A DNA stretch of 64,000 bases, taken from contig JAFGJS010000075.1 of assembly GCA_016928995.1 (NCBI GenBank), forward strand, positions 33,202 to 97,201, written 5' to 3'. The position numbers and the translations under genes were made by a program. The DNA comes from Candidatus Sumerlaeota bacterium. GTDB taxonomy: Bacteria; Sumerlaeota; Sumerlaeia; JAFGJS01. Under the pieces are notes generated by a model. It ran no database searches. It saw only the letters and a list, made by a program, of their open reading frames with translations, and was not told the DNA's origin. Of this stretch, positions 1 to 64,000 are shown in pieces; the first letter of the stretch is position 1, and every line of letters begins with the position of its first letter.

Positions 1-762
1 CGCGAATTAGGCGTGGATTATATCGACGCCTATGTGCTGTCCGCAAAAATATCGGATCGCGAGTGCGCGTTGCTCAAACTGGCGGAATTGCGGACGGAGC
101 GCGAACCGGACGCATTGGAAAAAGGACGCTTTGTCGTGTTGATCGATCCTCAACCGGGCGAAGCGGACTTTCATGAGCTCTGCGCCGCGATCGGCGTGCA
201 TCCGACTGAAAAAGCCCTCAAGCGTGCAATCGCTGCTTTACAATTGCCGGATAAGTTTCTCAAGATGCTGACAGAAGGACGCCTTTCCGAGGACGCCGTC
301 GAAACTCTATCCTCAATGACTGAACAAGATTGCGCGTCCATCGCAAGACTATTCGATATTTGTCGTCCGGGTTTAAATGTTCAACGGGAATTGCTGGAGC
401 ACTTACAGGACATTGCAGCGCGCGATAATCTTGACATCTCCGCAGTGCTTGCGAATGAGGCTATTGAACGCGCCCTGAATGATGCGTCGCTTAAACCTGC
501 TCAAAAAACACAACTCGTCCGTAGCTCAGTTAATTATTTGCGATTTCCGCATCTCTGCGAATGGGAGGATTGTTTCGCACAGGCAGTAGATGAACTCCTT
601 TGGCCGCCGGAATGCAAGCTATCGCATCATCCTTTTTTCGAATCATCACGATTAAAAATAGAATTGTCCTTCGAATCAAAAGAAGAATTGCGAAGTCATA
701 CTGAAAAACTACAGTCACTTTGCGCCAACGACGATTTATGCAAGCGTTTAAGATTGAAATGA
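1..762 (+). CDS. ParB/Spo0J-like DNA-binding protein, 5' end missing
   Basis: The frame is open from base 1, so the start lies upstream of the window; a GTG at 13 is only an internal candidate. The first residues (RELG, then a hydrophobic strand and ALLKLAELRTER) fit the end of a ParB/sulfiredoxin-like domain, where ParB proteins usually have an ENxQRxxL motif; here the EN is replaced by AE. Further on, LPDKFLKMLTEGRLSEDAVE matches the helix-turn-helix neighbourhood of ParB/KorB proteins (LPxxxxxLxxGxLS). ParB proteins bind centromere-like sites in chromosome or plasmid partition, or act as nucleoid-associated regulators. No parA or parS site is visible. The C-terminal 80 residues are unassigned. 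The family call is by motif and is moderately sure; a role in segregation is not shown. Confidence 0.6.
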   Translation, partial: RELGVDYIDAYVLSAKISDRECALLKLAELRTEREPDALEKGRFVVLIDPQPGEADFHELCAAIGVHPTEKALKRAIAALQLPDKFLKMLTEGRLSEDAVETLSSMTEQDCASIARLFDICRPGLNVQRELLEHLQDIAARDNLDISAVLANEAIERALNDASLKPAQKTQLVRSSVNYLRFPHLCEWEDCFAQAVDELLWPPECKLSHHPFFESSRLKIELSFESKEELRSHTEKLQSLCANDDLCKRLRLK

Positions 763-1758
763 TTCTCAAATGCAATACTTTTATAGCACTTTAATCACAT
801 CATTATTCTTTTGAAAATATTCCCGCTTATTGATTCAACGCATCATGCTCGTTAGCCGGAGCTTCACTTCCGAATCCATAACACAACACATATCGATTTA
901 CGCCAACGTCTCTCCCTGATTATCTAAAATGCAGATTTACCATGAGGAATTTAATGCAATTTTGTCTTTTAGAATTTCTTGTTTGTCTGATCAGATGCGG
1001 AATTTTTGTATTTTCATCTCAATATGATCATTATATAAATCTTGCTGATCAATACTTAAAAATATCGTGATCTATATTCCGCCATATATATGCGTTATAA
1101 TTGATGCCTATAAATCCCTTGACCGGATTGAAATATTATACTACATTAAAAAAATGGGTGGAAAGGTTTTCATTATTATATCCGTGAATTACTGCATCAA
1201 GTAGAAGCGGATAGAAATCGAAAACCTGAGGGGCTGACCTAGCCGTATATTAAAAAGTTCTCATTCCGGCAGGAAGAACTTTTTACGAATTACCGGCCTG
1301 TATTATAATTGTATGTGGAATAGTATTTTCACAAATGTCGTGATTGCATTGTTTCTATTTTTACTGATCTACACATGTTGCTCTTCATATAATATGAAGA
1401 GATATTGAATTGATGCCATATTCATCACTCATTGCTGATGGGTTTGTATAAATTTAGAAAACAATGGCCATAATCGCTTGCGCTCGCATCAAATACACCT
1501 CAAAGGAGGTGATTTTTTACGCGATGCAATCTGCGCTTTATGAGTAGCACATCATCCTTATAGTGCGCCGTTGCATGAAGTATATACAATCTTGCTTTTA
1601 TGAATCGAAGGCGCCGCTCTATTTGAAATGAATAGAGTTTTGCATGCGAGTTTACTTCAAATCATCGTGGGTTGCGCTTTATACGGAATTCACGGCCGGT
1701 GATACAATGCAGTGAAAACCGGCGTAACGCGCAAAAAACTCAAGGAAGGAATTGAAAT
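763..1758. other. AT-rich intergenic region, about 1 kb
   Basis: No convincing gene. It holds an inverted repeat (arms 1252-1261 and 1275-1284, AAAAAGTTCT/AGAACTTTTT, 13-nt loop). At 1502-1512 is an exact anti-16S match, AAAGGAGGTGA, followed by a seven-codon ATG-to-TAG frame at 1524-1547. The same Shine-Dalgarno can pair with the CACCTC just upstream to form a small hairpin. AAGGAAGG at 1742-1749 is the ribosome binding site of the next gene. Confidence 0.6.
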
Positions 1759-3633
1759 ATGTCAAAAATTCAAAACATGGCAACCTCAAGTTTGATTCTC
1801 TTGTTGATGATCATGCTATCGTCCTATGCAGAAGCGCGCACCCGTCCCGGCAGTTCGAGTAGTTCAAGCAGCTCGAGTTCGAGCAGTTCCAGCAGCAGCA
1901 GCTCGAGTTCAAGCAGCAGTAGTAGTTCAAGCTCAAGCAGCTCGAGCAGCAGTTCAAGTAGTTCAAGCAGCAGTAGTTCCAGCGGCAGCGGCAGCACATT
2001 AACCATTTATACCGGCGCCAATTACACAGGCAGTTCCATAAAGCCCACAGCTGATACAATCTACACCGGCAGCGATCTCGGCGACTTCGAGAATAACATC
2101 GGCTCGTTTACGCTTACTGCAGGAAGCATGGCTGTATTCGCTGTGAACGAAGACGGCAGCGGCGGCAGCAAGTGCTACGTCGCGCAAGATCGCGACATCA
2201 CGATTTATCAGCTGCCCTCTGAATTGCAGGGCACGATTTCCTTTGTGCGTTACACGCCCTGGATCACCACGCATAAAAAAGGCTGGTGCGGCAGCGGCGC
2301 CGATTATCCTACCATGGTGGAAGCCAGCTGGTGGTACGACTGGGACAACGCGGACACCTCCACCGACGATATGGAATATGTGCCAATGCGTCATAACCTG
2401 TGGTGGAACGCCTATTCCAATATCGTCAGCAAAACCGGCTCGCCCCATGCGCTCGGTTTCAATGAACCGGATTCGTCGGATCAAGCGGATATGACCGTGG
2501 CGCAATGCATTGAACAGTGGCCATATCTTGAGGCGGCTGGCTTGCGTCTTGGATCGCCCGCGCCGACCGACGGCGGACTGGACTATTTGTATGAGTTCCT
2601 CGATTCCGCCGAAACGAACAACCGCCGCGTCGATTTCGTCGCTGTGCATATGTACAAAGGCGGCTGGAGCGGCAGCAACGTGCAGTACTGGCTGAACGAC
2701 ATCAACGTTCAGGGCGGCAAGCCCATCTGGGTCACGGAGTGGAACAACGGCTGCACCTGGACCGGTTACGATCCAGCCGATGAAGATGAGCAGGCGGACA
2801 TCATTCAAGATTTCATCGACACGATGAATGGCCTTAACTACGTCGAACGTTACGCCGTTTACAACTGGTGCGGCGATGTTCGCATGCTGATCGACTCCGA
2901 CGGCGTTATCACTCCGGCCGGCGAGGTCTACCGCGACACCGATTCGCCCGTGGCGTATCAGCAGGAAACCTACGCCTATGAGGGCGATGGCTCAGGCGCA
3001 TCCAATGAACTCGTGCTGTATTGGGCCTTTAACGGCAACGCCAGCGATAGTTCTGGCAACGGCCTCACCGGCACAGTCAACGGCGACGCGACCTACGCCA
3101 CCGGCCACATCAGCCAGGCGCTGAGTTGCGACGGCTATGGCGACACGGTCTCGCTCGCCTATACTTCAGAGTTGGCTCTGTCCAACTTCACCATCGCCAC
3201 GTGGGTCAACGTGGACACCAAGAACGACGTGCAGGGCATCTGCGGCACGCGCTTCGGCGTTGACCGCACATTCGACCTGAAAGTCGCAACCACTTACATT
3301 CACTGCGACATCGGCGATGGCACGAGCTGGATTAACACCGCAGTGGACATCCCCTCGACCGCCGGGGGCAACCTGACAGCCGGTCAGTGGTATCACATCT
3401 GCTACGCCGTGGACGGCGACGCTGGCGAAGTCCGGATGTATATTAACGGCGCACTGTGCGCCACGGCCACCCTGAGCAGCGTCCCGCTGTTCATGCAGTC
3501 GGGCCAGACGCTGCACGTCGGCGACAGCAGCGGCACGAACACGACGGAATACATGGACGGCATGATCGACGACTTCCGGATTTATAACTACGCCTTGAGC
3601 GCTTCCGAAGTCGCGACGCTGGCCAACATGTAA
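1759..3633 (+). CDS. Secreted GH128-like glycoside hydrolase with poly-serine linker, crystallin-like and LamG-like domains
   Basis: The 624-residue protein begins with a signal peptide (about 1-26), followed by an uninterrupted run of 44 serines (residues 32-75). Residues about 80-155 resemble a beta/gamma-crystallin or SMPI-like fold. Residues about 160-395 match the GH128 (asl1-like) beta-1,3-glucanase core: SWWYDW, VPMRHN, LGFNEPD and IWVTEWNNG. E236 (in FNEPD) and E327 (in VTEW) are the likely acid/base and nucleophile. The last 210 residues look like a LamG/concanavalin-A-like binding domain (LVLYWAFNGNASDSSGNG, ending in MDGMIDDFRIYNYALS). It probably acts outside the cell on beta-1,3-glucan. 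The start is fixed by AAGGAAGG nine bases upstream. Serine linkers of this kind join catalytic and binding modules in other secreted glycosidases. Confidence 0.8.
   Translation: MSKIQNMATSSLILLLMIMLSSYAEARTRPGSSSSSSSSSSSSSSSSSSSSSSSSSSSSSSSSSSSSSSSSSSSSGSGSTLTIYTGANYTGSSIKPTADTIYTGSDLGDFENNIGSFTLTAGSMAVFAVNEDGSGGSKCYVAQDRDITIYQLPSELQGTISFVRYTPWITTHKKGWCGSGADYPTMVEASWWYDWDNADTSTDDMEYVPMRHNLWWNAYSNIVSKTGSPHALGFNEPDSSDQADMTVAQCIEQWPYLEAAGLRLGSPAPTDGGLDYLYEFLDSAETNNRRVDFVAVHMYKGGWSGSNVQYWLNDINVQGGKPIWVTEWNNGCTWTGYDPADEDEQADIIQDFIDTMNGLNYVERYAVYNWCGDVRMLIDSDGVITPAGEVYRDTDSPVAYQQETYAYEGDGSGASNELVLYWAFNGNASDSSGNGLTGTVNGDATYATGHISQALSCDGYGDTVSLAYTSELALSNFTIATWVNVDTKNDVQGICGTRFGVDRTFDLKVATTYIHCDIGDGTSWINTAVDIPSTAGGNLTAGQWYHICYAVDGDAGEVRMYINGALCATATLSSVPLFMQSGQTLHVGDSSGTNTTEYMDGMIDDFRIYNYALSASEVATLANM
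1852..1983 (+). repeat. Serine-codon tract encoding 44 consecutive Ser
   Basis: Codons 32-75 of the GH128-like gene are all serine but mix AGC, AGT, TCG, TCA and TCC without a fixed repeat period. This argues for selection on the protein (flexible linker) rather than a simple slipping microsatellite. The tract makes long Leu/Cys-rich frames on the other strand, which are not genes. Confidence 0.9.
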
Positions 3634-3657
3634 GCCTGTTTGTCTACGACTGCGACA

Positions 3658-3697
3658 AAGCAAAGCCGGGGGTGCGATTGCGTCCCCGGCTTTGCTT
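3658..3697. terminator. Bidirectional terminator hairpin between convergent genes
   Basis: A perfect 14-bp stem (AAGCAAAGCCGGGG at 3658-3671 with its complement at 3684-3697) with a 12-base loop lies between the ends of the GH128-like gene and gltD. The flanks are A/T-rich but lack a long T run, so efficiency is uncertain. Confidence 0.7.
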
Positions 3698-3733
3698 ATA
3701 ATTCAAACGCCCCAGTTTCGACTGTCGCTGTTT

Positions 3734-5233
3734 TTATCGCTCCGGCGCCTGGCGCATGTCGCTATAGCCGGGCGTGTTGAACTGGGTGTTTTGATTGGGG
3801 AGGCTGCTGTAGCCCATTAAGTATTCATCCATGGAGTAGGCGGCCTCGCGGCCTTCGAGAATGGCCCAGACAACCAGACTCTGACCGCGCCGCATGTCGC
3901 CCGCGGCAAACACGCCGTCCACGCTTGTCTTGTATTTCTCATCGGCCTGGACATTGCCGCGGCCATCCAGTTTGCAGTTGAGCTTGCCGTTCCAGTATTT
4001 CTCCGGACCCAGAAAACCCAGGGCCAGCAACGCCATGTCGCACTCCTGAACGAACTCGCTGTCCGGAACTTCGATCATCTCCGGCCGGCCGCCGCCTTCC
4101 GGCTGTTTGAACTCGATCCGCACGGCTCGCAGCGCCTTCAGGGCGCCGTTTTCATCGCCGATGAATTCCTTGGTCAGGATGCCCCAGTCGCGCTCACCGC
4201 CTTCCTCCTGCGAGGAGGATGTGCGTAGAATATTCGGCCAATAGGGCCATTGCCAATGCTTGTCCAGCGCCTCGGGCGGCTGACTCAGCAGTTCATACTG
4301 ATGCACGCTCTCCGCTTTCTGCCGCAGGCTGGTCCCCAGGCAGTCGGAACCGGTGTCGCCGCCGCCGAGTACCACGACTTTCTTACCTGTCGCAAGAATC
4401 GCCTGCTTCTCGGGAACTTCATCGCCCGCCAAACGGTGATTCTGCTGCGAGAGAAATTGCATGGCGAAATATACGCCCTTGAGCTCCCGCCCCGGTATCG
4501 GCAGATCGCGCGGTTGAGTGGCGCCGCCGGACAGCAGCACAGCGTCGTTTTCCGCGCGAAGCTGCTCCAGCGTCACATCGCGCCCCACGTCCATGCCGGT
4601 CTTGAAAACCACGCCCTCCGCCTCCATCTGCTGCATGCGGCGGTCGATGATCTCCTTGTTCAGTTTGAAATCGGGAATTCCGTAGCGCAGCAATCCACCG
4701 ATGCGGCTGTCGCGTTCATACACTGTCACGGCATGGCCCGCACGAGCTAGTTGTTGCGCGGCGGCCAAGCCTGCCGGTCCGCTGCCGATAATGGCGGCTT
4801 TTTTGCCCGACTGCCGCGCGGGAATCCAGGGTTTCACCAATTCTTGTTCAAACGATTGGTCGGCGATGTGCTGTTCGATGGACTTGATCGTCACCGGCGG
4901 CTCGTTGATCCCCAGCACGCACGACGCCTCGCATGGCGCAGGGCACACGCGCCCCGTCACCTCGGGAAAATTATTCGTTGCATGGAGCAAGTCAATCGCT
5001 TCTTCCAGCCGGTCGCGATAGACTGCGTCATTCCAATCCGGAATCGAGTTTCCCAACGGGCAACCCGTATGGCAAAACGGCGTGCCGCAATCCATGCAGC
5101 GCGCCCCCTGCCTTTGCAGTTCCTTGATCGAAAGCTGCTGGATGAATTCGCCCCAATGGCTCAAGCGCTCATCCGACGGCCGGTACGGCGCGGTCTTGCG
5201 CTCATGCAACATGAAACCTTTCGGATTGCCCAT
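3734..5233 (-). CDS. gltD: Glutamate synthase small (beta) subunit
   Basis: This 499-residue flavoprotein passes electrons from NAD(P)H through FAD and iron-sulfur clusters to the large subunit GltB, for glutamine + 2-oxoglutarate to two glutamates. The N-terminus has the two cysteine groups of the [4Fe-4S] clusters (CMDCGTPFCHTGCP and CPAPCEASC). The FAD Rossmann motif GSGPAGLAAAQQLARAGH is near residue 150, the NAD(P)H site GGGDTGSDC near 290, and the C-terminal FAD segment is GVFAAGDMRRGQSLVVWAI. Length is normal for the family. It lies 57 bases after gltB on the same strand and has a good GGAG ribosome binding site, so the two form an operon. Confidence 0.96.
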   Translation of the reverse strand: MGNPKGFMLHERKTAPYRPSDERLSHWGEFIQQLSIKELQRQGARCMDCGTPFCHTGCPLGNSIPDWNDAVYRDRLEEAIDLLHATNNFPEVTGRVCPAPCEASCVLGINEPPVTIKSIEQHIADQSFEQELVKPWIPARQSGKKAAIIGSGPAGLAAAQQLARAGHAVTVYERDSRIGGLLRYGIPDFKLNKEIIDRRMQQMEAEGVVFKTGMDVGRDVTLEQLRAENDAVLLSGGATQPRDLPIPGRELKGVYFAMQFLSQQNHRLAGDEVPEKQAILATGKKVVVLGGGDTGSDCLGTSLRQKAESVHQYELLSQPPEALDKHWQWPYWPNILRTSSSQEEGGERDWGILTKEFIGDENGALKALRAVRIEFKQPEGGGRPEMIEVPDSEFVQECDMALLALGFLGPEKYWNGKLNCKLDGRGNVQADEKYKTSVDGVFAAGDMRRGQSLVVWAILEGREAAYSMDEYLMGYSSLPNQNTQFNTPGYSDMRQAPER

Positions 5234-5290
5234 TTCTCTGCTCCTTCGCTGGCCTTCAATCCATCATTATCAATCGCTCGCGGACCTTCA

Positions 5291-10099
<4,809 letters not shown>

Positions 10100-10291
10100 T
10101 GTATCCACCGCCTTGCCTAAATTAGTCCTGCATTCTTGCCAGTCATTACAAATCCGGGAAGATTTCCCGCGACATCCATTCCATCGAAAATCAAAAACCA
10201 CTTATTCCTTGCATTACAAATGCTTAATAATCTATACTCATATTATCGTCTTTCTAATGCTTTAGACAAACGAAAAGTATATATATTGTAT

Positions 10292-10306
10292 ATAAGTTTA
10301 ACTTAT
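10292..10306. promoter_or_regulatory. Perfect dyad with LysR-type T-N11-A box
   Basis: ATAAGTTtAACTTAT is a perfect 7-bp inverted repeat about one base and contains the T-N11-A signature recognised by LysR-family regulators. It lies in the AT-rich divergent region between gltB (start 10099) and the LysR gene (start 10424), where an autoregulatory and activating site is expected. The match to this particular regulator is inferred from position. Confidence 0.6.
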
Positions 10307-10423
10307 GATGACTGGCGGCATTGAAAATAAGAACCCTTGCGCATTAGAACTCTTGATGTATGATGAAGTCATGTTTAGCCAAACAAAACAACCGAGTGGC
10401 ATGAGCCGGATAAGGCGGCCAAA

Positions 10424-11314
10424 ATGAATATTCAGGACTTCAAGATTTTCTTCGACATCGTCACACATAACAGCTTCAGCCAGGCGGCAGCCATGAATCA
10501 CGTTTCTCAATCCGCTGTCAGTCAGACTGTGCGCCGTCTGGAAAGCGAACTCAACTGCCGCCTGATTGATCGCTCCGTGCGCCCGTTCCAATTAACTCGC
10601 GCCGGCAAGCATTTTTTTGAGGGTTCAAAAAAAATCCTCAACCTGTTCGAATCGCTCTGCAGCGAAGTGCAGGCCAGCGAAACAGAAGAGGAAATCGCGG
10701 GCGTCGTGCGCGTCGCCGCGATCTACTCCGTCGGCCTGGTGGAGCTCAACCAGCGCATCCAGCTTTTCGTGCGGCTGCATCCAAAAACAAACGTGCGCCT
10801 CGCGTATCAACGTCCGAATTTGATTTATGATTCGCTGGATCGCGATGAGGTTGATCTCGGAGTGGTTTCCTATCCGCTGCCGCGCAAGGATTTGAAAATT
10901 CTGCATTGGCGCAATGAACGCATGGCGCTCGTTTGTCATCCGGATCATCCTCTCTCGCGTCAAAACAGCATCACTGCTGACTTGCTGCAAGGGGTGAAGC
11001 TCATCGCCTTTGATCGCGACCTGCCGATTCGCAAGCAGATCGACAAATGGCTGCTCAAAAACGGGATTGAGGCGGAGATCGTGATGGAATTCGACAACGT
11101 CGAGAACATCAAGCAGGCCGTTGAAGTCAAGGCCGGGGCGAGCATCCTCCCGCTTCCCACGGTCAAGCGCGACGTGCATTACCGCTACCTGTCCGTCGTC
11201 CCGCTGGAAAGCGCGGAACTCATCCGCCCTGTCGGCATCCTGCATAAAAAACACAAGCCGCTCAGCACGGCATCGCAAGCCTTTATTAAATTCCTGCTCG
11301 ATTCCACGGATTAA
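10424..11314 (+). CDS. LysR-family transcriptional regulator, divergent from gltBD
   Basis: The 296-residue protein has the LysR winged helix-turn-helix at residues 1-60 (FKIFFDIVTHNSFSQAAAMN followed by VSQSAVSQTVRRLE) and a type-2 periplasmic-binding-like effector domain at about 90-290. Divergent LysR genes often control the neighbouring operon; in Bacillus, GltC does this for gltAB. By position this protein is a candidate activator of gltBD responding to nitrogen or 2-oxoglutarate state, but it has no feature that proves a GltC identity. Only a weak AAGG precedes the ATG. An eight-codon frame (ATG at 10400) ends in TGA overlapping this start, so translational coupling is possible. Confidence 0.88.
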   Translation: MNIQDFKIFFDIVTHNSFSQAAAMNHVSQSAVSQTVRRLESELNCRLIDRSVRPFQLTRAGKHFFEGSKKILNLFESLCSEVQASETEEEIAGVVRVAAIYSVGLVELNQRIQLFVRLHPKTNVRLAYQRPNLIYDSLDRDEVDLGVVSYPLPRKDLKILHWRNERMALVCHPDHPLSRQNSITADLLQGVKLIAFDRDLPIRKQIDKWLLKNGIEAEIVMEFDNVENIKQAVEVKAGASILPLPTVKRDVHYRYLSVVPLESAELIRPVGILHKKHKPLSTASQAFIKFLLDSTD

Positions 11315-11460
11315 CGCTGGCGAGAGAGAGATGGCGTGTATTGCGGGAAATCCGATAGACGACAGATTTGTCTTTATGGCGCTGAACGCCGCAGCGATCC
11401 AGCCAGAGGGGAAGATTTGGATGTATGCAAACTTGGTATCGCTATAAGTTTAAAAAGGCT

Positions 11461-11489
11461 GGAGGCTCATCGCATTTAGATGAGCCTCC
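11461..11489 (-). terminator. Rho-independent terminator for the cohesin/repeat protein gene
   Basis: Perfect 11-bp stem GGAGGCTCATC/GATGAGCCTCC with a 7-base loop. Read on the minus strand the hairpin is followed within four bases by TTTTT, correct for the gene ending at 11581. It may also stop transcripts from the LysR gene on the plus strand. Confidence 0.8.
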
Positions 11490-11580
11490 GGTTATTATGC
11501 TATTCGATAATCAGGTTGTCGCACACGCATCGAATATCTGCAGCTTTCATCGAGCCGCGTAACGCCGAACCTGCTCTTCA

Positions 11581-13608
11581 TCAGATGTCAAGGGCACGGC
11601 TCGTGTGACCCTCGACGCGGGGGACGGTCACTCCATAAGCGCTACGATATGCGCTCCAGTACATCGCGCGTTCAGCCACGATATTGGAGCCGGACTGCAC
11701 CTCAACCGCTGTGGAAAGCGACTGAGTGCCAAGCGCTGGATTCAAGCTTTCCAATCCCGCCACCGCCGACCATAGTATCAGCGAGCTGTTGACGTTCACC
11801 GTCACGCGCGCTCCCGCCGGCACGGTGACCAGCGTGTCTTCATACTCCGGATTATCCGCCGGATCTACGGAAACAGCGCTGCTGCTATCAAGGTGCGGCG
11901 TCAGCACCTGCGGCACAGAGCCAGCCGGGCGCAGGAAGCGCACTTTGCACACTGCATCCGTGTCGCCGGGATTGCTCAGAACGATGAAGTTTTCGAAATT
12001 AGACGAACCGCCGCAAGCGCCTTCCGGCAAGTACCAATTGGCGCCGACGTCGTTAAAGCCGACCGCAGCCGTGGCCACGGACCGGTCGGTGTAGGTGCTA
12101 GAGACGAAATACATCACACGCTCGCAGGAAATGCCCATGCCATTCCGAGCGATCAGTTCCGTGCCAAATCCGGAGCATCCTGCCATCTGGGCGTTGTTGT
12201 GCACCTGAATCGTATAACGCGCATTCGCATCGACAGTCACCGTATCGGTGATTTCGCCGCGGTCGCTGGTCAGATAACGGACGTCAACCGTGACCGCGGT
12301 GCTGTTCGGATTCGCGATCAGCAGGAATGTCTCGAATGTGTTGTGCACCGCGCCTTCGGCAAACAGCCAAGTGTCCTGCAACTCGGTCACGCCCAGCGAA
12401 GTGGCCGCGGTTTTATTCGCCTCGCCGTCCGCCACATCGAACATGGTGCGCTCAACCACGATGGGCGCGCCGGGCAAACTCGAATCTCCGTCCGTAGCGT
12501 AGGTTTCAATTTGCGTGGAGAAATCCTGCGATTCCATGCCGGTCACGTCCGTTCCGACGTTTAATGTGTAGCGCGTCATCGGCGGAATCGTAATTGAATG
12601 CTCAATGGGCGCCTGGCCGTTCGTCAGCAGAAAGGACACGTTCACGTAAGCGTTCGACGTAGTGCTGGGATTGAGCATGAGAATATTCGTGATGCGGTAG
12701 CCGGTGCGCGTCGATCCCTCGGCCAGGAACCAGCTCGATTTCAACACCCTGGAGCCGATCGTGTCCGTGCCGCCCGAATCGCGATTGGTGATCTGCGACA
12801 GATACATCGAGCGTTCCGCGTAAATCGGGACGTCGTTCGTCACTTGAATCGTCGTGCCGAAGCGCGTGCCGGCCAGACTGGCATTGCTGCCCATGTTCAG
12901 TGTTTGGCGCGTGTTTGGATTCATGGTCAAGGTCTGAACGACTTCCGTGCCAGCCTCGGTATAGCTCCTCAGCGTCACCTCGGCGGAATTCGTATCGCTC
13001 GGGTTCACGAGCAGGATGTATGTGGCGAATCCCGCCGTCGCATCTCCCTCGGCAAAAAACCACTGAGTGCTGAGGGAGCCGACGGGAATATAGCCGTCGG
13101 CGTAGGGAAGCGCGCCGCTCACGGATCCATCCTCGACAGAGTAACGCGTCTGCGCTGGGCTTTTCCCCACAATGCTCGATGTTGATTCATTGATCACGGT
13201 CAATGGATAGTTGCCCGCCGCCGCAGTCTTCGCGACATCAAAAACAATCATGGCCACCACGTCGTCCGGCAATTGCGCCGTAGGATCGCCGTAGGCTATA
13301 ACGCGCAGCTGACCAACGCCGGAGTCCACTAGAGTGTTCGAATAAACATCTAAACCGCTTGAGGCGACAGACAGCGCACGGCCGTTCAGCAGCGCGGCAG
13401 GATCATAGGTGACTGCTGCTTGCAATCCGCCAACGTCGCCCCCTTCTTTATCGAGCGTCAATGGCACCGAAGCCGTGTTACCGGGCGGTATCGCATAATC
13501 CGTAGTGCCCACGGTGATGGATACGCCCCATGTCGGCACGGTTAACGCAGTAAGTAAAATAAGAATAGCGGCGCTACGGCCGAAGGCTGCGAATTGGAGA
13601 CCTTTCAT
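11581..13608 (-). CDS. Secreted protein with N-terminal cohesin-like domain and about four W-(F/L/Y)-x-(A/P)-E-G repeats
   Basis: A signal peptide (about 1-28) is followed by a cohesin-like beta-sandwich at about 30-165 (GNTASVPLTLDKEG, GLQAAVTYDPAAL, VAMIVFDV). From about 180 to 660 come four repeats of roughly 110-120 residues. Each starts with a W-rich EG motif (WFFAEGDATAGF, WFLAEGSTRTGY, WLFAEGAVHNTF, WYLPEGACGGSS), then an I/L-L-x-NP strand, an FGT-like strand and an ERxMY strand. Cohesins bind dockerins in cellulosomes but also occur singly in non-cellulolytic bacteria. No dockerin protein was recognised in this window. A surface or extracellular binding role is likely; the ligand is unknown. 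No sorting signal was recognised at the C-terminus. Confidence 0.75.
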   Translation of the reverse strand: MKGLQFAAFGRSAAILILLTALTVPTWGVSITVGTTDYAIPPGNTASVPLTLDKEGGDVGGLQAAVTYDPAALLNGRALSVASSGLDVYSNTLVDSGVGQLRVIAYGDPTAQLPDDVVAMIVFDVAKTAAAGNYPLTVINESTSSIVGKSPAQTRYSVEDGSVSGALPYADGYIPVGSLSTQWFFAEGDATAGFATYILLVNPSDTNSAEVTLRSYTEAGTEVVQTLTMNPNTRQTLNMGSNASLAGTRFGTTIQVTNDVPIYAERSMYLSQITNRDSGGTDTIGSRVLKSSWFLAEGSTRTGYRITNILMLNPSTTSNAYVNVSFLLTNGQAPIEHSITIPPMTRYTLNVGTDVTGMESQDFSTQIETYATDGDSSLPGAPIVVERTMFDVADGEANKTAATSLGVTELQDTWLFAEGAVHNTFETFLLIANPNSTAVTVDVRYLTSDRGEITDTVTVDANARYTIQVHNNAQMAGCSGFGTELIARNGMGISCERVMYFVSSTYTDRSVATAAVGFNDVGANWYLPEGACGGSSNFENFIVLSNPGDTDAVCKVRFLRPAGSVPQVLTPHLDSSSAVSVDPADNPEYEDTLVTVPAGARVTVNVNSSLILWSAVAGLESLNPALGTQSLSTAVEVQSGSNIVAERAMYWSAYRSAYGVTVPRVEGHTSRALDI

Positions 13609-14044
13609 TGCGATGACGCTCCTTATAGATGTTGATCAAATAAATAAACAAATCAAAAGATATGCCATGTTGCCTTGCTCACCGGGATCAAAACGAACAC
13701 TCGTCAACATGTTATTTAAGCTGCGGAATCGCTGATTCAAGTGAAGCGGCGTTTACCGCGAATGCGAACAATGGATTCTATCTTGACGGTTTATCCCGAT
13801 GCAACCAAAAAAAACAACAATTCCTTCCCTATCATTCATACTTGGTAGTTTTTTGAAGCCCCTAATGCTTCTTCTGATTGATCCTGCTTCTTTGACCCAG
13901 CCAGTGTTCGATAGGTTTGCCGTCCATCCAGTTTTTGGGGTATCTTGCCTGTATATCGGTATTAAGAAAGGCATCGCATCGTATTTTGCGAGATGAAAAA
14001 ACAATACGATGCCTTCTTGTCCTTTTTGAAACACTCTACCGTCT
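13609..14044. other. Intergenic region with an inverted repeat
   Basis: No gene with a convincing ribosome binding site or composition is seen. A 10-bp inverted repeat (GCATCGTATT at 13976-13985, AATACGATGC at 14003-14012, 17-base loop) lies just after the end of the minus-strand barrel gene and may terminate or protect its transcript; no T run follows directly. Confidence 0.5.
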
Positions 14045-15268
14045 TTAGCGAATGGCCATCGTGCCGCCGATATAACCAGTGTATGATGTCAAATGACGGT
14101 GCCCTGCCGGCGTCAAAAAACCAATCGCCAGGGAGAAACCATCCGAAAGTTGCTGCGACAATTCCGTGCCGAGCGTGAAAAAGTTATCATCGCCGCCCAG
14201 AAACGGAGCGTCGGCCAAGGTGTGCATCACATAACCGCGCACTTCGGTTTTATCCGAAAGCGGCACGCCGATGATGCCGCCGGTGCGCAGACGGAATACG
14301 CAATCGTCTTCAACACGATTCACATCGGAATCAAGGAATTCACCGGCCACGGCCCCGCGCACCCAGAAGGCGTTAAAGAACTTCTCCACGGAAGCGTTCA
14401 CGCCTACGCCTCTGAAACTGGCGTTATCCATATCGTGAATGAATGTGTAGTTATAAATCAGATAGGGCCCCGTCGCAACCTTCACGGGATCGCGCATGGG
14501 TATGTACTGGTAATATGGAACAAAAGTGAAGCTGTCCGCATCGGCCGCCGTGCCGTCATAGTCAATGCGGTCGTAAGGTATGATAATGCCATAACGGGAG
14601 TTATCTGTTTCGCGCTCGTAGCCCAGCGTGATGCCGTAAATATTGCCATCCACGCCATGGGCGTCAAAACGGGTGTAGCGCGCCGCCGCGATCGCCGCGG
14701 CGTTCGTCGCTCCGATCGCGCCCTCCGTGCCGGTGTGCGCGCTGCCGTCGTCCATGCGCACATTTAACCGGCCGGCCAAACCGCCGCCCAGACCCAACTC
14801 GGAAAATACAGAGTCCATCGGACCGGCCGGCGCATCCGTCAGCGCGGTGCTGGTCACCACTTGCGCGGCGGTCTCGATCGCCGCCTCCAGATCCTCCTCA
14901 TCGACCCCGCTGGAGACGGCGGCGAGACCAAGGCCGCTGCGCAATGCCGATAAGATGCTCGACAATTCCGAAATCGGAACGCCATGCACGATGCTGTCGG
15001 AAGTCTCAGTCGACGTGTTATAGTAATCGATATACACATCGCCATTCTGGGTCACGCTGATGTAATAATCGATATCCGGGTTAGTGGAAATCATGAACCC
15101 CTCGCTGATATAGGTGCCTGCGGTCCAACTGCCCAGCATACTGGCGATGCTGTCATAGGCATCTTGCGCTGTGTCATAAACATTCGTTTGCGCATCAGCC
15201 TTGCCGCAAATAAGCGCCCAACATACCGCCAACAGCATCAAATGTTTCAAGTATTGCATCCGTTTCAT
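14045..15268 (-). CDS. Exported protein, probable outer-membrane beta-barrel
   Basis: The ATG at 15268 gives a clean signal peptide (MKRMQYLKHLMLLAVCWALI, cleavage near ADAQ); the frame extends 14 codons further upstream, which would spoil it. Mature residues 30-150 contain no familiar motif and include alanine-rich helices. From about residue 190 there are alternating amphipathic, aromatic-rich strands (GNIYGITLGYER, RYGIIIPYDRIDY, FTFVPYYQYIP, VKVATGPYLIYNYTF, FWVRGAVAGEFL, EVRGYVMHTL, FSLAIGFLTPAG), typical of an autotransporter-like or porin-like barrel. The final residues (GGTMAIR) lack the usual terminal aromatic. Function unknown. Confidence 0.6.
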   Translation of the reverse strand: MKRMQYLKHLMLLAVCWALICGKADAQTNVYDTAQDAYDSIASMLGSWTAGTYISEGFMISTNPDIDYYISVTQNGDVYIDYYNTSTETSDSIVHGVPISELSSILSALRSGLGLAAVSSGVDEEDLEAAIETAAQVVTSTALTDAPAGPMDSVFSELGLGGGLAGRLNVRMDDGSAHTGTEGAIGATNAAAIAAARYTRFDAHGVDGNIYGITLGYERETDNSRYGIIIPYDRIDYDGTAADADSFTFVPYYQYIPMRDPVKVATGPYLIYNYTFIHDMDNASFRGVGVNASVEKFFNAFWVRGAVAGEFLDSDVNRVEDDCVFRLRTGGIIGVPLSDKTEVRGYVMHTLADAPFLGGDDNFFTLGTELSQQLSDGFSLAIGFLTPAGHRHLTSYTGYIGGTMAIR

Positions 15269-15391
15269 CGCGCCAACCCCCGTGATAAGCGTTAAAATAT
15301 GATGACTCAATCCATTCTAAAATCGATTAAACGTAAGGCAAGGCTTCATTGTATGTCAAGAATAGAACGTTCCGGCGATGTCCATAAATAA

Positions 15392-15427
15392 AGCCCCCCC
15401 TGAAACGGTTCTGTTTCAAGGGGGGCT
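15392..15427 (-). terminator. Rho-independent terminator after the TlpA-like gene
   Basis: A long GC-rich stem (AGCCCCCCCTGAAAC against GTTTCAaGGGGGGCT, 6-base loop) followed on the minus strand by TTTATTTA. It lies 30 bases beyond the stop of the thioredoxin-like gene. Confidence 0.85.
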
Positions 15428-15457
15428 GAATATTTTGCGGCGCGTCACGCCACGGCG

Positions 15458-16183
15458 CTATTCCTGATTCAGCTCCGCGCGATCCGTTCCGCCAGCGTTT
15501 TCCGCGGAATGACCGCTGGATTCCTGAACGGTGTTAGCCTTGGTCCGCTCCAGCGCCCGGGCATCGCGCAGTTTGACGGCTCTTTCGAGCGGCTCATCAA
15601 GTCTCCCTGGATGATCGACCCAGATTACCTTGCCATTTTCATCGATCAGATAAGCCTGCGGAATCCCCTCCGCGTTGTATTTCAGTTGGTAATTCCAATA
15701 CGCCGTGCCGACCGTATCCACCGCCACGGAGTAATCCATGTATTTTCCCATCTTCCGGACGAAACGCCAGACGGTGTCGCTGTCCTCGCCTGCGCTGATA
15801 CCGATAATTTTCACATTTTGATCCTGGTACTTCTTCTGCAATTCCGTCAGATGCGGAGCGCTATAGCGGCACGGCACGCACCAAGTCGCCCAAAATTCCA
15901 CGACGTAAATCGTGCCGTCCTCGCCCGGCTTGAAGTCCACCCGTTTTTGCACCCATTCCAGCTTGCCCAGTTTGCCGGCCGGATCGCCAATCTCGCCAAA
16001 CTTGATAAACAGCGGCGGAGTTTCCGGGAAATTCGCCAAATTATTCCCGGCTTGCCCGGGCATGACCATCCCCATGGGCACGGCTTTCTGCTCAACCGGT
16101 CCTTTCTGCGTCTCAGCGGCGTACACCGCCATAATCACAGCCAATAATAGCGCGCTGCTGATGAGAACCAGTCTTTTCTTCAT
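15458..16183 (-). CDS. TlpA/ResA-like exported thioredoxin-fold protein
   Basis: The 241-residue protein has an N-terminal signal or anchor (MKKRLVLISSALLLAVIMAV), so it acts outside the cytoplasm. The thioredoxin core spans about residues 85-205 with active site WCVPC (C102, C105) and the cis-proline strand GIPQAYLIDENG. TlpA/ResA proteins reduce disulfides, for example in cytochrome c maturation, or drive oxidative stress reactions; the substrate cannot be read from the sequence. A charged tail of about 35 residues (RTKANTVQESSGHSAENAGG) is extra to the family. Flavodoxin lies upstream on the same strand, but the 130-base gap leaves co-transcription open. Confidence 0.85.
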   Translation of the reverse strand: MKKRLVLISSALLLAVIMAVYAAETQKGPVEQKAVPMGMVMPGQAGNNLANFPETPPLFIKFGEIGDPAGKLGKLEWVQKRVDFKPGEDGTIYVVEFWATWCVPCRYSAPHLTELQKKYQDQNVKIIGISAGEDSDTVWRFVRKMGKYMDYSVAVDTVGTAYWNYQLKYNAEGIPQAYLIDENGKVIWVDHPGRLDEPLERAVKLRDARALERTKANTVQESSGHSAENAGGTDRAELNQE

Positions 16184-16314
16184 GTCCTTTGTCCTTTATT
16201 CATTGAATCTGGATTGAGATCGCTTTTACAACTTTGTCGTAAGCGGAACGCCAGCCTTACATTCGAGCCAGACAAACAGCAAATATCAAACGATTCCGAT
16301 CGCGGAAGCGCGGC

Positions 16315-16824
16315 TTATTTTCGCAACAACGGCATCACCTCTGCCAGCCACTGATCAATGCGTTTCCCGGTCAACTCGTCCTGATTGTCGCGATCCAGCG
16401 CCAGACCGACGAAGCGGCCGTCGATCACCGCCTCGGATTCAGTGAAATCATAGCCCTCCGTCGGCCATGAACCCACCACGGTCGCTCCGCGTTCAATCAC
16501 TTTATTGTATAAAATCCGCATGGCATCGACAAACATGCCGGAATAACCCTTGGCGTCTCCGAGGCCGAACAACGCCACAGTCTTGCCGGTCAGATCGATT
16601 TCTTCAAAATCGGGAAAGAAGATGTCCCAATCATCCTGCAACTGACCGTCTTCCCAAGTGGATACGCCGAAGATCAGCGCGTCGCACTGATCCATGTCCT
16701 CCGGATACGCGTCGGCGACATTCATAAACACCTCCAGCTCGCCGCCAAGGCGCTCCCGGATCAATTCCGCCGCCGCCTCCGTGTTTCCGCTCGAACTTCC
16801 GAAAAACAAACCCAGTCGAGACAT
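16315..16824 (-). CDS. Flavodoxin
   Basis: The 169-residue protein starts at the ATG at 16824, preceded by GGAAAGGAGC; an in-frame codon 24 bases earlier is less suitable. The FMN phosphate loop (GLFFGSSSGNTEAAA), the 50s-type loop VSTWEDGQLQDDW and the isoalloxazine loop (FGLGDAKGYSGMF) are all present, as is the long-chain insertion (ATVVGSWPTEGYDF), so this is a long-chain flavodoxin of the FldA type. It is a soluble one-electron carrier that can replace ferredoxin, often under iron limitation. Which donor and acceptor it serves here is not visible. Confidence 0.93.
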   Translation of the reverse strand: MSRLGLFFGSSSGNTEAAAELIRERLGGELEVFMNVADAYPEDMDQCDALIFGVSTWEDGQLQDDWDIFFPDFEEIDLTGKTVALFGLGDAKGYSGMFVDAMRILYNKVIERGATVVGSWPTEGYDFTESEAVIDGRFVGLALDRDNQDELTGKRIDQWLAEVMPLLRK

Positions 16825-16878
16825 GGAAATGCTCCTTTCCAGACTCAATCGAGTCTTTTACTGGATACGATGTTGATG

Positions 16879-17592
16879 TCAAGCCTGCACTGCTTCGCCG
16901 GACCTTTCGAAATGCACGATAGGCCAGCCTTGCGCCCGGGCGCGCCGCTCCAGCTGCGGCGCGGGATTGACCGCCACGGCATGACCGCAGGCCTCCATCA
17001 CCGGAATATCCGTCGCGCTGTCGCCGTAATACGCCGCGTCGTCCAAACTGAAGCCATGTTCCCGGCAAAACCGGCTCACCCACTCGATTTTGCCCGGCCC
17101 ATAACAATACGGCTCCTCGATCTCGCCGGTATAACGGCCGGCGCCATCCGTGCGCAGCTGCGTGCCCAGCAGATGCTCCACATTCAGCTCGCGCTGCAGA
17201 TTTTCCGCCAGCACGGCGGCCGATGCGGTGCAAATCGCGGTTATGCGCCCCTCGCCGCGCAATTGCGCCAGCAACGCCCGCGCTTCCGGGTAAATCGCGC
17301 CGCGCACATAACGTTCGTAATGCGCATCGAAAGACGAGCGTAATTCATCTTTCGTTCGCCCGATCATCTCGCTGTACTGAAACCGCAGAAAAGCCGGGAC
17401 GTTCAAGCGTCCCAGACGGTACATGTTGTAGTAAAAGTCGCGCCAGAATAAATTCGTGATCTCCGCCCGGCCGTCGGCCTGCAAATAAGTCTGCCACGAC
17501 AGATCGCAGTCGTTGTCGATCAACGTGTGATCCATATCGAAAATATGCACACGGCAATCCGGAGCTGGAATCGGCGTACTCGGCGTCATCAT
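16879..17592 (-). CDS. HAD-superfamily phosphatase, subfamily IB
   Basis: The 237-residue protein has the HAD motif I DMDHTL (nucleophile D19, acid/base D21), motif II TAS (in AICTASAAV), a conserved lysine (GPGKIEW) and motif III YYGDSATDIPVM. The arrangement with a helical cap after motif I is that of subclass IB, related to SerB phosphoserine phosphatases and to CicA-like proteins. The substrate is a small phosphorylated metabolite that cannot be named. The flavodoxin gene follows 54 bases downstream on the same strand, so the two may be co-transcribed. Confidence 0.88.
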   Translation of the reverse strand: MMTPSTPIPAPDCRVHIFDMDHTLIDNDCDLSWQTYLQADGRAEITNLFWRDFYYNMYRLGRLNVPAFLRFQYSEMIGRTKDELRSSFDAHYERYVRGAIYPEARALLAQLRGEGRITAICTASAAVLAENLQRELNVEHLLGTQLRTDGAGRYTGEIEEPYCYGPGKIEWVSRFCREHGFSLDDAAYYGDSATDIPVMEACGHAVAVNPAPQLERRARAQGWPIVHFERSGEAVQA

Positions 17593-17846
17593 TCAACAGC
17601 GGCATCCGCCGCCCTCACCCCCGATCGACTCTTGCTCATACTCTCGCTCTTGCTCTTCATCAATCGCCGATAATCCCGATCAAGATCATGAAATGGCGAT
17701 CAAACAAGGCGAAGCTTGGAACATCATGACGCTCAAGCGCAAGAATTTCTTTCATCCGGCGCGCCCATGCGCCGCACATGGCAACAGAAAACCGCGCGGA
17801 CGAATCGGCGTTCACCCGCGCGGCATTGTTCAGAACCTGCAATCGA

Positions 17847-20348
17847 TTAATCGGAAGAATCGCTGGCGCTGCGGACCAGCTCCTTCTTCTTATTTCGTTT
17901 GTCTTCGTATTTCTCCACGACGATGAAGACCAGCTCTTCGCCCGCCTTTCGCGCTTCGACCTTGCAGTTGTCGGGGATCTGCCCCTCGATGATCTGCGTC
18001 GAGATCGGATCTTCCACGAGCTTCTGCATCGCGCGCCGCAAGGGCCGCGCGCCGTATTCGGAGTCGTAACCCTCCTTGGCCAGCAGATCCCGCGCCTCGG
18101 GCGTGATCGTCACGGTGATGTTGCGCTCCTTCAGCCGGTCGTTGGTCTCCGTCACGAAAATGTCCACGATCTTGGCGATGCTCGCCTCGGACAGCGCGTG
18201 GAAAATGATGATTTCGTCCAGACGATTCACCAGTTCCGGGTTGAAGGTTTTCTTCAACTCGCTCATCACGCGTTCCTTCACCTTTGCGAAGTCATGGATC
18301 CCGCCCTGGCCGGTGAAGCCCATCACGTTGCCCTGACCCAGACGCTTCGTGCCGATATTCGAAGTCAGAATGATCACCGTGTTGCGGAAATCGACCACAT
18401 GGCCCCAACTGTCGGTCAGCCGGCCTTCATCCAGGATCTGCAGCAGGATGCTCCAGATGTCCGGATGCGCTTTTTCAATTTCGTCAAACAGCACCACGGA
18501 GTATGGTTTTTGCCGCACCTTCTCCGTCAGCTGGCCGCCTTCCTCGTATCCCACGTAGCCCGGCGCGGCGCCCAACAGCCGCGAAACGGCGTATTTCTCC
18601 ATGTACTCCGACATGTCGATGCGGATCAGCGCATCCTCGTCGCCGAAGAGGAACTCCGTGAGCGCCTTGGCCAATTCCGTCTTGCCCACGCCCGTGGGGC
18701 CGAGGAAAATGAACGAGCCCACGGGACGCTGCGGCATTTTAAGCCCGGCGCGGCTGCGGCGGATCGCGCGGGCGATCGCGGAGATCGCCTCTTCCTGATC
18801 CACCACGCGTTTCCCCAGGCTGTCCTCCATCTGGCGCAACTTTTCCATTTCCTCCTGCTCCAGCCGCGTCACCGGGATGCCCGTCCATTTCGACACGATG
18901 TACACGATGTCGTCTTCGTCGATCGTGCGCGTGAATTCACTGTCGTTCTTGCGTTCCTTCCACTCGGCCAGCAGCTGATCGCGCTCCTGCACGGTCTGCT
19001 CTTTCTTCTCCTTCAGCGCCTGGCACTTCTCGAATTCCTGACGCTGGGAAAGTTCCTGCAACTGATCGAGATATTCGGCGATCTTCTTATCGCAAGCCTT
19101 GACTTCCGGCGGCTTCACGCTCGCCTGCAGGCGCGCGCGCGAGCCGGCCTCGTCCACCAGGTCGATGGCCTTGTCCGGCAGCCAGCGGTCCGTGATGTAA
19201 CGGTCGGAGTACTTGGCCGCGCAGATGATCGCCTCGTCGCTGATGATAATGTTATGATGCGCCTCGTAGCGGCGGCGCAGGCCTTTCAGAATTTCAATCG
19301 TCTCGTCAATCGACGGCGGATCGACCGTGATCGACTGGAAGCGGCGCTCCAGCGCCCCGTCCTTTTCAATGTACTTCCGGTATTCCTCCAGCGTCGTGGC
19401 GCCGATGCATTGAATTTCGCCGCGCGAGAGGGCCGGCTTGAGCATGTTCGAGGCGTCGATCGCCCCTTCCGCCGCGCCCGCGCCGACCAACGTGTGCAGC
19501 TCATCGATGAAGATCAGCACATCGCGGCTCTTGCGAATTTCATGCATGATCTGTTTCAGGCGCTCTTCAAACTGGCCGCGGTACTTCGTGCCGGCCACGA
19601 CCGCCGCCAGATCCAGCGAAAGCAGGCGCTTGCCCGCCAGCAACTCCGGCACGTCGTCCGCCACGATCTTTTGCGCCAGCCCTTCCACGATGGCCGTCTT
19701 GCCCACGCCCGGCTCACCCAGCAGGATCGGATTGTTCTTCGTGCGGCGGCAAAGAATCTGCAGGATGCGTTCGATTTCGTCCTCGCGGCCGATCACTGGA
19801 TCCAGTTTGCCTTCCTTCGCCAGTTCCGTCAGATCGCGGCCAAAGGTGTCCAACGCGGGAGTCCGGCTCTTCTCGGCGGCGCTGGCCTTGGCCTTCGGCG
19901 CGCCCTGACTGCCATCGATCACGCTGAGCACTTCGCGGTGCGCCTTGTCGTAATCCACGCCCAGCTGCAACATCGCCTCGCTGGCCTTCGTTCCCTCTTC
20001 GCGGATCAACGCCAGCAGCAAGTGCTCCGTGCCGATCCACCCGTGATTCATCTGCGTGGCGATATGCTTGGCCGACTCCAGCACGCGCTTGGCGTCCGCG
20101 TTAGGCGTAAAAAGCCCCACTGTCGGGCTCTTGCCGATCTCCAGCGAGCGCTCGATCTCCTGCTTCAAGTCTTCCAGATCCACACTCAGGTTGTTCAGAG
20201 TCTGGACCGCGAGACCGTCGCCTTTGCGGATGATTCCGAGCATGTAATGCTCAGGTCCGATATAGTCATGGCCCAGCCGGCCGGCTTCAGCCTTGCTGAG
20301 CTTCAGGACTTCGCGCATTCCCGGCGTATAGGGCATCTGATTGGGCAT
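17847..20348 (-). CDS. clpC: ATP-dependent Clp protease ATP-binding subunit ClpC
   Basis: The 833-residue AAA+ unfoldase feeds substrates to ClpP in the cytoplasm. It has two Clp N repeats (about 5-145, [16 protein letters not shown] and [14 protein letters not shown]), AAA-1 with Walker [14 protein letters not shown] and Walker B LIFIDELH, a short UVR/middle coiled coil (about 410-470) that separates ClpC from ClpA, and AAA-2 with [14 protein letters not shown] and the sensor region [13 protein letters not shown]. Length and order are complete. The usual Gram-positive companions (ctsR, mcsA, mcsB) and clpP are not in the window. Oddly, an open frame of 911 codons exists on the opposite strand; it is a composition shadow. 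Confidence 0.96.
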
Positions 20349-20645
20349 GATATTCTCCCTCGACTGTCTTTAGAGAACCTTAACGAAATGAACAGGGAGC
20401 CCTTTCCGTTTTTTTTAATGTCAGCTCACTGTAAGTATGTTTGTTTTTTCAATGGCTGTCAATGGAAACAGACTTTATACTCTCCCTACTTGTTTGAATC
20501 GGTTTTTTTTTAGTCTGACATAAGCCTGATTCAAAGGCCTTTTATATGAGTCAAAAAAAACACGCAACACTTTCATGTGAATCTGCGTTTTTGGAAGATT
20601 TTCAGTTTTTCAGCGCATAAATCGACCACGAAGGCCAATTTTTCT

Positions 20646-21833
20646 ATGCACCGCAATCGCATCGTGCTTCATGTGGACATGGATTCCTTTTTCGTCGAAG
20701 TGGAGCGCTTGAACGACTCCTCGCTCATCGGCAAACCGGTCATCGTGGGCGGATCGCCCGAAAGCCGCGGCGTCGTTTGCTCCGCATCGTATGAAGCGCG
20801 CCGCTCCGGCGTCCGCTCCGCCATGCCCATGGCGCGCGCCATGCGACTGTGCCCCGCCGCCGTCGTGGTTCGCGTGGGAACCAGCGACTACGGCCATTAT
20901 TCCCGGCAGGTGCGCGAGACGCTCCAGTCCTTCAGCCCCCTGGTCGAAATGCAATCCATCGACGAGGGCTATCTCGATCTGACCGGCGCCGAACGCATCC
21001 ACGGCTCGCCCATGCAAACGGCGCAGAAACTTCGCGACGCGATCTGGGAGCGCGTCCGACTGCCCTCGTCCTGCGGCGCCGGACCCAACAAACTCGTCGC
21101 CAAAGTGGCCAGCGCCTGCTGCAAACCACGCGGCATGCTCTGGATTCCCCACGGCGGCGAGGCGGAATTCTTCGCCCCGCTTCCCATCCGCAGACTTCCC
21201 GGCATCGGACCGAGCCTGGCCGCGCAACTTGAAGCCATGCGCATCCGAATCCTCGGCGATCTTCAGCGCGCAGGACTCGAACGGCTCTGCGAGGCGCTGG
21301 GCGGCATGGCCGGCGCCGAGCTCTTTGAACGCGCGCATGGACGCAGCCAATCGCCCGTCTGCCCGGAACGGGAGGCCAAGTCCGTCAGCAAAGAAACCAC
21401 CTTTCACCGCGACGTGGCCGATCGCGACACGCTCGAAGCCGCGCTCAGCCGGCATTGCGAGCACGTGGCCCATCGGCTGCGGGAAATCGGCTGCCGCGCT
21501 CATACGATCCAGCTCAAACTGCGCTACGCGGATTTCCGCACCATCACCCGCTCGATGCATTTCGACAGCGCCACGGACAACGACCGCGAAATCTACCGCG
21601 CAGTGAAGGATTTGCTCATCAAGGAACTCTCCCCCAATGCGCGCATCCGATTGATCGGCGCCAGCGCGTCCGGACTCACCGACGCGCAATGGCAGCTCGA
21701 CTTCCTCGATGAAGAGCGCCGGGAGAAAAACCGGCGTCTGGATCAAGCCCTCGACAATATCAAAGAACGCCACGGCTTTCAATCCATCCTCTGGAGCGAA
21801 TCCAAAAAGACCAACGAAAAAAACGGGAAATAA
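20646..21833 (+). CDS. dinB: DNA polymerase IV (Y-family)
   Basis: This Y-family translesion polymerase begins at the ATG at 20646 (HRNRIVLHVDMDSFF); the frame is open further upstream, but the family starts here. Catalytic motifs DMDSFF (first acidic residue), YEARRSGVRSAMPM, the SIDEGYLD-type second motif (QSIDEGYLDLTG) and the NKLVAKVAS helix are present, followed by the HhH thumb (RRLPGIGPSLAAQLE) and the little-finger domain ending near residue 360. There is no beta-clamp motif that I can identify with certainty in the C-terminal tail, although FHRD-type little-finger strands are intact. No LexA box was recognised upstream. It is divergent from clpC. Confidence 0.94.
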   Translation: MHRNRIVLHVDMDSFFVEVERLNDSSLIGKPVIVGGSPESRGVVCSASYEARRSGVRSAMPMARAMRLCPAAVVVRVGTSDYGHYSRQVRETLQSFSPLVEMQSIDEGYLDLTGAERIHGSPMQTAQKLRDAIWERVRLPSSCGAGPNKLVAKVASACCKPRGMLWIPHGGEAEFFAPLPIRRLPGIGPSLAAQLEAMRIRILGDLQRAGLERLCEALGGMAGAELFERAHGRSQSPVCPEREAKSVSKETTFHRDVADRDTLEAALSRHCEHVAHRLREIGCRAHTIQLKLRYADFRTITRSMHFDSATDNDREIYRAVKDLLIKELSPNARIRLIGASASGLTDAQWQLDFLDEERREKNRRLDQALDNIKERHGFQSILWSESKKTNEKNGK

Positions 21834-21841
21834 AAAAGGAA

Positions 21842-21867
21842 AAGACGGCCGCATGAGCAGCCGTCTT
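21842..21867. terminator. Bidirectional terminator between dinB and the FKBP gene
   Basis: 8-bp stem AAGACGGC/GCCGTCTT with a 10-base loop. On the minus strand it is followed by TTCCTTTTTT, suiting the FKBP gene; on the plus strand by ATAAAG, weaker for dinB. Confidence 0.75.
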
Positions 21868-21931
21868 ATAAAGATCCTCGCAATGCTATATATCCACAAA
21901 GGATGATGGCGCGACTGAACGCTCCACGCGC

Positions 21932-22717
21932 TTATTCCGCCGGAGCCACATCCTCAGCAACAGCAGCATCCTCAGCGGCTTCCGGCGCGACAATCTCCAG
22001 CAGCTCCACCTCGAAAGTCAAAAGCGAGCAGGGCGGAATCGAACCCGGAATGCCAACCTCTTTGTACGCCAATTGATAAGGAATATACAATTCATACTTG
22101 CTGCCAACCGGCATCAGCTGCAATCCCTCGCCCCAGCCTTCAATCACGCCGTTCAGACCGAATTGCATCGGCTCGCCGCGCTCGTACGAACTGTCGAAGA
22201 CCGTGCCGTCCAGCAAACGCCCGCTATAATGCACCTTCACCGTATCGGTCAAGGCGGGTTTCGGGCCGTCTCCGGCTTTCAACTCTTTATATTGCAAGCC
22301 GCTTTCCGTCGCCATGACGCCTTCTTTTTCCTTATTGGCCACGAGGAATTCCTCTTGGGCTTTTTTATTCGCCACGCCCTCTTCCGCCGTCTTTTTCTGG
22401 CGCAATTCCTGCACCTTTCCCACGATTTCCTGGTTCATCGCTTCCATCTCTTGATCCGAAAACAACGACTCCTTGCCTTCCAGCGCGTCCTGCAGTCCGC
22501 GAGCCAGCACTTCGATGTCAACCTCGATGTACGTTTCCTTCAGGTTCCGTCCAAACACCTGGCCAAAGAAATAGCTGGCGCGCTGTTCGAAAGTTTTCAA
22601 CTCCGTGGAAGCGGCCGTCGAAGCTTGATCCGCAGGCGCCTCCGCCTCTTCCTGTGCGACCGCCGTCCAACCAAGCAGCAGCATCGTCAACAACGCCGCA
22701 AACAAAGTGCGTGACAT
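21932..22717 (-). CDS. Exported FKBP-type peptidyl-prolyl isomerase
   Basis: The 261-residue protein has a signal peptide (MSRTLFAALLTMLLLGWTAV), an FKBP N-terminal dimerisation region (about 40-125, rich in charged helices, with YFFGQVFGRNLKE), and an FKBP catalytic domain (about 145-240: VKVHYSGRLLDGTVFDSSYE, VIEGWGEGLQLMPVGSKYEL, GSIPPCSLLTFEVELLEI). This is the layout of FkpA/Mip periplasmic foldases that assist protein folding outside the cytoplasm. The tail after 240 is an Ala/Glu-rich segment. One cysteine (IPPCSLL) replaces the usual N or G. The call is secure, the exact clients are not. Confidence 0.92.
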   Translation of the reverse strand: MSRTLFAALLTMLLLGWTAVAQEEAEAPADQASTAASTELKTFEQRASYFFGQVFGRNLKETYIEVDIEVLARGLQDALEGKESLFSDQEMEAMNQEIVGKVQELRQKKTAEEGVANKKAQEEFLVANKEKEGVMATESGLQYKELKAGDGPKPALTDTVKVHYSGRLLDGTVFDSSYERGEPMQFGLNGVIEGWGEGLQLMPVGSKYELYIPYQLAYKEVGIPGSIPPCSLLTFEVELLEIVAPEAAEDAAVAEDVAPAE

Positions 22718-22969
22718 AATTGTCTCCCTTTCCGGTTATTTGAGTCAGCATCTGACCGTGGATCCCTAACGGCACCCATTGATAATAATCAAGCTCGAAA
22801 TTTTCCGTCTTGCCGGCATGACGCCGCATCAAACCAGTTGACCGGCGTTTTTTTTCAAAAATCGTCAATTTTTTTCTCATGTTTATCATGACAGCCGCCG
22901 ATAAAGATGTTAAGATGAAAAAGATGATATAGCTGGAATAGGGCTATCGCGCTAAGGAGGTGTTGAGGT

Positions 22970-23416
22970 ATGAGCGATATATCTTCCATTGCCTCAAGCC
23001 TTTACAGTGCTCTTGCGGGCTATTACGCCAAAGCGCATGGCAGTGAAGCGATGCAGGCGGCGATGGATTCAACCGATGCGGCTGAGAGCGGTGAAACCGA
23101 GGTGGAATCCGTCGTCTCGGCCTCGCTCAGCCACACCCAGCAGGTTGTGGATCAACTCGGAACCATGCTGGGCGTGAGCAAGAATGAGAATTCCGCCGCG
23201 CTTGAGGGTTTGTATGAAGCTGTGAGAATGCAGAGCAACGCGGACGCCATCATCGGCGCGCTCCGAGCCTTCTACGCCAGTTCGACGCAAGAGACGGCTG
23301 AAACAGCTTCGATTGAGGCTACTGAGGACGCGGCTGTCGAGACAACCGCCGAGACCGCTGAAACCGAAACGGATACGGACACCGAAAGCGGATCCAACAT
23401 CGACGTCACGGTCTAA
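22970..23416 (+). CDS. Small acidic alanine-rich protein of unknown function
   Basis: The gene has an excellent ribosome binding site (AAGGAGGTG) and its own terminator, so it is likely real and well expressed. The 148-residue product has no signal peptide. Residues 1-110 are predicted helical (SSIASSLYSALAGYYAKAHG), and the last 45 residues are a low-complexity Glu/Thr/Ala tail (ETAETETDTDTESG). I do not recognise a family. The pattern (small hydrophobic amphipathic N-terminal helix, acidic tail) could suit a partner-binding or storage protein, but no function is assigned. Confidence 0.75.
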   Translation: MSDISSIASSLYSALAGYYAKAHGSEAMQAAMDSTDAAESGETEVESVVSASLSHTQQVVDQLGTMLGVSKNENSAALEGLYEAVRMQSNADAIIGALRAFYASSTQETAETASIEATEDAAVETTAETAETETDTDTESGSNIDVTV

Positions 23417-23458
23417 AGCGCACTGTCGGCGTTAATCATCTCCAAAAAAAAAACAATG

Positions 23459-23483
23459 ATCGGCCGTTCAACGAACGGCCGAT
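23459..23483 (+). terminator. Rho-independent terminator of the small acidic protein gene
   Basis: Perfect 10-bp stem ATCGGCCGTT/AACGGCCGAT with a 5-base loop followed by TTTCCTTTTTTT, 40 bases after the stop codon. The A-run before it would let it work on the other strand too. Confidence 0.9.
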
Positions 23484-23524
23484 TTTCCTTTTTTTATCCA
23501 AATTTGGCTTTTATAAAAGCATGT

Positions 23525-24445
23525 TTAGGTACGTAATGCGCCCTCGCTCTCCGGCTCTTGCTCCGGACATGCGCGCTGAATCACATGCAACTGCGCCCCC
23601 GTCTCCGGGGTCCATACCGCGAAATGAAACTCCGCGCGCGTGGCCGCGACGCCAACCTCTCCATCTTTGCGGAGCGCGATGAAATTAATATCCGCCTCCT
23701 TCTTCCCGCGCATCGAGACGTTCGTCATGATGCGCTCCACCGCCATCCGGCACGCCTCCTGGGTATGCGCCCCTGAGCGCATGAACTCGACGATCAGAGC
23801 GCAAGGCGCAAAGCGCAGAATATCGTCGCCATTCCCCGTCGCCGCCGCCCCGCCGACCGCGTTGTCGCAATAAAGTCCGCAGCCGCTTAACGGAGAGTCG
23901 CCCACCCGGCCGGGCGATTTATACCTCAAGCCGCTCGTTGAGCAGCCCGAACATAGATCGCCATGCGCATCCAAGGCGACGAGGCCGATCGTATCGTGCG
24001 AAGCGATTCCGCCCGTGCGCTCCAGATCCCTGTTCCGCAGCCACTCCTCATAATTCCGGCGCATGCCCTCCGTCAGCAGTTCCTCGAGCGCAAAGCCCTG
24101 CGCCTGAGCGAATTCCCGCGCCCCGGCTCCGGCCAGCATTGAGTGCGGACAGCGTTCCATGACACGACGCGCCACGGAGATCGGCGTCCGCACGCCTTCC
24201 AGCGCCGCCACCGCGCCAAAGCCATGCGTGCGCCCGTCATGAATCGCCGCGTCCGTCTGCACCACCCCGGCGGCGTTGGGATACCCGCCGTAACCCACCG
24301 AAGCGACTTCCGGATCGAGTTCCGCCGTACGAATGCCGCGCTCCACGGCGTCCAGGGCCGATCCGCCCGCGCCCAGCGCCTCTCCAGCTTCCTTCACGCC
24401 AGGCAACCCAAAGCGCCATGTCGCAATCGCAACTGGCTTTGACAT
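23525..24445 (-). CDS. Glycosylasparaginase/isoaspartyl peptidase family Ntn-hydrolase
   Basis: Start set at the ATG at 24445, behind GGAGGG; one TTG codon lies just before. The 306-residue protein carries the autocleavage site SHDTIG, where Thr152 becomes the N-terminal nucleophile of the beta chain. The upstream part has LDAVERGIRTAELDPEVASVGYGG typical of N4-(beta-GlcNAc)-L-asparaginases (the match is split here into LDAVERG and VGYGGYPN), and the beta chain has GDSPLSGCGLYCDN and GAAAATGNGDDI-like segments (GGAAATGNGDD). It has no signal peptide, so it should act in the cytoplasm on isoaspartyl dipeptides, asparagine or glycosyl-asparagine. Precise substrate is open; family assignment is firm. 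Confidence 0.9.
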   Translation of the reverse strand: MSKPVAIATWRFGLPGVKEAGEALGAGGSALDAVERGIRTAELDPEVASVGYGGYPNAAGVVQTDAAIHDGRTHGFGAVAALEGVRTPISVARRVMERCPHSMLAGAGAREFAQAQGFALEELLTEGMRRNYEEWLRNRDLERTGGIASHDTIGLVALDAHGDLCSGCSTSGLRYKSPGRVGDSPLSGCGLYCDNAVGGAAATGNGDDILRFAPCALIVEFMRSGAHTQEACRMAVERIMTNVSMRGKKEADINFIALRKDGEVGVAATRAEFHFAVWTPETGAQLHVIQRACPEQEPESEGALRT

Positions 24446-24861
24446 CAACTTCTCCCTCCGTTTTTTAACTTGGCTATCCAGACAATGCGCCGCGTTTTTT
24501 TACAATTCAAGGCGCGCATTCATGATTCATGGAAACAGGGAAACATGCCGATATACAAGCGTCAACTTCCAATCTCGCCGTCAATCCGGCGAATTGTGAA
24601 ATAATGCGATGCAAAATCCTGTTACTTCTGGCAAACACATTATATCGCGGACAAGTCGAGTTAATTGTGCTATAAATAAACGAGCGCGCAGCGCCGGGTC
24701 CGCATTCAACAGAGCCGCGGCTCCGGCCGGGGGCTTAGTTTCGGCTTGATTCTTGAATCCAAGCCGGTTAAAAATAAACTGACAGATAGAAGTAAACAAT
24801 GGATTTCAACCAAACGCGACTTCGTTGAACTGGGAGCGGTTGAACGGGGGGCAGGCGGGTC
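24446..24861. other. Divergent intergenic region upstream of pilB
   Basis: About 415 bases between divergent genes, so promoters for both are expected here, though none has clear consensus boxes. An imperfect hairpin (CGGCTTGATTC at 24742-24752 against GAATCcAAGCCG at 24755-24766) lies about 100 bases before pilB and could sit in its 5' leader. Confidence 0.5.
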
Positions 24862-26589
24862 ATGGCCACGAAATTAGAGCGCCAGCTCGGTGAAATGCTG
24901 GTCAAAGAAAACGTCATCTCCGGCGATCAGCTGGAGAAAGCCTTGCTGCGGCAGGCCGAGGATGGCCATAGCCTGGGCCATGTGATCGTGGATCTGGGCA
25001 TGGCCTCTGAATGGGAAATGGCCGCGGCGCTGGGCAAGCATCTCAACGTGCCGTTCGTCACCCTCTCCCACTATGAAATCGACGAGCAGATTCTGCATTC
25101 CATCGATGAAGAAATCGTCAAGAAATACAAAATTATTCCGGTGGATAAAACCGGTGACACCCTGATGATCGCCCTCTCGGATCCGTCGAACATCTATCTG
25201 CTCGACGAGCTGCGGCTGCTGACCAAATGCAAAATCGTCCCGGTGATCTCCTTCGAATCCGACATCGAGGAGGCTATCCAGCGCTACTACACCAACTCGG
25301 AAAACAGCTTCGATGAGATGCTGAAGGACATCACGGACACCGACATCGACCAGATTTCCACAATCATCGGCAGCAACGATGACGACACTGACGAATCCGA
25401 CTTGACGCTCGACGCGGACGACGCTCCCGTGATCCAGCTGGTGAACCTGCTGATCAGCGAAGCGATCAACATGCGCGCCAGCGATATTCACATCGAGCCC
25501 TACGAGAAATCCCTGCGCGTGCGCTACCGCGTGGACGGCGCGCTGCGCGAGATGACTCCGCCGCCGAAAAAATTCCAGAACGCCATCACCTCGCGCATCA
25601 AGATTCTCTCGAACCTGGACATCGCGGAAAAACGCAAACCGCAGGACGGCAACTTCCGCGTCAACCGCGAGGGACAAAAGATCGACTTCCGTGTCTCCGT
25701 CTGCCCCACGGTCTATGGCGAAAAGGTCGTGATCCGTATCCTCGACCGCGGCAACCTGATGCTCGATCTTACGGACCTGGGCTTCGAGCCTGAGGTGCTG
25801 GAGACCTTCACGGCGCAGATCCACCTCCCCTGGGGCATGATTCTGGTCACAGGCCCCACCGGCAGCGGTAAAACGACCACGCTTTACTCCGCGCTGAATA
25901 CGATTAATGAACCCAGCAAGAACATCATGACCGTTGAGGATCCCGTCGAGTACCAGTTGCACGGCATCAATCAGGTGCAGATCCGTCCCGACATCGGCCT
26001 GTCCTTCGCGGAGGGGCTGCGCTCCTTCCTGCGCCAGGACCCGGATGTGATTCTGGTCGGCGAGATTCGCGACATGGAAACAGCGGAGATCGGCGTCAAG
26101 GCCGCGCTCACCGGCCACCTGGTTTTCAGCACGCTGCATACCAACGACGCGCCGAGCTCGGTCAACCGCCTGACCAATATGGGAGTGCCTCCCTTCCTGG
26201 TCACGGCTTCGGTCAATATGATCATCGCGCAACGCCTTAGCCGGCGTATCTGCGAACGATGCAAAACGGACTTTCGTCCTCCGGCCTCGACCCTGGAAGA
26301 CCTGGGCTTGACGGCGGAAGAGTTGCAGAGCAATCCTGCCTTCAAAAAAGGCGCAGGCTGCGACCATTGCGTCGGCACGGGATACCGCGGCCGGCTTGCA
26401 TTATATGAATTGATGCTGGTTTCCGACACGATTAAACAGATGATCATCGAGGGCGAACCCAGCACTGTGCTCAAACGCCAAGCCATCCAGGAAGGGATGC
26501 GTTCCCTGCGCATGTCCGGCAACCGGAAAGCCATGCAGGGCGCGACATCCATCGAAGAGGTGCTGAGCGTCACCATGGCGGACAGCTGA
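24862..26589 (+). CDS. pilB: PilB/GspE-family assembly ATPase with MshEN domain
   Basis: The 575-residue ATPase powers type IV pilus or type II secretion pseudopilus extension on the cytoplasmic side. The N-terminal 150 residues form a MshEN-type domain with two tandem LGxxL...L motifs (RQLGEMLVKENVISGDQLEKA and LGHVIVDLGMASEWEMAAAL, each partly quoted), which in some homologues bind cyclic-di-GMP. The core has Walker A GPTGSGKTT, Asp box TVEDPVEYQ, Walker B RQDPDVILVGEIRD and His box GHLVFSTLHTND. A four-cysteine zinc motif (ICERC...GCDHC) follows. It is directly followed by the PilC/GspF gene. With no secretin, pseudopilin or PilM-Q genes in the window, type IV pilus versus type II secretion cannot be settled. 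Confidence 0.93.
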   Translation: MATKLERQLGEMLVKENVISGDQLEKALLRQAEDGHSLGHVIVDLGMASEWEMAAALGKHLNVPFVTLSHYEIDEQILHSIDEEIVKKYKIIPVDKTGDTLMIALSDPSNIYLLDELRLLTKCKIVPVISFESDIEEAIQRYYTNSENSFDEMLKDITDTDIDQISTIIGSNDDDTDESDLTLDADDAPVIQLVNLLISEAINMRASDIHIEPYEKSLRVRYRVDGALREMTPPPKKFQNAITSRIKILSNLDIAEKRKPQDGNFRVNREGQKIDFRVSVCPTVYGEKVVIRILDRGNLMLDLTDLGFEPEVLETFTAQIHLPWGMILVTGPTGSGKTTTLYSALNTINEPSKNIMTVEDPVEYQLHGINQVQIRPDIGLSFAEGLRSFLRQDPDVILVGEIRDMETAEIGVKAALTGHLVFSTLHTNDAPSSVNRLTNMGVPPFLVTASVNMIIAQRLSRRICERCKTDFRPPASTLEDLGLTAEELQSNPAFKKGAGCDHCVGTGYRGRLALYELMLVSDTIKQMIIEGEPSTVLKRQAIQEGMRSLRMSGNRKAMQGATSIEEVLSVTMADS

Positions 26590-26612
26590 CCTTCAAACTG
26601 AAGGAGACAAGA

Positions 26613-27827
26613 ATGGCAGTTTTTCAATATGTGGCTAAAAATGAAAGCGGTCAAACCGTCACCGGCTCCACCGAAGCCCCTACGCAGTCGATAGCTGCGC
26701 GGCAGCTGCGCGATCAAGGCCTGGTCCCGATTCAGATTCAAGCCGGCCAGCTCTCCGCCGCGCAACGCCGGCGCGCGCGCGGCAAAGGCGGAAAAGTCAA
26801 ACTCTCGGACCTGGTGATCTTCTCACGGCAGCTCGCCGTCATGGTGCGCGCCGGTCTGCCGCTGCTTGAAGTGCTCAACATCCTGCAGGACCAGATGGAA
26901 AAGCGCAGTTTCCGCTCCGTCCTCGCCCAGGTGGAGCGCGATGTCAAACAAGGCAGCAGCCTCACGGAGGCGATGAAGGCGCACCCCAAGGTCTTCGACC
27001 TCTTTTTTCTCAACATGATTCGCGCCGGCGAAGCCTCCGGTATGCTGGACAACATCCTCGACCAGGTGGCGGGGTATCTGGAAAAAATCGCCTCCTTGCG
27101 CCGCAAGGTCATCTCCGCCATCGTCTACCCCTTGTTAGTATCGCTCGCCGCCACAGGCATCACCATCTTCCTGCTCACTTACGTCGTGCCGGTCTTCAAG
27201 GAGATCTTCGATGGATTCGGCGCTCCGCTGCCCATCATGACCCGCGTTATCATCAGCGTCAGCGACATGCTCGTCAACTACTGGTACATCTTTGTGGCTG
27301 TGATTGTGATCCTCGTCATTTTCATCTGGCAATGGGGCAAAACCCGCAGCGGCCGGTTCACCATCGACCGATTTAAACTGAAGGTTCCCATCTTCGGCCA
27401 ATTATTCCTTAAAGTCGCCATTTCCCGCTTCTCCCGCACGCTCGCCACGCTGATCCGCGCCGGCGTCAACATCCTCGCCGCGCTGGATATCGTGTCCAAA
27501 ACCGCCGGAAACCTTGTCATCGAGGAGGCGATCGCCAAAACACGCGTCAGTGTGCAAAGCGGGGAGACATTCACCAAACCCCTCGTGGACGCCGGATGCT
27601 TCCCTCCGATGGTAACCCGCATGATCGACGTAGGCGAACGCACCGGCCAGCTCGAGTCGATGCTCAGCAAAATCGCCGACTTCTACGAAGATCAGGTGGA
27701 TGCGATGGTCTCCGCGCTGACCTCGATCATCGAGCCGCTGTTGATTATTTTCCTCGGCGTGCTCGTCGGCTTCGTCGTCATTTCGATGTTCCTGCCGCTG
27801 TTCAAGATGCTGGAACACATCAATTAA
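26613..27827 (+). CDS. pilC: PilC/GspF inner-membrane platform protein
   Basis: The 404-residue protein has two T2SSF helical domains (about 70-190 and 270-395) around three hydrophobic segments (IVYPLLVSLAATGITIFLLTYVV split about residue 175-195; YIFVAVIVILVIFIWQW; IIEPLLIIFLGVLVGFVVISM). The start FQYVAKNESGQTVTG is typical. It anchors the assembly ATPase PilB in the inner membrane. The gap to pilB is 23 bases with AAGGAGA, so the two are one operon that ends at the hairpin downstream. Confidence 0.94.
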   Translation: MAVFQYVAKNESGQTVTGSTEAPTQSIAARQLRDQGLVPIQIQAGQLSAAQRRRARGKGGKVKLSDLVIFSRQLAVMVRAGLPLLEVLNILQDQMEKRSFRSVLAQVERDVKQGSSLTEAMKAHPKVFDLFFLNMIRAGEASGMLDNILDQVAGYLEKIASLRRKVISAIVYPLLVSLAATGITIFLLTYVVPVFKEIFDGFGAPLPIMTRVIISVSDMLVNYWYIFVAVIVILVIFIWQWGKTRSGRFTIDRFKLKVPIFGQLFLKVAISRFSRTLATLIRAGVNILAALDIVSKTAGNLVIEEAIAKTRVSVQSGETFTKPLVDAGCFPPMVTRMIDVGERTGQLESMLSKIADFYEDQVDAMVSALTSIIEPLLIIFLGVLVGFVVISMFLPLFKMLEHIN

Positions 27828-27850
27828 GATTCATATATTCGAACAAGCCT

Positions 27851-27881
27851 CCGCCCGGCGCGCCACGCTCGCGCCGGGCGG
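27851..27881 (+). terminator. Probable terminator after pilBC
   Basis: Perfect 12-bp GC stem (CCGCCCGGCGCG/CGCGCCGGGCGG, 7-base loop) followed by CTCGCTTTTCC; T run is short and displaced. It separates pilC from the LysZ-like gene. Confidence 0.7.
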
Positions 27882-27969
27882 CTCGCTTTTCCGCCAAAAA
27901 TTATCGTTGAAACTTGCGCCTGCGCCTGACAAATTCGCCCCTTTGGATCGAAAAAAAAGAGGAGCGACC

Positions 27970-28773
27970 ATGATTATCGTTAAAATCGGCGGCAGCGAGG
28001 GAACCGGTCACGAAGCGATCTGCGCGGACCTTGCGCGTCATATCCAGAGCGGCCGCCGGATCATCGTGGTCCATGGAGGCTCGCACGACACCAACGTGCT
28101 CAGCGAGGCGCTCGGTCATCCGCCCCGCTTCGTCACCAGCGTCTCCGGCCACACCAGCCGCTACACCGACCGCCGCACGATGGAAATCTTCATGATGGCC
28201 GTGGCCGGCAAGATGAACACGCTCATCGTCGAAAACCTGCAGCGCCTCGGCGTCAACGCCCTCGGTCTCTCCGGCATCGACGGCCGCCTGCTGCAAGCCA
28301 AGCGCAAAGACGCCATCCGCATCATCGAGGACGGCAAGAAGAAAATGCTGCGCGACGACTACACCGGCAAAATCGAGCAAGTCAACACGGAGCTGCTCCG
28401 CGCACTGCTTGAAGCAGGATACACCCCGGTGATCGCCCCCATCGCCCTCGCCGACACCGGCGACGCAGTAAACTGCGATGGCGACCGCGCCGCGGCCATG
28501 ATCGCCGGAGCGCTCGACGCCGAAACCTACGTCAACTTCACCAACGTCCCCGGGCTGCTCAAGGACATCGACGATCCGAACAGCCTGATCCGCGAAATCC
28601 CCCGCGGACAGCTGGAGAAATTCGAAGCTTACGCCCAGGGGCGCATGAAGAAAAAAATCATGGGCGCCCAGGAAGCGCTCGATGGCGGCGTGAAGGAAAT
28701 CCGCCTGGCCAGCGGCAAGGCCGAGAATCCGCTCGCCAACGCCCTCGCCGGCGAATGCACGGTGATTGGCTGA
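27970..28773 (+). CDS. lysZ: [LysW]-aminoadipate/[LysW]-glutamate kinase (LysZ-type amino-acid kinase)
   Basis: The ATG at 27970 follows GAGGAG; upstream in-frame codons are in a GC-rich non-coding stretch. The 267-residue kinase has the N-terminal IVKIGGSEG, VVHGGSHDTN, the GHPPRFVTS and SRYTDRRTMEIF segments, LGLSGIDGRLLQAKR, and NVPGLL. These, especially the GHPPRF-x-SR-x-TDR core, match LysZ of the amino-group-carrier lysine/arginine pathway better than standard ArgB acetylglutamate kinases. It would phosphorylate the gamma/delta-carboxylate of a substrate carried on the LysW protein. The rest of that pathway (lysW, lysX, lysY, lysJ, lysK) is not in the window; the pilBC operon and a purM cluster flank it. 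An ArgB role is the main alternative. Confidence 0.78.
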   Translation: MIIVKIGGSEGTGHEAICADLARHIQSGRRIIVVHGGSHDTNVLSEALGHPPRFVTSVSGHTSRYTDRRTMEIFMMAVAGKMNTLIVENLQRLGVNALGLSGIDGRLLQAKRKDAIRIIEDGKKKMLRDDYTGKIEQVNTELLRALLEAGYTPVIAPIALADTGDAVNCDGDRAAAMIAGALDAETYVNFTNVPGLLKDIDDPNSLIREIPRGQLEKFEAYAQGRMKKKIMGAQEALDGGVKEIRLASGKAENPLANALAGECTVIG

Positions 28774-28791
28774 TGTATTTTCTTTCAAGTT

Positions 28792-28832
28792 CAATTCTCA
28801 ATTCACAATTAACAATTGCCAATTGAGAATTG
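28792..28832. repeat. AT-rich inverted repeat of CAATT units before the four-helix-bundle gene
   Basis: CAATTCTCAATT (28792-28803) and AATTGAGAATTG (28821-28832) form a perfect 12-bp stem; the 17-base loop holds two further CAATT copies and another copy follows. It lies between the lysZ stop and the four-helix-bundle gene and has a composition very unlike the flanking GC-rich genes. Confidence 0.8.
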
Positions 28833-28846
28833 CGAATTGATTAGGA

Positions 28847-29233
28847 ATGAAAATAATGGGCAAATCCAATCCATCTGTTGATAAAAGCTACGCCCTTGCC
28901 TTGCGAATCATCCGCTTGCATCATTATCTGCTGGAGAAACACGAATATGATCTCGCTCGCGAAGTGCTCCGATGCGGAACGGCGGTCGGACAACATGTCG
29001 AAGAAGCTGTTTCCGGCGAAAGCCCGGAGAACTTTACGACGCAAATGGCTGTCGCCTACAAAGAAGGCAGGAAAACACGATACTGGATCCGATTGCTGCG
29101 CGATAGCCATCTGATCGACGACGAAGCGGCGCAGTCAGTGCTTGAAGACATTGAAGAATTGAATAAAATCCTATTCACCATCAAGCGCACATCCTCAGTT
29201 CAATCATCTCCCAATGAGGAGTCCCAATCATGA
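28847..29233 (+). CDS. Four-helix-bundle protein, 23S rRNA intervening-sequence family
   Basis: The 128-residue product matches the family first seen inside 23S rRNA intervening sequences (TIGR02436-like): SYALALRIIRLHHYLLEKHEYDLAREVLRCGTAVG in outline, then ENFTTQMAVAYKEGRKTRYWIRLL (both quoted here only as recognised segments in the protein), ending in an acidic helix. These small helical proteins occur scattered in genomes, often next to AT-rich hairpins; their role is unknown. Two ATGs (28847 and 28856) fit; the second has AGGA ten bases upstream. The stop codon overlaps the purM start (ATGA at 29230), so translation of purM may be coupled to it, an unusual partner for a metabolic gene. 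Confidence 0.82.
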   Translation: MKIMGKSNPSVDKSYALALRIIRLHHYLLEKHEYDLAREVLRCGTAVGQHVEEAVSGESPENFTTQMAVAYKEGRKTRYWIRLLRDSHLIDDEAAQSVLEDIEELNKILFTIKRTSSVQSSPNEESQS

Positions 29234-30234
29234 ATCCCATCTCCTATGAAGATTCCGGAGTCTCTATCGACGAGCAGGACCGCTTTATCGAGCGGATCAA
29301 GGCGATCAATCCCGACATCGGCGGATTCAGCGGCGTCTTTCCGTTGCCGCTCAAGGGCATGACCGAGCCGTGCCTCGTCGCCGGCACGGACGGCGTCGGC
29401 ACGAAGCTGCTCGTCGCCGAAATGACCGACCGCTACGACACCATCGGCATCGACCTTGTCGCAATGGTCGTCAACGACCTGATCTGCTGCGGCGCCCGGC
29501 CGTTGTTCTTCCTCGATTACTACGCCACAGGCAAACTCAGCGCCGATCACGCCACGAAAGTGCTCAAGGGCATCGTGGAAGGCTGCCGCCAGTCCAACTG
29601 CCAGCTCGTCGGCGGCGAAACCGCCGAACTCCCCGGGCTTTACAGCGGCAAGCACTTCGACCTGGCGGGCTTTGGCGTCGGCGTGGTGGATAGATCCAAA
29701 GTCATCGACGGCGCCCGCGTGCAAGCCGGAGACGCGATCATCGGCTTGCTTTCCAGCGGCATCCATAGCAACGGCCTCTCACTCGCCCGCAAGGTTCTCT
29801 TTGAAAAGATGGGGCTGACCGCGACGGACAGCCATCCGGAACTGCAAGGCTCCGTGGCGGACAATCTGCTGACGCCCACGCGCATTTATGTCGGACCTGC
29901 GCTCATGCTGGCCGAGGAATTCGACGTTCGCTCCATCGCCCATATCACCGGCGGCGGGCTGCTGGACAACCTGCCGCGCGTGCTGCCGAAGGGCGTCCAG
30001 GCCAGGATCGACACATCCGCCTGGCAAGTCCCGGCGCTCTTCCAGCTCATCGGGCGCGAAGGCCCGGTCGAGCGCCGCGAGATGTTCCGCACGTTCAACA
30101 TGGGCGTCGGTCTTGTGCTGATCGTGCCCGCCGCACAGGCGTCTGCCGCCGTGAAACGCGCCGGGGAGCTCGGCTGCCCCGCCGTGCAGATCGGCGAAAT
30201 CGCCGCAGGCGAACGTTGCGTGAGGCTCGATTGA
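29230..30234 (+). CDS. purM: Phosphoribosylformylglycinamidine cyclo-ligase
   Basis: PurM (AIR synthetase) closes the imidazole ring in purine biosynthesis, using ATP. The 334-residue protein has the typical start YEDSGVSIDEQDRFIERIK, the substrate loop GTDGVGTKLLVAEM, the Asp-rich segment GIDLVAMVVNDLICCGA, LVGGETAELPGLY, SSGIHSNGLSLAR and the C-terminal HITGGGLLDNLPRVLP and FNMGVGLVLIV. All family signatures are intact and length is normal. It overlaps the preceding four-helix-bundle gene by four bases; the Gfo/Idh oxidoreductase gene starts about 100 bases downstream. Confidence 0.96.
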   Translation: MNPISYEDSGVSIDEQDRFIERIKAINPDIGGFSGVFPLPLKGMTEPCLVAGTDGVGTKLLVAEMTDRYDTIGIDLVAMVVNDLICCGARPLFFLDYYATGKLSADHATKVLKGIVEGCRQSNCQLVGGETAELPGLYSGKHFDLAGFGVGVVDRSKVIDGARVQAGDAIIGLLSSGIHSNGLSLARKVLFEKMGLTATDSHPELQGSVADNLLTPTRIYVGPALMLAEEFDVRSIAHITGGGLLDNLPRVLPKGVQARIDTSAWQVPALFQLIGREGPVERREMFRTFNMGVGLVLIVPAAQASAAVKRAGELGCPAVQIGEIAAGERCVRLD

Positions 30235-30332
30235 GCTGCGGCAAATAGGCTTGCAATTTGGTTTTCAAGGCCGCATAGTCCGAAAACATATGCAGCATAT
30301 ATGTCACTACCGGAAATGAAACAGACACGAAT

Positions 30333-31319
30333 ATGGATCATCCAATTAAAACCGCAGTCATCGGCGTCGGCAGTCTGGGCCAGCATCACGCGCGCAACTA
30401 CGCCGCCAATCCCGATTGCGAGCTCGTCGCCGTCGTGGACACCGACGAAAAGCGCGCCCAGACCATCGCCAAGACCAATAAAACCGAAGCTTGCACGGAC
30501 TACCGCGAGCTCATCGGCAAAATCCAAGCCGCCTCCGTTGTGGTCCCCACGGTCAAGCATTTCGAGATCGCCAAGGAGCTGCTCGAATCCGGCATCCACG
30601 TGCTTGTGGAAAAACCGATCACGAAAAGCGTGGAAGAAGCGCACGAGCTGATTCAGATCGCCAAAGCGAACAACCGCATTCTGCAGGTTGGGCACATTGA
30701 ACGTTTCAACGCGCCGATCATGGAACTCCGGCAGATCGTGGATCGCCCGGCGTTTATCGAAGCCCACCGCCTCGGCCCCTTCGATCCGCGTGTGCAGGAC
30801 ATCGGCGTCGTGCTTGACCTCATGATCCACGACCTGGACATCATCCGCGAGCTGGTCGGCGAATCGCGCGTCGTCTCCATCGACGCCGTCGGCGTGTCGG
30901 TCTTTACACAGTACGAAGACATCGCCAACGCGCGCCTGCACTTCGAGAACGGCTGCATCGCCAACATAACCGCCAGCCGCGTCACGCCGAAAAAACAACG
31001 CAAAATCCGCCTCTTTCAGGAAGACACATACATCTCCATCGACTGCGCCAAACCCTCGATGGAAATCTACACCAAGGAAAAAGTGACCAGCCCGCGTCCC
31101 GGCGAAATGCCCGTGGAAGTGATCCGCAAGCGCAAACGCCTGAAAAAGGAAGAGCCGCTCAAGGTGGAAATTTCCCACTTTCTGGATTGCGTGGAGAAAC
31201 AGCAAAAGCCGCAGATCGACGGCGTGAAAGCCCGCGACGCCCTGCAGCTCGCCGTGGAAATCACCGAACAGATCCGCGCGAAAAAGGATGTATTCTCGCG
31301 TAGCGCGATAACGCTATAA
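30333..31319 (+). CDS. Gfo/Idh/MocA-family oxidoreductase
   Basis: The 328-residue protein begins with a Rossmann fold (KTAVIGVGSLGQHHARNYA), has the EKPI motif (VLVEKPITKS) and the C-terminal alpha/beta substrate domain with HDLDIIREL. Such enzymes oxidise or reduce sugars with NAD(P). It lies upstream of lpxB with a small exported protein between. In Acidithiobacillus and related bacteria, an oxidoreductase of this family (GnnA) near lpxA/lpxB makes 3-keto UDP-GlcNAc on the way to 2,3-diamino lipid A. That role is plausible here, but the aminotransferase partner (gnnB) is not in the window. Other sugar substrates remain possible. Confidence 0.85.
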   Translation: MDHPIKTAVIGVGSLGQHHARNYAANPDCELVAVVDTDEKRAQTIAKTNKTEACTDYRELIGKIQAASVVVPTVKHFEIAKELLESGIHVLVEKPITKSVEEAHELIQIAKANNRILQVGHIERFNAPIMELRQIVDRPAFIEAHRLGPFDPRVQDIGVVLDLMIHDLDIIRELVGESRVVSIDAVGVSVFTQYEDIANARLHFENGCIANITASRVTPKKQRKIRLFQEDTYISIDCAKPSMEIYTKEKVTSPRPGEMPVEVIRKRKRLKKEEPLKVEISHFLDCVEKQQKPQIDGVKARDALQLAVEITEQIRAKKDVFSRSAITL

Positions 31320-31347
31320 TGCATATTTCAGCAAGGAGATCGTCATA

Positions 31348-31839
31348 ATGAACAAGATCAGCGGGATTTTCGTTTTAATGAGCGTTATCGCCGCCACGTG
31401 TTTTCAACCGGCGATCAGTCCGGCGTTAACCGGCGAGCAGGAGAAAGCCATTGAAACGGCTGTCCTGAATGCAGATGCGGAAATCGTGCAAGCCGCCGAA
31501 CGGCTCGACGCCGAAGCGATGTTCAGCAACATCCTGGACTCCGGAAAATGCGTCATCATCCAGAATGGCAAACTTATGTCGCGCCAGGAAGCGTTAGCCT
31601 CCACTCAAGCGTCTTTTGCGGAGCTGCAGCAACTGGAATACAACATCGAAACTCCGCAAATCACGATCCTCTCGCCCGAAAGCGCGCTGCTCGTGAGCCA
31701 TGGTCAATCGACCGCCACAACCAAGTCGGGGCAAACCTTCACTACGGATTTTGCAGTGACGGATATTTATATTCTAAAAGACAACGGATGGAAACTCGTT
31801 CACGGGCATCATTCCATTCCCATACGCAGATCAAACTGA
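31348..31839 (+). CDS. Exported NTF2-like (DUF4440/SnoaL type) protein
   Basis: A signal peptide (first 27 residues, MNKISGIFVLMSVIAATCF onward) is followed by an NTF2-like cone fold: helical start (EQEKAIETAVLNADAEIVQA) and beta strands with the ending IYILKDNGWKLVHGHHSIP, typical of DUF4440 proteins. These are small binding or enzyme-like proteins of varied function; no catalytic pair can be fixed here. An AAGGAG site precedes the start. Located between the oxidoreductase and lpxB on the same strand, so it probably shares their transcript. Confidence 0.75.
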   Translation: MNKISGIFVLMSVIAATCFQPAISPALTGEQEKAIETAVLNADAEIVQAAERLDAEAMFSNILDSGKCVIIQNGKLMSRQEALASTQASFAELQQLEYNIETPQITILSPESALLVSHGQSTATTKSGQTFTTDFAVTDIYILKDNGWKLVHGHHSIPIRRSN

Positions 31840-31849
31840 ATTTCATCCT

Positions 31850-33049
31850 ATGGAAACTCAGACAACTGAATTCCTCGTGGAACGACCGTTGAAGTTCTTC
31901 GTCATCGCCGGCGAAAACTCCGGCGATCTGTTCCTCAGCCTGCTGGTCCGCAACATCAAAACTTACGCCCCCAACTCAACCTTCCGCGGACTCGGCGGAC
32001 CGCAAATGGAAGCGGCTGGCGTTGATGTGCTCAGCCACATCACCAAGTCGCTCGCCATCATCGGCATCACCCAGGTCGTGCGCAACATCGGCAAGATCAA
32101 GGCGGAGTTCAATCGCGTGCGGGATTCGCTCCAATGCAATCCGCCCGACGCAGTGATCCTCTGCGATTATCCCGGCTTCAATCTGCGCGTGGCCAGGATG
32201 GCGAAACGCATGGGCCTGACTGTGATTTACTACGTGCTGCCGCAGGTTTGGGCCTGGCATAAAAAGCGCATCAAGATCATCCGCGAAAACGTCGATCTGA
32301 TGATCCCCTTTCTCCCATTCGAGAAAAAATTCTGCGATGAGCACGGCATCACCGCCTTCTACGGCGGACATCCCCTGCTTGACGTGATCAAGGTGGACCG
32401 GCCGCGCGGCGACGTCTGCAAGCGCGTCGGGCTCGATTGCGGCAAGCCGATCATCGGTCTGCTCCCCGGCAGCCGCAAACCCGAAATCGTCCGCATCCTG
32501 CCTGCCATGCTCGAGGCGTGTGAACAACTCTATCAGCATGACCGGGAACTGCAATTCGTCATCCCGCGCGCCAGTTCCGTCTCTCAGGAATTGCTGGAGA
32601 AGTACATCGAACGCTACTCCGTGCCCCTCACTATCGTGGACCACGAACGCTACAACGTCCGCGCCGTGATGGACTTCGCCCTCGTCAAATCCGGCACGGC
32701 CACCCTGGAGACGGCGATCCTCGAATGCCCGATGATCATCCTCTACAAAACCTCGTGGATCACCTGGCTGATCGGCAAATTCTTCGTCAAAATCCACTGC
32801 ATCGGACTGGTCAACATCGTCGCCGGCAACATGATCGTGCCGGAACTGCTCCAGGGCCAGGCCACCGGTCTGCTGATCTCGGAAACCACGCGCGAAATCC
32901 TTTACGATCAAGAAAAAATAGAAAGCAAACGCCAGGCCCTGCGCCGCGTGAAAGAGCAGCTCGGCGAGCCGGGCGCCACCAACAAAGCCGCCCGCGCCAT
33001 CGTCAAACTGCTGGAATCCCCAAAATCCCCGGCGCCCGCGAAACCATGA
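31850..33049 (+). CDS. lpxB: Lipid-A-disaccharide synthase
   Basis: LpxB (GT19) joins UDP-2,3-diacylglucosamine and lipid X to form the lipid A disaccharide at the inner membrane. The 399-residue protein has VIAGENSGDLFLSLLVRNIK, the FRGLGGPQMEAAG segment, ILCDYPGFNLRVAR, YYVLPQVWAWHKKR, YGGHPLLD, LLPGSRKPEI and the donor site SGTATLETAI. All key motifs are conserved. Its presence implies a lipid-A-bearing outer membrane. The stop overlaps the next gene's ATG by four bases (ATGA), so the two are translationally coupled. No clear Shine-Dalgarno precedes the start, ten bases after the NTF2-like gene. Confidence 0.96.
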   Translation: METQTTEFLVERPLKFFVIAGENSGDLFLSLLVRNIKTYAPNSTFRGLGGPQMEAAGVDVLSHITKSLAIIGITQVVRNIGKIKAEFNRVRDSLQCNPPDAVILCDYPGFNLRVARMAKRMGLTVIYYVLPQVWAWHKKRIKIIRENVDLMIPFLPFEKKFCDEHGITAFYGGHPLLDVIKVDRPRGDVCKRVGLDCGKPIIGLLPGSRKPEIVRILPAMLEACEQLYQHDRELQFVIPRASSVSQELLEKYIERYSVPLTIVDHERYNVRAVMDFALVKSGTATLETAILECPMIILYKTSWITWLIGKFFVKIHCIGLVNIVAGNMIVPELLQGQATGLLISETTREILYDQEKIESKRQALRRVKEQLGEPGATNKAARAIVKLLESPKSPAPAKP

Positions 33050-33732
33050 AACCGGCCAAAAAACGAAAACCGCTGCGCAAGCTCCAATTCTGGTTCATGC
33101 AAAACATCGGCTGCCACGCGCTTGGCATGCTGCTGCGGCTCTATCGCTGCACACTACGTAAAAGCGTTAATCTTGACGCTGATGCGATGCAAGCCCTTCG
33201 CGACGGCGAGCCATGCATCTTCGTGTACTGGCACGAGAACCTGCTGCTCAGCCTGATCTTCAGCCCGCTGGCGCGCCGGCACGGACGCGTCTTCGTCATG
33301 CTCAGCCCCAGCAACGACGCCGAAATTCTCGCGCGCACCATCCAATGGTTCGGACTGGAAAGCGTGCGCGGCTCATCCTTCAAACGCCCCAAGGCCGCGC
33401 TGCTGGAAATGATCGGCGCGCTGGGACCGCACAAACACGCCTCGATTGCGATAGACGGCTCCCGTGGGCCGCGCCGCGTGCTGCAGCCTGGCGCGCTGAT
33501 GATCGCCCAAAAGGCCGGCGGAACGATCATCCCCGTCAGCTATCGTCACAGCAGCCTCTGGCGGACAAAAAGCTGGGATCGAACCAAAATCCCCAAACCC
33601 TTCAGCCGTGTGCAGCTAACGATGCATCCCCCCATCCGCATCCCCTCGGAGCTTCCCGGCGCTCAACGCAAAACAATCGCGGATACGCTCCAACAGCTCC
33701 TCCTCCAGGCCGAAGACGACGATCGCCCATAA
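33046..33732 (+). CDS. DUF374 lysophospholipid-acyltransferase-like protein
   Basis: The ATG at 33046 overlaps the lpxB stop; the open frame extends far upstream, but only as an out-of-frame shadow of lpxB. The 228-residue protein has YWHENLLLSLIF, the segment FKRPKAALLEMIGAL and the DUF374 hallmark AIDGSRGPRRVLQPGALMIA, followed by GGTIIPVSYR. DUF374 belongs to the PlsC/LPLAT superfamily; members commonly sit with lpxB, lpxK or Kdo genes and are thought to acylate lipid A or a related lipid. The exact reaction is not established. It ends the lpx-related operon before the tRNA gene. Confidence 0.88.
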   Translation: MKPAKKRKPLRKLQFWFMQNIGCHALGMLLRLYRCTLRKSVNLDADAMQALRDGEPCIFVYWHENLLLSLIFSPLARRHGRVFVMLSPSNDAEILARTIQWFGLESVRGSSFKRPKAALLEMIGALGPHKHASIAIDGSRGPRRVLQPGALMIAQKAGGTIIPVSYRHSSLWRTKSWDRTKIPKPFSRVQLTMHPPIRIPSELPGAQRKTIADTLQQLLLQAEDDDRP

Positions 33733-33856
33733 ACATCGAGAAACGAAAAATCTGACGGGAGCTCAACGCGGCGGGGAAATTCTCCGGATGCCTGTAATTT
33801 TTGCTTGCAGCCATCCAGACCCAGGGGTAATGTTCCTCTCCCAATTAACGCAATAC

Positions 33857-33945
33857 GCCGGGGTGGCGGAATTTGGCAGACGCGCAAGACTAAGGATCTT
33901 GTGGGGAAATACCCTGTCCGGGTTCAAGTCCCGGTCCCGGCACCA
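33857..33945 (+). tRNA. tRNA-Leu, anticodon AAG as read from sequence
   Basis: An 89-base class II tRNA with the CCA end encoded. Acceptor GCCGGGG pairs with TCCCGGC (one G-T). The anticodon stem is CAAGA/TCTTG with loop CTAAGGA: position 33 is T and positions 34-36 are AAG, reading CUU/CUC-type leucine codons. The long variable arm is GGGaaataCCC and the T-arm CCGGGTTCAAGTCCCGG. A leucine tRNA with A at the wobble position is uncommon in bacteria. Confidence 0.93.
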
Positions 33946-33961
33946 CTACAAAGTTGACTCA

Positions 33962-34001
33962 CGAGCGGCGATCTTCACCAGGATCGCCGCTTGTTTTTTT
34001 T
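33962..34001 (+). terminator. Rho-independent terminator after tRNA-Leu
   Basis: Stem of ten perfect pairs (AGCGGCGATC/GATCGCCGCT) extended by G-T and C-G pairs, 8-base loop, followed by eight T. It lies 17 bases after the tRNA CCA end. Confidence 0.93.
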
Positions 34002-34188
34002 CCAACGCAATCCCTGCCGTTTTCGGCTCCTCAACGGATACAATATCTGCTGAAACCTCAACAATTACACCGTGCTCATTAAACCGTCAGGGAAATTTTT
34101 TTGAACTGGCATTAGTAGTTTTAATAAATATTATTACATCGCGAAATCGTCAAAAAGTCAAAATGCCCAGCCAAAGGAGGAATGCATC

Positions 34189-34401
34189 ATGAAAACCGGA
34201 TTCGCGTTTTGGAGCGTATTAAGCACAACCATTGTCGCGGTTGTGGTTTTGGCTTTATCCGGGCTTTTGCCGCCGGATATTGTCGCTTCACTGATGGAGA
34301 AACTCATCCTGACCATCGAAAGGCACGGATATCTTTCTGTCATTATTCCCGCCAGCCTTATCGTGTTGAGAATTTTCTATCCATCCGGCAATGGCGACTG
34401 A
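34189..34401 (+). CDS. Small membrane protein, 70 residues
   Basis: A near-perfect ribosome binding site (AAAGGAGG at about 34174) precedes the ATG, which is the main reason to accept it. The product has a long hydrophobic segment at residues 5-28 (FAFWSVLSTTIVAVVVLALS) and a second at 47-62 (YLSVIIPASLIVLRIF) joined by a charged helix, so probably two membrane spans. No family recognised. It sits alone between the tRNA terminator and an AT-rich gap. Confidence 0.6.
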   Translation: MKTGFAFWSVLSTTIVAVVVLALSGLLPPDIVASLMEKLILTIERHGYLSVIIPASLIVLRIFYPSGNGD

Positions 34402-34736
34402 TAAAGGCGGGCATTCAGTCCTGCTGATTGTTGTTGATGCATGTTATAAGCAATATGTCAGGCGGATTCCGAGTATAGTCTCGTTTTGAACCATCTACCT
34501 TGTTTCGCACGATCAAACGCTTCGCTGCTGCGTAAAATTCGCGCATTTAATTACGATTATTCACGTCGGATTTCACAAAACAATCCGCAATTACAGTAAA
34601 AATATCCCATGTATTGTGTAATTGCCGAAATAAAATCCGCCGGCATGCTGTTTTAACTGTAGTTTAATGAATTGCCGTCTTACCGGCATTGTGATGATTC
34701 GGTTCTCTCGCCGAAATTGAGGAAGCACAGCGCGCC
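34402..34736. other. AT-rich intergenic region
   Basis: 335 bases with no gene. A 9-bp inverted repeat (GCAATTACA at 34587-34595, TGTAATTGC at 34617-34625) lies about 110 bases before the kinase gene; it could be an operator or simply a hairpin. Confidence 0.5.
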
Positions 34737-37256
34737 ATGGAACAGCTGCAACCACAAGAAGAATCGTCGCGGATGAAGATCATCCCCATCGAGATGATCT
34801 CCGATGAGCCGACGAAGCATGATGCAAATTTGGATTCGATCGAAGTCAAATACGAAGGCGAAGACGAACGCGATCCCTTTTGCGGACGAATCCTGGAAAA
34901 ACGCTACGAGCTTGATGAGATCATCGGACACGGCGGCATGGGCATGGTCTATCGCGGGCGGCAGTTGCGCCTGCGCCGCCCCGTGGCGGTCAAGATCCTG
35001 CGCCCCGAGCTCCGCCGCAACAGCGGCTTCATGCAGCGCTTCGAAACCGAGGCGCTGGCCATGGCCAAGTGCGTGCATGAAAACATCGTCTCGATCTACG
35101 ACGTTCACGTGCCCAACGATCCCGAAGAGCCTTGCTACATTGCGATGGAGCTGGTTTCGGGCTGCGAACTGGGCAAATTCCTGAAAAGCGAAGAAAAAAA
35201 CCTGACCATCCGCGCTGTGATTGAATTGCTGCGCCAAACCGCACGCGGCATCGACGCCGCGCATTCCAAGCAGATCGTCCACCGCGACATCAAGCCCGGC
35301 AACATCATCGTTACGCTGCCTCAGCGCGTCGTGAAGATCATGGACTTCGGCATCGCGCGTGTGCGCGCCGGTGAGCGCTCCTCAACGAGCGGCGACACGA
35401 TCATCGGCACGCCGGCTTACATGGCGCCGGAGCAATTAAGCGGCGGAACGGCCAGCGAAGCGACCGACATCTACGCCTTCGGCGCCACGATCTACCGTCT
35501 CTTCGCCCGCAGGTATCCGGCTGATATGCGCAATAAGGAGCCGGAAGCCACATTGCGCAGCAAGGAAAATCCCATTCCCCTGCGCAAACAAAATCCGGCG
35601 TGGCCCGCGACCGTCGAGCAGGCGCTGCAACGCGCGCTCTCGCCGGATCCGGAGCAACGCCCAGAATCTGCAATGGAACTCGTTGAGCAGATCGAATATG
35701 CGTTGGAGTCGCTCGTTATGCGCCCCTTCAGCGACTTCTTCGATCCGGATCACCGGGCCGAATTGACCGCGCAGAGCCAGCCGGAACGTCCGCCGAAAAG
35801 CGGAGCCGCCGCCGCCATGCTCCTGGCCCTGCTCTTGACCGGCCTTGCGGGATGGGCCATGTTGAAACTCATGCCAGCGGCGACCGACGCGCCAGTCAAC
35901 GACTCCTTCAAAACCGCGGAAACGGCTTTCGTGCCGCTCTCGCACGACCTGTCTGCGACGGAAGACATGGAAATCCCCGCAATCGAATCCGGCGACGAAA
36001 CAGCAGCCTTGGCCGAAGAGGAAGCCTCATTCGAAGCGGAACCGGAAATTGAACCACTCTCTATGCCGGAAACCGGCACGCAAGAAACCGACGCTCCGAT
36101 AGAAGATCTATCATCCACGCATGACGAATCCGCTCCTGAGCCGCCAGTCGCCGCTCAAGCCACGGCTGAAATCCCGAGTGAGCCTGAAGTCATCGTTGAA
36201 ATCGCCGAATCGGCGCCGTCCAAAAACGAAATTGAAATCCCCGCTGAGAACGAAAAACTCACGGATACCGAAACAACCAGCGAACCTCCGGTCGAAGCGC
36301 TGATCGAACCAATCGAAACAGAAGATGCCGCGATCAGCGAGCCGCTGATGGAAACATCGGACGCGTCAGTTACATCGGATACGCCGGAAACACCTGAACT
36401 TAAAACCTCCGCCGTCCAACTGCAAGGCACGCTGGAGACATCGATCAACCGGTTTTCCGGCGCATTGAGCGGAGCGATCCGTCAAACGGCTCAAGAAGCG
36501 GAAGCAAGGGCGCCGCAAAAACAAACTTCGGCGGAATCCGAAGCTAAAAAGCCGTCCCTTGAGACATCGATCAACCGGTTTTCCAACGCGTTGAGCGGAG
36601 CGATCCGTCAGACGACTGAAGAAGCGGAGGCCGCCGCGGCGGAGAAACTTCCCGAGGAATCCGGATCCGAAGAGCCGCCCATCCAGGCCGTGGTGCTGCT
36701 GGATGAGGAAGCCAAAGCGGAACCGCCGATTCTGGCGGCATCCGTGGCCGGTTCGCCGGAATTCGAAGAGCAGCACTCCGAACCATCCGCGCAGGAGGAT
36801 ACGCCCCAAATCGAACCGGCCTTCATCGCCCCGGCCAGCTGGGGTTCGGAACTCGAAGTGATGACGCGGGAATGGATCGTCAATAAAATCGACGACAGCG
36901 TGGTGCGGCGTCAAATCCGGCGCCCCATCTTCTACCGTCGCACGGATGAACTGAACGGCGCGCTGTCGCACGTTTCGCCCGAAGAGCGCGACCAGTTCGC
37001 GCAAACACTGCAACAAATCTATGATCGTTGGCCCGATCATCGCGCTGTGCTCACACACAGCGTCAACAAGGTGCGGCTGTTTGAACACGGCTGCGTCGTT
37101 TACTACACTTTTTCCATTGAAATCCGACCCAAGGCCGCGCAGAATGACAAAAGCAATCAACAAGCGCTGCCGCCGTTCACCGGAGAAGTACGGTTCGAAA
37201 AGGTCAGCGGCAAATGGGTCGTGGCCCAATGGCCGCAATTCCCCAGCGTGTATTAA
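34737..37256 (+). CDS. Membrane-anchored PknB-type Ser/Thr protein kinase
   Basis: The 839-residue protein has a eukaryotic-like kinase domain (about 55-330): glycine loop IIGHGGMGMVYRG, ATP lysine in VAVKILR, catalytic loop VHRDIKPGNI, DFGIARVR and the APE-type MAPEQLSGG. A single hydrophobic segment follows (AAAAMLLALLLTGLAGWAML, about 362-381), placing the remaining 450 residues outside the cytoplasm. That part is a long Glu/Pro/Ala-rich, probably disordered stalk (about 400-700), with two near-identical copies of ETSINRFS(G/N)ALSGAIRQT, then a folded C-terminal domain of about 140 residues (WGSELEVMTREWIVNKI; VYYTFSIEIRPKAAQ) that resembles no sensor I know. A lipoprotein gene follows 31 bases on, probably co-transcribed. 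Confidence 0.9.
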   Translation: MEQLQPQEESSRMKIIPIEMISDEPTKHDANLDSIEVKYEGEDERDPFCGRILEKRYELDEIIGHGGMGMVYRGRQLRLRRPVAVKILRPELRRNSGFMQRFETEALAMAKCVHENIVSIYDVHVPNDPEEPCYIAMELVSGCELGKFLKSEEKNLTIRAVIELLRQTARGIDAAHSKQIVHRDIKPGNIIVTLPQRVVKIMDFGIARVRAGERSSTSGDTIIGTPAYMAPEQLSGGTASEATDIYAFGATIYRLFARRYPADMRNKEPEATLRSKENPIPLRKQNPAWPATVEQALQRALSPDPEQRPESAMELVEQIEYALESLVMRPFSDFFDPDHRAELTAQSQPERPPKSGAAAAMLLALLLTGLAGWAMLKLMPAATDAPVNDSFKTAETAFVPLSHDLSATEDMEIPAIESGDETAALAEEEASFEAEPEIEPLSMPETGTQETDAPIEDLSSTHDESAPEPPVAAQATAEIPSEPEVIVEIAESAPSKNEIEIPAENEKLTDTETTSEPPVEALIEPIETEDAAISEPLMETSDASVTSDTPETPELKTSAVQLQGTLETSINRFSGALSGAIRQTAQEAEARAPQKQTSAESEAKKPSLETSINRFSNALSGAIRQTTEEAEAAAAEKLPEESGSEEPPIQAVVLLDEEAKAEPPILAASVAGSPEFEEQHSEPSAQEDTPQIEPAFIAPASWGSELEVMTREWIVNKIDDSVVRRQIRRPIFYRRTDELNGALSHVSPEERDQFAQTLQQIYDRWPDHRAVLTHSVNKVRLFEHGCVVYYTFSIEIRPKAAQNDKSNQQALPPFTGEVRFEKVSGKWVVAQWPQFPSVY
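36434..36630 (+). repeat. Two near-identical direct repeats inside the kinase gene
   Basis: Segments 36434-36503 and 36561-36630 (about 70 bases each, 127 bases apart) differ at only a handful of positions and encode ETSINRFSGALSGAIRQT and ETSINRFSNALSGAIRQT. The DNA identity, including third positions, points to a recent duplication in the stalk region. Confidence 0.85.
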
Positions 37257-37287
37257 AAAAAAATCATCATTACGAGGAGGGGGCATC

Positions 37288-37644
37288 ATGGGTCCGCTAT
37301 GCCGTTGGACGTTCAGTATCGCCATACTCGCCATCGCATTCAGCGCCACAGCATGCGTGGGAATCCGAAGCAACGAAGGAAATTTTCTCAACCCGCCGGA
37401 ACGCGGCATCTCCGAACTTGAACTGCTCCTGACCTACGGCAAGCCCGACTTCACCGCCGCCGTGGAGGACCAGAAGGTCTACATCTACAGCGTGGTGAGC
37501 GAGAAATATATCATCGCCGTGGGCATGTCCGGCTCCTACGATCTCATCGTCACTTGCCGCGACGGCGAAGTGGTGGACACCAAGCGCATCAAGAGCGCCG
37601 GAGGCATCTCCATCCTTCAGCCCAACACCTGGCAAGTGGATTAG
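37288..37644 (+). CDS. Putative lipoprotein, 118 residues
   Basis: The start at 37288 is set by CGAGGAGG; the longer frame upstream overlaps the kinase gene out of frame. A lipobox ends the signal peptide (AFSATAC, lipid-modified Cys near residue 23). The mature part (GISELELLLTYGKPDFTAAV, then short beta strands VYIYSVV and YDLIVTCRDGEVVDTKRI) resembles a SmpA/BamE-like or lipoprotein-processing fold, where a tyrosine-glycine-x-P segment follows the first helix. It may work with the preceding receptor-like kinase. Function unproven. Confidence 0.75.
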   Translation: MGPLCRWTFSIAILAIAFSATACVGIRSNEGNFLNPPERGISELELLLTYGKPDFTAAVEDQKVYIYSVVSEKYIIAVGMSGSYDLIVTCRDGEVVDTKRIKSAGGISILQPNTWQVD

Positions 37645-37675
37645 AGCAATTCTGAAAAGTGTTGCGACATTGAAA

Positions 37676-37715
37676 ATAGGGACGATTGAAAGCAATCGTC
37701 CCTATGATTTTTTTT
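37676..37715. terminator. Bidirectional terminator between the lipoprotein and GH112 genes
   Basis: Perfect 12-bp stem ATAGGGACGATT/AATCGTCCCTAT (37676-37687, 37694-37705), 6-base loop, followed by GATTTTTTTT on the plus strand and TTTTCAATG on the minus strand. Confidence 0.93.
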
Positions 37716-37752
37716 ACCATCAAGAATCGCAATCAATCGCTTCCGTGCTTCG

Positions 37753-39951
37753 CTAGATCTGCATCCAACGCATGCCATGCGGCGCGACGGTGACGGTCTC
37801 TTGGGAGCCGTCGCGCTTGGTGATTGCCGCGGTCTGCTCCTCGGCGCTGATGTTCGTCACGACGTACTTGCCGGCATCCTCGAAGGCCGTGCACTCGACC
37901 TGCGGATTCGATGAACTCCAGCTGTCGATGGCGTCTTCCTGCCCCGCGGCCCAGTACAGCATGCGGTTCAACAGCCGGACGGTCTGCATGGAATATTGGA
38001 ACTGCTCGCAGTAAACCGCGCGACCCTTGCCATAGGCATGCGTGGCGAGGCGGATGTGCTCATCGTCATGATCGAGCACTACCAGTTCGGGCGACATGCG
38101 CCAGACGCCCGGCTTGCGCAGGCCAGCGGGCAGGCTTGCGGCCGGATCGCCTAGAATGAAGTGGCGGTCAACCTTGGCAAACGGCGGCTTGGCGGCGCTG
38201 ATGCCGTAGCCCAGTTCGCGATCCACGCCCAGCACATCATGCAGCTGGAAGAAACGGCCCTGATGCGCGACCGCCGACGGATCGCCGATGCCGATGAAAC
38301 CGCCGCCGTTGTCCACCCACTCGCGCAGCATCGTGACCAGCTGCGCATTCTGCCAATGCCGTCCGCCGCTCCAGGCCGTGTTCGCCTCGCCCATGTTGAT
38401 GATCACCCCAACCTCTGCGGGAATGCCATCCGCCAGGATGTCGTCGAAAGACAGAAACTCAACGTCGATGTTCATGCCGGAAAGGCACTCCATCACCGCG
38501 CCGACGTAAGGCTTGGTCCAGTCGTTGATGTCCGCGTCGATCCAGGAGCGCAACTTACCCCAGCAATTCAGGATGCCGACCTTGAATGGCGCGCACGCCG
38601 GTTTCGTTCCCTGGGCCTCGTCATGGATCGAGCGGAACTCATCGCTGAGCTGCTCGACGTATTCGAGAAATTCGGGGAACTTCACAGCCAGGCTGAGGTA
38701 GCCGCCGAAGCCGATGCGGTCCGGCGGATTTTGAATCGCGGCGCGGCGCACGTTCATCCAATACTTCTTGCAGTCGCCGGCCGGATCGCCGCCCGGAGCA
38801 AATCCTGGCTTGCCCTCCAGATTCAATGGAAAGAGATACGGATACAACCGCACCTCGCGGATAATCGGCGTGGGGATGTCGGCGATGCGGCGCAGTTCGA
38901 CGCCGTTCATGCAGGGATTCACAATCGCATCGAGGCCGATCTGCGGGAAATATTTGCCATACGGCTCCGAGCCGATCCAATGGTCGCAGAAAAACATCAT
39001 CGTCTTGCGGTTGTGCTTCTTGCAGACGTCGACCCACTCGCGGCCGATCTCCGCCACCTTGCGCTGCACGAAGTCCATCCACTCCAGGTAACGCTGCGAC
39101 GGCACGCGGTTCACGTCGTTCATGAAGCCCTCGTCCACGATATCCTCGGGACGCAGCGCATAGCCTTTTTCCTTCGCGAAATCCTCCAGCGCAATCGTGC
39201 TCAGGCAATCGTGATAGCCGATCCAATCGCGGTAGCGGCTGCGCAATTGGCCGCCCATCATGGTGAAGTTGTTCGTGAAGTGATACGCCAGCGAGGTAAA
39301 ACGCACCACGTTCGTGCCCGGATTATCAATCAGCCACTGATCAAGCGTCTTCAGCAACTCGCTCTGCACTTCCGGGTGCCACGGATTCACCAGCGAGATC
39401 GGCGGCGTGGTCCAGTTGTTCGTCACGTGATTGTACATCGACGTGGTGTCCCAGATCTGATAGACGAGGAAGTTCACCGTGTACGAATGATACGCCACGG
39501 TCTTGTGGATCGTGAGCACGCCGGATTCCGCGTCGTAATTCCAATCCGCGGTATCGACCGGCTGGCCGATGGTGCGGTCCATCACCTCGAACCATTTTTT
39601 CGGATCGTGGATCGTATCGACCGCGAATTGCTGATCGAACCAGCCCTCGATCAACTTGATTTTCAGCTCGCCGCCGCGCGAAGTCGCCGGATCGGTGCTG
39701 AGATATTTCTGCGGGTAGAACTGCGGGTGCGCCTTGATCCATTTCTGGTCATAGCGCACCGGGCTGAGCGTGGAATACACCTCAAGGCCAAGCTCCGTGA
39801 TATTCTCCGGCAGGTCGGTGCCGTCGCTATTACGCACGGCGTCCGCTCCCCAACGCTTGGCCAAGTCAGCCAGCACATGATCCAATCCCGTTTCCACCGG
39901 CAGCGTCACCCGTCCGGTGCTTTTCGCAGTGAGTGTGTTCGTTTCAGCCAT
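37753..39951 (-). CDS. GH112 1,3-beta-galactosyl-N-acetylhexosamine phosphorylase, copy 1
   Basis: GH112 enzymes split beta-1,3-galactosides of GlcNAc or GalNAc (lacto-/galacto-N-biose), or beta-1,4-galactosyl-rhamnose, with phosphate to give galactose-1-phosphate. The 732-residue protein has no signal peptide, so it is cytoplasmic. The family start (TGRVTLPVETGLDHVLADLA), RFTSLAYHF, FFCDHWIGSEPYGKYF (with the Asp equivalent to the proposed acid catalyst), INMGEANTAWSGGRHW and NGGGFIGIGDPSA are present. It is clearly the most divergent of the three copies here, for example NNWTTPPISLVNPW where the others share KWTGPHQSGIDPYQPATR-like sequence, so its specificity may differ. Its GAGG ribosome binding site lies in the 18-base gap after the HEPN gene. 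Confidence 0.9.
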   Translation of the reverse strand: MAETNTLTAKSTGRVTLPVETGLDHVLADLAKRWGADAVRNSDGTDLPENITELGLEVYSTLSPVRYDQKWIKAHPQFYPQKYLSTDPATSRGGELKIKLIEGWFDQQFAVDTIHDPKKWFEVMDRTIGQPVDTADWNYDAESGVLTIHKTVAYHSYTVNFLVYQIWDTTSMYNHVTNNWTTPPISLVNPWHPEVQSELLKTLDQWLIDNPGTNVVRFTSLAYHFTNNFTMMGGQLRSRYRDWIGYHDCLSTIALEDFAKEKGYALRPEDIVDEGFMNDVNRVPSQRYLEWMDFVQRKVAEIGREWVDVCKKHNRKTMMFFCDHWIGSEPYGKYFPQIGLDAIVNPCMNGVELRRIADIPTPIIREVRLYPYLFPLNLEGKPGFAPGGDPAGDCKKYWMNVRRAAIQNPPDRIGFGGYLSLAVKFPEFLEYVEQLSDEFRSIHDEAQGTKPACAPFKVGILNCWGKLRSWIDADINDWTKPYVGAVMECLSGMNIDVEFLSFDDILADGIPAEVGVIINMGEANTAWSGGRHWQNAQLVTMLREWVDNGGGFIGIGDPSAVAHQGRFFQLHDVLGVDRELGYGISAAKPPFAKVDRHFILGDPAASLPAGLRKPGVWRMSPELVVLDHDDEHIRLATHAYGKGRAVYCEQFQYSMQTVRLLNRMLYWAAGQEDAIDSWSSSNPQVECTAFEDAGKYVVTNISAEEQTAAITKRDGSQETVTVAPHGMRWMQI

Positions 39952-39969
39952 TGTCGATTTCCTCGTTTA

Positions 39970-40911
39970 TTATGAATTTCTCCAAGTAGCATTGATGATT
40001 AAATCGTCCAAATACTCATCCCGATGTTTATTACTGTTAAATATGTTGATCAGTTGTTCGTCTAGCAATATCTTTACTAACGCCTCTCGCAACAAATTTT
40101 GGACATCTACTATTGTCTTTATGGATTCATCTTCAGTGATTTTATTTACATGATAACCATGAATCACTTTAGAACGCCATGAATACCTATTCTTCACCAT
40201 ATCAAATGTTTTTTTACATTGGTCCTTGTCTTCAGAAAGAAAAAAGGCGCATCGATTCGATATTCTATAAGTGATTTCTTGTGCGTTTTGAGGGCCAAAC
40301 AACGCTTCCATGATGCACCATAGAAGCAAAAAACGACTCGGTCCAAAGTCATCAACAAGAGAATGGATAAGCAGATATATTACATTCCAGATTATAGTGC
40401 CACGACATTCTGGCTTGTAGTGCTGATTTAATCTATCATGCAGTTTTTGGGCTAGTTTTATATCATCCTGAATATACGAGCAACAAGATTTAATCGACTC
40501 ATCCGGCTCAGAAAAAAGCACTGGTCTCCGTTTGTTGATAGAACCTCTCCATTTTTCGATAACGCCTCTTGTCAAGTCGTTTCCTGCGCCTTTATCATGT
40601 ATATATAGATAACTTTTAAACCAACCCGGCTTCGCCAGCCATAATGCAATTTGCGCGAGGAACACCAAGCGTTCTGCATTGTCTTGCTCATTCTTAGTCT
40701 CGTAGTTAATTATGAAAGCCTTTGTTGCATTTTTCAAATGATCATAATCAATAAAGCCTAAATCAAATATATCGTTTTTCTGTTGAACGATCCAATCCGG
40801 CAAAGGCCTTATTAAGACGCCGTCAGAAAATTGCAATGGATTGTCCGCATCGACTTTAATGCCCCGCAAACCAATAACCGGAACAATAAGGGACCAGGAT
40901 GCCATCATCAT
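39970..40911 (-). CDS. ApeA-like HEPN-domain protein (putative RNase)
   Basis: The 313-residue protein is encoded by AT-rich DNA quite unlike the GC-rich genes on both sides. Its C-terminal half fits the HEPN family of ApeA type: a helix FLLLWCIMEALFG, then ITYRISNRCAFFLSED, then RYSWRSKVIHG, where R246-x4-H251 is the HEPN RNase motif. Such proteins act as nucleases in anti-phage defence (ApeA) or as toxins. The N-terminal half has no motif I recognise. No antitoxin is adjacent; the gene lies between the REP/transposase unit and GH112 copy 1 and uses a GGAG site close to the REP end. This suggests acquisition as cargo or insertion next to a mobile unit. HEPN call fairly sure, defence role inferred. 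Confidence 0.72.
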   Translation of the reverse strand: MMMASWSLIVPVIGLRGIKVDADNPLQFSDGVLIRPLPDWIVQQKNDIFDLGFIDYDHLKNATKAFIINYETKNEQDNAERLVFLAQIALWLAKPGWFKSYLYIHDKGAGNDLTRGVIEKWRGSINKRRPVLFSEPDESIKSCCSYIQDDIKLAQKLHDRLNQHYKPECRGTIIWNVIYLLIHSLVDDFGPSRFLLLWCIMEALFGPQNAQEITYRISNRCAFFLSEDKDQCKKTFDMVKNRYSWRSKVIHGYHVNKITEDESIKTIVDVQNLLREALVKILLDEQLINIFNSNKHRDEYLDDLIINATWRNS

Positions 40912-40916
40912 TTCTC

Positions 40917-41010
40917 CATCAGCGCCAAAGGCGCGGATTCATACCAGCCTGGGGCGAAGCCCCAGGAAAACCAGATAATTTCACACAGGGCTGAAGGCCC
41001 GATCTATACC
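40917..41010 (+). repeat. REP-like palindromic unit, left
   Basis: Includes CCTGGGGCgaaGCCCCAGG at about 40948-40966 and GGGCTGAAGGCCC at about 40988-41000. The first 53 bases are nearly the reverse complement of the right unit's outer end. Confidence 0.85.
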
Positions 41011-41020
41011 TATGTGAACT

Positions 41021-41473
41021 TCAATCCCACACGTAGGCTTCGTCATATTCAACGCCGTATTTTTTCAGAAACATCCTGAATTCATCCTGAAATGTTCTTT
41101 TCTCATGATGCTCTTGCTGACGGTCAATATAATTCATCAGGGCAGCCAAATCATTGGGACCAATGGAAAAACATCCATAACCTCGTTGCCAAGCGAATTC
41201 GGACAGATGTCCCCCTTGTGTTTTAATCCATTTCGATGAAGCAGTCTTCAACTTCTCAACCAAATCGGCGATTGTAATCGTGCGGGAAAGCCTAATAGCA
41301 AAATGAACATGATCCTCCACGCCGTCGACACGATAGCATTCGCAACCTGCATTGCGCGCGACAGATGCAAGATATGCATGCGTCGATTCGCGGATGGTCG
41401 CATCAAGAAAAGGTTTACGATCCTTGGTGCTGAAAATCAAATGGACAATGACCAAACTCAACGATTGCGGCAT
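41021..41473 (-). CDS. REP-associated IS200-like tyrosine (HUH) transposase
   Basis: The 150-residue protein is a Y1 transposase: LVIVHLIFSTKDRKPFL at the start, the HUH pair in VEDHVHFAI (H55, H57), the helix LVEKLKTASSKWIKT and the catalytic tyrosine in LMNYIDRQQEHH (Y115). RAYT-type proteins cut and join single-stranded REP hairpins and are usually single copy and domesticated rather than free insertion sequences. The two REP sequences flanking this gene are the expected partners. The protein is complete, so activity is possible. It has no visible Shine-Dalgarno. Confidence 0.9.
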   Translation of the reverse strand: MPQSLSLVIVHLIFSTKDRKPFLDATIRESTHAYLASVARNAGCECYRVDGVEDHVHFAIRLSRTITIADLVEKLKTASSKWIKTQGGHLSEFAWQRGYGCFSIGPNDLAALMNYIDRQQEHHEKRTFQDEFRMFLKKYGVEYDEAYVWD

Positions 41474-41571
41474 GATAATCGATCGGGCTTTCAGCCCTTA
41501 TTTCCTATTTGGATTTCCTTTCCTGGGGCTATGCCCCAGGCTGATATGAATTCGCGCCGTTAGCGCTGATG
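41474..41571 (-). repeat. REP-like palindromic unit, right
   Basis: Inverted copy of the left unit. CCTGGGGCtatGCCCCAGG spans about 41522-41540, GGGCTtTCAGCCC about 41485-41497. The central 20 bases differ from the left copy, while the palindromes are kept. Confidence 0.85.
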
Positions 41572-41592
41572 AATATTTTGCGAAACGATTAT

Positions 41593-43779
41593 TCATTGAA
41601 TCGAAATCCACTGCATCTCATTCGGTTTGAGATCCAATTCATGCGCCTTGCCGTCGCCGTCGAATAGAGTGGTCTTTTGCGGTTCGTCGGAGTTGTTTAC
41701 GACGGCGCATTGGCCGGATTCGATGAATGCGGCGCACTCGGTGTTCGGATTCGACACGGTCCATTTGCCCCAGGCGTCTTCCTGTCCGGACGCCCAGTAC
41801 AGCGCGCGCAGCATCACGCGCAGGTTCTGCGGATTGAGCGAGAAAGCCGGCAGATAAACCGAACGGCCCTTGCCGAACGTATGCGCCGCGAGCGAAATCG
41901 TGCCGTCCTGCTCAGCGAGAATCTGCGTCTTGGGATCGGCTGCGAAAGATTCGCCGGGGAGCTTGCCGAAGTCTAGCTCGCCCTCGACATCAGCCGTGAT
42001 GAAATGCGCTTCAGGCTTTTCGCCTTCGATGATTTTCCAGTTGTTGCAATTCGCCTCGGTGCCGCGCAACACGCCCAGCACATCCTCAAGTTGCAGGTAG
42101 CGGCCCTGATACTCAAACGCGGTCGGTTCGCCGACGCCGATGAAACCGCCGCCTTCGGCGACGAACTTGCGCACGGCTGTCGTGACTTCCGGATCGGTCC
42201 AATGATGCCCGCCGCTCCATGCGGTGTCCGCCATACCGTAATTCAAGATCACCTTGGCGTCCTTCGGCAATCCGTTTTGCTTCATCTCATCGAAACTCAT
42301 GAACTCCAAATCGACCGGCAGCCCCGTGAAGCCCTCGATCAAATTGCCGACCGGCCAGCCCGGATCGCCATGCATCCAGGTGCGCAGCTTGCCCCAGGCG
42401 TTGAGCACAACGACCTTGCCCGGCAGCGCATACGGCGCGCCTTGCGCATGGCAATCCGCGATCTGCCGGAATTCATTGGCCACGACTTCGACCGCGTCGA
42501 GAAACTCGGGGAACTTGATCGCCAACGAGAGATAGCCGCCGTAGCCGATGCGATCCACGCATTTGCGCAGCATCGCGCGCCGCACCCGTGACCAATAGCG
42601 CTGACACTCGCCCACCGGATCGCCGCCCTCGCCCTCGAACAGCGGCTGCCCCATCAGGTTGACCGGGAAGAAGTAGGGATAAAGCCGGACTTCCTTGACC
42701 ACGTCGCCCGGCACGTCGGCCATGCGCCGCAACTCCGTGCCGTTGATGCACGGATTCACCAGGCCGTCGAAGCCCATGCTAGCGAAACGCTCGCCGTAAG
42801 GCTCCGTACCGATCCAGTGGTCGCAGAAAAACATGATCGCCTTCTTGCCGCGTGCATGCACTTTCTCCACCCACTCGCGTGCGAAATCCGTGGTGAACGC
42901 GTTGACGAAGTCGATCCAATCCAAATATTCTTTGGTCGGCACGCGGCCGGTCATGTTGTAATAACCCGCATCGACCAGATGCTCCGGACGCAGCCGGTAG
43001 CCTTTTTGCTTTTCGAACTCGTCCATCGCGCGGGCGGAGATGCAATCCAGGTACGCGCACCAATCCTGAAAGCGGTTCTTGCCCTCGCGATTCGGCATGA
43101 TCGGGAACTGATACGCCACGGAGGTGAAACGCACGACGTCGGTGTACGGATGCTCGTCAATCCACTTGTCGAGATAGGTCAGCAAATGCTTGCGCGTCGC
43201 GGGCTGATACGGATCGATGCCCGACTGATGCGGCCCGGTCCATTTGTTCACGATGTAGTTGTACATCGAGGTGGTTTCCCAAATCTGGTACGCGAGGAAG
43301 TTGACCGTGTAGACGTGCCAGGGCGTGCAGTGCTTGATCGTGACCGCGCCGGTCTCCTCGGAGAACGACCAGTGCGCCGGATCGACCACCTCGCCGGTGG
43401 AGCGGTCGATCACTTCCCAGTACTTTTTCGGATCATGCACGGTGTCGAGTTTGAACTTGTCGAGGCTCCAGCTTTGCATCAGGTCGATCGTCACGGTGTC
43501 CGATTCCGCGTTGTGCGGATCCGACATCAGGTACTTCTGCTGGCACTCGTCCATGTGTGCGTTGTTCCACTCCTGATCCGCGCGGATCATGCACAGCGTC
43601 GAGTAAATCTCGAAGTCCATCTCGGTGAGTTCCGGCGACAGCACCGTCCCATCGCTGTCGCGGATGGCGTCCGCGCCCCATTTTTCAGCGAGTTGAATAG
43701 TTTCCTTTTCCATGCCATCCTGAGTCGGCAGGGTGAACCGGCCTGTGCTTTTTGAAACGTTTGAATTACTATCAGCCAT
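41593..43779 (-). CDS. GH112 1,3-beta-galactosyl-N-acetylhexosamine phosphorylase, copy 2
   Basis: The 728-residue protein has the same cytoplasmic GH112 layout as copy 1: TGRFTLPTQDGMEKETIQLA start, RFTSVAYQF, MFFCDHWIGTEPYGERF (D320 is the likely catalytic acid), GMADTAWSGGHHW and GGGFIGVGEPTAFEYQGR. It is far closer to copy 3 than to copy 1: long stretches such as WTGPHQSGIDPYQPATRKHL and DIGA-free HLVDAGYYN are shared, pointing to a later duplication. The gene ends 21 bases before the REP unit, so the mobile unit has inserted immediately downstream. A GGATGGAG site precedes the ATG. Confidence 0.92.
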   Translation of the reverse strand: MADSNSNVSKSTGRFTLPTQDGMEKETIQLAEKWGADAIRDSDGTVLSPELTEMDFEIYSTLCMIRADQEWNNAHMDECQQKYLMSDPHNAESDTVTIDLMQSWSLDKFKLDTVHDPKKYWEVIDRSTGEVVDPAHWSFSEETGAVTIKHCTPWHVYTVNFLAYQIWETTSMYNYIVNKWTGPHQSGIDPYQPATRKHLLTYLDKWIDEHPYTDVVRFTSVAYQFPIMPNREGKNRFQDWCAYLDCISARAMDEFEKQKGYRLRPEHLVDAGYYNMTGRVPTKEYLDWIDFVNAFTTDFAREWVEKVHARGKKAIMFFCDHWIGTEPYGERFASMGFDGLVNPCINGTELRRMADVPGDVVKEVRLYPYFFPVNLMGQPLFEGEGGDPVGECQRYWSRVRRAMLRKCVDRIGYGGYLSLAIKFPEFLDAVEVVANEFRQIADCHAQGAPYALPGKVVVLNAWGKLRTWMHGDPGWPVGNLIEGFTGLPVDLEFMSFDEMKQNGLPKDAKVILNYGMADTAWSGGHHWTDPEVTTAVRKFVAEGGGFIGVGEPTAFEYQGRYLQLEDVLGVLRGTEANCNNWKIIEGEKPEAHFITADVEGELDFGKLPGESFAADPKTQILAEQDGTISLAAHTFGKGRSVYLPAFSLNPQNLRVMLRALYWASGQEDAWGKWTVSNPNTECAAFIESGQCAVVNNSDEPQKTTLFDGDGKAHELDLKPNEMQWISIQ

Positions 43780-43885
43780 TGCTCCATCCCCATTCTATTT
43801 GTTCAGATGATACCGTTTTCAATTTTTTATATCGAACCTTGGGTGCTCAAAAAAAACAATGATTCGCGTGCGTTGCATTAGAACA

Positions 43886-44365
43886 TTACGACTTGGATAG
43901 AATGCGTGTTATCTGCCGGATGTGCAGCGGGTCGTGCCAACTTGCGAGAAACAACTGATCGTTCAAACTGAACGGCGGATATTGCGGATGCCGCCCCTCC
44001 CGCTCCCAGTCTTCTTCAGGAATAGTTTTTAAGAACGCCAAAAATTTTTCGCGCGCCTCACGCCAGTCGTTGACAATGTCCATCGGCTCGCGCTCGTTGT
44101 AGCGCCCTTTGAGCACCTCTTCATCCTGCGGTGGAAAGGGCAGCATGGGGCTGTCCTGGGTCACGGTGAGTTGCGCGCGCTCCAGAAACAGCCGCTCGCA
44201 GTCCAGCAGATGCCCAACCACTTCGGTCACGGTCCATCCTCCTTCGCGTTCGCGCAATGTGGTCAAGTCTTCCGCCGGATGGCTCTCCACGATGTGCTGC
44301 ACAATGTCCAGCATGCACGTTAGTTGCTCCATATTCGAACGCCGTAATGTAGCTATAGGACGCAT
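43886..44365 (-). CDS. DinB-superfamily (DUF664/YfiT-like) protein
   Basis: The 159-residue helical-bundle protein has GGWTVTEVVGHLLDCERLFL and ends in WHDPLHIRQITRIL. The three histidines (H52, H144, H148) form the metal-binding triad of the DinB-like superfamily, whose members are metal hydrolases or thiol-dependent S-transferases. The substrate is unknown. It lies between two GH112 genes on the same strand but with large gaps, so a shared function is unlikely. This is unrelated to DNA polymerase IV, which is also named dinB. Confidence 0.87.
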   Translation of the reverse strand: MRPIATLRRSNMEQLTCMLDIVQHIVESHPAEDLTTLREREGGWTVTEVVGHLLDCERLFLERAQLTVTQDSPMLPFPPQDEEVLKGRYNEREPMDIVNDWREAREKFLAFLKTIPEEDWEREGRHPQYPPFSLNDQLFLASWHDPLHIRQITRILSKS

Positions 44366-44425
44366 GATTCACCGCCGATCATTCGCGATCTTTTTTTTAC
44401 TTGCTGATGTTACGCAACCATGTAT

Positions 44426-44533
44426 TTTTGGAGTGCGGCGGCATGACGCCGCATTGGTGTGGCGCGACGTGTCGCGCCACGATTTTCCTCCAAACGGCAT
44501 GATAAAGCGGCGACGCGTCGCCGCACTCCAAAA
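44426..44533. repeat. Palindrome-rich MITE- or REP-like element, about 108 bp
   Basis: Terminal inverted repeats TTTTGGAGTGCGGCG (44426-44440) and its complement (44519-44533) enclose three hairpins: GCGGCGgcatgaCGCCGC, GTGGCGCGAC-gt-GTCGCGCCAC (44459-44480) and CGGCGAC-gc-GTCGCCG. It fills the space between the GH112 copy 3 stop and the DinB-family start. Confidence 0.82.
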
Positions 44534-44557
44534 TTGCAGCGCCCTGCTTTACATCAA

Positions 44558-46723
44558 TCATTGAATCGGAATCCACTTCATCTCGCTGGGCGCCAGCTCG
44601 ATGTCTTGCGGCTGGCCATTGCCGTCCAGCAAGGTCGTGCTTTGTGCTTCGGCGGTGTTGTTGAGCACCGCGCAAACGCCGGACTCAACGAACGCCGCGC
44701 ATTCCGTGTGCGGATTGGACACGCTCCATTTCTGATATTCGCCTTCCTGACCGGACGCCCAATACAGCGCGCGCAGGAACATGCGCAGGTTCCGCGGACC
44801 TCCGGAATAGCCGCCCAGATAAACCGAACGACCCAGGCCGAAGGTGTTCACGGCCAGCGAGATGACGCCGTCCTGTTCGGCCAGAATCTGCAAGCCGGGA
44901 TTCGTGGCGAAAACATGCCCGGCCAGCGAGCCGAACTTCAGTTCGCCCTCGACGTCCGCCGTGATGAAATGCTCATCGACTTTCTGTCCACGAATCAGTT
45001 TGCGGTTGCTGACGTTCGCCGAGGTGTGGCGCTGCACGCCGAGAAGCTCTTCCATCTGCAGGTAGCGCCCCTGATGCTCGACGGCCGTGGGTTCGTAGAT
45101 GCCGATGAAACCGCCGCCCTCGCCGACAAACTTGCGGATGGCGATCACAACGTCCGGATCGGTCCAATGGCGTCCGCCGCTCCAGGCGCTGTCCGCCGCG
45201 CCGTAGTTGATCACGACCTTCGTGTTTTCCGGCAGGCCGTTCTGCTTCAGTTCGTCAAAGCTCATGAATTCGAAATCAACCGGCAAACCGGACATGCCTT
45301 CGAGCAGACCTCCGCCCGGCACATCGCCGCAAATCCAGCTGCGCCGTTTGCCCCAGGCGTTCAGAATCACGACCTTGCCCGGCATCGTATATGCCGCGCC
45401 CTGCTCCGAGTGATCGGCTATCTGACGAAACTCGTCGGCCACCACTTCCACGGCGTCGAGGAATTCGGGAAACTTGACCGCCAGCGAAAGATAGCCGCCG
45501 AAACCGATGCGATCCACGCACCTGCGCACCATGGCGCGGCGCACGTTGCTCCAGTAATACTTGCACTCGCCGACCGGATCGCCGCCTTCGCCTTCAAAGA
45601 GATTCCTGCCGCTCAAGTTGACCGGAAAGAAGTAAGGATAGAGCCGCACTTCCTTGATCACATCATATGGCACATCGGCGACGCGCCGCAGTTCCGTGCC
45701 GTTGATGCAGGGAGTCACCAGTCCGTCGAAGCCCATTTTGGGAAAGCGCTCGCCGTAAGGCTCGGTGCCGATCCAATGATCGCAGAAGAACATGATCGCC
45801 TTCTTGCCGCGGTCATGCGCCATCTTCACCCACTCCCCGGCGAAGTCCGTGGTGAACTCGTTGACGAAATCGACCCAGTCGAGGTACTCCTTGCTGGGCA
45901 CACGGCCAGTGGCGTTGTAATACCCCGCGTCAACGAGATGCTCGGAGCGCAGCCGGTAGCCTTTTCGCTTCTCAAACTCGTCCAGCGCGCGCGCGGAGAT
46001 GCAGTCCAGATAGCAGCACCAATCCTGAAAGCGCGTCGTGCGATCCTCGCGCTCCATGCTCGGAAACTGATACGCCACGGAGGTGAAACGCACCACGTCG
46101 GTGTGCGGATGCTCGTCAATCCATTTATCGAGGTATTCCAGCAGGTGCTTGCGCGTGGCGGGCTGGTACGGATCGATGCCCGACTGATGCGGCCCGGTCC
46201 AGTGGTTGACGATGTAGTTGTACATCGAGGTCGTTTCCCAAATCTGGTACACGAGGAAATTCACAGTGTACAGATGCCAGGGGATCGTGTTCTTGATCGT
46301 GACCTTGCCGGTCTCCTTGTCGAACGACCAGTTCGCCGTGTCGATCACCTCGCCCGTGGTGCGGTCGATCACCTCCCAGTACCTGGCGGGATCGTGATGC
46401 CGATCGATGGTGAATTTCTCGTCGCTCCAGTTGTACATGATATCGACGACCAGCGTGCCGGACTCGGCCATGCGCGGATCGGACATCAGGAACTTCTGCT
46501 GGCACTCGTGCATGTTGGCGTTGTTCCAGTCCTGATCCGCGCGGATCATGCAGAGCGTGGAGTAAATCTCGAAATCCATCGCGGTGAGCTCGGGTGAAAG
46601 CACGGTTCCGTCGCTGTCGCGGATGGCGTCCGCGCCCCATTTTTCGGCCAGTTCAAGGGTTTCCTTTTCCATGCCCGACTGCGTCGGCAATGTGAATCGC
46701 CCTGTTAATTTTTGGGTCATCAT
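44558..46723 (-). CDS. GH112 1,3-beta-galactosyl-N-acetylhexosamine phosphorylase, copy 3
   Basis: The 721-residue cytoplasmic enzyme starts at the ATG behind AGAGGAGAT and matches copy 2 over its whole length (TGRFTLPTQSGMEKETLELA; MFFCDHWIGTEPYGERFPKM; GAADSAWSGGRHWTD; YEPTAVEHQGRY). Differences from copy 2 are spread evenly, not in one domain, so it looks like a functional paralogue, not a relic. Phosphorolysis would give galactose-1-phosphate and GlcNAc or GalNAc. Three GH112 genes in one locus is unusual; Lachnoclostridium phytofermentans is a known genome with three, where they differ in acceptor specificity. The GH16-like gene lies upstream on the same strand. Confidence 0.92.
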   Translation of the reverse strand: MMTQKLTGRFTLPTQSGMEKETLELAEKWGADAIRDSDGTVLSPELTAMDFEIYSTLCMIRADQDWNNANMHECQQKFLMSDPRMAESGTLVVDIMYNWSDEKFTIDRHHDPARYWEVIDRTTGEVIDTANWSFDKETGKVTIKNTIPWHLYTVNFLVYQIWETTSMYNYIVNHWTGPHQSGIDPYQPATRKHLLEYLDKWIDEHPHTDVVRFTSVAYQFPSMEREDRTTRFQDWCCYLDCISARALDEFEKRKGYRLRSEHLVDAGYYNATGRVPSKEYLDWVDFVNEFTTDFAGEWVKMAHDRGKKAIMFFCDHWIGTEPYGERFPKMGFDGLVTPCINGTELRRVADVPYDVIKEVRLYPYFFPVNLSGRNLFEGEGGDPVGECKYYWSNVRRAMVRRCVDRIGFGGYLSLAVKFPEFLDAVEVVADEFRQIADHSEQGAAYTMPGKVVILNAWGKRRSWICGDVPGGGLLEGMSGLPVDFEFMSFDELKQNGLPENTKVVINYGAADSAWSGGRHWTDPDVVIAIRKFVGEGGGFIGIYEPTAVEHQGRYLQMEELLGVQRHTSANVSNRKLIRGQKVDEHFITADVEGELKFGSLAGHVFATNPGLQILAEQDGVISLAVNTFGLGRSVYLGGYSGGPRNLRMFLRALYWASGQEGEYQKWSVSNPHTECAAFVESGVCAVLNNTAEAQSTTLLDGNGQPQDIELAPSEMKWIPIQ

Positions 46724-46890
46724 CGATCTCCTCTAAAATATGGTTCCGGCAAATTGACGCCTTGGCGGTGTAGATACAAAGCAGTAGAATAACAAGGCAA
46801 GACGCTACAATCCCGCGGAATATGGATCAAGGCATTTCTAGGGCGAAAACCCTCTAAAGTTCAAGACGTGTCAATCGGGATCAAAAACAA

Positions 46891-48633
46891 CTATTCCAGC
46901 GACTCTTCCAATTCTCTGGGCGCCTTTTCTGCAGTTTCCTCCGCCGTCTCAGCAATCGGCGGCCTGCTGGGGCGATAGTATTCAAAGGCGTCCACGATCA
47001 ATTCATAGCCGGAACTCGGCTCATCCTTCTGCCCCGAAACTTCGACGGCGACGGTATGCTCGCCAAGAGGCAGCACAGGCGTCTCGTATAGTTTATGCTG
47101 CGGCAGCATCTTCGCGCCGTAGCAATCAACGGTCTTGACCCGCTCGCCGTCGAGATAAATCAAGGCATGCCCCAAATCGTCACGTTGCATGCCGTAGACT
47201 TTCGCCAATGTCCCGGTGAACGTAAAAGTCGCTCTGGAGCCGATATTCTCCGAATAATGCTCAGTGTTTAAAAAACCGCGATTGCCGCCGTAAACACCCC
47301 ATTGCCCTTCGTATTTCACGCGTGCGCTGCTGTCGTCCACCTTGATCCATCCCACGCGCGCGCCCTCGTAGGGCTTGAGTTCCCAATAGCGCATCCAATC
47401 GCACTGCAGATAGTTCGGGAACTTGGTGGACGAGTCGGGATAGCCCGCCGCATCGCCGTTGCTCTGGGTCAACAGAATATACATATCGTAAAACTGGTTG
47501 AAGAACTGCGCCGCGCCCCAGTAATGGCACGGCTCGCCGTCGATGAACCAGATAAACGCGTTCGGAACGTCCAGCGTGTCCGATCCCATAAAAATACCAT
47601 AATTGTGAAACCTGTGCTCGAACGATGCGCGATCGACTTTGTATTGCCGCATGCTGCTGTCATTCTGGCCGCTATTGTTCCGGAAATGCACCTTATGCGT
47701 CATATACGGCTCGTTGCTGAAGTAATCAAAAACATCCACCTCCGGCGGCCAGCCGTCGCGCAAAAGCCAGAAGGACGGCCACGCCCCGGTGGTTTCCGGC
47801 AGTTTGATGCTGGTCTCCAGATAACCCGGCCGCTGCATTTTGAATTTCTGAAAATTCGTCACGACTCCGGCGATCCAGGGCAGCTGGCAATAGAGTTTCC
47901 ATTTCTGCTCGCTCCCGCCGCTCAAGAGCCGCATCACGACCTTGCCGGAATCGACGCTGAGATATTCGCCGCCGCGCTTGTTCTGGAGCCAATGCCATCC
48001 CTCGTCGCCCTCGACGGGCTGCAACTGCCAAACCTGCGCGTCGCTTGAATCCGCCGCCGCCAAGGTCAGACTTGCCGTCGTGCTCGTCAGCTGTTTTCTC
48101 AATCTGACATTCATCAGCCGCGCTTTGCCCTGATCTTCCTCGTCCTTTTCCAGGAACCAAAGGGCGAATTCCTTCTCCGGAATCCTGTTGAATGGAACCA
48201 TGGCAAAGGTTGTTTGCTCCGGAACGGACGCCGTTTGCGGCATGATCATCATGACAAGGCACTCCGAGGCGGCCTTGTTCATCAGGTAATAGCGCCCCTC
48301 ATTGGTCAGGGGGTAATCTGCGGGATAGATATTTTCGCTATTTTTCAGGACCAGCGTTCCGTCCTCCAGCGCGACATGGCTGGGATGGATGTAATTCTCG
48401 CCGCGCTGCTTGCCGCCCAGGGAATCCTCCCGGCTCCAGGGATAGTTCAGCGTCCATCGGTCCTTGTCGAGCTGATCGCCGGAAAACTCATCCTGCCAGA
48501 CGATCTCCCAGCGATATCCTTCCGGCGCCGGAACCGGCGGCTCCGCCCAGACTCCAGATAGAAACACGAGCATCAGCAGCGCCGCGCTGCACAGGGACGC
48601 ATCCCATCGCGCAGGGAAAACCTTAATTCCCAT
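46891..48633 (-). CDS. Secreted GH16-like glycosidase with ricin-type insertion and C-terminal binding domain
   Basis: Signal peptide about 1-31. The GH16 fold starts at WQDEFSGDQLDKDRWTLN (46-63), is broken by a ricin-B/carbohydrate-binding-like segment (about 110-255: YYLMNKAASECL, VWQLQPVEGDEGWHWLQN, QKWKLY), then resumes with YLETSIKLPETTGAWPSFWL and the active site PPEVDVFDYF. The catalytic pattern is normally E-x-D-x-x-E; here it reads E298-V-D300-V-F-D303, so the acid/base glutamate is replaced by aspartate. A further binding domain (about 425-560, YGMQRDDLGHALIYLDGERV) and an acidic tail follow. Substrate could be a beta-1,3/1,4-galactan or glucan; release of galactosides would feed the GH112 enzymes downstream. 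Catalysis is not certain because of D303. Confidence 0.82.
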   Translation of the reverse strand: MGIKVFPARWDASLCSAALLMLVFLSGVWAEPPVPAPEGYRWEIVWQDEFSGDQLDKDRWTLNYPWSREDSLGGKQRGENYIHPSHVALEDGTLVLKNSENIYPADYPLTNEGRYYLMNKAASECLVMMIMPQTASVPEQTTFAMVPFNRIPEKEFALWFLEKDEEDQGKARLMNVRLRKQLTSTTASLTLAAADSSDAQVWQLQPVEGDEGWHWLQNKRGGEYLSVDSGKVVMRLLSGGSEQKWKLYCQLPWIAGVVTNFQKFKMQRPGYLETSIKLPETTGAWPSFWLLRDGWPPEVDVFDYFSNEPYMTHKVHFRNNSGQNDSSMRQYKVDRASFEHRFHNYGIFMGSDTLDVPNAFIWFIDGEPCHYWGAAQFFNQFYDMYILLTQSNGDAAGYPDSSTKFPNYLQCDWMRYWELKPYEGARVGWIKVDDSSARVKYEGQWGVYGGNRGFLNTEHYSENIGSRATFTFTGTLAKVYGMQRDDLGHALIYLDGERVKTVDCYGAKMLPQHKLYETPVLPLGEHTVAVEVSGQKDEPSSGYELIVDAFEYYRPSRPPIAETAEETAEKAPRELEESLE

Positions 48634-48680
48634 CCTTAGAGCCTCCTCTGGGATTTCACGGTGAAACGCCGGTCTTCGCG

Positions 48681-49940
48681 TTAAAACGACGGGTCGCGCC
48701 GGGGAAGTAGAATACGAAACACGGCGCCTTTGCCCGGCTTGGAATCCAGCAGCAACTGCCCGCCATGCTCCTCGACGCTTTTCTTTGTCACAGCCAGCCC
48801 CAGGCCCGTGCCGCGCGAACTCTTGGTGGTGAAAAACGCGTCGAAGACGCGCCGTTGAATCTCCTCGGGGATTCCCGGGCCGTTGTCCGCGACGATCAGG
48901 CGAAAATTATCCGTGTCCGCCAGATGTTCGCTGGAAAGGCGCACGCGCGCGCCAGGAATCCCTTCGCATGCCTCCACGGCGTTGCCGACCAGGTTCAACA
49001 CGGCGTCCAGCATCATCTTGGGATCGTACTCCGTGTCGGGCAGGTCCTCCTGCAAGCCGCACTCCAGCGCCACGCCCAATTCCTCCGCGCGCGCCTGCTG
49101 ATTTTCATAGGCGTCGCGGCAAATTTTATTCAGGCTGCCGTACTTCCACTCCGGCTCGCGGTGTTTGGAGTATGACAGCATGTCATGCACCAGATCGCTG
49201 ATCTTCCGGTTCGAGCGCTTCAGCACGGACCACGCCTCTTCGATCAGATGCTGATCGCTCTGTTCGATGCCGATGTCGATCAGGCTCGATGAGCCCATGA
49301 TCCCTGCAAGGATATTTTTGATGTAGTGCGAAATGCTAGCGATCGCCACGCCGAAAGCGGCCAGCCGCTCCGCTTCGACTTTTTCGCGGATCAAGAGCGC
49401 GTTTTCAATCGCGATCGCCGCTTGATCGGCGAAAAATTCAATGATCTTCACGTCCTCCGGCGTGAAATCCGCATCGTCGTGCTTGTTCAATACCTCCAGC
49501 ACGCCAATCAGACGCTCCCCGCGGACCATCGGCGCCGCGAGAATGTTGCGCGTTTGATACCGCGAGACCTCATCCGCGCCGCGGTAAAAACGAGAGTCCG
49601 CCTGCACATCGGGCACGACCAGCGTCCTTCGCTCGCTCGCGCACGCTCCGGCGATCCCCTCGCTGATGTGCAGCCGGATCTGGATCACTTCCTTGCTTTT
49701 CGGACCTTGCGCCACCTCAAAGTACAGCTCGTTCGATTTTTCATCGTAGAGCATCAGCGAACTGGAGTCGCAATCCATCACGGTCTTGCTCTCCGACATG
49801 ATCAGCTCCAGCAGCTGATGCAAATCGCCCACGGCGGAGATAAAGCGGTTGACCCGGAACAACGCCTCAATCGTGCGCTGCTCGCGCGGATCCTTGCCGC
49901 CCGGCAATTCAAACACGTCGCTGGTTTCATGCACGTTCAT
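48681..49940 (-). CDS. GAF-domain sensor histidine kinase
   Basis: The 419-residue soluble protein has an N-terminal GAF domain (about 35-185, LHISEGIAGACASERRTLVV and IGVLEVLNKHDDADFTPED), a dimerisation helix with the phospho-accepting H205 (SISHYIKNILAGI), and an HATPase domain (N box NLVGNAVEAC, G1 DNGPGIPE, G2 GTGLGLAVTKK). With no transmembrane segment, it senses a cytoplasmic signal or partner. No response regulator gene is adjacent; the upstream PEGA lipoprotein is on the other strand. So it may be an orphan kinase. The GAF ligand is unknown. Confidence 0.92.
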   Translation of the reverse strand: MNVHETSDVFELPGGKDPREQRTIEALFRVNRFISAVGDLHQLLELIMSESKTVMDCDSSSLMLYDEKSNELYFEVAQGPKSKEVIQIRLHISEGIAGACASERRTLVVPDVQADSRFYRGADEVSRYQTRNILAAPMVRGERLIGVLEVLNKHDDADFTPEDVKIIEFFADQAAIAIENALLIREKVEAERLAAFGVAIASISHYIKNILAGIMGSSSLIDIGIEQSDQHLIEEAWSVLKRSNRKISDLVHDMLSYSKHREPEWKYGSLNKICRDAYENQQARAEELGVALECGLQEDLPDTEYDPKMMLDAVLNLVGNAVEACEGIPGARVRLSSEHLADTDNFRLIVADNGPGIPEEIQRRVFDAFFTTKSSRGTGLGLAVTKKSVEEHGGQLLLDSKPGKGAVFRILLPRRDPSF

Positions 49941-50148
49941 GGGATGCGCGCCGTTTCAGTCCGTCACCTTTCATCAATGAATAGGAAATCAAATCTACGC
50001 GGGCAATGCCAGCAAAAAAAACATCTTGCCATACGACAAGCCGGTCACACAAGAAACATCGCCCGGAAAGCGCATCCGACCGGCGCGCGAAAATCGCTTT
50101 TTTTCCGGCGGCTATGCAAAAAGTCTTGAAAAAGCTCCCCGAGCCGGG

Positions 50149-50562
50149 ATGATGATAAAACAATCTGCGAAAATGGTGACTCTAATGACACGAAGAATGC
50201 CGCTCTGGATCCTCCTGGCGTTGCTGGCGACGCTGGCGGCGGGATGTCTGCGCACACGCGTCAAACTAACCTCCGAGCCGTCCGGCGCCCTCGTGCGCGT
50301 GAACGGCGAAACAGCCGGCTATACGCCCCTTGACATGAATATCAACTGGTACTGGCATTACGATTACGAAGTGGAGAAGGCGGGATACTTTCCGCTCAAG
50401 CAGCAGGAGCGCTACAAAGCGCCGCTATGGGCCGTGATGCCGCTGGATTTTTTCGCGGAAATCTTGCCCGTGCCGATCCTGGATCAGCATTACACGACGT
50501 TCCAGCTCAAGCCGATTCCGCAGGAGTTGGATGAGGCCGCTTTGTTTGAAGAAGAAAAATAA
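50149..50562 (+). CDS. PEGA-domain lipoprotein
   Basis: The start is uncertain: ATGs at 50149, 50173 and 50185 are all in frame. All give a signal peptide ending in the lipobox LAAGC (WILLALLATLAAGC). The mature protein begins with TRVKLTSEPSGALVRVNGET, a PEGA domain (PEGA-like PSGALVRVNG), and continues with GYTPLDMNINWYWHYDYEVE, EKAGYFPL and a short tail (VPILDQHYTTFQL). PEGA domains are small beta-sandwich modules in cell-surface proteins. It is likely anchored to the inner leaflet of the outer or outer leaflet of the inner membrane. Function unknown. Confidence 0.82.
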   Translation: MMIKQSAKMVTLMTRRMPLWILLALLATLAAGCLRTRVKLTSEPSGALVRVNGETAGYTPLDMNINWYWHYDYEVEKAGYFPLKQQERYKAPLWAVMPLDFFAEILPVPILDQHYTTFQLKPIPQELDEAALFEEEK

Positions 50563-50648
50563 GCGACTGGCGGCGGACGGCAACCCAAAATCCCTGAAGG
50601 AGCCATTCGCCGGCCATTGCATGCAATGAAAGACCGTGGACTTTGCAT

Positions 50649-52361
50649 ATGGTTCGAAACGCCCCCCGGCTCCGATTGATCCTGCCCAAAGCCGAACGCG
50701 TTCAATTCGAAGCGCGCGACCTTTGGCTCTGGCTGCTCTCCGTCTCTCTGCTCGGTCTGATCTATAGCCTGTGCGCAGGAATGCGCGCAGGATTGTTCGA
50801 CGCGCCGGAACGATGCCTGGCGATGAACACCCTGGGGCTCTCGCATCCCACGGGCGCGCCGCTCCACTCGCTGCTGGGGCATACGTTTCTGCTGCTGACC
50901 ACGCAACTGCTCCAGCTCGATCCCACATGGTCCTGCAATTTATTCTCCGTGCTGTCCGCGGCGATGGCGGGCGGCATGATCTATCTGACCTTGCGGCAGC
51001 TGACGACGAATTCCGGACTCTGCATGCTGGTCACGCTGGCCGTGGGGACGGCCGCGCTCCCCTGGTCGCAGGCTGTGTACGCCGAGGTGTACGCCTTGCA
51101 TTGGCTGATGCTCAGCGTCTTCATGTTCTTCTGGGTGCGCTGGCTGCTCATCGGCATGCCGCGCTCGCTGTACATGGCGATGTTCTGGTTCGGACTTTCC
51201 GCCGGAACGCACATGTCCACGGTGTTCTTCCTGCCGGGGCTGGTTGTCTGCGCGCTAATCGAACGGCGCGATGTCTTGCGCCGCCCCAAAACGCTCATCG
51301 CCGCAACGGGCTTTCTACTCATCGGCCTTACGTGGATCATCTTCATTTATGTCCGGTCGCGCACGGCGTTGATCCTGGGAACGGATGAACGGCCGGATCA
51401 TATCGTTACGCTCCTCGGATACCTCACCGGCAAGCAGTTCGGCCATGCCGGTCTGAATCTCAACACGCTGCAACTGCTGGCGTTCCGCTCCACCATGGGA
51501 TTGCTGATGTTCATCGGCGGCTCATTGGCATACGGCGCGGGGCTGTTCATCTGGGGCTTGCTGCGCGGCATGAAACTGCGCGGCGCAGGACTCTGCTGGA
51601 TGGGATTGATCACATGGCTCGTTTTCAATATCTATTTCGGCGTCAATGAATCAGCGGATTACGCCACACTGATGCTCCCGATTTTCGTCTTCATTCCGAT
51701 CTGGATGCTCTGGGGCGCGGAATTCGAACTGGACGAGCGCATCCGCGAAGGCCAGCCGATCCGCGAGGCGCGATTCCACAGCGCCAAGAATCTCGTCATC
51801 CTGATTGCGGCCCAGCTCATTCTATTTCCGGCCATGGGAGCGTTCTACAACCGATACGCTCCGACAGTGGATATGTGGACCGCGTCGCCGGAAGCCCCGC
51901 AGCCGCCAATCGAGCAAAAGGTGATCCGTGAATTCTGGGAATGCCTGGGCAAAGTGAACGTGCTGCAAGGATGGGACAAGCAGACACATCGAGACATCGA
52001 CACCCTTATCGGAGTGCTGGAAAGCATTGAAGGCCAAAAACTGCTGATCGCAGTCTGGGATATGGAGACAGCCCTTGCCTGGCGGCAATACATCGATGGC
52101 CGCTTGCCAGACACCTGGATCGTTGAATCGAACGGACAACGCCGCTTCTATAACTACGAAGGCGGCCTGGACGTGCGATCGGACAGCGATCTCGCGCTGC
52201 ACGAATTCGGCAAACGCCGCATCTTTTACCTGCTGAAAATGCCCCCCGGATGGGCGAAATCGCTCCGCGCCGTACCAGGCGCGCAAACGCGCAATCTGGA
52301 TCGTTACAGCATCGGGAAGCAATACTTCTACCTGTACGAATTGGTTCCCATCCGCCAATGA
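50649..52361 (+). CDS. DUF2723 (TMEM260/GT117-like) polytopic membrane protein
   Basis: The 570-residue protein has about ten membrane segments in the first 400 residues. Its opening MNTLGLSHPTGAPLHSLLGH and FSVLSAAMAGGMIYL, WSQAVYAEVYALHWLML match DUF2723, whose human member TMEM260 is a protein O-mannosyltransferase (GT117). The canonical D-S/D-x-x-E of the catalytic region appears as FDAPERCLAMN here. The C-terminal 170 residues are soluble and face the periplasm (MYTWTASPEAP-type start, then ELVPIRQ end). It may glycosylate secreted proteins, with the donor lipid-linked. No glycosyltransferase operon is nearby. It follows a lipoprotein gene by 86 bases. Confidence 0.82.
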   Translation: MVRNAPRLRLILPKAERVQFEARDLWLWLLSVSLLGLIYSLCAGMRAGLFDAPERCLAMNTLGLSHPTGAPLHSLLGHTFLLLTTQLLQLDPTWSCNLFSVLSAAMAGGMIYLTLRQLTTNSGLCMLVTLAVGTAALPWSQAVYAEVYALHWLMLSVFMFFWVRWLLIGMPRSLYMAMFWFGLSAGTHMSTVFFLPGLVVCALIERRDVLRRPKTLIAATGFLLIGLTWIIFIYVRSRTALILGTDERPDHIVTLLGYLTGKQFGHAGLNLNTLQLLAFRSTMGLLMFIGGSLAYGAGLFIWGLLRGMKLRGAGLCWMGLITWLVFNIYFGVNESADYATLMLPIFVFIPIWMLWGAEFELDERIREGQPIREARFHSAKNLVILIAAQLILFPAMGAFYNRYAPTVDMWTASPEAPQPPIEQKVIREFWECLGKVNVLQGWDKQTHRDIDTLIGVLESIEGQKLLIAVWDMETALAWRQYIDGRLPDTWIVESNGQRRFYNYEGGLDVRSDSDLALHEFGKRRIFYLLKMPPGWAKSLRAVPGAQTRNLDRYSIGKQYFYLYELVPIRQ

Positions 52362-52747
52362 TCCACCCTAAAGCTCCTAACGCAAGCATTCTACGCACCG
52401 CTAGAACGTGATTCGACTGTCTGTATTATAGCGCCCAATCCAGCGCAATTTCCATGAAATCAAGACGCTATCGCAATCGGCGATCATGCGGAAAAAACTG
52501 TTGATTTCCGGAAGGCGCCGGCATATACTTTCTTCTGATTGAATTGCATGTGATGATCCGTTGTCTCGAAGTGTTTCCCTGTATTCCATCCGCCGCTGGC
52601 AGAATCCTCTCAATTTCAGTTCGGTCCATATTGCGCCGCGCTTGTTTGATGTGGTTCATACTTGACTTGCGCCGGCAAATAGGTGAAAACGGAGTCTGAA
52701 TTCAAACAAGGCTTCGCGATCATTGGATCGCAAGCCTTGGGAATGCT
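52362..52747. other. Intergenic region with a leader hairpin
   Basis: No gene seen. A 13-bp stem with one bulged C (AAGGCTTcGCGATC, 52708-52721; GATCGCAAGCCTT, 52726-52738; 4-base loop) ends nine bases before the next ATG. It could hide or present the start region, or end an upstream transcript. Confidence 0.5.
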
Positions 52748-53968
52748 ATGATGCGAAACGCCATGGCTATCGATAAACGTCGAAAACGGATTGCGCTTCC
52801 GGCGATGTTGCTGGCATGCGCTGCGGCTGCGCTGTTTACCGTGCTCCCGGCATATGCCAACGCAGCTCCGGGCGTCACAAAAGCGACAGGCGAGCTCTCC
52901 TACGTCGAGCTGGCGCAACTGCGCGCGCGTCAACGGATCGCGGCGCAGAATCCGGAAAACTTCCGCAGCACCGAGGATCTGCTCAACGAGATGATCCCAA
53001 CGGTGCAAGAGGACGGCGCGCCGGAAAGCGACGATGCTTCGGACATGCAACACTACGAGCCGCAGGTCGGCGACGTGCTGTTCCGCATCGGACTCAGCGA
53101 GATGTCCCAATGGTACGGCTGGTTCTTCAACGAAGAATACACGCACTCCGCCATCGTGACGCAGGTGGAGCCGGAAGTGCAGGTCACGCATTGCACCAAG
53201 GATCGCTACATCAACGGCGTCAACACGGTGCCGCTGGTGAACTGGGCGCTGAAGTCGAAAGGGATCGAAGTACATCGGTTAAAAAACCACGATCCGGAAA
53301 TTATTGCGGAACTCATGCAGTCGATCGAGAAAATGAAAGAAGAAGGAGTCATGTTCGACGCCTCCTGGAATTTTCATTTGTCCGAACCGCAGGAAGGCCG
53401 CATACGGCGCATGTATTGCACGGTGTTCGTTTGGCAATCGTTTCGCAGCGTGGGGATCGATCTTTGCCCCCAAAAGCATGGGGAGACCAATCCGTTGCGC
53501 AGGGCGATGCTGTGGCTGGCCGGAGTACGCAAGAACTTCTCGTTCGTCACGGTGGACAAGCTGCGCCACAGCGATCAATTGGTGAAAATCGCGGAATTTG
53601 CGCCGAATGTGTTTCGCGTGAATGAACGGGTGCGGCTGCGCACGAGCGGCGCCAGTTTCATCGGCGATTACAACCTGCCGCAGGATATGGAACGGGTGGA
53701 CGATAAGGATTCGGGCGGGTTGATTCCGACCTACCGCGACAATGAAACACGATTCGTCATGCGGCCCAATCCGATGCGGCAGTTGCGCGAATTGAGAGGA
53801 ACAAACACCCAGCCGCTTTCATTAAAAGGGCTCAAAGTGGAGCAACGGTGGGTTGAATATGACGCAGTGACATTGAATCCGGCGACAGACGATGTCGAGG
53901 ACAATCCTAGCACGACAGATCAACAGGGAGCGCAGGACTCGACGCAGGCGCCCCCGCAGACTCAATAA
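52748..53968 (+). CDS. Exported YiiX-like permuted NlpC/P60 (papain-like) peptidase
   Basis: An N-terminal signal peptide (lysine/arginine start, ALPAMLLACAAAALFTVLP) exports the protein. The core (about 105-300) fits the permuted papain-like YiiX/YaeF family: GDVLFRIGLSEMSQWYGWFF and EYTHSAIVTQVE with the likely catalytic H133, then MYCTVFVWQSFRSVG with C224. These enzymes act on peptides, lipids or acyl bonds at the cell envelope. The C-terminal 90 residues are polar and rich in Q/T/D, and probably unstructured. The cpaF gene starts 15 bases after the stop, so this is the first gene of the Tad-like operon. Whether it processes a pilus component is inference. Confidence 0.75.
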   Translation: MMRNAMAIDKRRKRIALPAMLLACAAAALFTVLPAYANAAPGVTKATGELSYVELAQLRARQRIAAQNPENFRSTEDLLNEMIPTVQEDGAPESDDASDMQHYEPQVGDVLFRIGLSEMSQWYGWFFNEEYTHSAIVTQVEPEVQVTHCTKDRYINGVNTVPLVNWALKSKGIEVHRLKNHDPEIIAELMQSIEKMKEEGVMFDASWNFHLSEPQEGRIRRMYCTVFVWQSFRSVGIDLCPQKHGETNPLRRAMLWLAGVRKNFSFVTVDKLRHSDQLVKIAEFAPNVFRVNERVRLRTSGASFIGDYNLPQDMERVDDKDSGGLIPTYRDNETRFVMRPNPMRQLRELRGTNTQPLSLKGLKVEQRWVEYDAVTLNPATDDVEDNPSTTDQQGAQDSTQAPPQTQ

Positions 53969-53983
53969 ATAAAGGCGGCAGGG

Positions 53984-55108
53984 ATGGCTCTCTCAACCGA
54001 AGACAAACAAAAGCAGATGTTCCAACAGTCGCTGCAGAATTTCCTGGCGCCGATCGTCCCCTTTCTGGAAGACGAATCGGTGTCGGAAATCATGATCAAC
54101 GGACCGCATAAGATTTTCATCGAGCGCAAAGGGCGCATCGTGCTGAGCGACGCGAAATTCCGCGATGACAACACGCTGGGCGCAGCGGTGCGCAACATCG
54201 CGCAGTTCGTCGGCCGCGTGCTCAACGCGGACCAGCCGCGTATGGATGCCCGTCTGCCGGACGGCTCCCGCGTGCACGTGATCATCCCACCCCTCTGCCG
54301 CGCGGGCGTTTCGGTCACGATCCGCAAGTTCAGCAAGGAAAGCCTGACCATGGACAAACTGCTCAGCTTCGGCTCGATCACGCCGCGGGCAGTGGAGTTC
54401 CTCGATCATTGCGTGAAGATCCACCGCACGATCATGGTCTCCGGCGGAACGGGATCAGGCAAGACATCGCTGCTCAACGTGCTCAGCGCGTTGATCAATC
54501 CCGCCGAACGCATCCTGGTGATCGAGGACTCCGCCGAGCTGCAGATCCAGCAGGACCACGTAGTGAACCTGGAGACGCGCCCGCCGGACAAAAACGGCAA
54601 GGGCGCCGTGAGCATCCGCGACTTGATGCACAGCGCCTTGCGCATGCGTCCGGACCGGATCATCATCGGCGAGATCCGCAGCGGCGAAGCGCTGGACCTT
54701 TTGCAGGCCACGACCTCGGGCCATTCCGGCAGCATGGGCACGGTCCACGCGAACAATCCGCGCGACACGCTCTCGCGCCTGGAGACGCTGTCGATGTATT
54801 CCGGAGTGGAGCTGCCGCTGCAGGCGATTCGCGCGCAGGTGTCGAGCGGCATGCAGGTCGTCGTGCAGACGAACCGTTTCAGCGACGGCTCGCGCAAAAT
54901 CACACATATCACGGAAATTCTGGAGCTGGACGACGCCGGGCGCTACCAGACGCGCGACATCTTCCGCTTCAAGGTCGATAAAACCGATGACGACGGCAAA
55001 ATCCACGGCCGTTTCATGACAACAGGATACATCCCGAGCTTCCTGGGCGAGATGCAGGTGGCCGGGATCGGCATTAGCGAAGACTTCTTCAAGGAGGGAC
55101 TGATCTGA
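53984..55108 (+). CDS. cpaF: Tad/Flp pilus assembly ATPase CpaF (TadA)
   Basis: The 374-residue hexameric ATPase drives Flp/Tad pilus assembly at the cytoplasmic membrane. It has FLEDESVSEIMINGPHKIFI, the arginine-rich substrate region VTIRKFSKESLTMDKLL, Walker A GGTGSGKTSLLNVL, the Asp box VIEDSAELQ, GHSGSMGTVHANNPRDTL (His box) and Walker B DRIIIGEIRSGEALDLL. Length is short of the average CpaF because the N-terminal extension is missing. TadB, TadC, CpaB, CpaC and a prepilin peptidase are not present next to it, so the rest of the system must lie elsewhere or is reduced. Its TGA overlaps the next gene's ATG by one base. Confidence 0.93.
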   Translation: MALSTEDKQKQMFQQSLQNFLAPIVPFLEDESVSEIMINGPHKIFIERKGRIVLSDAKFRDDNTLGAAVRNIAQFVGRVLNADQPRMDARLPDGSRVHVIIPPLCRAGVSVTIRKFSKESLTMDKLLSFGSITPRAVEFLDHCVKIHRTIMVSGGTGSGKTSLLNVLSALINPAERILVIEDSAELQIQQDHVVNLETRPPDKNGKGAVSIRDLMHSALRMRPDRIIIGEIRSGEALDLLQATTSGHSGSMGTVHANNPRDTLSRLETLSMYSGVELPLQAIRAQVSSGMQVVVQTNRFSDGSRKITHITEILELDDAGRYQTRDIFRFKVDKTDDDGKIHGRFMTTGYIPSFLGEMQVAGIGISEDFFKEGLI

Positions 55109-55926
55109 TGTCTCTAATGATGAATCACATACAAAGCCATATTCACCGGCGGCGCAAACGCCCCAACCGCCTGCATGAGCTGCGCGATTTTGGCAAAAAC
55201 CAATCCGGGCAGGCGCTGACGGAGTTCTGCATCATCCTGCCGCTGTTGCTCTTTCTGATTTTCGGCAACATCCAGGTCATGCTGATCGCCAATGCCCAGT
55301 CGTTCATGAACCTGGCGAACTTCTACGCCCTGCGCACCGGCATCGTGCATTATGAGCGATACCAGTACAGCCTGCAGGAAAGCAGCGACGAGAACAATCT
55401 CCAGTCCAAGATGCGTCAAGGCGCGCTGGACGCGCTGGCGCCGGTCCTGCCGCGCTACTGGTACGATAGTTTTGATCTGTCGGCCATGGCCATGGCCATC
55501 TGGGCGCGCACGACGATCCACTTTAACATCGAAACCATCCCGGACGTCAGCAGCAGTATCAGCGCAAACGACCGCACGAACTGGCTGCAATGCCGCGTGA
55601 AGCATTTCGACTACTGCTGCTATGTCCCCTTCGCCGGCGGGATCATCGCCAGCCTGCATTGGTGGAGCGTGACCCTGCCTGCTGCAATTAACAACGATTG
55701 GGCCAAAGAAATCATGGGCCGGAACGAATTTTCGGGCATCGCCATCCGTCCGTTCATCGGCCTGCCTAACGACCCCATGTGGCCGTACATCCGCATGCAG
55801 ACGAAAAACTATAATTTCCAAAGCAGCCGCAGCCCGTCGAATGACACGGATCTGTTGAATTACCACCGCATGGCCATCGCCCGGCGCATTTACCGGACGT
55901 CGGGCACGCCGCAACCGCGGCAATAA
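55108..55926 (+). CDS. TadE-like pseudopilin, copy 1
   Basis: The 272-residue protein has a positive N-terminus and a TadE-type start: GKNQSGQALTEFCIILPLLL, with a conserved Glu in the hydrophobic segment (ALTEF) and a membrane helix at about 32-55. The rest is soluble (about 60-272), predicted outside, with cysteines at a CCYV segment. TadE and TadF are minor pseudopilins of the Tad pilus. It is much longer than most TadE proteins (about 150-200 residues), which may mean an added adhesive or structural domain. Its ATG overlaps the cpaF stop. Confidence 0.82.
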   Translation: MSLMMNHIQSHIHRRRKRPNRLHELRDFGKNQSGQALTEFCIILPLLLFLIFGNIQVMLIANAQSFMNLANFYALRTGIVHYERYQYSLQESSDENNLQSKMRQGALDALAPVLPRYWYDSFDLSAMAMAIWARTTIHFNIETIPDVSSSISANDRTNWLQCRVKHFDYCCYVPFAGGIIASLHWWSVTLPAAINNDWAKEIMGRNEFSGIAIRPFIGLPNDPMWPYIRMQTKNYNFQSSRSPSNDTDLLNYHRMAIARRIYRTSGTPQPRQ

Positions 55927-55967
55927 CGGCGGAAAATCACACCCCCAGCGTGAAAGGACAAGACGCG

Positions 55968-57542
55968 ATGAACATCTTCAAAAAACTCTACCGGGACGAA
56001 GCGGGGCAGGCCTTGCCGTTCTTCACGGTTTTTTCGCTGGTCATGGCCATGTGCCTGCTGGTGAATTATAACGTCGGCAAGACGGTGAGCGAGAAAATGC
56101 GCACGCAGAATGTGGCCGACGCCGCGGCCTTCTCCGCCTCGATTTGGCAGGCCCGCTTCCTCAATTACTGCGCCTACACCCGCCGCGCCATCGTGGCCAA
56201 TTATTGCAACATCGCCTCGATGAACGTGATGCGCTCGAACAAGCGCATGTTCAAACGCTACGCGGACGAGACAGTGTTCGCTTCGGACGAGGACGACGGC
56301 AAGGAAAAGGAGGACAACGGGCAAGTCGTGCCAATGGCCAAGTTTATCAATGCCGCGATGTTGCTGCCGAGCTACATCCTGTTCACGCAAGACATGCGCA
56401 TGACCGCCGAACAAATGAACCGGCTGATGAGCAACAGCCAATTCATCCTCTACCTCTCCGTGGTTGATCCCGAATCGATCATGAGCAAAATCGTCAGCGA
56501 AGCGGGAGCGAACAACGACGACTTCGTCATGTATAAACCATCCGACGCGCCAAGCATCTCCGAAATCGACCGCTTCAACGTCATCGCCGGATTCCCCATC
56601 GGCGATCTGATCGGCACAAATCCAATCTCGGCGCTCATCCAGCCCAACATGGAACTCAGCGACCTTGTGGAGCGCGACGGTCGCACCATCCCCGTGGATG
56701 AAATCCGGTGGCAGTTCGATCCCTATACCTTGCCGTTGTTTTTTCAAGGCGTAGGCTTTGAATTCTTGCCCGGCCGCAAATGGAGCGCATATGGATATAG
56801 TTGCTGTGCGGACGAGCCCTTCTGGATGGAAGGCACGATTAAATGGGCCAAACCGCAGCTGCCCTCTCAGCCGTTCAAAGACAAAGACTTTCTGCTGCGC
56901 CCCTACGCCGACATCATGCAAAGCCAGGACGATACTACGGAAGAAGGCGGCTACAATGGCATGTATATCGTCAGCCATGAAGGCAAGGGCAAGCATGAAG
57001 CCGATCAGGACGACAAGAAGTTGCTGGGCGGGCATGTTTTCTACGTCAAGAAATGCGACAAGGAATACTGCTTCCCCGAAGTGTTTTACGATTTTTACAG
57101 CGGCGGCTCCACGGAGCCTTACCGCTTGATTTACAACATCAACCAAATCGAGGTGTTCGAAGTGCGCCGCAACGTCGAGCGCAAAAAGATGGAGCCCTCG
57201 GTGTATTGCCAGGTGCGCCGCACCTCGGAAAAAGCGCCGTACCTCGATCTGCTCGGACTCGGCAATCCGCACGACGTGCTGGCGGTCGCGCGCGCCAAGG
57301 TGAATTTCGTCTCTCCGGATGAAGACCTGACCGTGCCGCGAGTCTCCACGCCGAACTTGAACTATCCGTTCTGGACCGCGGCCCTGGCGCCGTTCGATCG
57401 CGGCCGCAACGCCCGCGAGCCGATGCCGCTCGGCGGATCATACATCAAGTCGCGTTTCATCATACCGGACAAGCAGCACTTTGTCTATCCGGATCCGACC
57501 AGCAGCGGCTGGGCGCATACGGCGCGATATTTGTCTTACTAG
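55968..57542 (+). CDS. TadG/TadE-like Tad-pilus protein
   Basis: The ATG at 55968 follows AAAGGA; earlier in-frame codons precede the typical motif. The 524-residue protein opens FKKLYRDEAGQALPFFTVFS, the TadG/Tad-pilus minor component pattern, with a hydrophobic helix at about 15-38. An ADAAAFSAS motif follows (TQNVADAAAFSASI), which is conserved in TadG-like proteins (TQNAADAAALAGA). The large C-terminal part of over 400 residues has no domain I recognise. Cysteines are frequent (SCCADEPF, VKKCDKEYCF). It is probably anchored and exposed in the periplasm or on the surface. Confidence 0.82.
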   Translation: MNIFKKLYRDEAGQALPFFTVFSLVMAMCLLVNYNVGKTVSEKMRTQNVADAAAFSASIWQARFLNYCAYTRRAIVANYCNIASMNVMRSNKRMFKRYADETVFASDEDDGKEKEDNGQVVPMAKFINAAMLLPSYILFTQDMRMTAEQMNRLMSNSQFILYLSVVDPESIMSKIVSEAGANNDDFVMYKPSDAPSISEIDRFNVIAGFPIGDLIGTNPISALIQPNMELSDLVERDGRTIPVDEIRWQFDPYTLPLFFQGVGFEFLPGRKWSAYGYSCCADEPFWMEGTIKWAKPQLPSQPFKDKDFLLRPYADIMQSQDDTTEEGGYNGMYIVSHEGKGKHEADQDDKKLLGGHVFYVKKCDKEYCFPEVFYDFYSGGSTEPYRLIYNINQIEVFEVRRNVERKKMEPSVYCQVRRTSEKAPYLDLLGLGNPHDVLAVARAKVNFVSPDEDLTVPRVSTPNLNYPFWTAALAPFDRGRNAREPMPLGGSYIKSRFIIPDKQHFVYPDPTSSGWAHTARYLSY

Positions 57543-57626
57543 GAGCGTTCGCTGACGGCGGGAGCAACGCCCCGCCGGAGCAGGGAATAAAAAATCCCTG
57601 CCACAACCAAAGCAGGAGCGATCAAG

Positions 57627-58715
57627 ATGTCCAACCAAACTCAAAAAAAACGACGGCCGCGACTCGTGGATCAGGCCGATTTCTGGGGCGATCAATACGG
57701 ACAAGCCGCCATCGAGTTCGTCGTCTGCGTCCCCATCCTGCTGATGATCCTGCTCGGCATGGGCTGGGTGCAGGAATACCATGACTTCCAGCAGGACGCG
57801 ATCATGCAGGCGCGCAACGACACATTCCAGCGCGTAGTGGACCTGACCCGCACCGGCGGATCGGACTCCGATGAATTTTCCATCGCACTGATCGATAACT
57901 TCGGCAGCCTGGCCGGCAGCCTCAGCGGCATCCTGACCATCCGCAACAGCATGATGCTTGGCCCGCTGCTCTTTCCCGACATGCCGACCATGAGCGGCGG
58001 CAAACGCACGCCGGACAACGACTGGGACGACCCCAGCACCAAAGGCAATTGTTCCGTCACGCTCGGTCTGGCCGAACTGGCATTGATCCTCAACGGCTCC
58101 CCCATGACGCCATACGGCACCGCGGAATTAAATGTGGATAATTACTTCAAGACTTCCGGCAGCGGCGCGTTTGGACACACTAACAGCTGGAACAACATCT
58201 TTTTCGCCATGCTGTTCTTGTACGACGACACCTTCGGCAACGATCGCTACAGCACCTCGTTCAGCGAACAGGCAAGCATCACGTTCCCCGCCGAGAACTA
58301 CCCGATCATCACCGACGCCTGGGAGTCGATCAACCATAGCAGCCACACCTGGACCAATTCTTACAATCTGATGAAGGACCACATCCACCCGCTCGAAATC
58401 TCCGGCGCGATCCGCATTGGCAGTTTCGACGTCGGCATGGCCGGCTTTGGCTGGCTCGACGGCTGGCAATTAATCACCGTCAACCGCGCCCCGCGCTATA
58501 AATTCAACCGGCCCAACTTCGACTTCAACATGCACAATCCCAATGGAGGCGGATCGGGCTATCCCAGCGTCAGCGGCGGCATCGGCCTGGCCTTTGACTG
58601 GGACTCGCCGTATATCGCGGGCGACCCGCGCATCATCGCCAGTCCGCCGGACGAGGCCTTCAACCCGCTGATCCGCATCACCGGCCAGAGCAACGTTCGT
58701 GAAGTCATTCGCTGA
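57627..58715 (+). CDS. TadE-like pseudopilin, copy 2
   Basis: A 362-residue protein with AGGAG before the ATG. It has a TadE start (WGDQYGQAAIEFVVCVPILL with E in AIEF) and a membrane helix at about 28-50, then a large soluble region of more than 300 residues with Gly/Ser/Asn-rich, beta-like sequence (GGSGYPSVSGG). Two small hairpins lie in the 84 bases before it (arms 57557-57562/57571-57576 and 57580-57586/57595-57601), so the mRNA may be processed there. It ends the locus: the terminator lies 27 bases downstream. Three TadE/G-like proteins with cpaF form the operon. Confidence 0.8.
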   Translation: MSNQTQKKRRPRLVDQADFWGDQYGQAAIEFVVCVPILLMILLGMGWVQEYHDFQQDAIMQARNDTFQRVVDLTRTGGSDSDEFSIALIDNFGSLAGSLSGILTIRNSMMLGPLLFPDMPTMSGGKRTPDNDWDDPSTKGNCSVTLGLAELALILNGSPMTPYGTAELNVDNYFKTSGSGAFGHTNSWNNIFFAMLFLYDDTFGNDRYSTSFSEQASITFPAENYPIITDAWESINHSSHTWTNSYNLMKDHIHPLEISGAIRIGSFDVGMAGFGWLDGWQLITVNRAPRYKFNRPNFDFNMHNPNGGGSGYPSVSGGIGLAFDWDSPYIAGDPRIIASPPDEAFNPLIRITGQSNVREVIR

Positions 58716-58741
58716 GCGCGCATCGCAAAGCTCAATCAAAA

Positions 58742-58780
58742 CCAGCCGCCGTCTCTGATTGAGACGGCGGCTGGTTTTTT
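58742..58780 (+). terminator. Rho-independent terminator of the Tad-like operon
   Basis: Perfect 14-bp stem CCAGCCGCCGTCTC/GAGACGGCGGCTGG with a 5-base loop, followed by six T. One of the strongest terminators in the window. Confidence 0.96.
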
Positions 58781-58826
58781 GCAAAGCATTATTTTCGGAT
58801 TCCAAGCCGGCAGGACAAAGTAAAGT

Positions 58827-59501
58827 TTATGGAGTTTGCTCGCTGGACTTCTCTTCACTCTTCGCTTCAGCCTTCACATCGGCCTTCTTTTCGGTCTTCT
58901 CTTCAGTCTTCACTTCGACCTGCTCCTCTATAGCAATTCTCAAATGTTCTTGCGCCATCACTGTAGGGCGAACACTCTTGTTCGCCTTACATTCACGCCG
59001 GTCTTCTGAACAGGCAATCGCGCAATAACTTTTGAGAACCGTTATAAGCTCTGCCGTCCGGTTTTTTTCTGTTTCAAATCCGTCGCGACAAATGAAAACA
59101 TGACCTCATCGTGCCATTCCCAATATCGGACATTGCCGATCATTTTGCCTTCATCTTTCAGCGTCACTGCCCAGCAAATCACATATCGCTCGTTGTAAAA
59201 ATCAGTGCGCATATTCGCGAATCGAAACTCGAGCTCCTTCCGCGGCCTCGGTCTTTCTTTCTTTTTCGGGCAGCAGCGAACGCCAGTGTGCGGCGTCCTC
59301 CTTCGGCCGTAATTCGCGCAATACGAGATGCTCGGTTTTGAGCTCGGGAAATCCCTTCAGATACAAATCGAAAGGAACGTTGGATTGCAGCATATCCCTT
59401 AGGCTCTGGAAATCTTCGGTCCGCCCAAGAGCGGCGACACTGCAGGCGCAAACGACGCCCATCATCACAACAGCTTGCTTAAGCAAAAATCTGTGGCGCA
59501 T
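58827..59501 (-). pseudogene. Broken GNAT-acetyltransferase-like gene with frameshift and MITE insertion
   Basis: Read on the minus strand: 59501-59202 encodes a signal-like start (MRHRFLLKQAVVMMGVVCAC) then FPELKTEHLVLRELRPKEDA, a typical GNAT start (TERLxLRxLRxxDA). It stops soon after an A-rich stretch (GAAAAAGAAAGAAAG) near 59270. In the next frame, 59212-59042 continues with YVICWAVTLKDEGKMIGNVR, the following GNAT strands. It ends inside the MITE-like element, beyond which an E/K-rich tail (EVKTEEKTEKKADVKAE) runs to a stop at 58827. This fits a frameshift plus insertion in one former gene. The signal peptide is strange for a GNAT; an alternative is two unrelated fragments. A sequencing error in the A-run cannot be excluded. 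Confidence 0.58.
58927..59047. mobile_element. MITE-like element with imperfect terminal inverted repeats and central hairpin
   Basis: The 28-base ends (58928-58955 and 59018-59045) are inverted copies with about six mismatches, sharing TATA, TTCTCAAA, GTT and TTGCGC. Between them is GGCGAACActctTGTTCGCC (58967-58986), extended by GTAG/TTAC. There is no coding potential. On the minus strand the element separates an acidic/lysine-rich tail (43 codons, 58827-58958) from the frameshifted acetyltransferase, as if inserted in a gene. Confidence 0.68.
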
Positions 59502-59545
59502 ATCTCTCTCATAGATCTATTTTTTCCCCGCTTCATTTCAGGATG

Positions 59546-60118
59546 TCACGACCTGCCAGCCTTATCGCGCCCGGTGAAAAAAAGCGCGGCGAACACCTTC
59601 GGATCGATCAACTTGCCGGCGGCCTCCTCTTCGCGAAGCCATGCCTCGACGCCGTCCAGCGGCGCAAGGCGCACATGAATGCGCTCATTCATCACGCCGC
59701 CGCCCTCGCCGGTTTTCTTCACGCCGCGCGCCCGGACGAATAGCACGAGTTCCGAGCTCAATCCGGCTGAAGTCGGACCGGTGAACAGCGGCTCCAGCGC
59801 GTCGCAGGCATACCCCGTTTCCTCGAATAATTCGCGCCGCGCCGCATCGCGCCAATCTTCGTCTCCTTTGGATGCCTCGTCGCCCACAAGCCCGGCCGGC
59901 ACATCGATCACCCGGCGCCCCACGGGCGGACGATATTGCTCGGTCAACAGCAACTCGTCCTCCGGCGTCACGGCGATCAACGCCACAGCCCCTACCGCAT
60001 GCGCCCGGGCCGCAAACTCCCAGTTCTCACGCCGGACGAAATGCAGGTGCTTGCCGGCGAAAAGCGTTTCTTCCGCCGCCTCTGTTCGCGGTTCTGCCTG
60101 CAAAAAAGGATCATTCAT
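59546..60118 (-). CDS. NUDIX hydrolase, ADP-ribose pyrophosphatase-like
   Basis: The start chosen is the ATG near 60118 (MNDPFLQAEPRTEAA), after AGCGGG; a GTG 27 bases earlier is possible. The 190-residue protein has the NUDIX box G-x5-E-x7-REUXEExGU as GDEASKGDEDWRDAARRELF with EETGY following, preceded by LLLTEQYRPPVGRRVIDVPA. This proline/arginine-rich set (EQYRPP) is characteristic of ADP-ribose pyrophosphatases. It removes ADP-ribose or related nucleotide sugars in the cytoplasm. Two extra residues interrupt the box relative to the strict spacing, so activity may be altered. It stands alone. Confidence 0.86.
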   Translation of the reverse strand: MNDPFLQAEPRTEAAEETLFAGKHLHFVRRENWEFAARAHAVGAVALIAVTPEDELLLTEQYRPPVGRRVIDVPAGLVGDEASKGDEDWRDAARRELFEETGYACDALEPLFTGPTSAGLSSELVLFVRARGVKKTGEGGGVMNERIHVRLAPLDGVEAWLREEEAAGKLIDPKVFAALFFTGRDKAGRS

Positions 60119-60352
60119 TTTTTTCCCGCTTAAGGCCAAAAACACGACGCATAAAAATGTGGCGCCACGGTTTTTGAGATTTTAGATTTCGCAAGCCTCC
60201 AAATTGTGCTCAACGCAATAAGCACATGGAACGCATCGAAAGACTTCGATTAATGATATTATTTTATGCGCATCAAAAAATCAGTCCTTGGTCTCTGCCC
60301 GCCTTGATGCTGAATCATTCGGCGGCGCCATTATTTTTGATTTTAGTTCCCA

Positions 60353-61072
60353 TCAAGCTTCCTGAGTCCAGGAAAAATCGTGAAACTGAAAACGCGCCGG
60401 CGACGCCTCAACCGCTGCGGCGATGATGTGGCCTGAAGCCTCCCGGCGCCAGACGAGCGTCCAGGCGCCCGTCGCCGCTGCGCGATGATCGTCGCGCAGC
60501 AACGACGCCGTTCCATCTTCATGCGGCGACACGGCGAAGTTGTTCAACGGCCGCGTGACGCCCTCGCCCGTGGCCTTCAACAGCGCCTCCTTAAGCGTCC
60601 AGACCGCAAAAAATGTCTCCAGCCGCCGCTCCGGCGCGGCGGCGTCGATAACGCGCCGCTCCTCAACGGCGAAATAACGCCGGGCCAGTTTGGCGGCTTC
60701 AATCTCGCGCAAACGCTCCGCGTCCACGCCCACCCTTGCCTCGCGGCACAACGCGATCAACGCCAATCCATCCGTGTGCGACACATTAAAATTCAGCGCG
60801 TCGTGCGTCTCGCCGGCCAGGCGCGGCTTGCCCTGCGGACCGGCGGTAAAACGCAAAGTCTCTGGCGCCGTCTGCAGCGCGTCCGCCAAAATCCGCCGCA
60901 GGATGGCGCGGGTTTGCATAAAATTCTCCCGTGCGCCTGCGTGGCGCATGGCCGCCGCCCGTTCGCGTTCATCCGGAGACAACGCCCGCATCCAGGCATC
61001 TTCCACAAGGTTCGATGGAAGCAATGGCGCCCGCCAGATTTCCGCTGGTGCAATTCGAATCAAGTTTTGCAT
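60353..61072 (-). CDS. 4'-phosphopantetheinyl transferase (Sfp type)
   Basis: The enzyme moves the phosphopantetheine arm from CoA to acyl or peptidyl carrier proteins. With the ATG at 61072 the protein has 239 residues, normal for Sfp. It contains GKPRLAGETHDALNFNVSHT (the PPT motif region), the metal site VGVDAERLREIE, and WTLKEALLKATGEG (W/F-x-x-KE-A/S-x-x-K), all intact. The frame extends 65 codons further upstream but this part is AT-rich and unlikely. No polyketide or peptide synthetase is in the window, so it probably serves fatty-acid carrier protein or a distant cluster. Confidence 0.9.
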   Translation of the reverse strand: MQNLIRIAPAEIWRAPLLPSNLVEDAWMRALSPDERERAAAMRHAGARENFMQTRAILRRILADALQTAPETLRFTAGPQGKPRLAGETHDALNFNVSHTDGLALIALCREARVGVDAERLREIEAAKLARRYFAVEERRVIDAAAPERRLETFFAVWTLKEALLKATGEGVTRPLNNFAVSPHEDGTASLLRDDHRAAATGAWTLVWRREASGHIIAAAVEASPARFQFHDFSWTQEA

Positions 61073-61322
61073 GACGGCGATTGTAACCACGCCATACCGG
61101 ATTTGCACGTGAAAAAATTTTTCAACAGGTAATCGGGCGAAAATTCCGCTTGCCAGCATCAGCGAGCAAGAAATTGCATGTCGCACAGAGATGCAAAATG
61201 AGTCATTTAGCGTTTGATTTTCTATTTTGAGTCTCCTATGATATAGCACTGTTATTGTGATCCACAAGGACCGTCAATACGCTACAATACTGATATTGTA
61301 GACTTTATGGGATTTCAAGGTT

Positions 61323-61871
61323 ATGCGAATCGTTATCGCCGGTCCGAAGGGCGCAGGCAAAAGCACCATTGGAGCGCTCCTTGCCGATCAACTGGCTATG
61401 CAAGCGGTTGAAACGGATGCATGGATCGAACGGCTTCATGCTGAACGCCGTGGAGAGCGCTTCTCGTGCCGGCAAATCTACAACACGCACGGCGCGGAGT
61501 ATTTCCGGGCATTGGAGGCGGAAGTCGTTCAACTCTGCGCGGATTTGGAAGATAGCGTGATCATCACCGGTGGATCGACGCTGCTGAATCCCGATTCGCT
61601 GCAGACCTTGGTCCGGAATTCCGTGCTGGTGCTCTTGACCGGGAACACAGATGTTTTATGGACGCGCATCGCACGGCGCGGCTTGCCGCAATGGCTGCAA
61701 GGCGAGAATGGCCGTGAAACCTACGACCAGCAGGTGCGGGAGCGGGAAGCGATCATTCGTCCCCATGCGCAAATCGTGCTGGATTCGACGGATGATTCCC
61801 CGAACGATCTGGCTCAACATGCACGGGATGAGATTTTTAGTCTGCTGGATAAAACAGGTGAAAAAACTTGA
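61323..61871 (+). CDS. Shikimate-kinase-like P-loop kinase
   Basis: The 182-residue protein has Walker A GPKGAGKST at residues 7-15, AVETDAWIERLHAERRGERF with the Asp that binds shikimate in AroK, GAEYFRALEAEVV (the EYFRxLE motif) and the lid region RGLPQWLQGENGR. The shikimate-binding GGG (usually ATGGG) reads TGGST, and REAIIRPHAQIVLDST stands for the usual R-x-x-LY-x-x-A. The fold and overall motif order are those of AroK/AroL, but the altered GGG leaves the substrate in doubt (gluconate kinase-like or another P-loop kinase is possible). The next gene, an FHA regulator, follows on the same strand. Confidence 0.78.
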   Translation: MRIVIAGPKGAGKSTIGALLADQLAMQAVETDAWIERLHAERRGERFSCRQIYNTHGAEYFRALEAEVVQLCADLEDSVIITGGSTLLNPDSLQTLVRNSVLVLLTGNTDVLWTRIARRGLPQWLQGENGRETYDQQVREREAIIRPHAQIVLDSTDDSPNDLAQHARDEIFSLLDKTGEKT

Positions 61872-61964
61872 TTTTAGCAGAACCTTATTTGAACAATTTT
61901 TATGCACTGAATGGTTTTAATGCATTTCACGCGGGGGGAAATTCGGTGCATCAGGAAGGGTAAC

Positions 61965-63812
61965 ATGGCATCGTTATTAGTGATTAAAGGTTATAATACG
62001 GGCGTGAGCTACGAACTGACCGATAAAATCCGAATCGGCCGCAGCTCCGACAATGATATTCAACTCGTGGATCGTTCGATCTCGCGATTCCACTGCAAGC
62101 TGGAGCATGACGGCAAGGATTATGTCCTGACCGATCTGAATTCCACCTATGGCGTGCTGGTGAACGGCGAAAAACTCGAAGAAACGCGAACGCTCGCAAA
62201 AGACGATATCGTTGAGATTGGCAATACGCGGCTCGTTTTCAACGCCGGCTATTCGATCCGCAACACTCGCTTCGGCAATAAATCCGTGGTGTTCGGGGGA
62301 TTGACGGCGTCGAGCACAAAAACCTGGAGCACCGATCTGATCAACCTGCCGCGCGTGGATCTGACGGAGCAGCAAAAAAGCATCCGAGCTGAGCTGACGG
62401 AGCTCGCGGAAAATCAGCGAGAAGCTCCTCCGGAGCTGCTGGGACGGATGCTCCAGCGCATCGCCCTTTGTTTCAACGCCCAACGCGTGGCGTCTTTTAT
62501 TTTCGATCCGATCACAGGCGAAATCACGCCGCTGGCGGCCGAAGCCGATTCAGATGTGCTTCCTGTCAGCACCGCCGTGCTCGACGAGGCATTCCGCGAA
62601 AACAAGGCGATTATCTCCACTGAAGCCGCGCTGGAGCCGAACATGTCCGAGGCCCTGAACATCAAGCATCTGCAGCAGCACCGGGCCTTGATGTGCGCCC
62701 CGGTGTTCGATAAGAACAGGCCGATCGGCATTATCTATCTGGAGCAAACCCGCGACCATACCTTTGAAAAATCCGACCTGTCCGTGCTGCAGACCTTCGC
62801 GCACATCTGCTCACAAACAATGCTGCATGCGTTTCAGAATACGCTGGACGAGCACGAAGCGCGAGCGACGCACAGCCTGTTCCTCGGCAGCAGCCGCCGT
62901 TCTCAGGAAATTTTAGAGAAGGCGCGCCAGCTGGCCGCGACCGGCGATCCTTTGCTGATCATCGGCGAAACAGGCGTGGGCAAGGACATCCTGGCGCAGG
63001 AAATCCACCGCATGAGTCCGCGCGAAAACTACCCGTTCGTCGGCATCAACTGCGCCTCCGTGCCGGACAATCAGCTGGAAGTTGAACTCTTCGGCCACGA
63101 GAAAGGCGCCTTTGCCGGCGCGCATCAGCTCAAAATCGGCCTGATCGAAAGAGCTCATGGCGGCACGCTCTTTCTCGATGAAATCGGCTCGATGTCCGAG
63201 GAGGTGCAGCCCAAGATCCTGCGCCTGATGCAGGACCGCGTCTTCAACCGCGTCGGCGGCTCAAAGCCGATCCACGTGGACGTGCGCATCATCGCCTCCA
63301 CGCACTGCGATCCCAATGAAGAGTCGCATCCGGGCTTCTTCCGCTGGAATCTCTTCATGAAGCACAACGTGGGAACGCTCAACGTCCCGCCGCTTTCGCG
63401 CCGCAAGGAGGACATTCAGGCGCTGGCGTATGACTTCCTGCACACCCACTGTGAGCGGCTGCATAAACATATCAAGAGCATCGACGAGCAGGCGATGGAG
63501 GATCTGCTGAGTTACCGTTGGCCGGGAAACGCGCGCGAACTGCATAACTGCATCGAGCGCGCCGTGCTGCTGTGCCGCGGACGCACGATCAAACCCAGCG
63601 ACCTGCTGCTGCCGGAGCGATACATGAACGCGCCGCATGAATCCATTCGCAATGGCAAGGCGGAGGTGCTTCCGCTGAAAGAGGTGGAGCGCCGCCACAT
63701 CCTGCATGCGCTGGAGGCCAACGACTGGAATCAGGCGCAAACCGCCGAACAGCTCCAGATCCACCGCAACACCCTGCGGCGGAAAATCCAGGAGTATAAA
63801 CTGATCCGCTGA
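61965..63812 (+). CDS. FHA-GAF-sigma54 interaction (AAA+) transcriptional activator
   Basis: The ATG at 61965 sits behind AGGAAGGG. The 615-residue protein has an FHA phosphothreonine-binding domain (about 1-95: IRIGRSSDNDI, SRFHCKLEHDG, LNSTYGVLVNG), a GAF domain (about 155-295), a sigma54 AAA+ domain (about 305-535) and a Fis-type helix-turn-helix (about 570-612). The Walker A is GETGVGKD (334-341) and Walker B GGTLFLDE. The sigma54-contact loop reads GAFAGA (381-386) instead of GAFTGA, and the sensor region FFRWNLFMKHNVGTL lacks the second arginine of FREDLYYRLNV. So it may not activate sigma54 in the normal way. FHA input suggests phosphorylation by a Ser/Thr kinase, such as the one at 34737. 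Confidence 0.9.
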   Translation: MASLLVIKGYNTGVSYELTDKIRIGRSSDNDIQLVDRSISRFHCKLEHDGKDYVLTDLNSTYGVLVNGEKLEETRTLAKDDIVEIGNTRLVFNAGYSIRNTRFGNKSVVFGGLTASSTKTWSTDLINLPRVDLTEQQKSIRAELTELAENQREAPPELLGRMLQRIALCFNAQRVASFIFDPITGEITPLAAEADSDVLPVSTAVLDEAFRENKAIISTEAALEPNMSEALNIKHLQQHRALMCAPVFDKNRPIGIIYLEQTRDHTFEKSDLSVLQTFAHICSQTMLHAFQNTLDEHEARATHSLFLGSSRRSQEILEKARQLAATGDPLLIIGETGVGKDILAQEIHRMSPRENYPFVGINCASVPDNQLEVELFGHEKGAFAGAHQLKIGLIERAHGGTLFLDEIGSMSEEVQPKILRLMQDRVFNRVGGSKPIHVDVRIIASTHCDPNEESHPGFFRWNLFMKHNVGTLNVPPLSRRKEDIQALAYDFLHTHCERLHKHIKSIDEQAMEDLLSYRWPGNARELHNCIERAVLLCRGRTIKPSDLLLPERYMNAPHESIRNGKAEVLPLKEVERRHILHALEANDWNQAQTAEQLQIHRNTLRRKIQEYKLIR

Positions 63813-64000
63813 TGGGCTCATCGTGACTTAATCCTGTGTCTTTTCTTGCTCTTGCTCCTGCTCTTGATCTGATAAACCACCTTTTCGCGCAGCCGGAATT
63901 TTTTTTTTGCGCTGGCAGTGTTAGCCCATGTTCCGCAGTTTAAAGGATGTAGTTATTGATTTTGTTGGGCTTGTTTTTCCAAAACGGTGATTTTCTTCAC

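Follow-up and report, generated by a model that had tools for sequence, protein, structure and literature searches.

A stand-alone, AT-rich HEPN gene beside a REPtron in Candidatus Sumerlaeota as a candidate single-gene defence system

An AT-rich gene lies among GH112 genes and next to a REPtron

We analysed a stretch of 64,000 nt (referred to here as the window) from a Candidatus Sumerlaeota genome (GCA_016928995.1, contig JAFGJS010000075.1), in which an intact ORF encoding a 313 aa protein with a HEPN domain is found between GH112 phosphorylase genes and next to a REP-associated transposase gene (Table 1). The initial annotation had singled out this gene as AT-rich within a GC-rich region. 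Consistent with this description, its GC and GC3 values (0.381 and 0.387) are the lowest among the 46 window ORFs of at least 120 aa, the second-lowest GC being that of the adjoining transposase gene (0.451), in a window of ~58% GC. Translation starts at 40911 or, more likely given the spacing to the ribosome-binding site, at the third ATG at 40905. The gene had also been described as sitting alone, and we likewise detected no partner gene or antitoxin adjoining it in the window.

Elsewhere in the window, we noted a second AT-rich stretch at positions 1-2000 (GC 0.455 and 0.395), as well as a small ORF at 28847-29233 that resembles a four-helix-bundle 'intervening sequence' protein (MKIMGKSNPSVDKSYALALRIIRLHHYLLEKHEYDLAREVLRCGTAVGQH) and has a GC of 0.487, low for the window.

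Table 1. Features of the HEPN locus and genes near relatives of the HEPN gene (window positions unless a locus is named).
Feature	Location	Strand	Evidence or remark
GH112 phosphorylase, downstream	37753..39951	-	TIGR02336, 3.7e-252; 18 bp past the HEPN stop codon
Stand-alone HEPN gene	39970..40911	-	313 aa, GC 0.381
HEPN domain, residues 148-306, all helical	39994..40470	-	structure models
R246-S-K-V-I-H251, HEPN Rx4H motif, end of long helix	40159..40176	-	alignments and model
E202, conserved acidic residue, HEPN helix 2	40306..40308	-	alignments and model
N-terminal region, residues 1-146, presumed sensor	40474..40911	-	low model confidence
Complete REPtron, mirrored composite REP ends	~40918..41571	.	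neighbour, outside the HEPN unit
RAYT, REP-associated Y1 transposase (IS200/Y1)	41021..41473	-	PF01797, E 4.8e-25
GH112 paralogue, upstream	41593..43779	-	PF09508, 3.8e-174; 47% identical to the downstream copy
Thoeris ThsB-ThsA	L017		
MNT-HEPN pair	L020		translation reading
SIR2 and HerA	L025		
Possible second ApeA_NTD1 gene	L026, 2317-3888		a guess
Methyltransferase	L029		
FRG-like genes	L031, L033		translation reading
Fic genes	L032		
ApeA_NTD1 protein; methyltransferase, nuclease and recombinase-like genes	L036, 3756-5138 (ApeA_NTD1 protein)		

The neighbours named in the initial annotation were recovered, with the Y1 transposase upstream (PF01797) and GH112 genes on either side (TIGR02336 and PF09508). 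The aligned arms of the REPtron (40907-41007 and 41478-41589) gave a score of 105, compared with 36 for the best of 200 shuffles, and the left end of the element directly precedes the ribosome-binding site and start of the HEPN gene. Five further copies of the transposase are present in the genome (38-49% identity), and inverted flanking arms were seen in all three of those examined. Since mirrored arms flank the transposase here and likewise in the three examined genome copies, the REPtron is a self-contained unit. We also considered a REP transposon that carries the HEPN gene as cargo, and rejected it because the mirrored ends enclose the transposase alone. The earlier proposal of a single-gene cargo between a mobile unit and a sugar gene therefore stands with respect to position and to the single gene, but the REP element is not the carrier.

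With the REPtron removed in thought, GH112, HEPN and GH112 genes follow one another ~20 bp apart in an operon-like arrangement. The window contains three tandem GH112 phosphorylase genes (37753-46723), and two more, 42-48% identical to the first, are found elsewhere in the genome. Between a DinB-like gene on one side and GH112 on the other, a segment of ~110 bp (44424-44534) whose ends mirror each other (TTTTTGGAGTGCGGCG ... GCCGCACTCCAAAAT) and whose interior contains palindromes resembles a small mobile repeat.

We searched 39 other genomes of the phylum and detected neither GH112 nor, by protein and profile searches, the family of the HEPN gene. Vertical inheritance of the HEPN gene together with GH112 is thus unsupported, and the absence of the HEPN gene from these genomes suggests that it was probably acquired horizontally. 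This absence and the lowest GC of the window ORFs are in line with the foreign origin first proposed for the gene. The initial annotation had added that a GH112 neighbourhood conserved in many genomes would imply vertical inheritance; none was conserved among the relatives described below.

Alignments and models support a HEPN fold in the C-terminal half

Scans of the 313 aa protein against Pfam, NCBIfam and PADLOC gave no match, while a tblastn search of plasmids, run with a permissive threshold, gave weak matches (E 0.03-7), mostly over the C-terminal region and mainly to 'HEPN domain-containing' proteins. Ten relatives were taken from these plasmid matches without use of a motif pattern, and in their alignment with the query E202, Y243, R246, S247 and H251 were invariant (11 of 11 sequences). 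E202, R246, S247 and H251 also were retained in two relatives found by profile, and E202 was >90% conserved in a further family alignment. As judged from these alignments, the R246-x4-H251 motif, which had been predicted from the sequence and is present as R246-SKVI-H251, is beyond chance. Among a further 22 loci (L015-L036), invariance of the motif is partly by construction, since Y[NSQ]xRSK[VL][IV]HG was itself the pattern used to retrieve these loci.

In a full-length structure model, the C-terminal half was confident and helical and the N-terminal half was poor. When the HEPN domain was modelled alone, the mean pLDDT was 90.9, with values of at least 90 for 131 of 174 residues. We compared this fold with known structures by VIA-align, run over the 1000 best chains from Foldseek. 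Rows 1-12 were HEPN-MNT toxins, Csm6, HI0074 and AF0298 (Z 8.0-6.6), the first unrelated row had a Z of 6.1, and HEPN structures occupied 15 of the top 16 rows, with a best Z of 8.0 that is modest for a helical bundle. Foldseek gave no match with E <= 0.001 in the PDB or among viral models. In the HEPN superfamily, helix 3 ends in the Rx4-6H motif, the R is followed by a polar residue, and helix 2 holds an acidic residue (PMC3710099). The positions of the query motif and of E202 agree with this layout in both alignments and models, so that Rx4-6H with a polar residue after the R, a helical fold and a helix-2 acidic residue all are found in the query. Collectively, these data support the conclusion that the C-terminal half of the protein carries a HEPN fold. 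The HEPN assignment of the initial annotation, which was to be withdrawn had profile-profile searches given no HEPN match, was supported by the fold comparison together with the intact motif.

Residues 1-146 were modelled, at low confidence, as a mixture of strands and helices. When compared with 32 family sequences, the N-terminus of the query was similar only to that of L015 (E 2.7e-4), and a profile of the other family N-termini scored 7.2 bits against the query, with 6.9 bits for the best shuffle.

Relatives are widespread, and some adjoin defence genes

A PHROGs family, phrog_28161, matched the query over residues 196-277 (E 4.4e-8) and also matched 25 of 33 members of the family, which we refer to as phrog_28161-like. 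A pattern derived from a related alignment, run against 84,980 species genomes, yielded the 22 relatives L015-L036. The best of these, from a Nitrosospira MAG, was collinear with the query over residues 25-304, and its best segment was 29% identical (5e-34). Family members were found in Bacteroidota, Pseudomonadota, Bacillota, Actinomycetota, Chloroflexota and Acidobacteriota, with one Spirochaeta and one Microgenomates genome as further hosts. Occurrence was patchy in one other genus, with the family present in 3 of 19 genomes, and in 20 of 22 loci the GC of the HEPN gene fell below that of the locus as a whole. The HEPN models of Pfam and NCBIfam matched none of the 33 members, and PADLOC has no model for the family and gave no consistent match among its members. 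In viral contigs, a single-protein scan detected no relative and none of the 150 pattern matches from an alignment scan was confirmed; tblastn in phages gave chance-level matches only.

Defence-type genes were found near the HEPN gene in ~9 of the 22 loci (Table 1), a raw count without a background rate in which several of the genes were recognised by reading translations; in more than half of the loci, the genes closest by included none for defence. The neighbours differ from locus to locus. R-M genes count among the neighbours, and HigBA-like genes, again recognised from translations, also were found near relatives. The identity of the ApeA_NTD1 protein in L036 is backed by its homologues. 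L015, the closest relative, is set amid cytochrome and other ordinary genes, and the nearest genes in the window are GH112 and the transposase rather than a defence island. No partner gene recurred among the 22 loci, which argues that the family is stand-alone.

Members on plasmids were found behind an integrase (L003) and near transposases. In three enterobacterial phage-plasmids (L008, L009 and L014), the member occupies one fixed place between a ParA/MipZ-like gene and tail-fibre genes, which is a possible cargo slot. A 'phage integrase family protein' gene was observed directly before the family HEPN gene on a Cupriavidus plasmid (L003:831-4324) and directly before an ApeA homologue on a Burkholderia latens plasmid (L047:1-1668). 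Both are Burkholderiaceae plasmids, and the arrangement looks like an exchange of HEPN cargo.

A proposed model for single-gene abortive defence

Given that relatives often adjoin anti-phage genes, the gene is a probable one-gene phage-defence or cell-shutdown device. Based on the sequence comparisons and models, the reading we lean towards, with somewhat more confidence than doubt, is a horizontally spread, single-gene abortive defence system in which an N-terminal sensor is joined to a HEPN RNase. The variable N-terminal region would sense a cue, and the C-terminal domain, as suggested by conservation and fold, would act as a metal-independent RNase via R246 and H251, aided by E202 and S247. 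The protein would be silent until infection, whereupon it would cut cellular or phage RNA and growth would stop. HEPN RNases generally are dimeric, and this domain probably acts as a dimer as well. The gene would spread horizontally singly, and here would have landed between tandem GH112 genes beside the REPtron. An anti-phage function, a trigger and RNase activity are what we infer for the gene; we know of no defence assay for any of the family members found.

Many HEPN proteins are toxins, and the 18 bp spacing to GH112 would permit co-transcription with the sugar-phosphorylase gene, as might be expected if the protein served not in phage defence but as a toxin with a cognate antitoxin, or as a regulatory RNase that has been domesticated. 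We consider this unlikely, however, given that no antitoxin-sized partner adjoins the gene here, that no partner is conserved in the 22 loci, and that GH112 was not seen beside family members elsewhere. It is even harder to credit a HEPN protein that lacks enzymatic activity, or an insertion that is decaying and has no present function. The gene is a foreign insert beside a transposon, and some HEPN domains lack the RNase motif (PMC3710099), but the ORF is intact and the catalytic motif, the acidic residue and the ribosome-binding site are retained.

As a single-gene defence candidate, the protein is of a known kind, a HEPN RNase with predicted activity, in a family for which Pfam, NCBIfam and PADLOC have no model and for which a defence role is plausible. 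Whether its relatives make up a broad, uncharacterised single-gene defence family, with a fast-changing N-terminal sensor, a HEPN RNase and the signature ALEALFG...YxxRSKxVHG, spread across phyla, plasmids and phage-plasmids and missed by domain and defence libraries, is in our view an evenly balanced question. If such a family exists, Pfam, NCBIfam and PADLOC miss a common HEPN family of defence islands, and single-gene RNase systems therefore would be undercounted in defence surveys. The signature and alignment suffice for building a model and for picking members for phage assays. The window would then be an example of a defence-type gene outside islands, amid metabolic genes and beside a REPtron.

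Comparison with known HEPN systems

The initial annotation read RSKVIHG as an ApeA-type ending and proposed a profile search against HEPN_Apea. This part of the annotation did not hold: the motif is RNYxTHY in most of nine aligned ApeA homologues compared with RSKxVHG in the query family, and PF18739 (HEPN_Apea) had no match in the protein or in the genome. ApeA_NTD1 (PF18862) also was not matched by the protein. ApeA chains were the nearest solved proteins in a profile search of the PDB, at sub-threshold E values of 0.019 and 0.046, and with a HEPN-only profile they were found at E 0.067-0.85, below significance. Two hhalign comparisons with the nine-homologue alignment gave probabilities of 36.7% and 9.4%, and in one of the two E202 and R246-H251 were in register with the ApeA E and R-x4-H. 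These similarities would fit an ApeA that has diverged and whose N-terminal domain was lost or replaced. Set against the unmatched domains, the low hhalign probabilities, the different motif and the occurrence of ApeA-NTD1 proteins as separate neighbours of the phrog_28161-like family, we regard such an origin as very doubtful.

The HEPN protein resembles ApeA in outline, in that both are stand-alone proteins with an N-terminal domain and a C-terminal HEPN domain and show weak profile similarity, but it is not filed as ApeA because the ApeA Pfam domains are unmatched and the motif differs. The lengths also differ, with 313 aa for the query compared with ~460 aa for the aligned ApeA homologues and 593-619 aa for the solved Ec2ApeA and Ec4ApeA.

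HEPN-MNT toxins (8xeh, 8xdj and 7ae9) have the helical fold in common with the query (Z 8.0-7.6 over 101-112 residues), but pair with a nucleotidyltransferase antitoxin, whereas none adjoins the query gene. The HEPN domain of Csm6 (5fsh and 6tug) also has the same fold (Z 7.7-7.2); no CARF domain was recognised in the query, whose N-terminal half is too poorly modelled for comparison. The phrog_28161 family, for which PHROGs names no function or domain and whose match spans the HEPN core only, has 315 positions and thus is close to the query in length.
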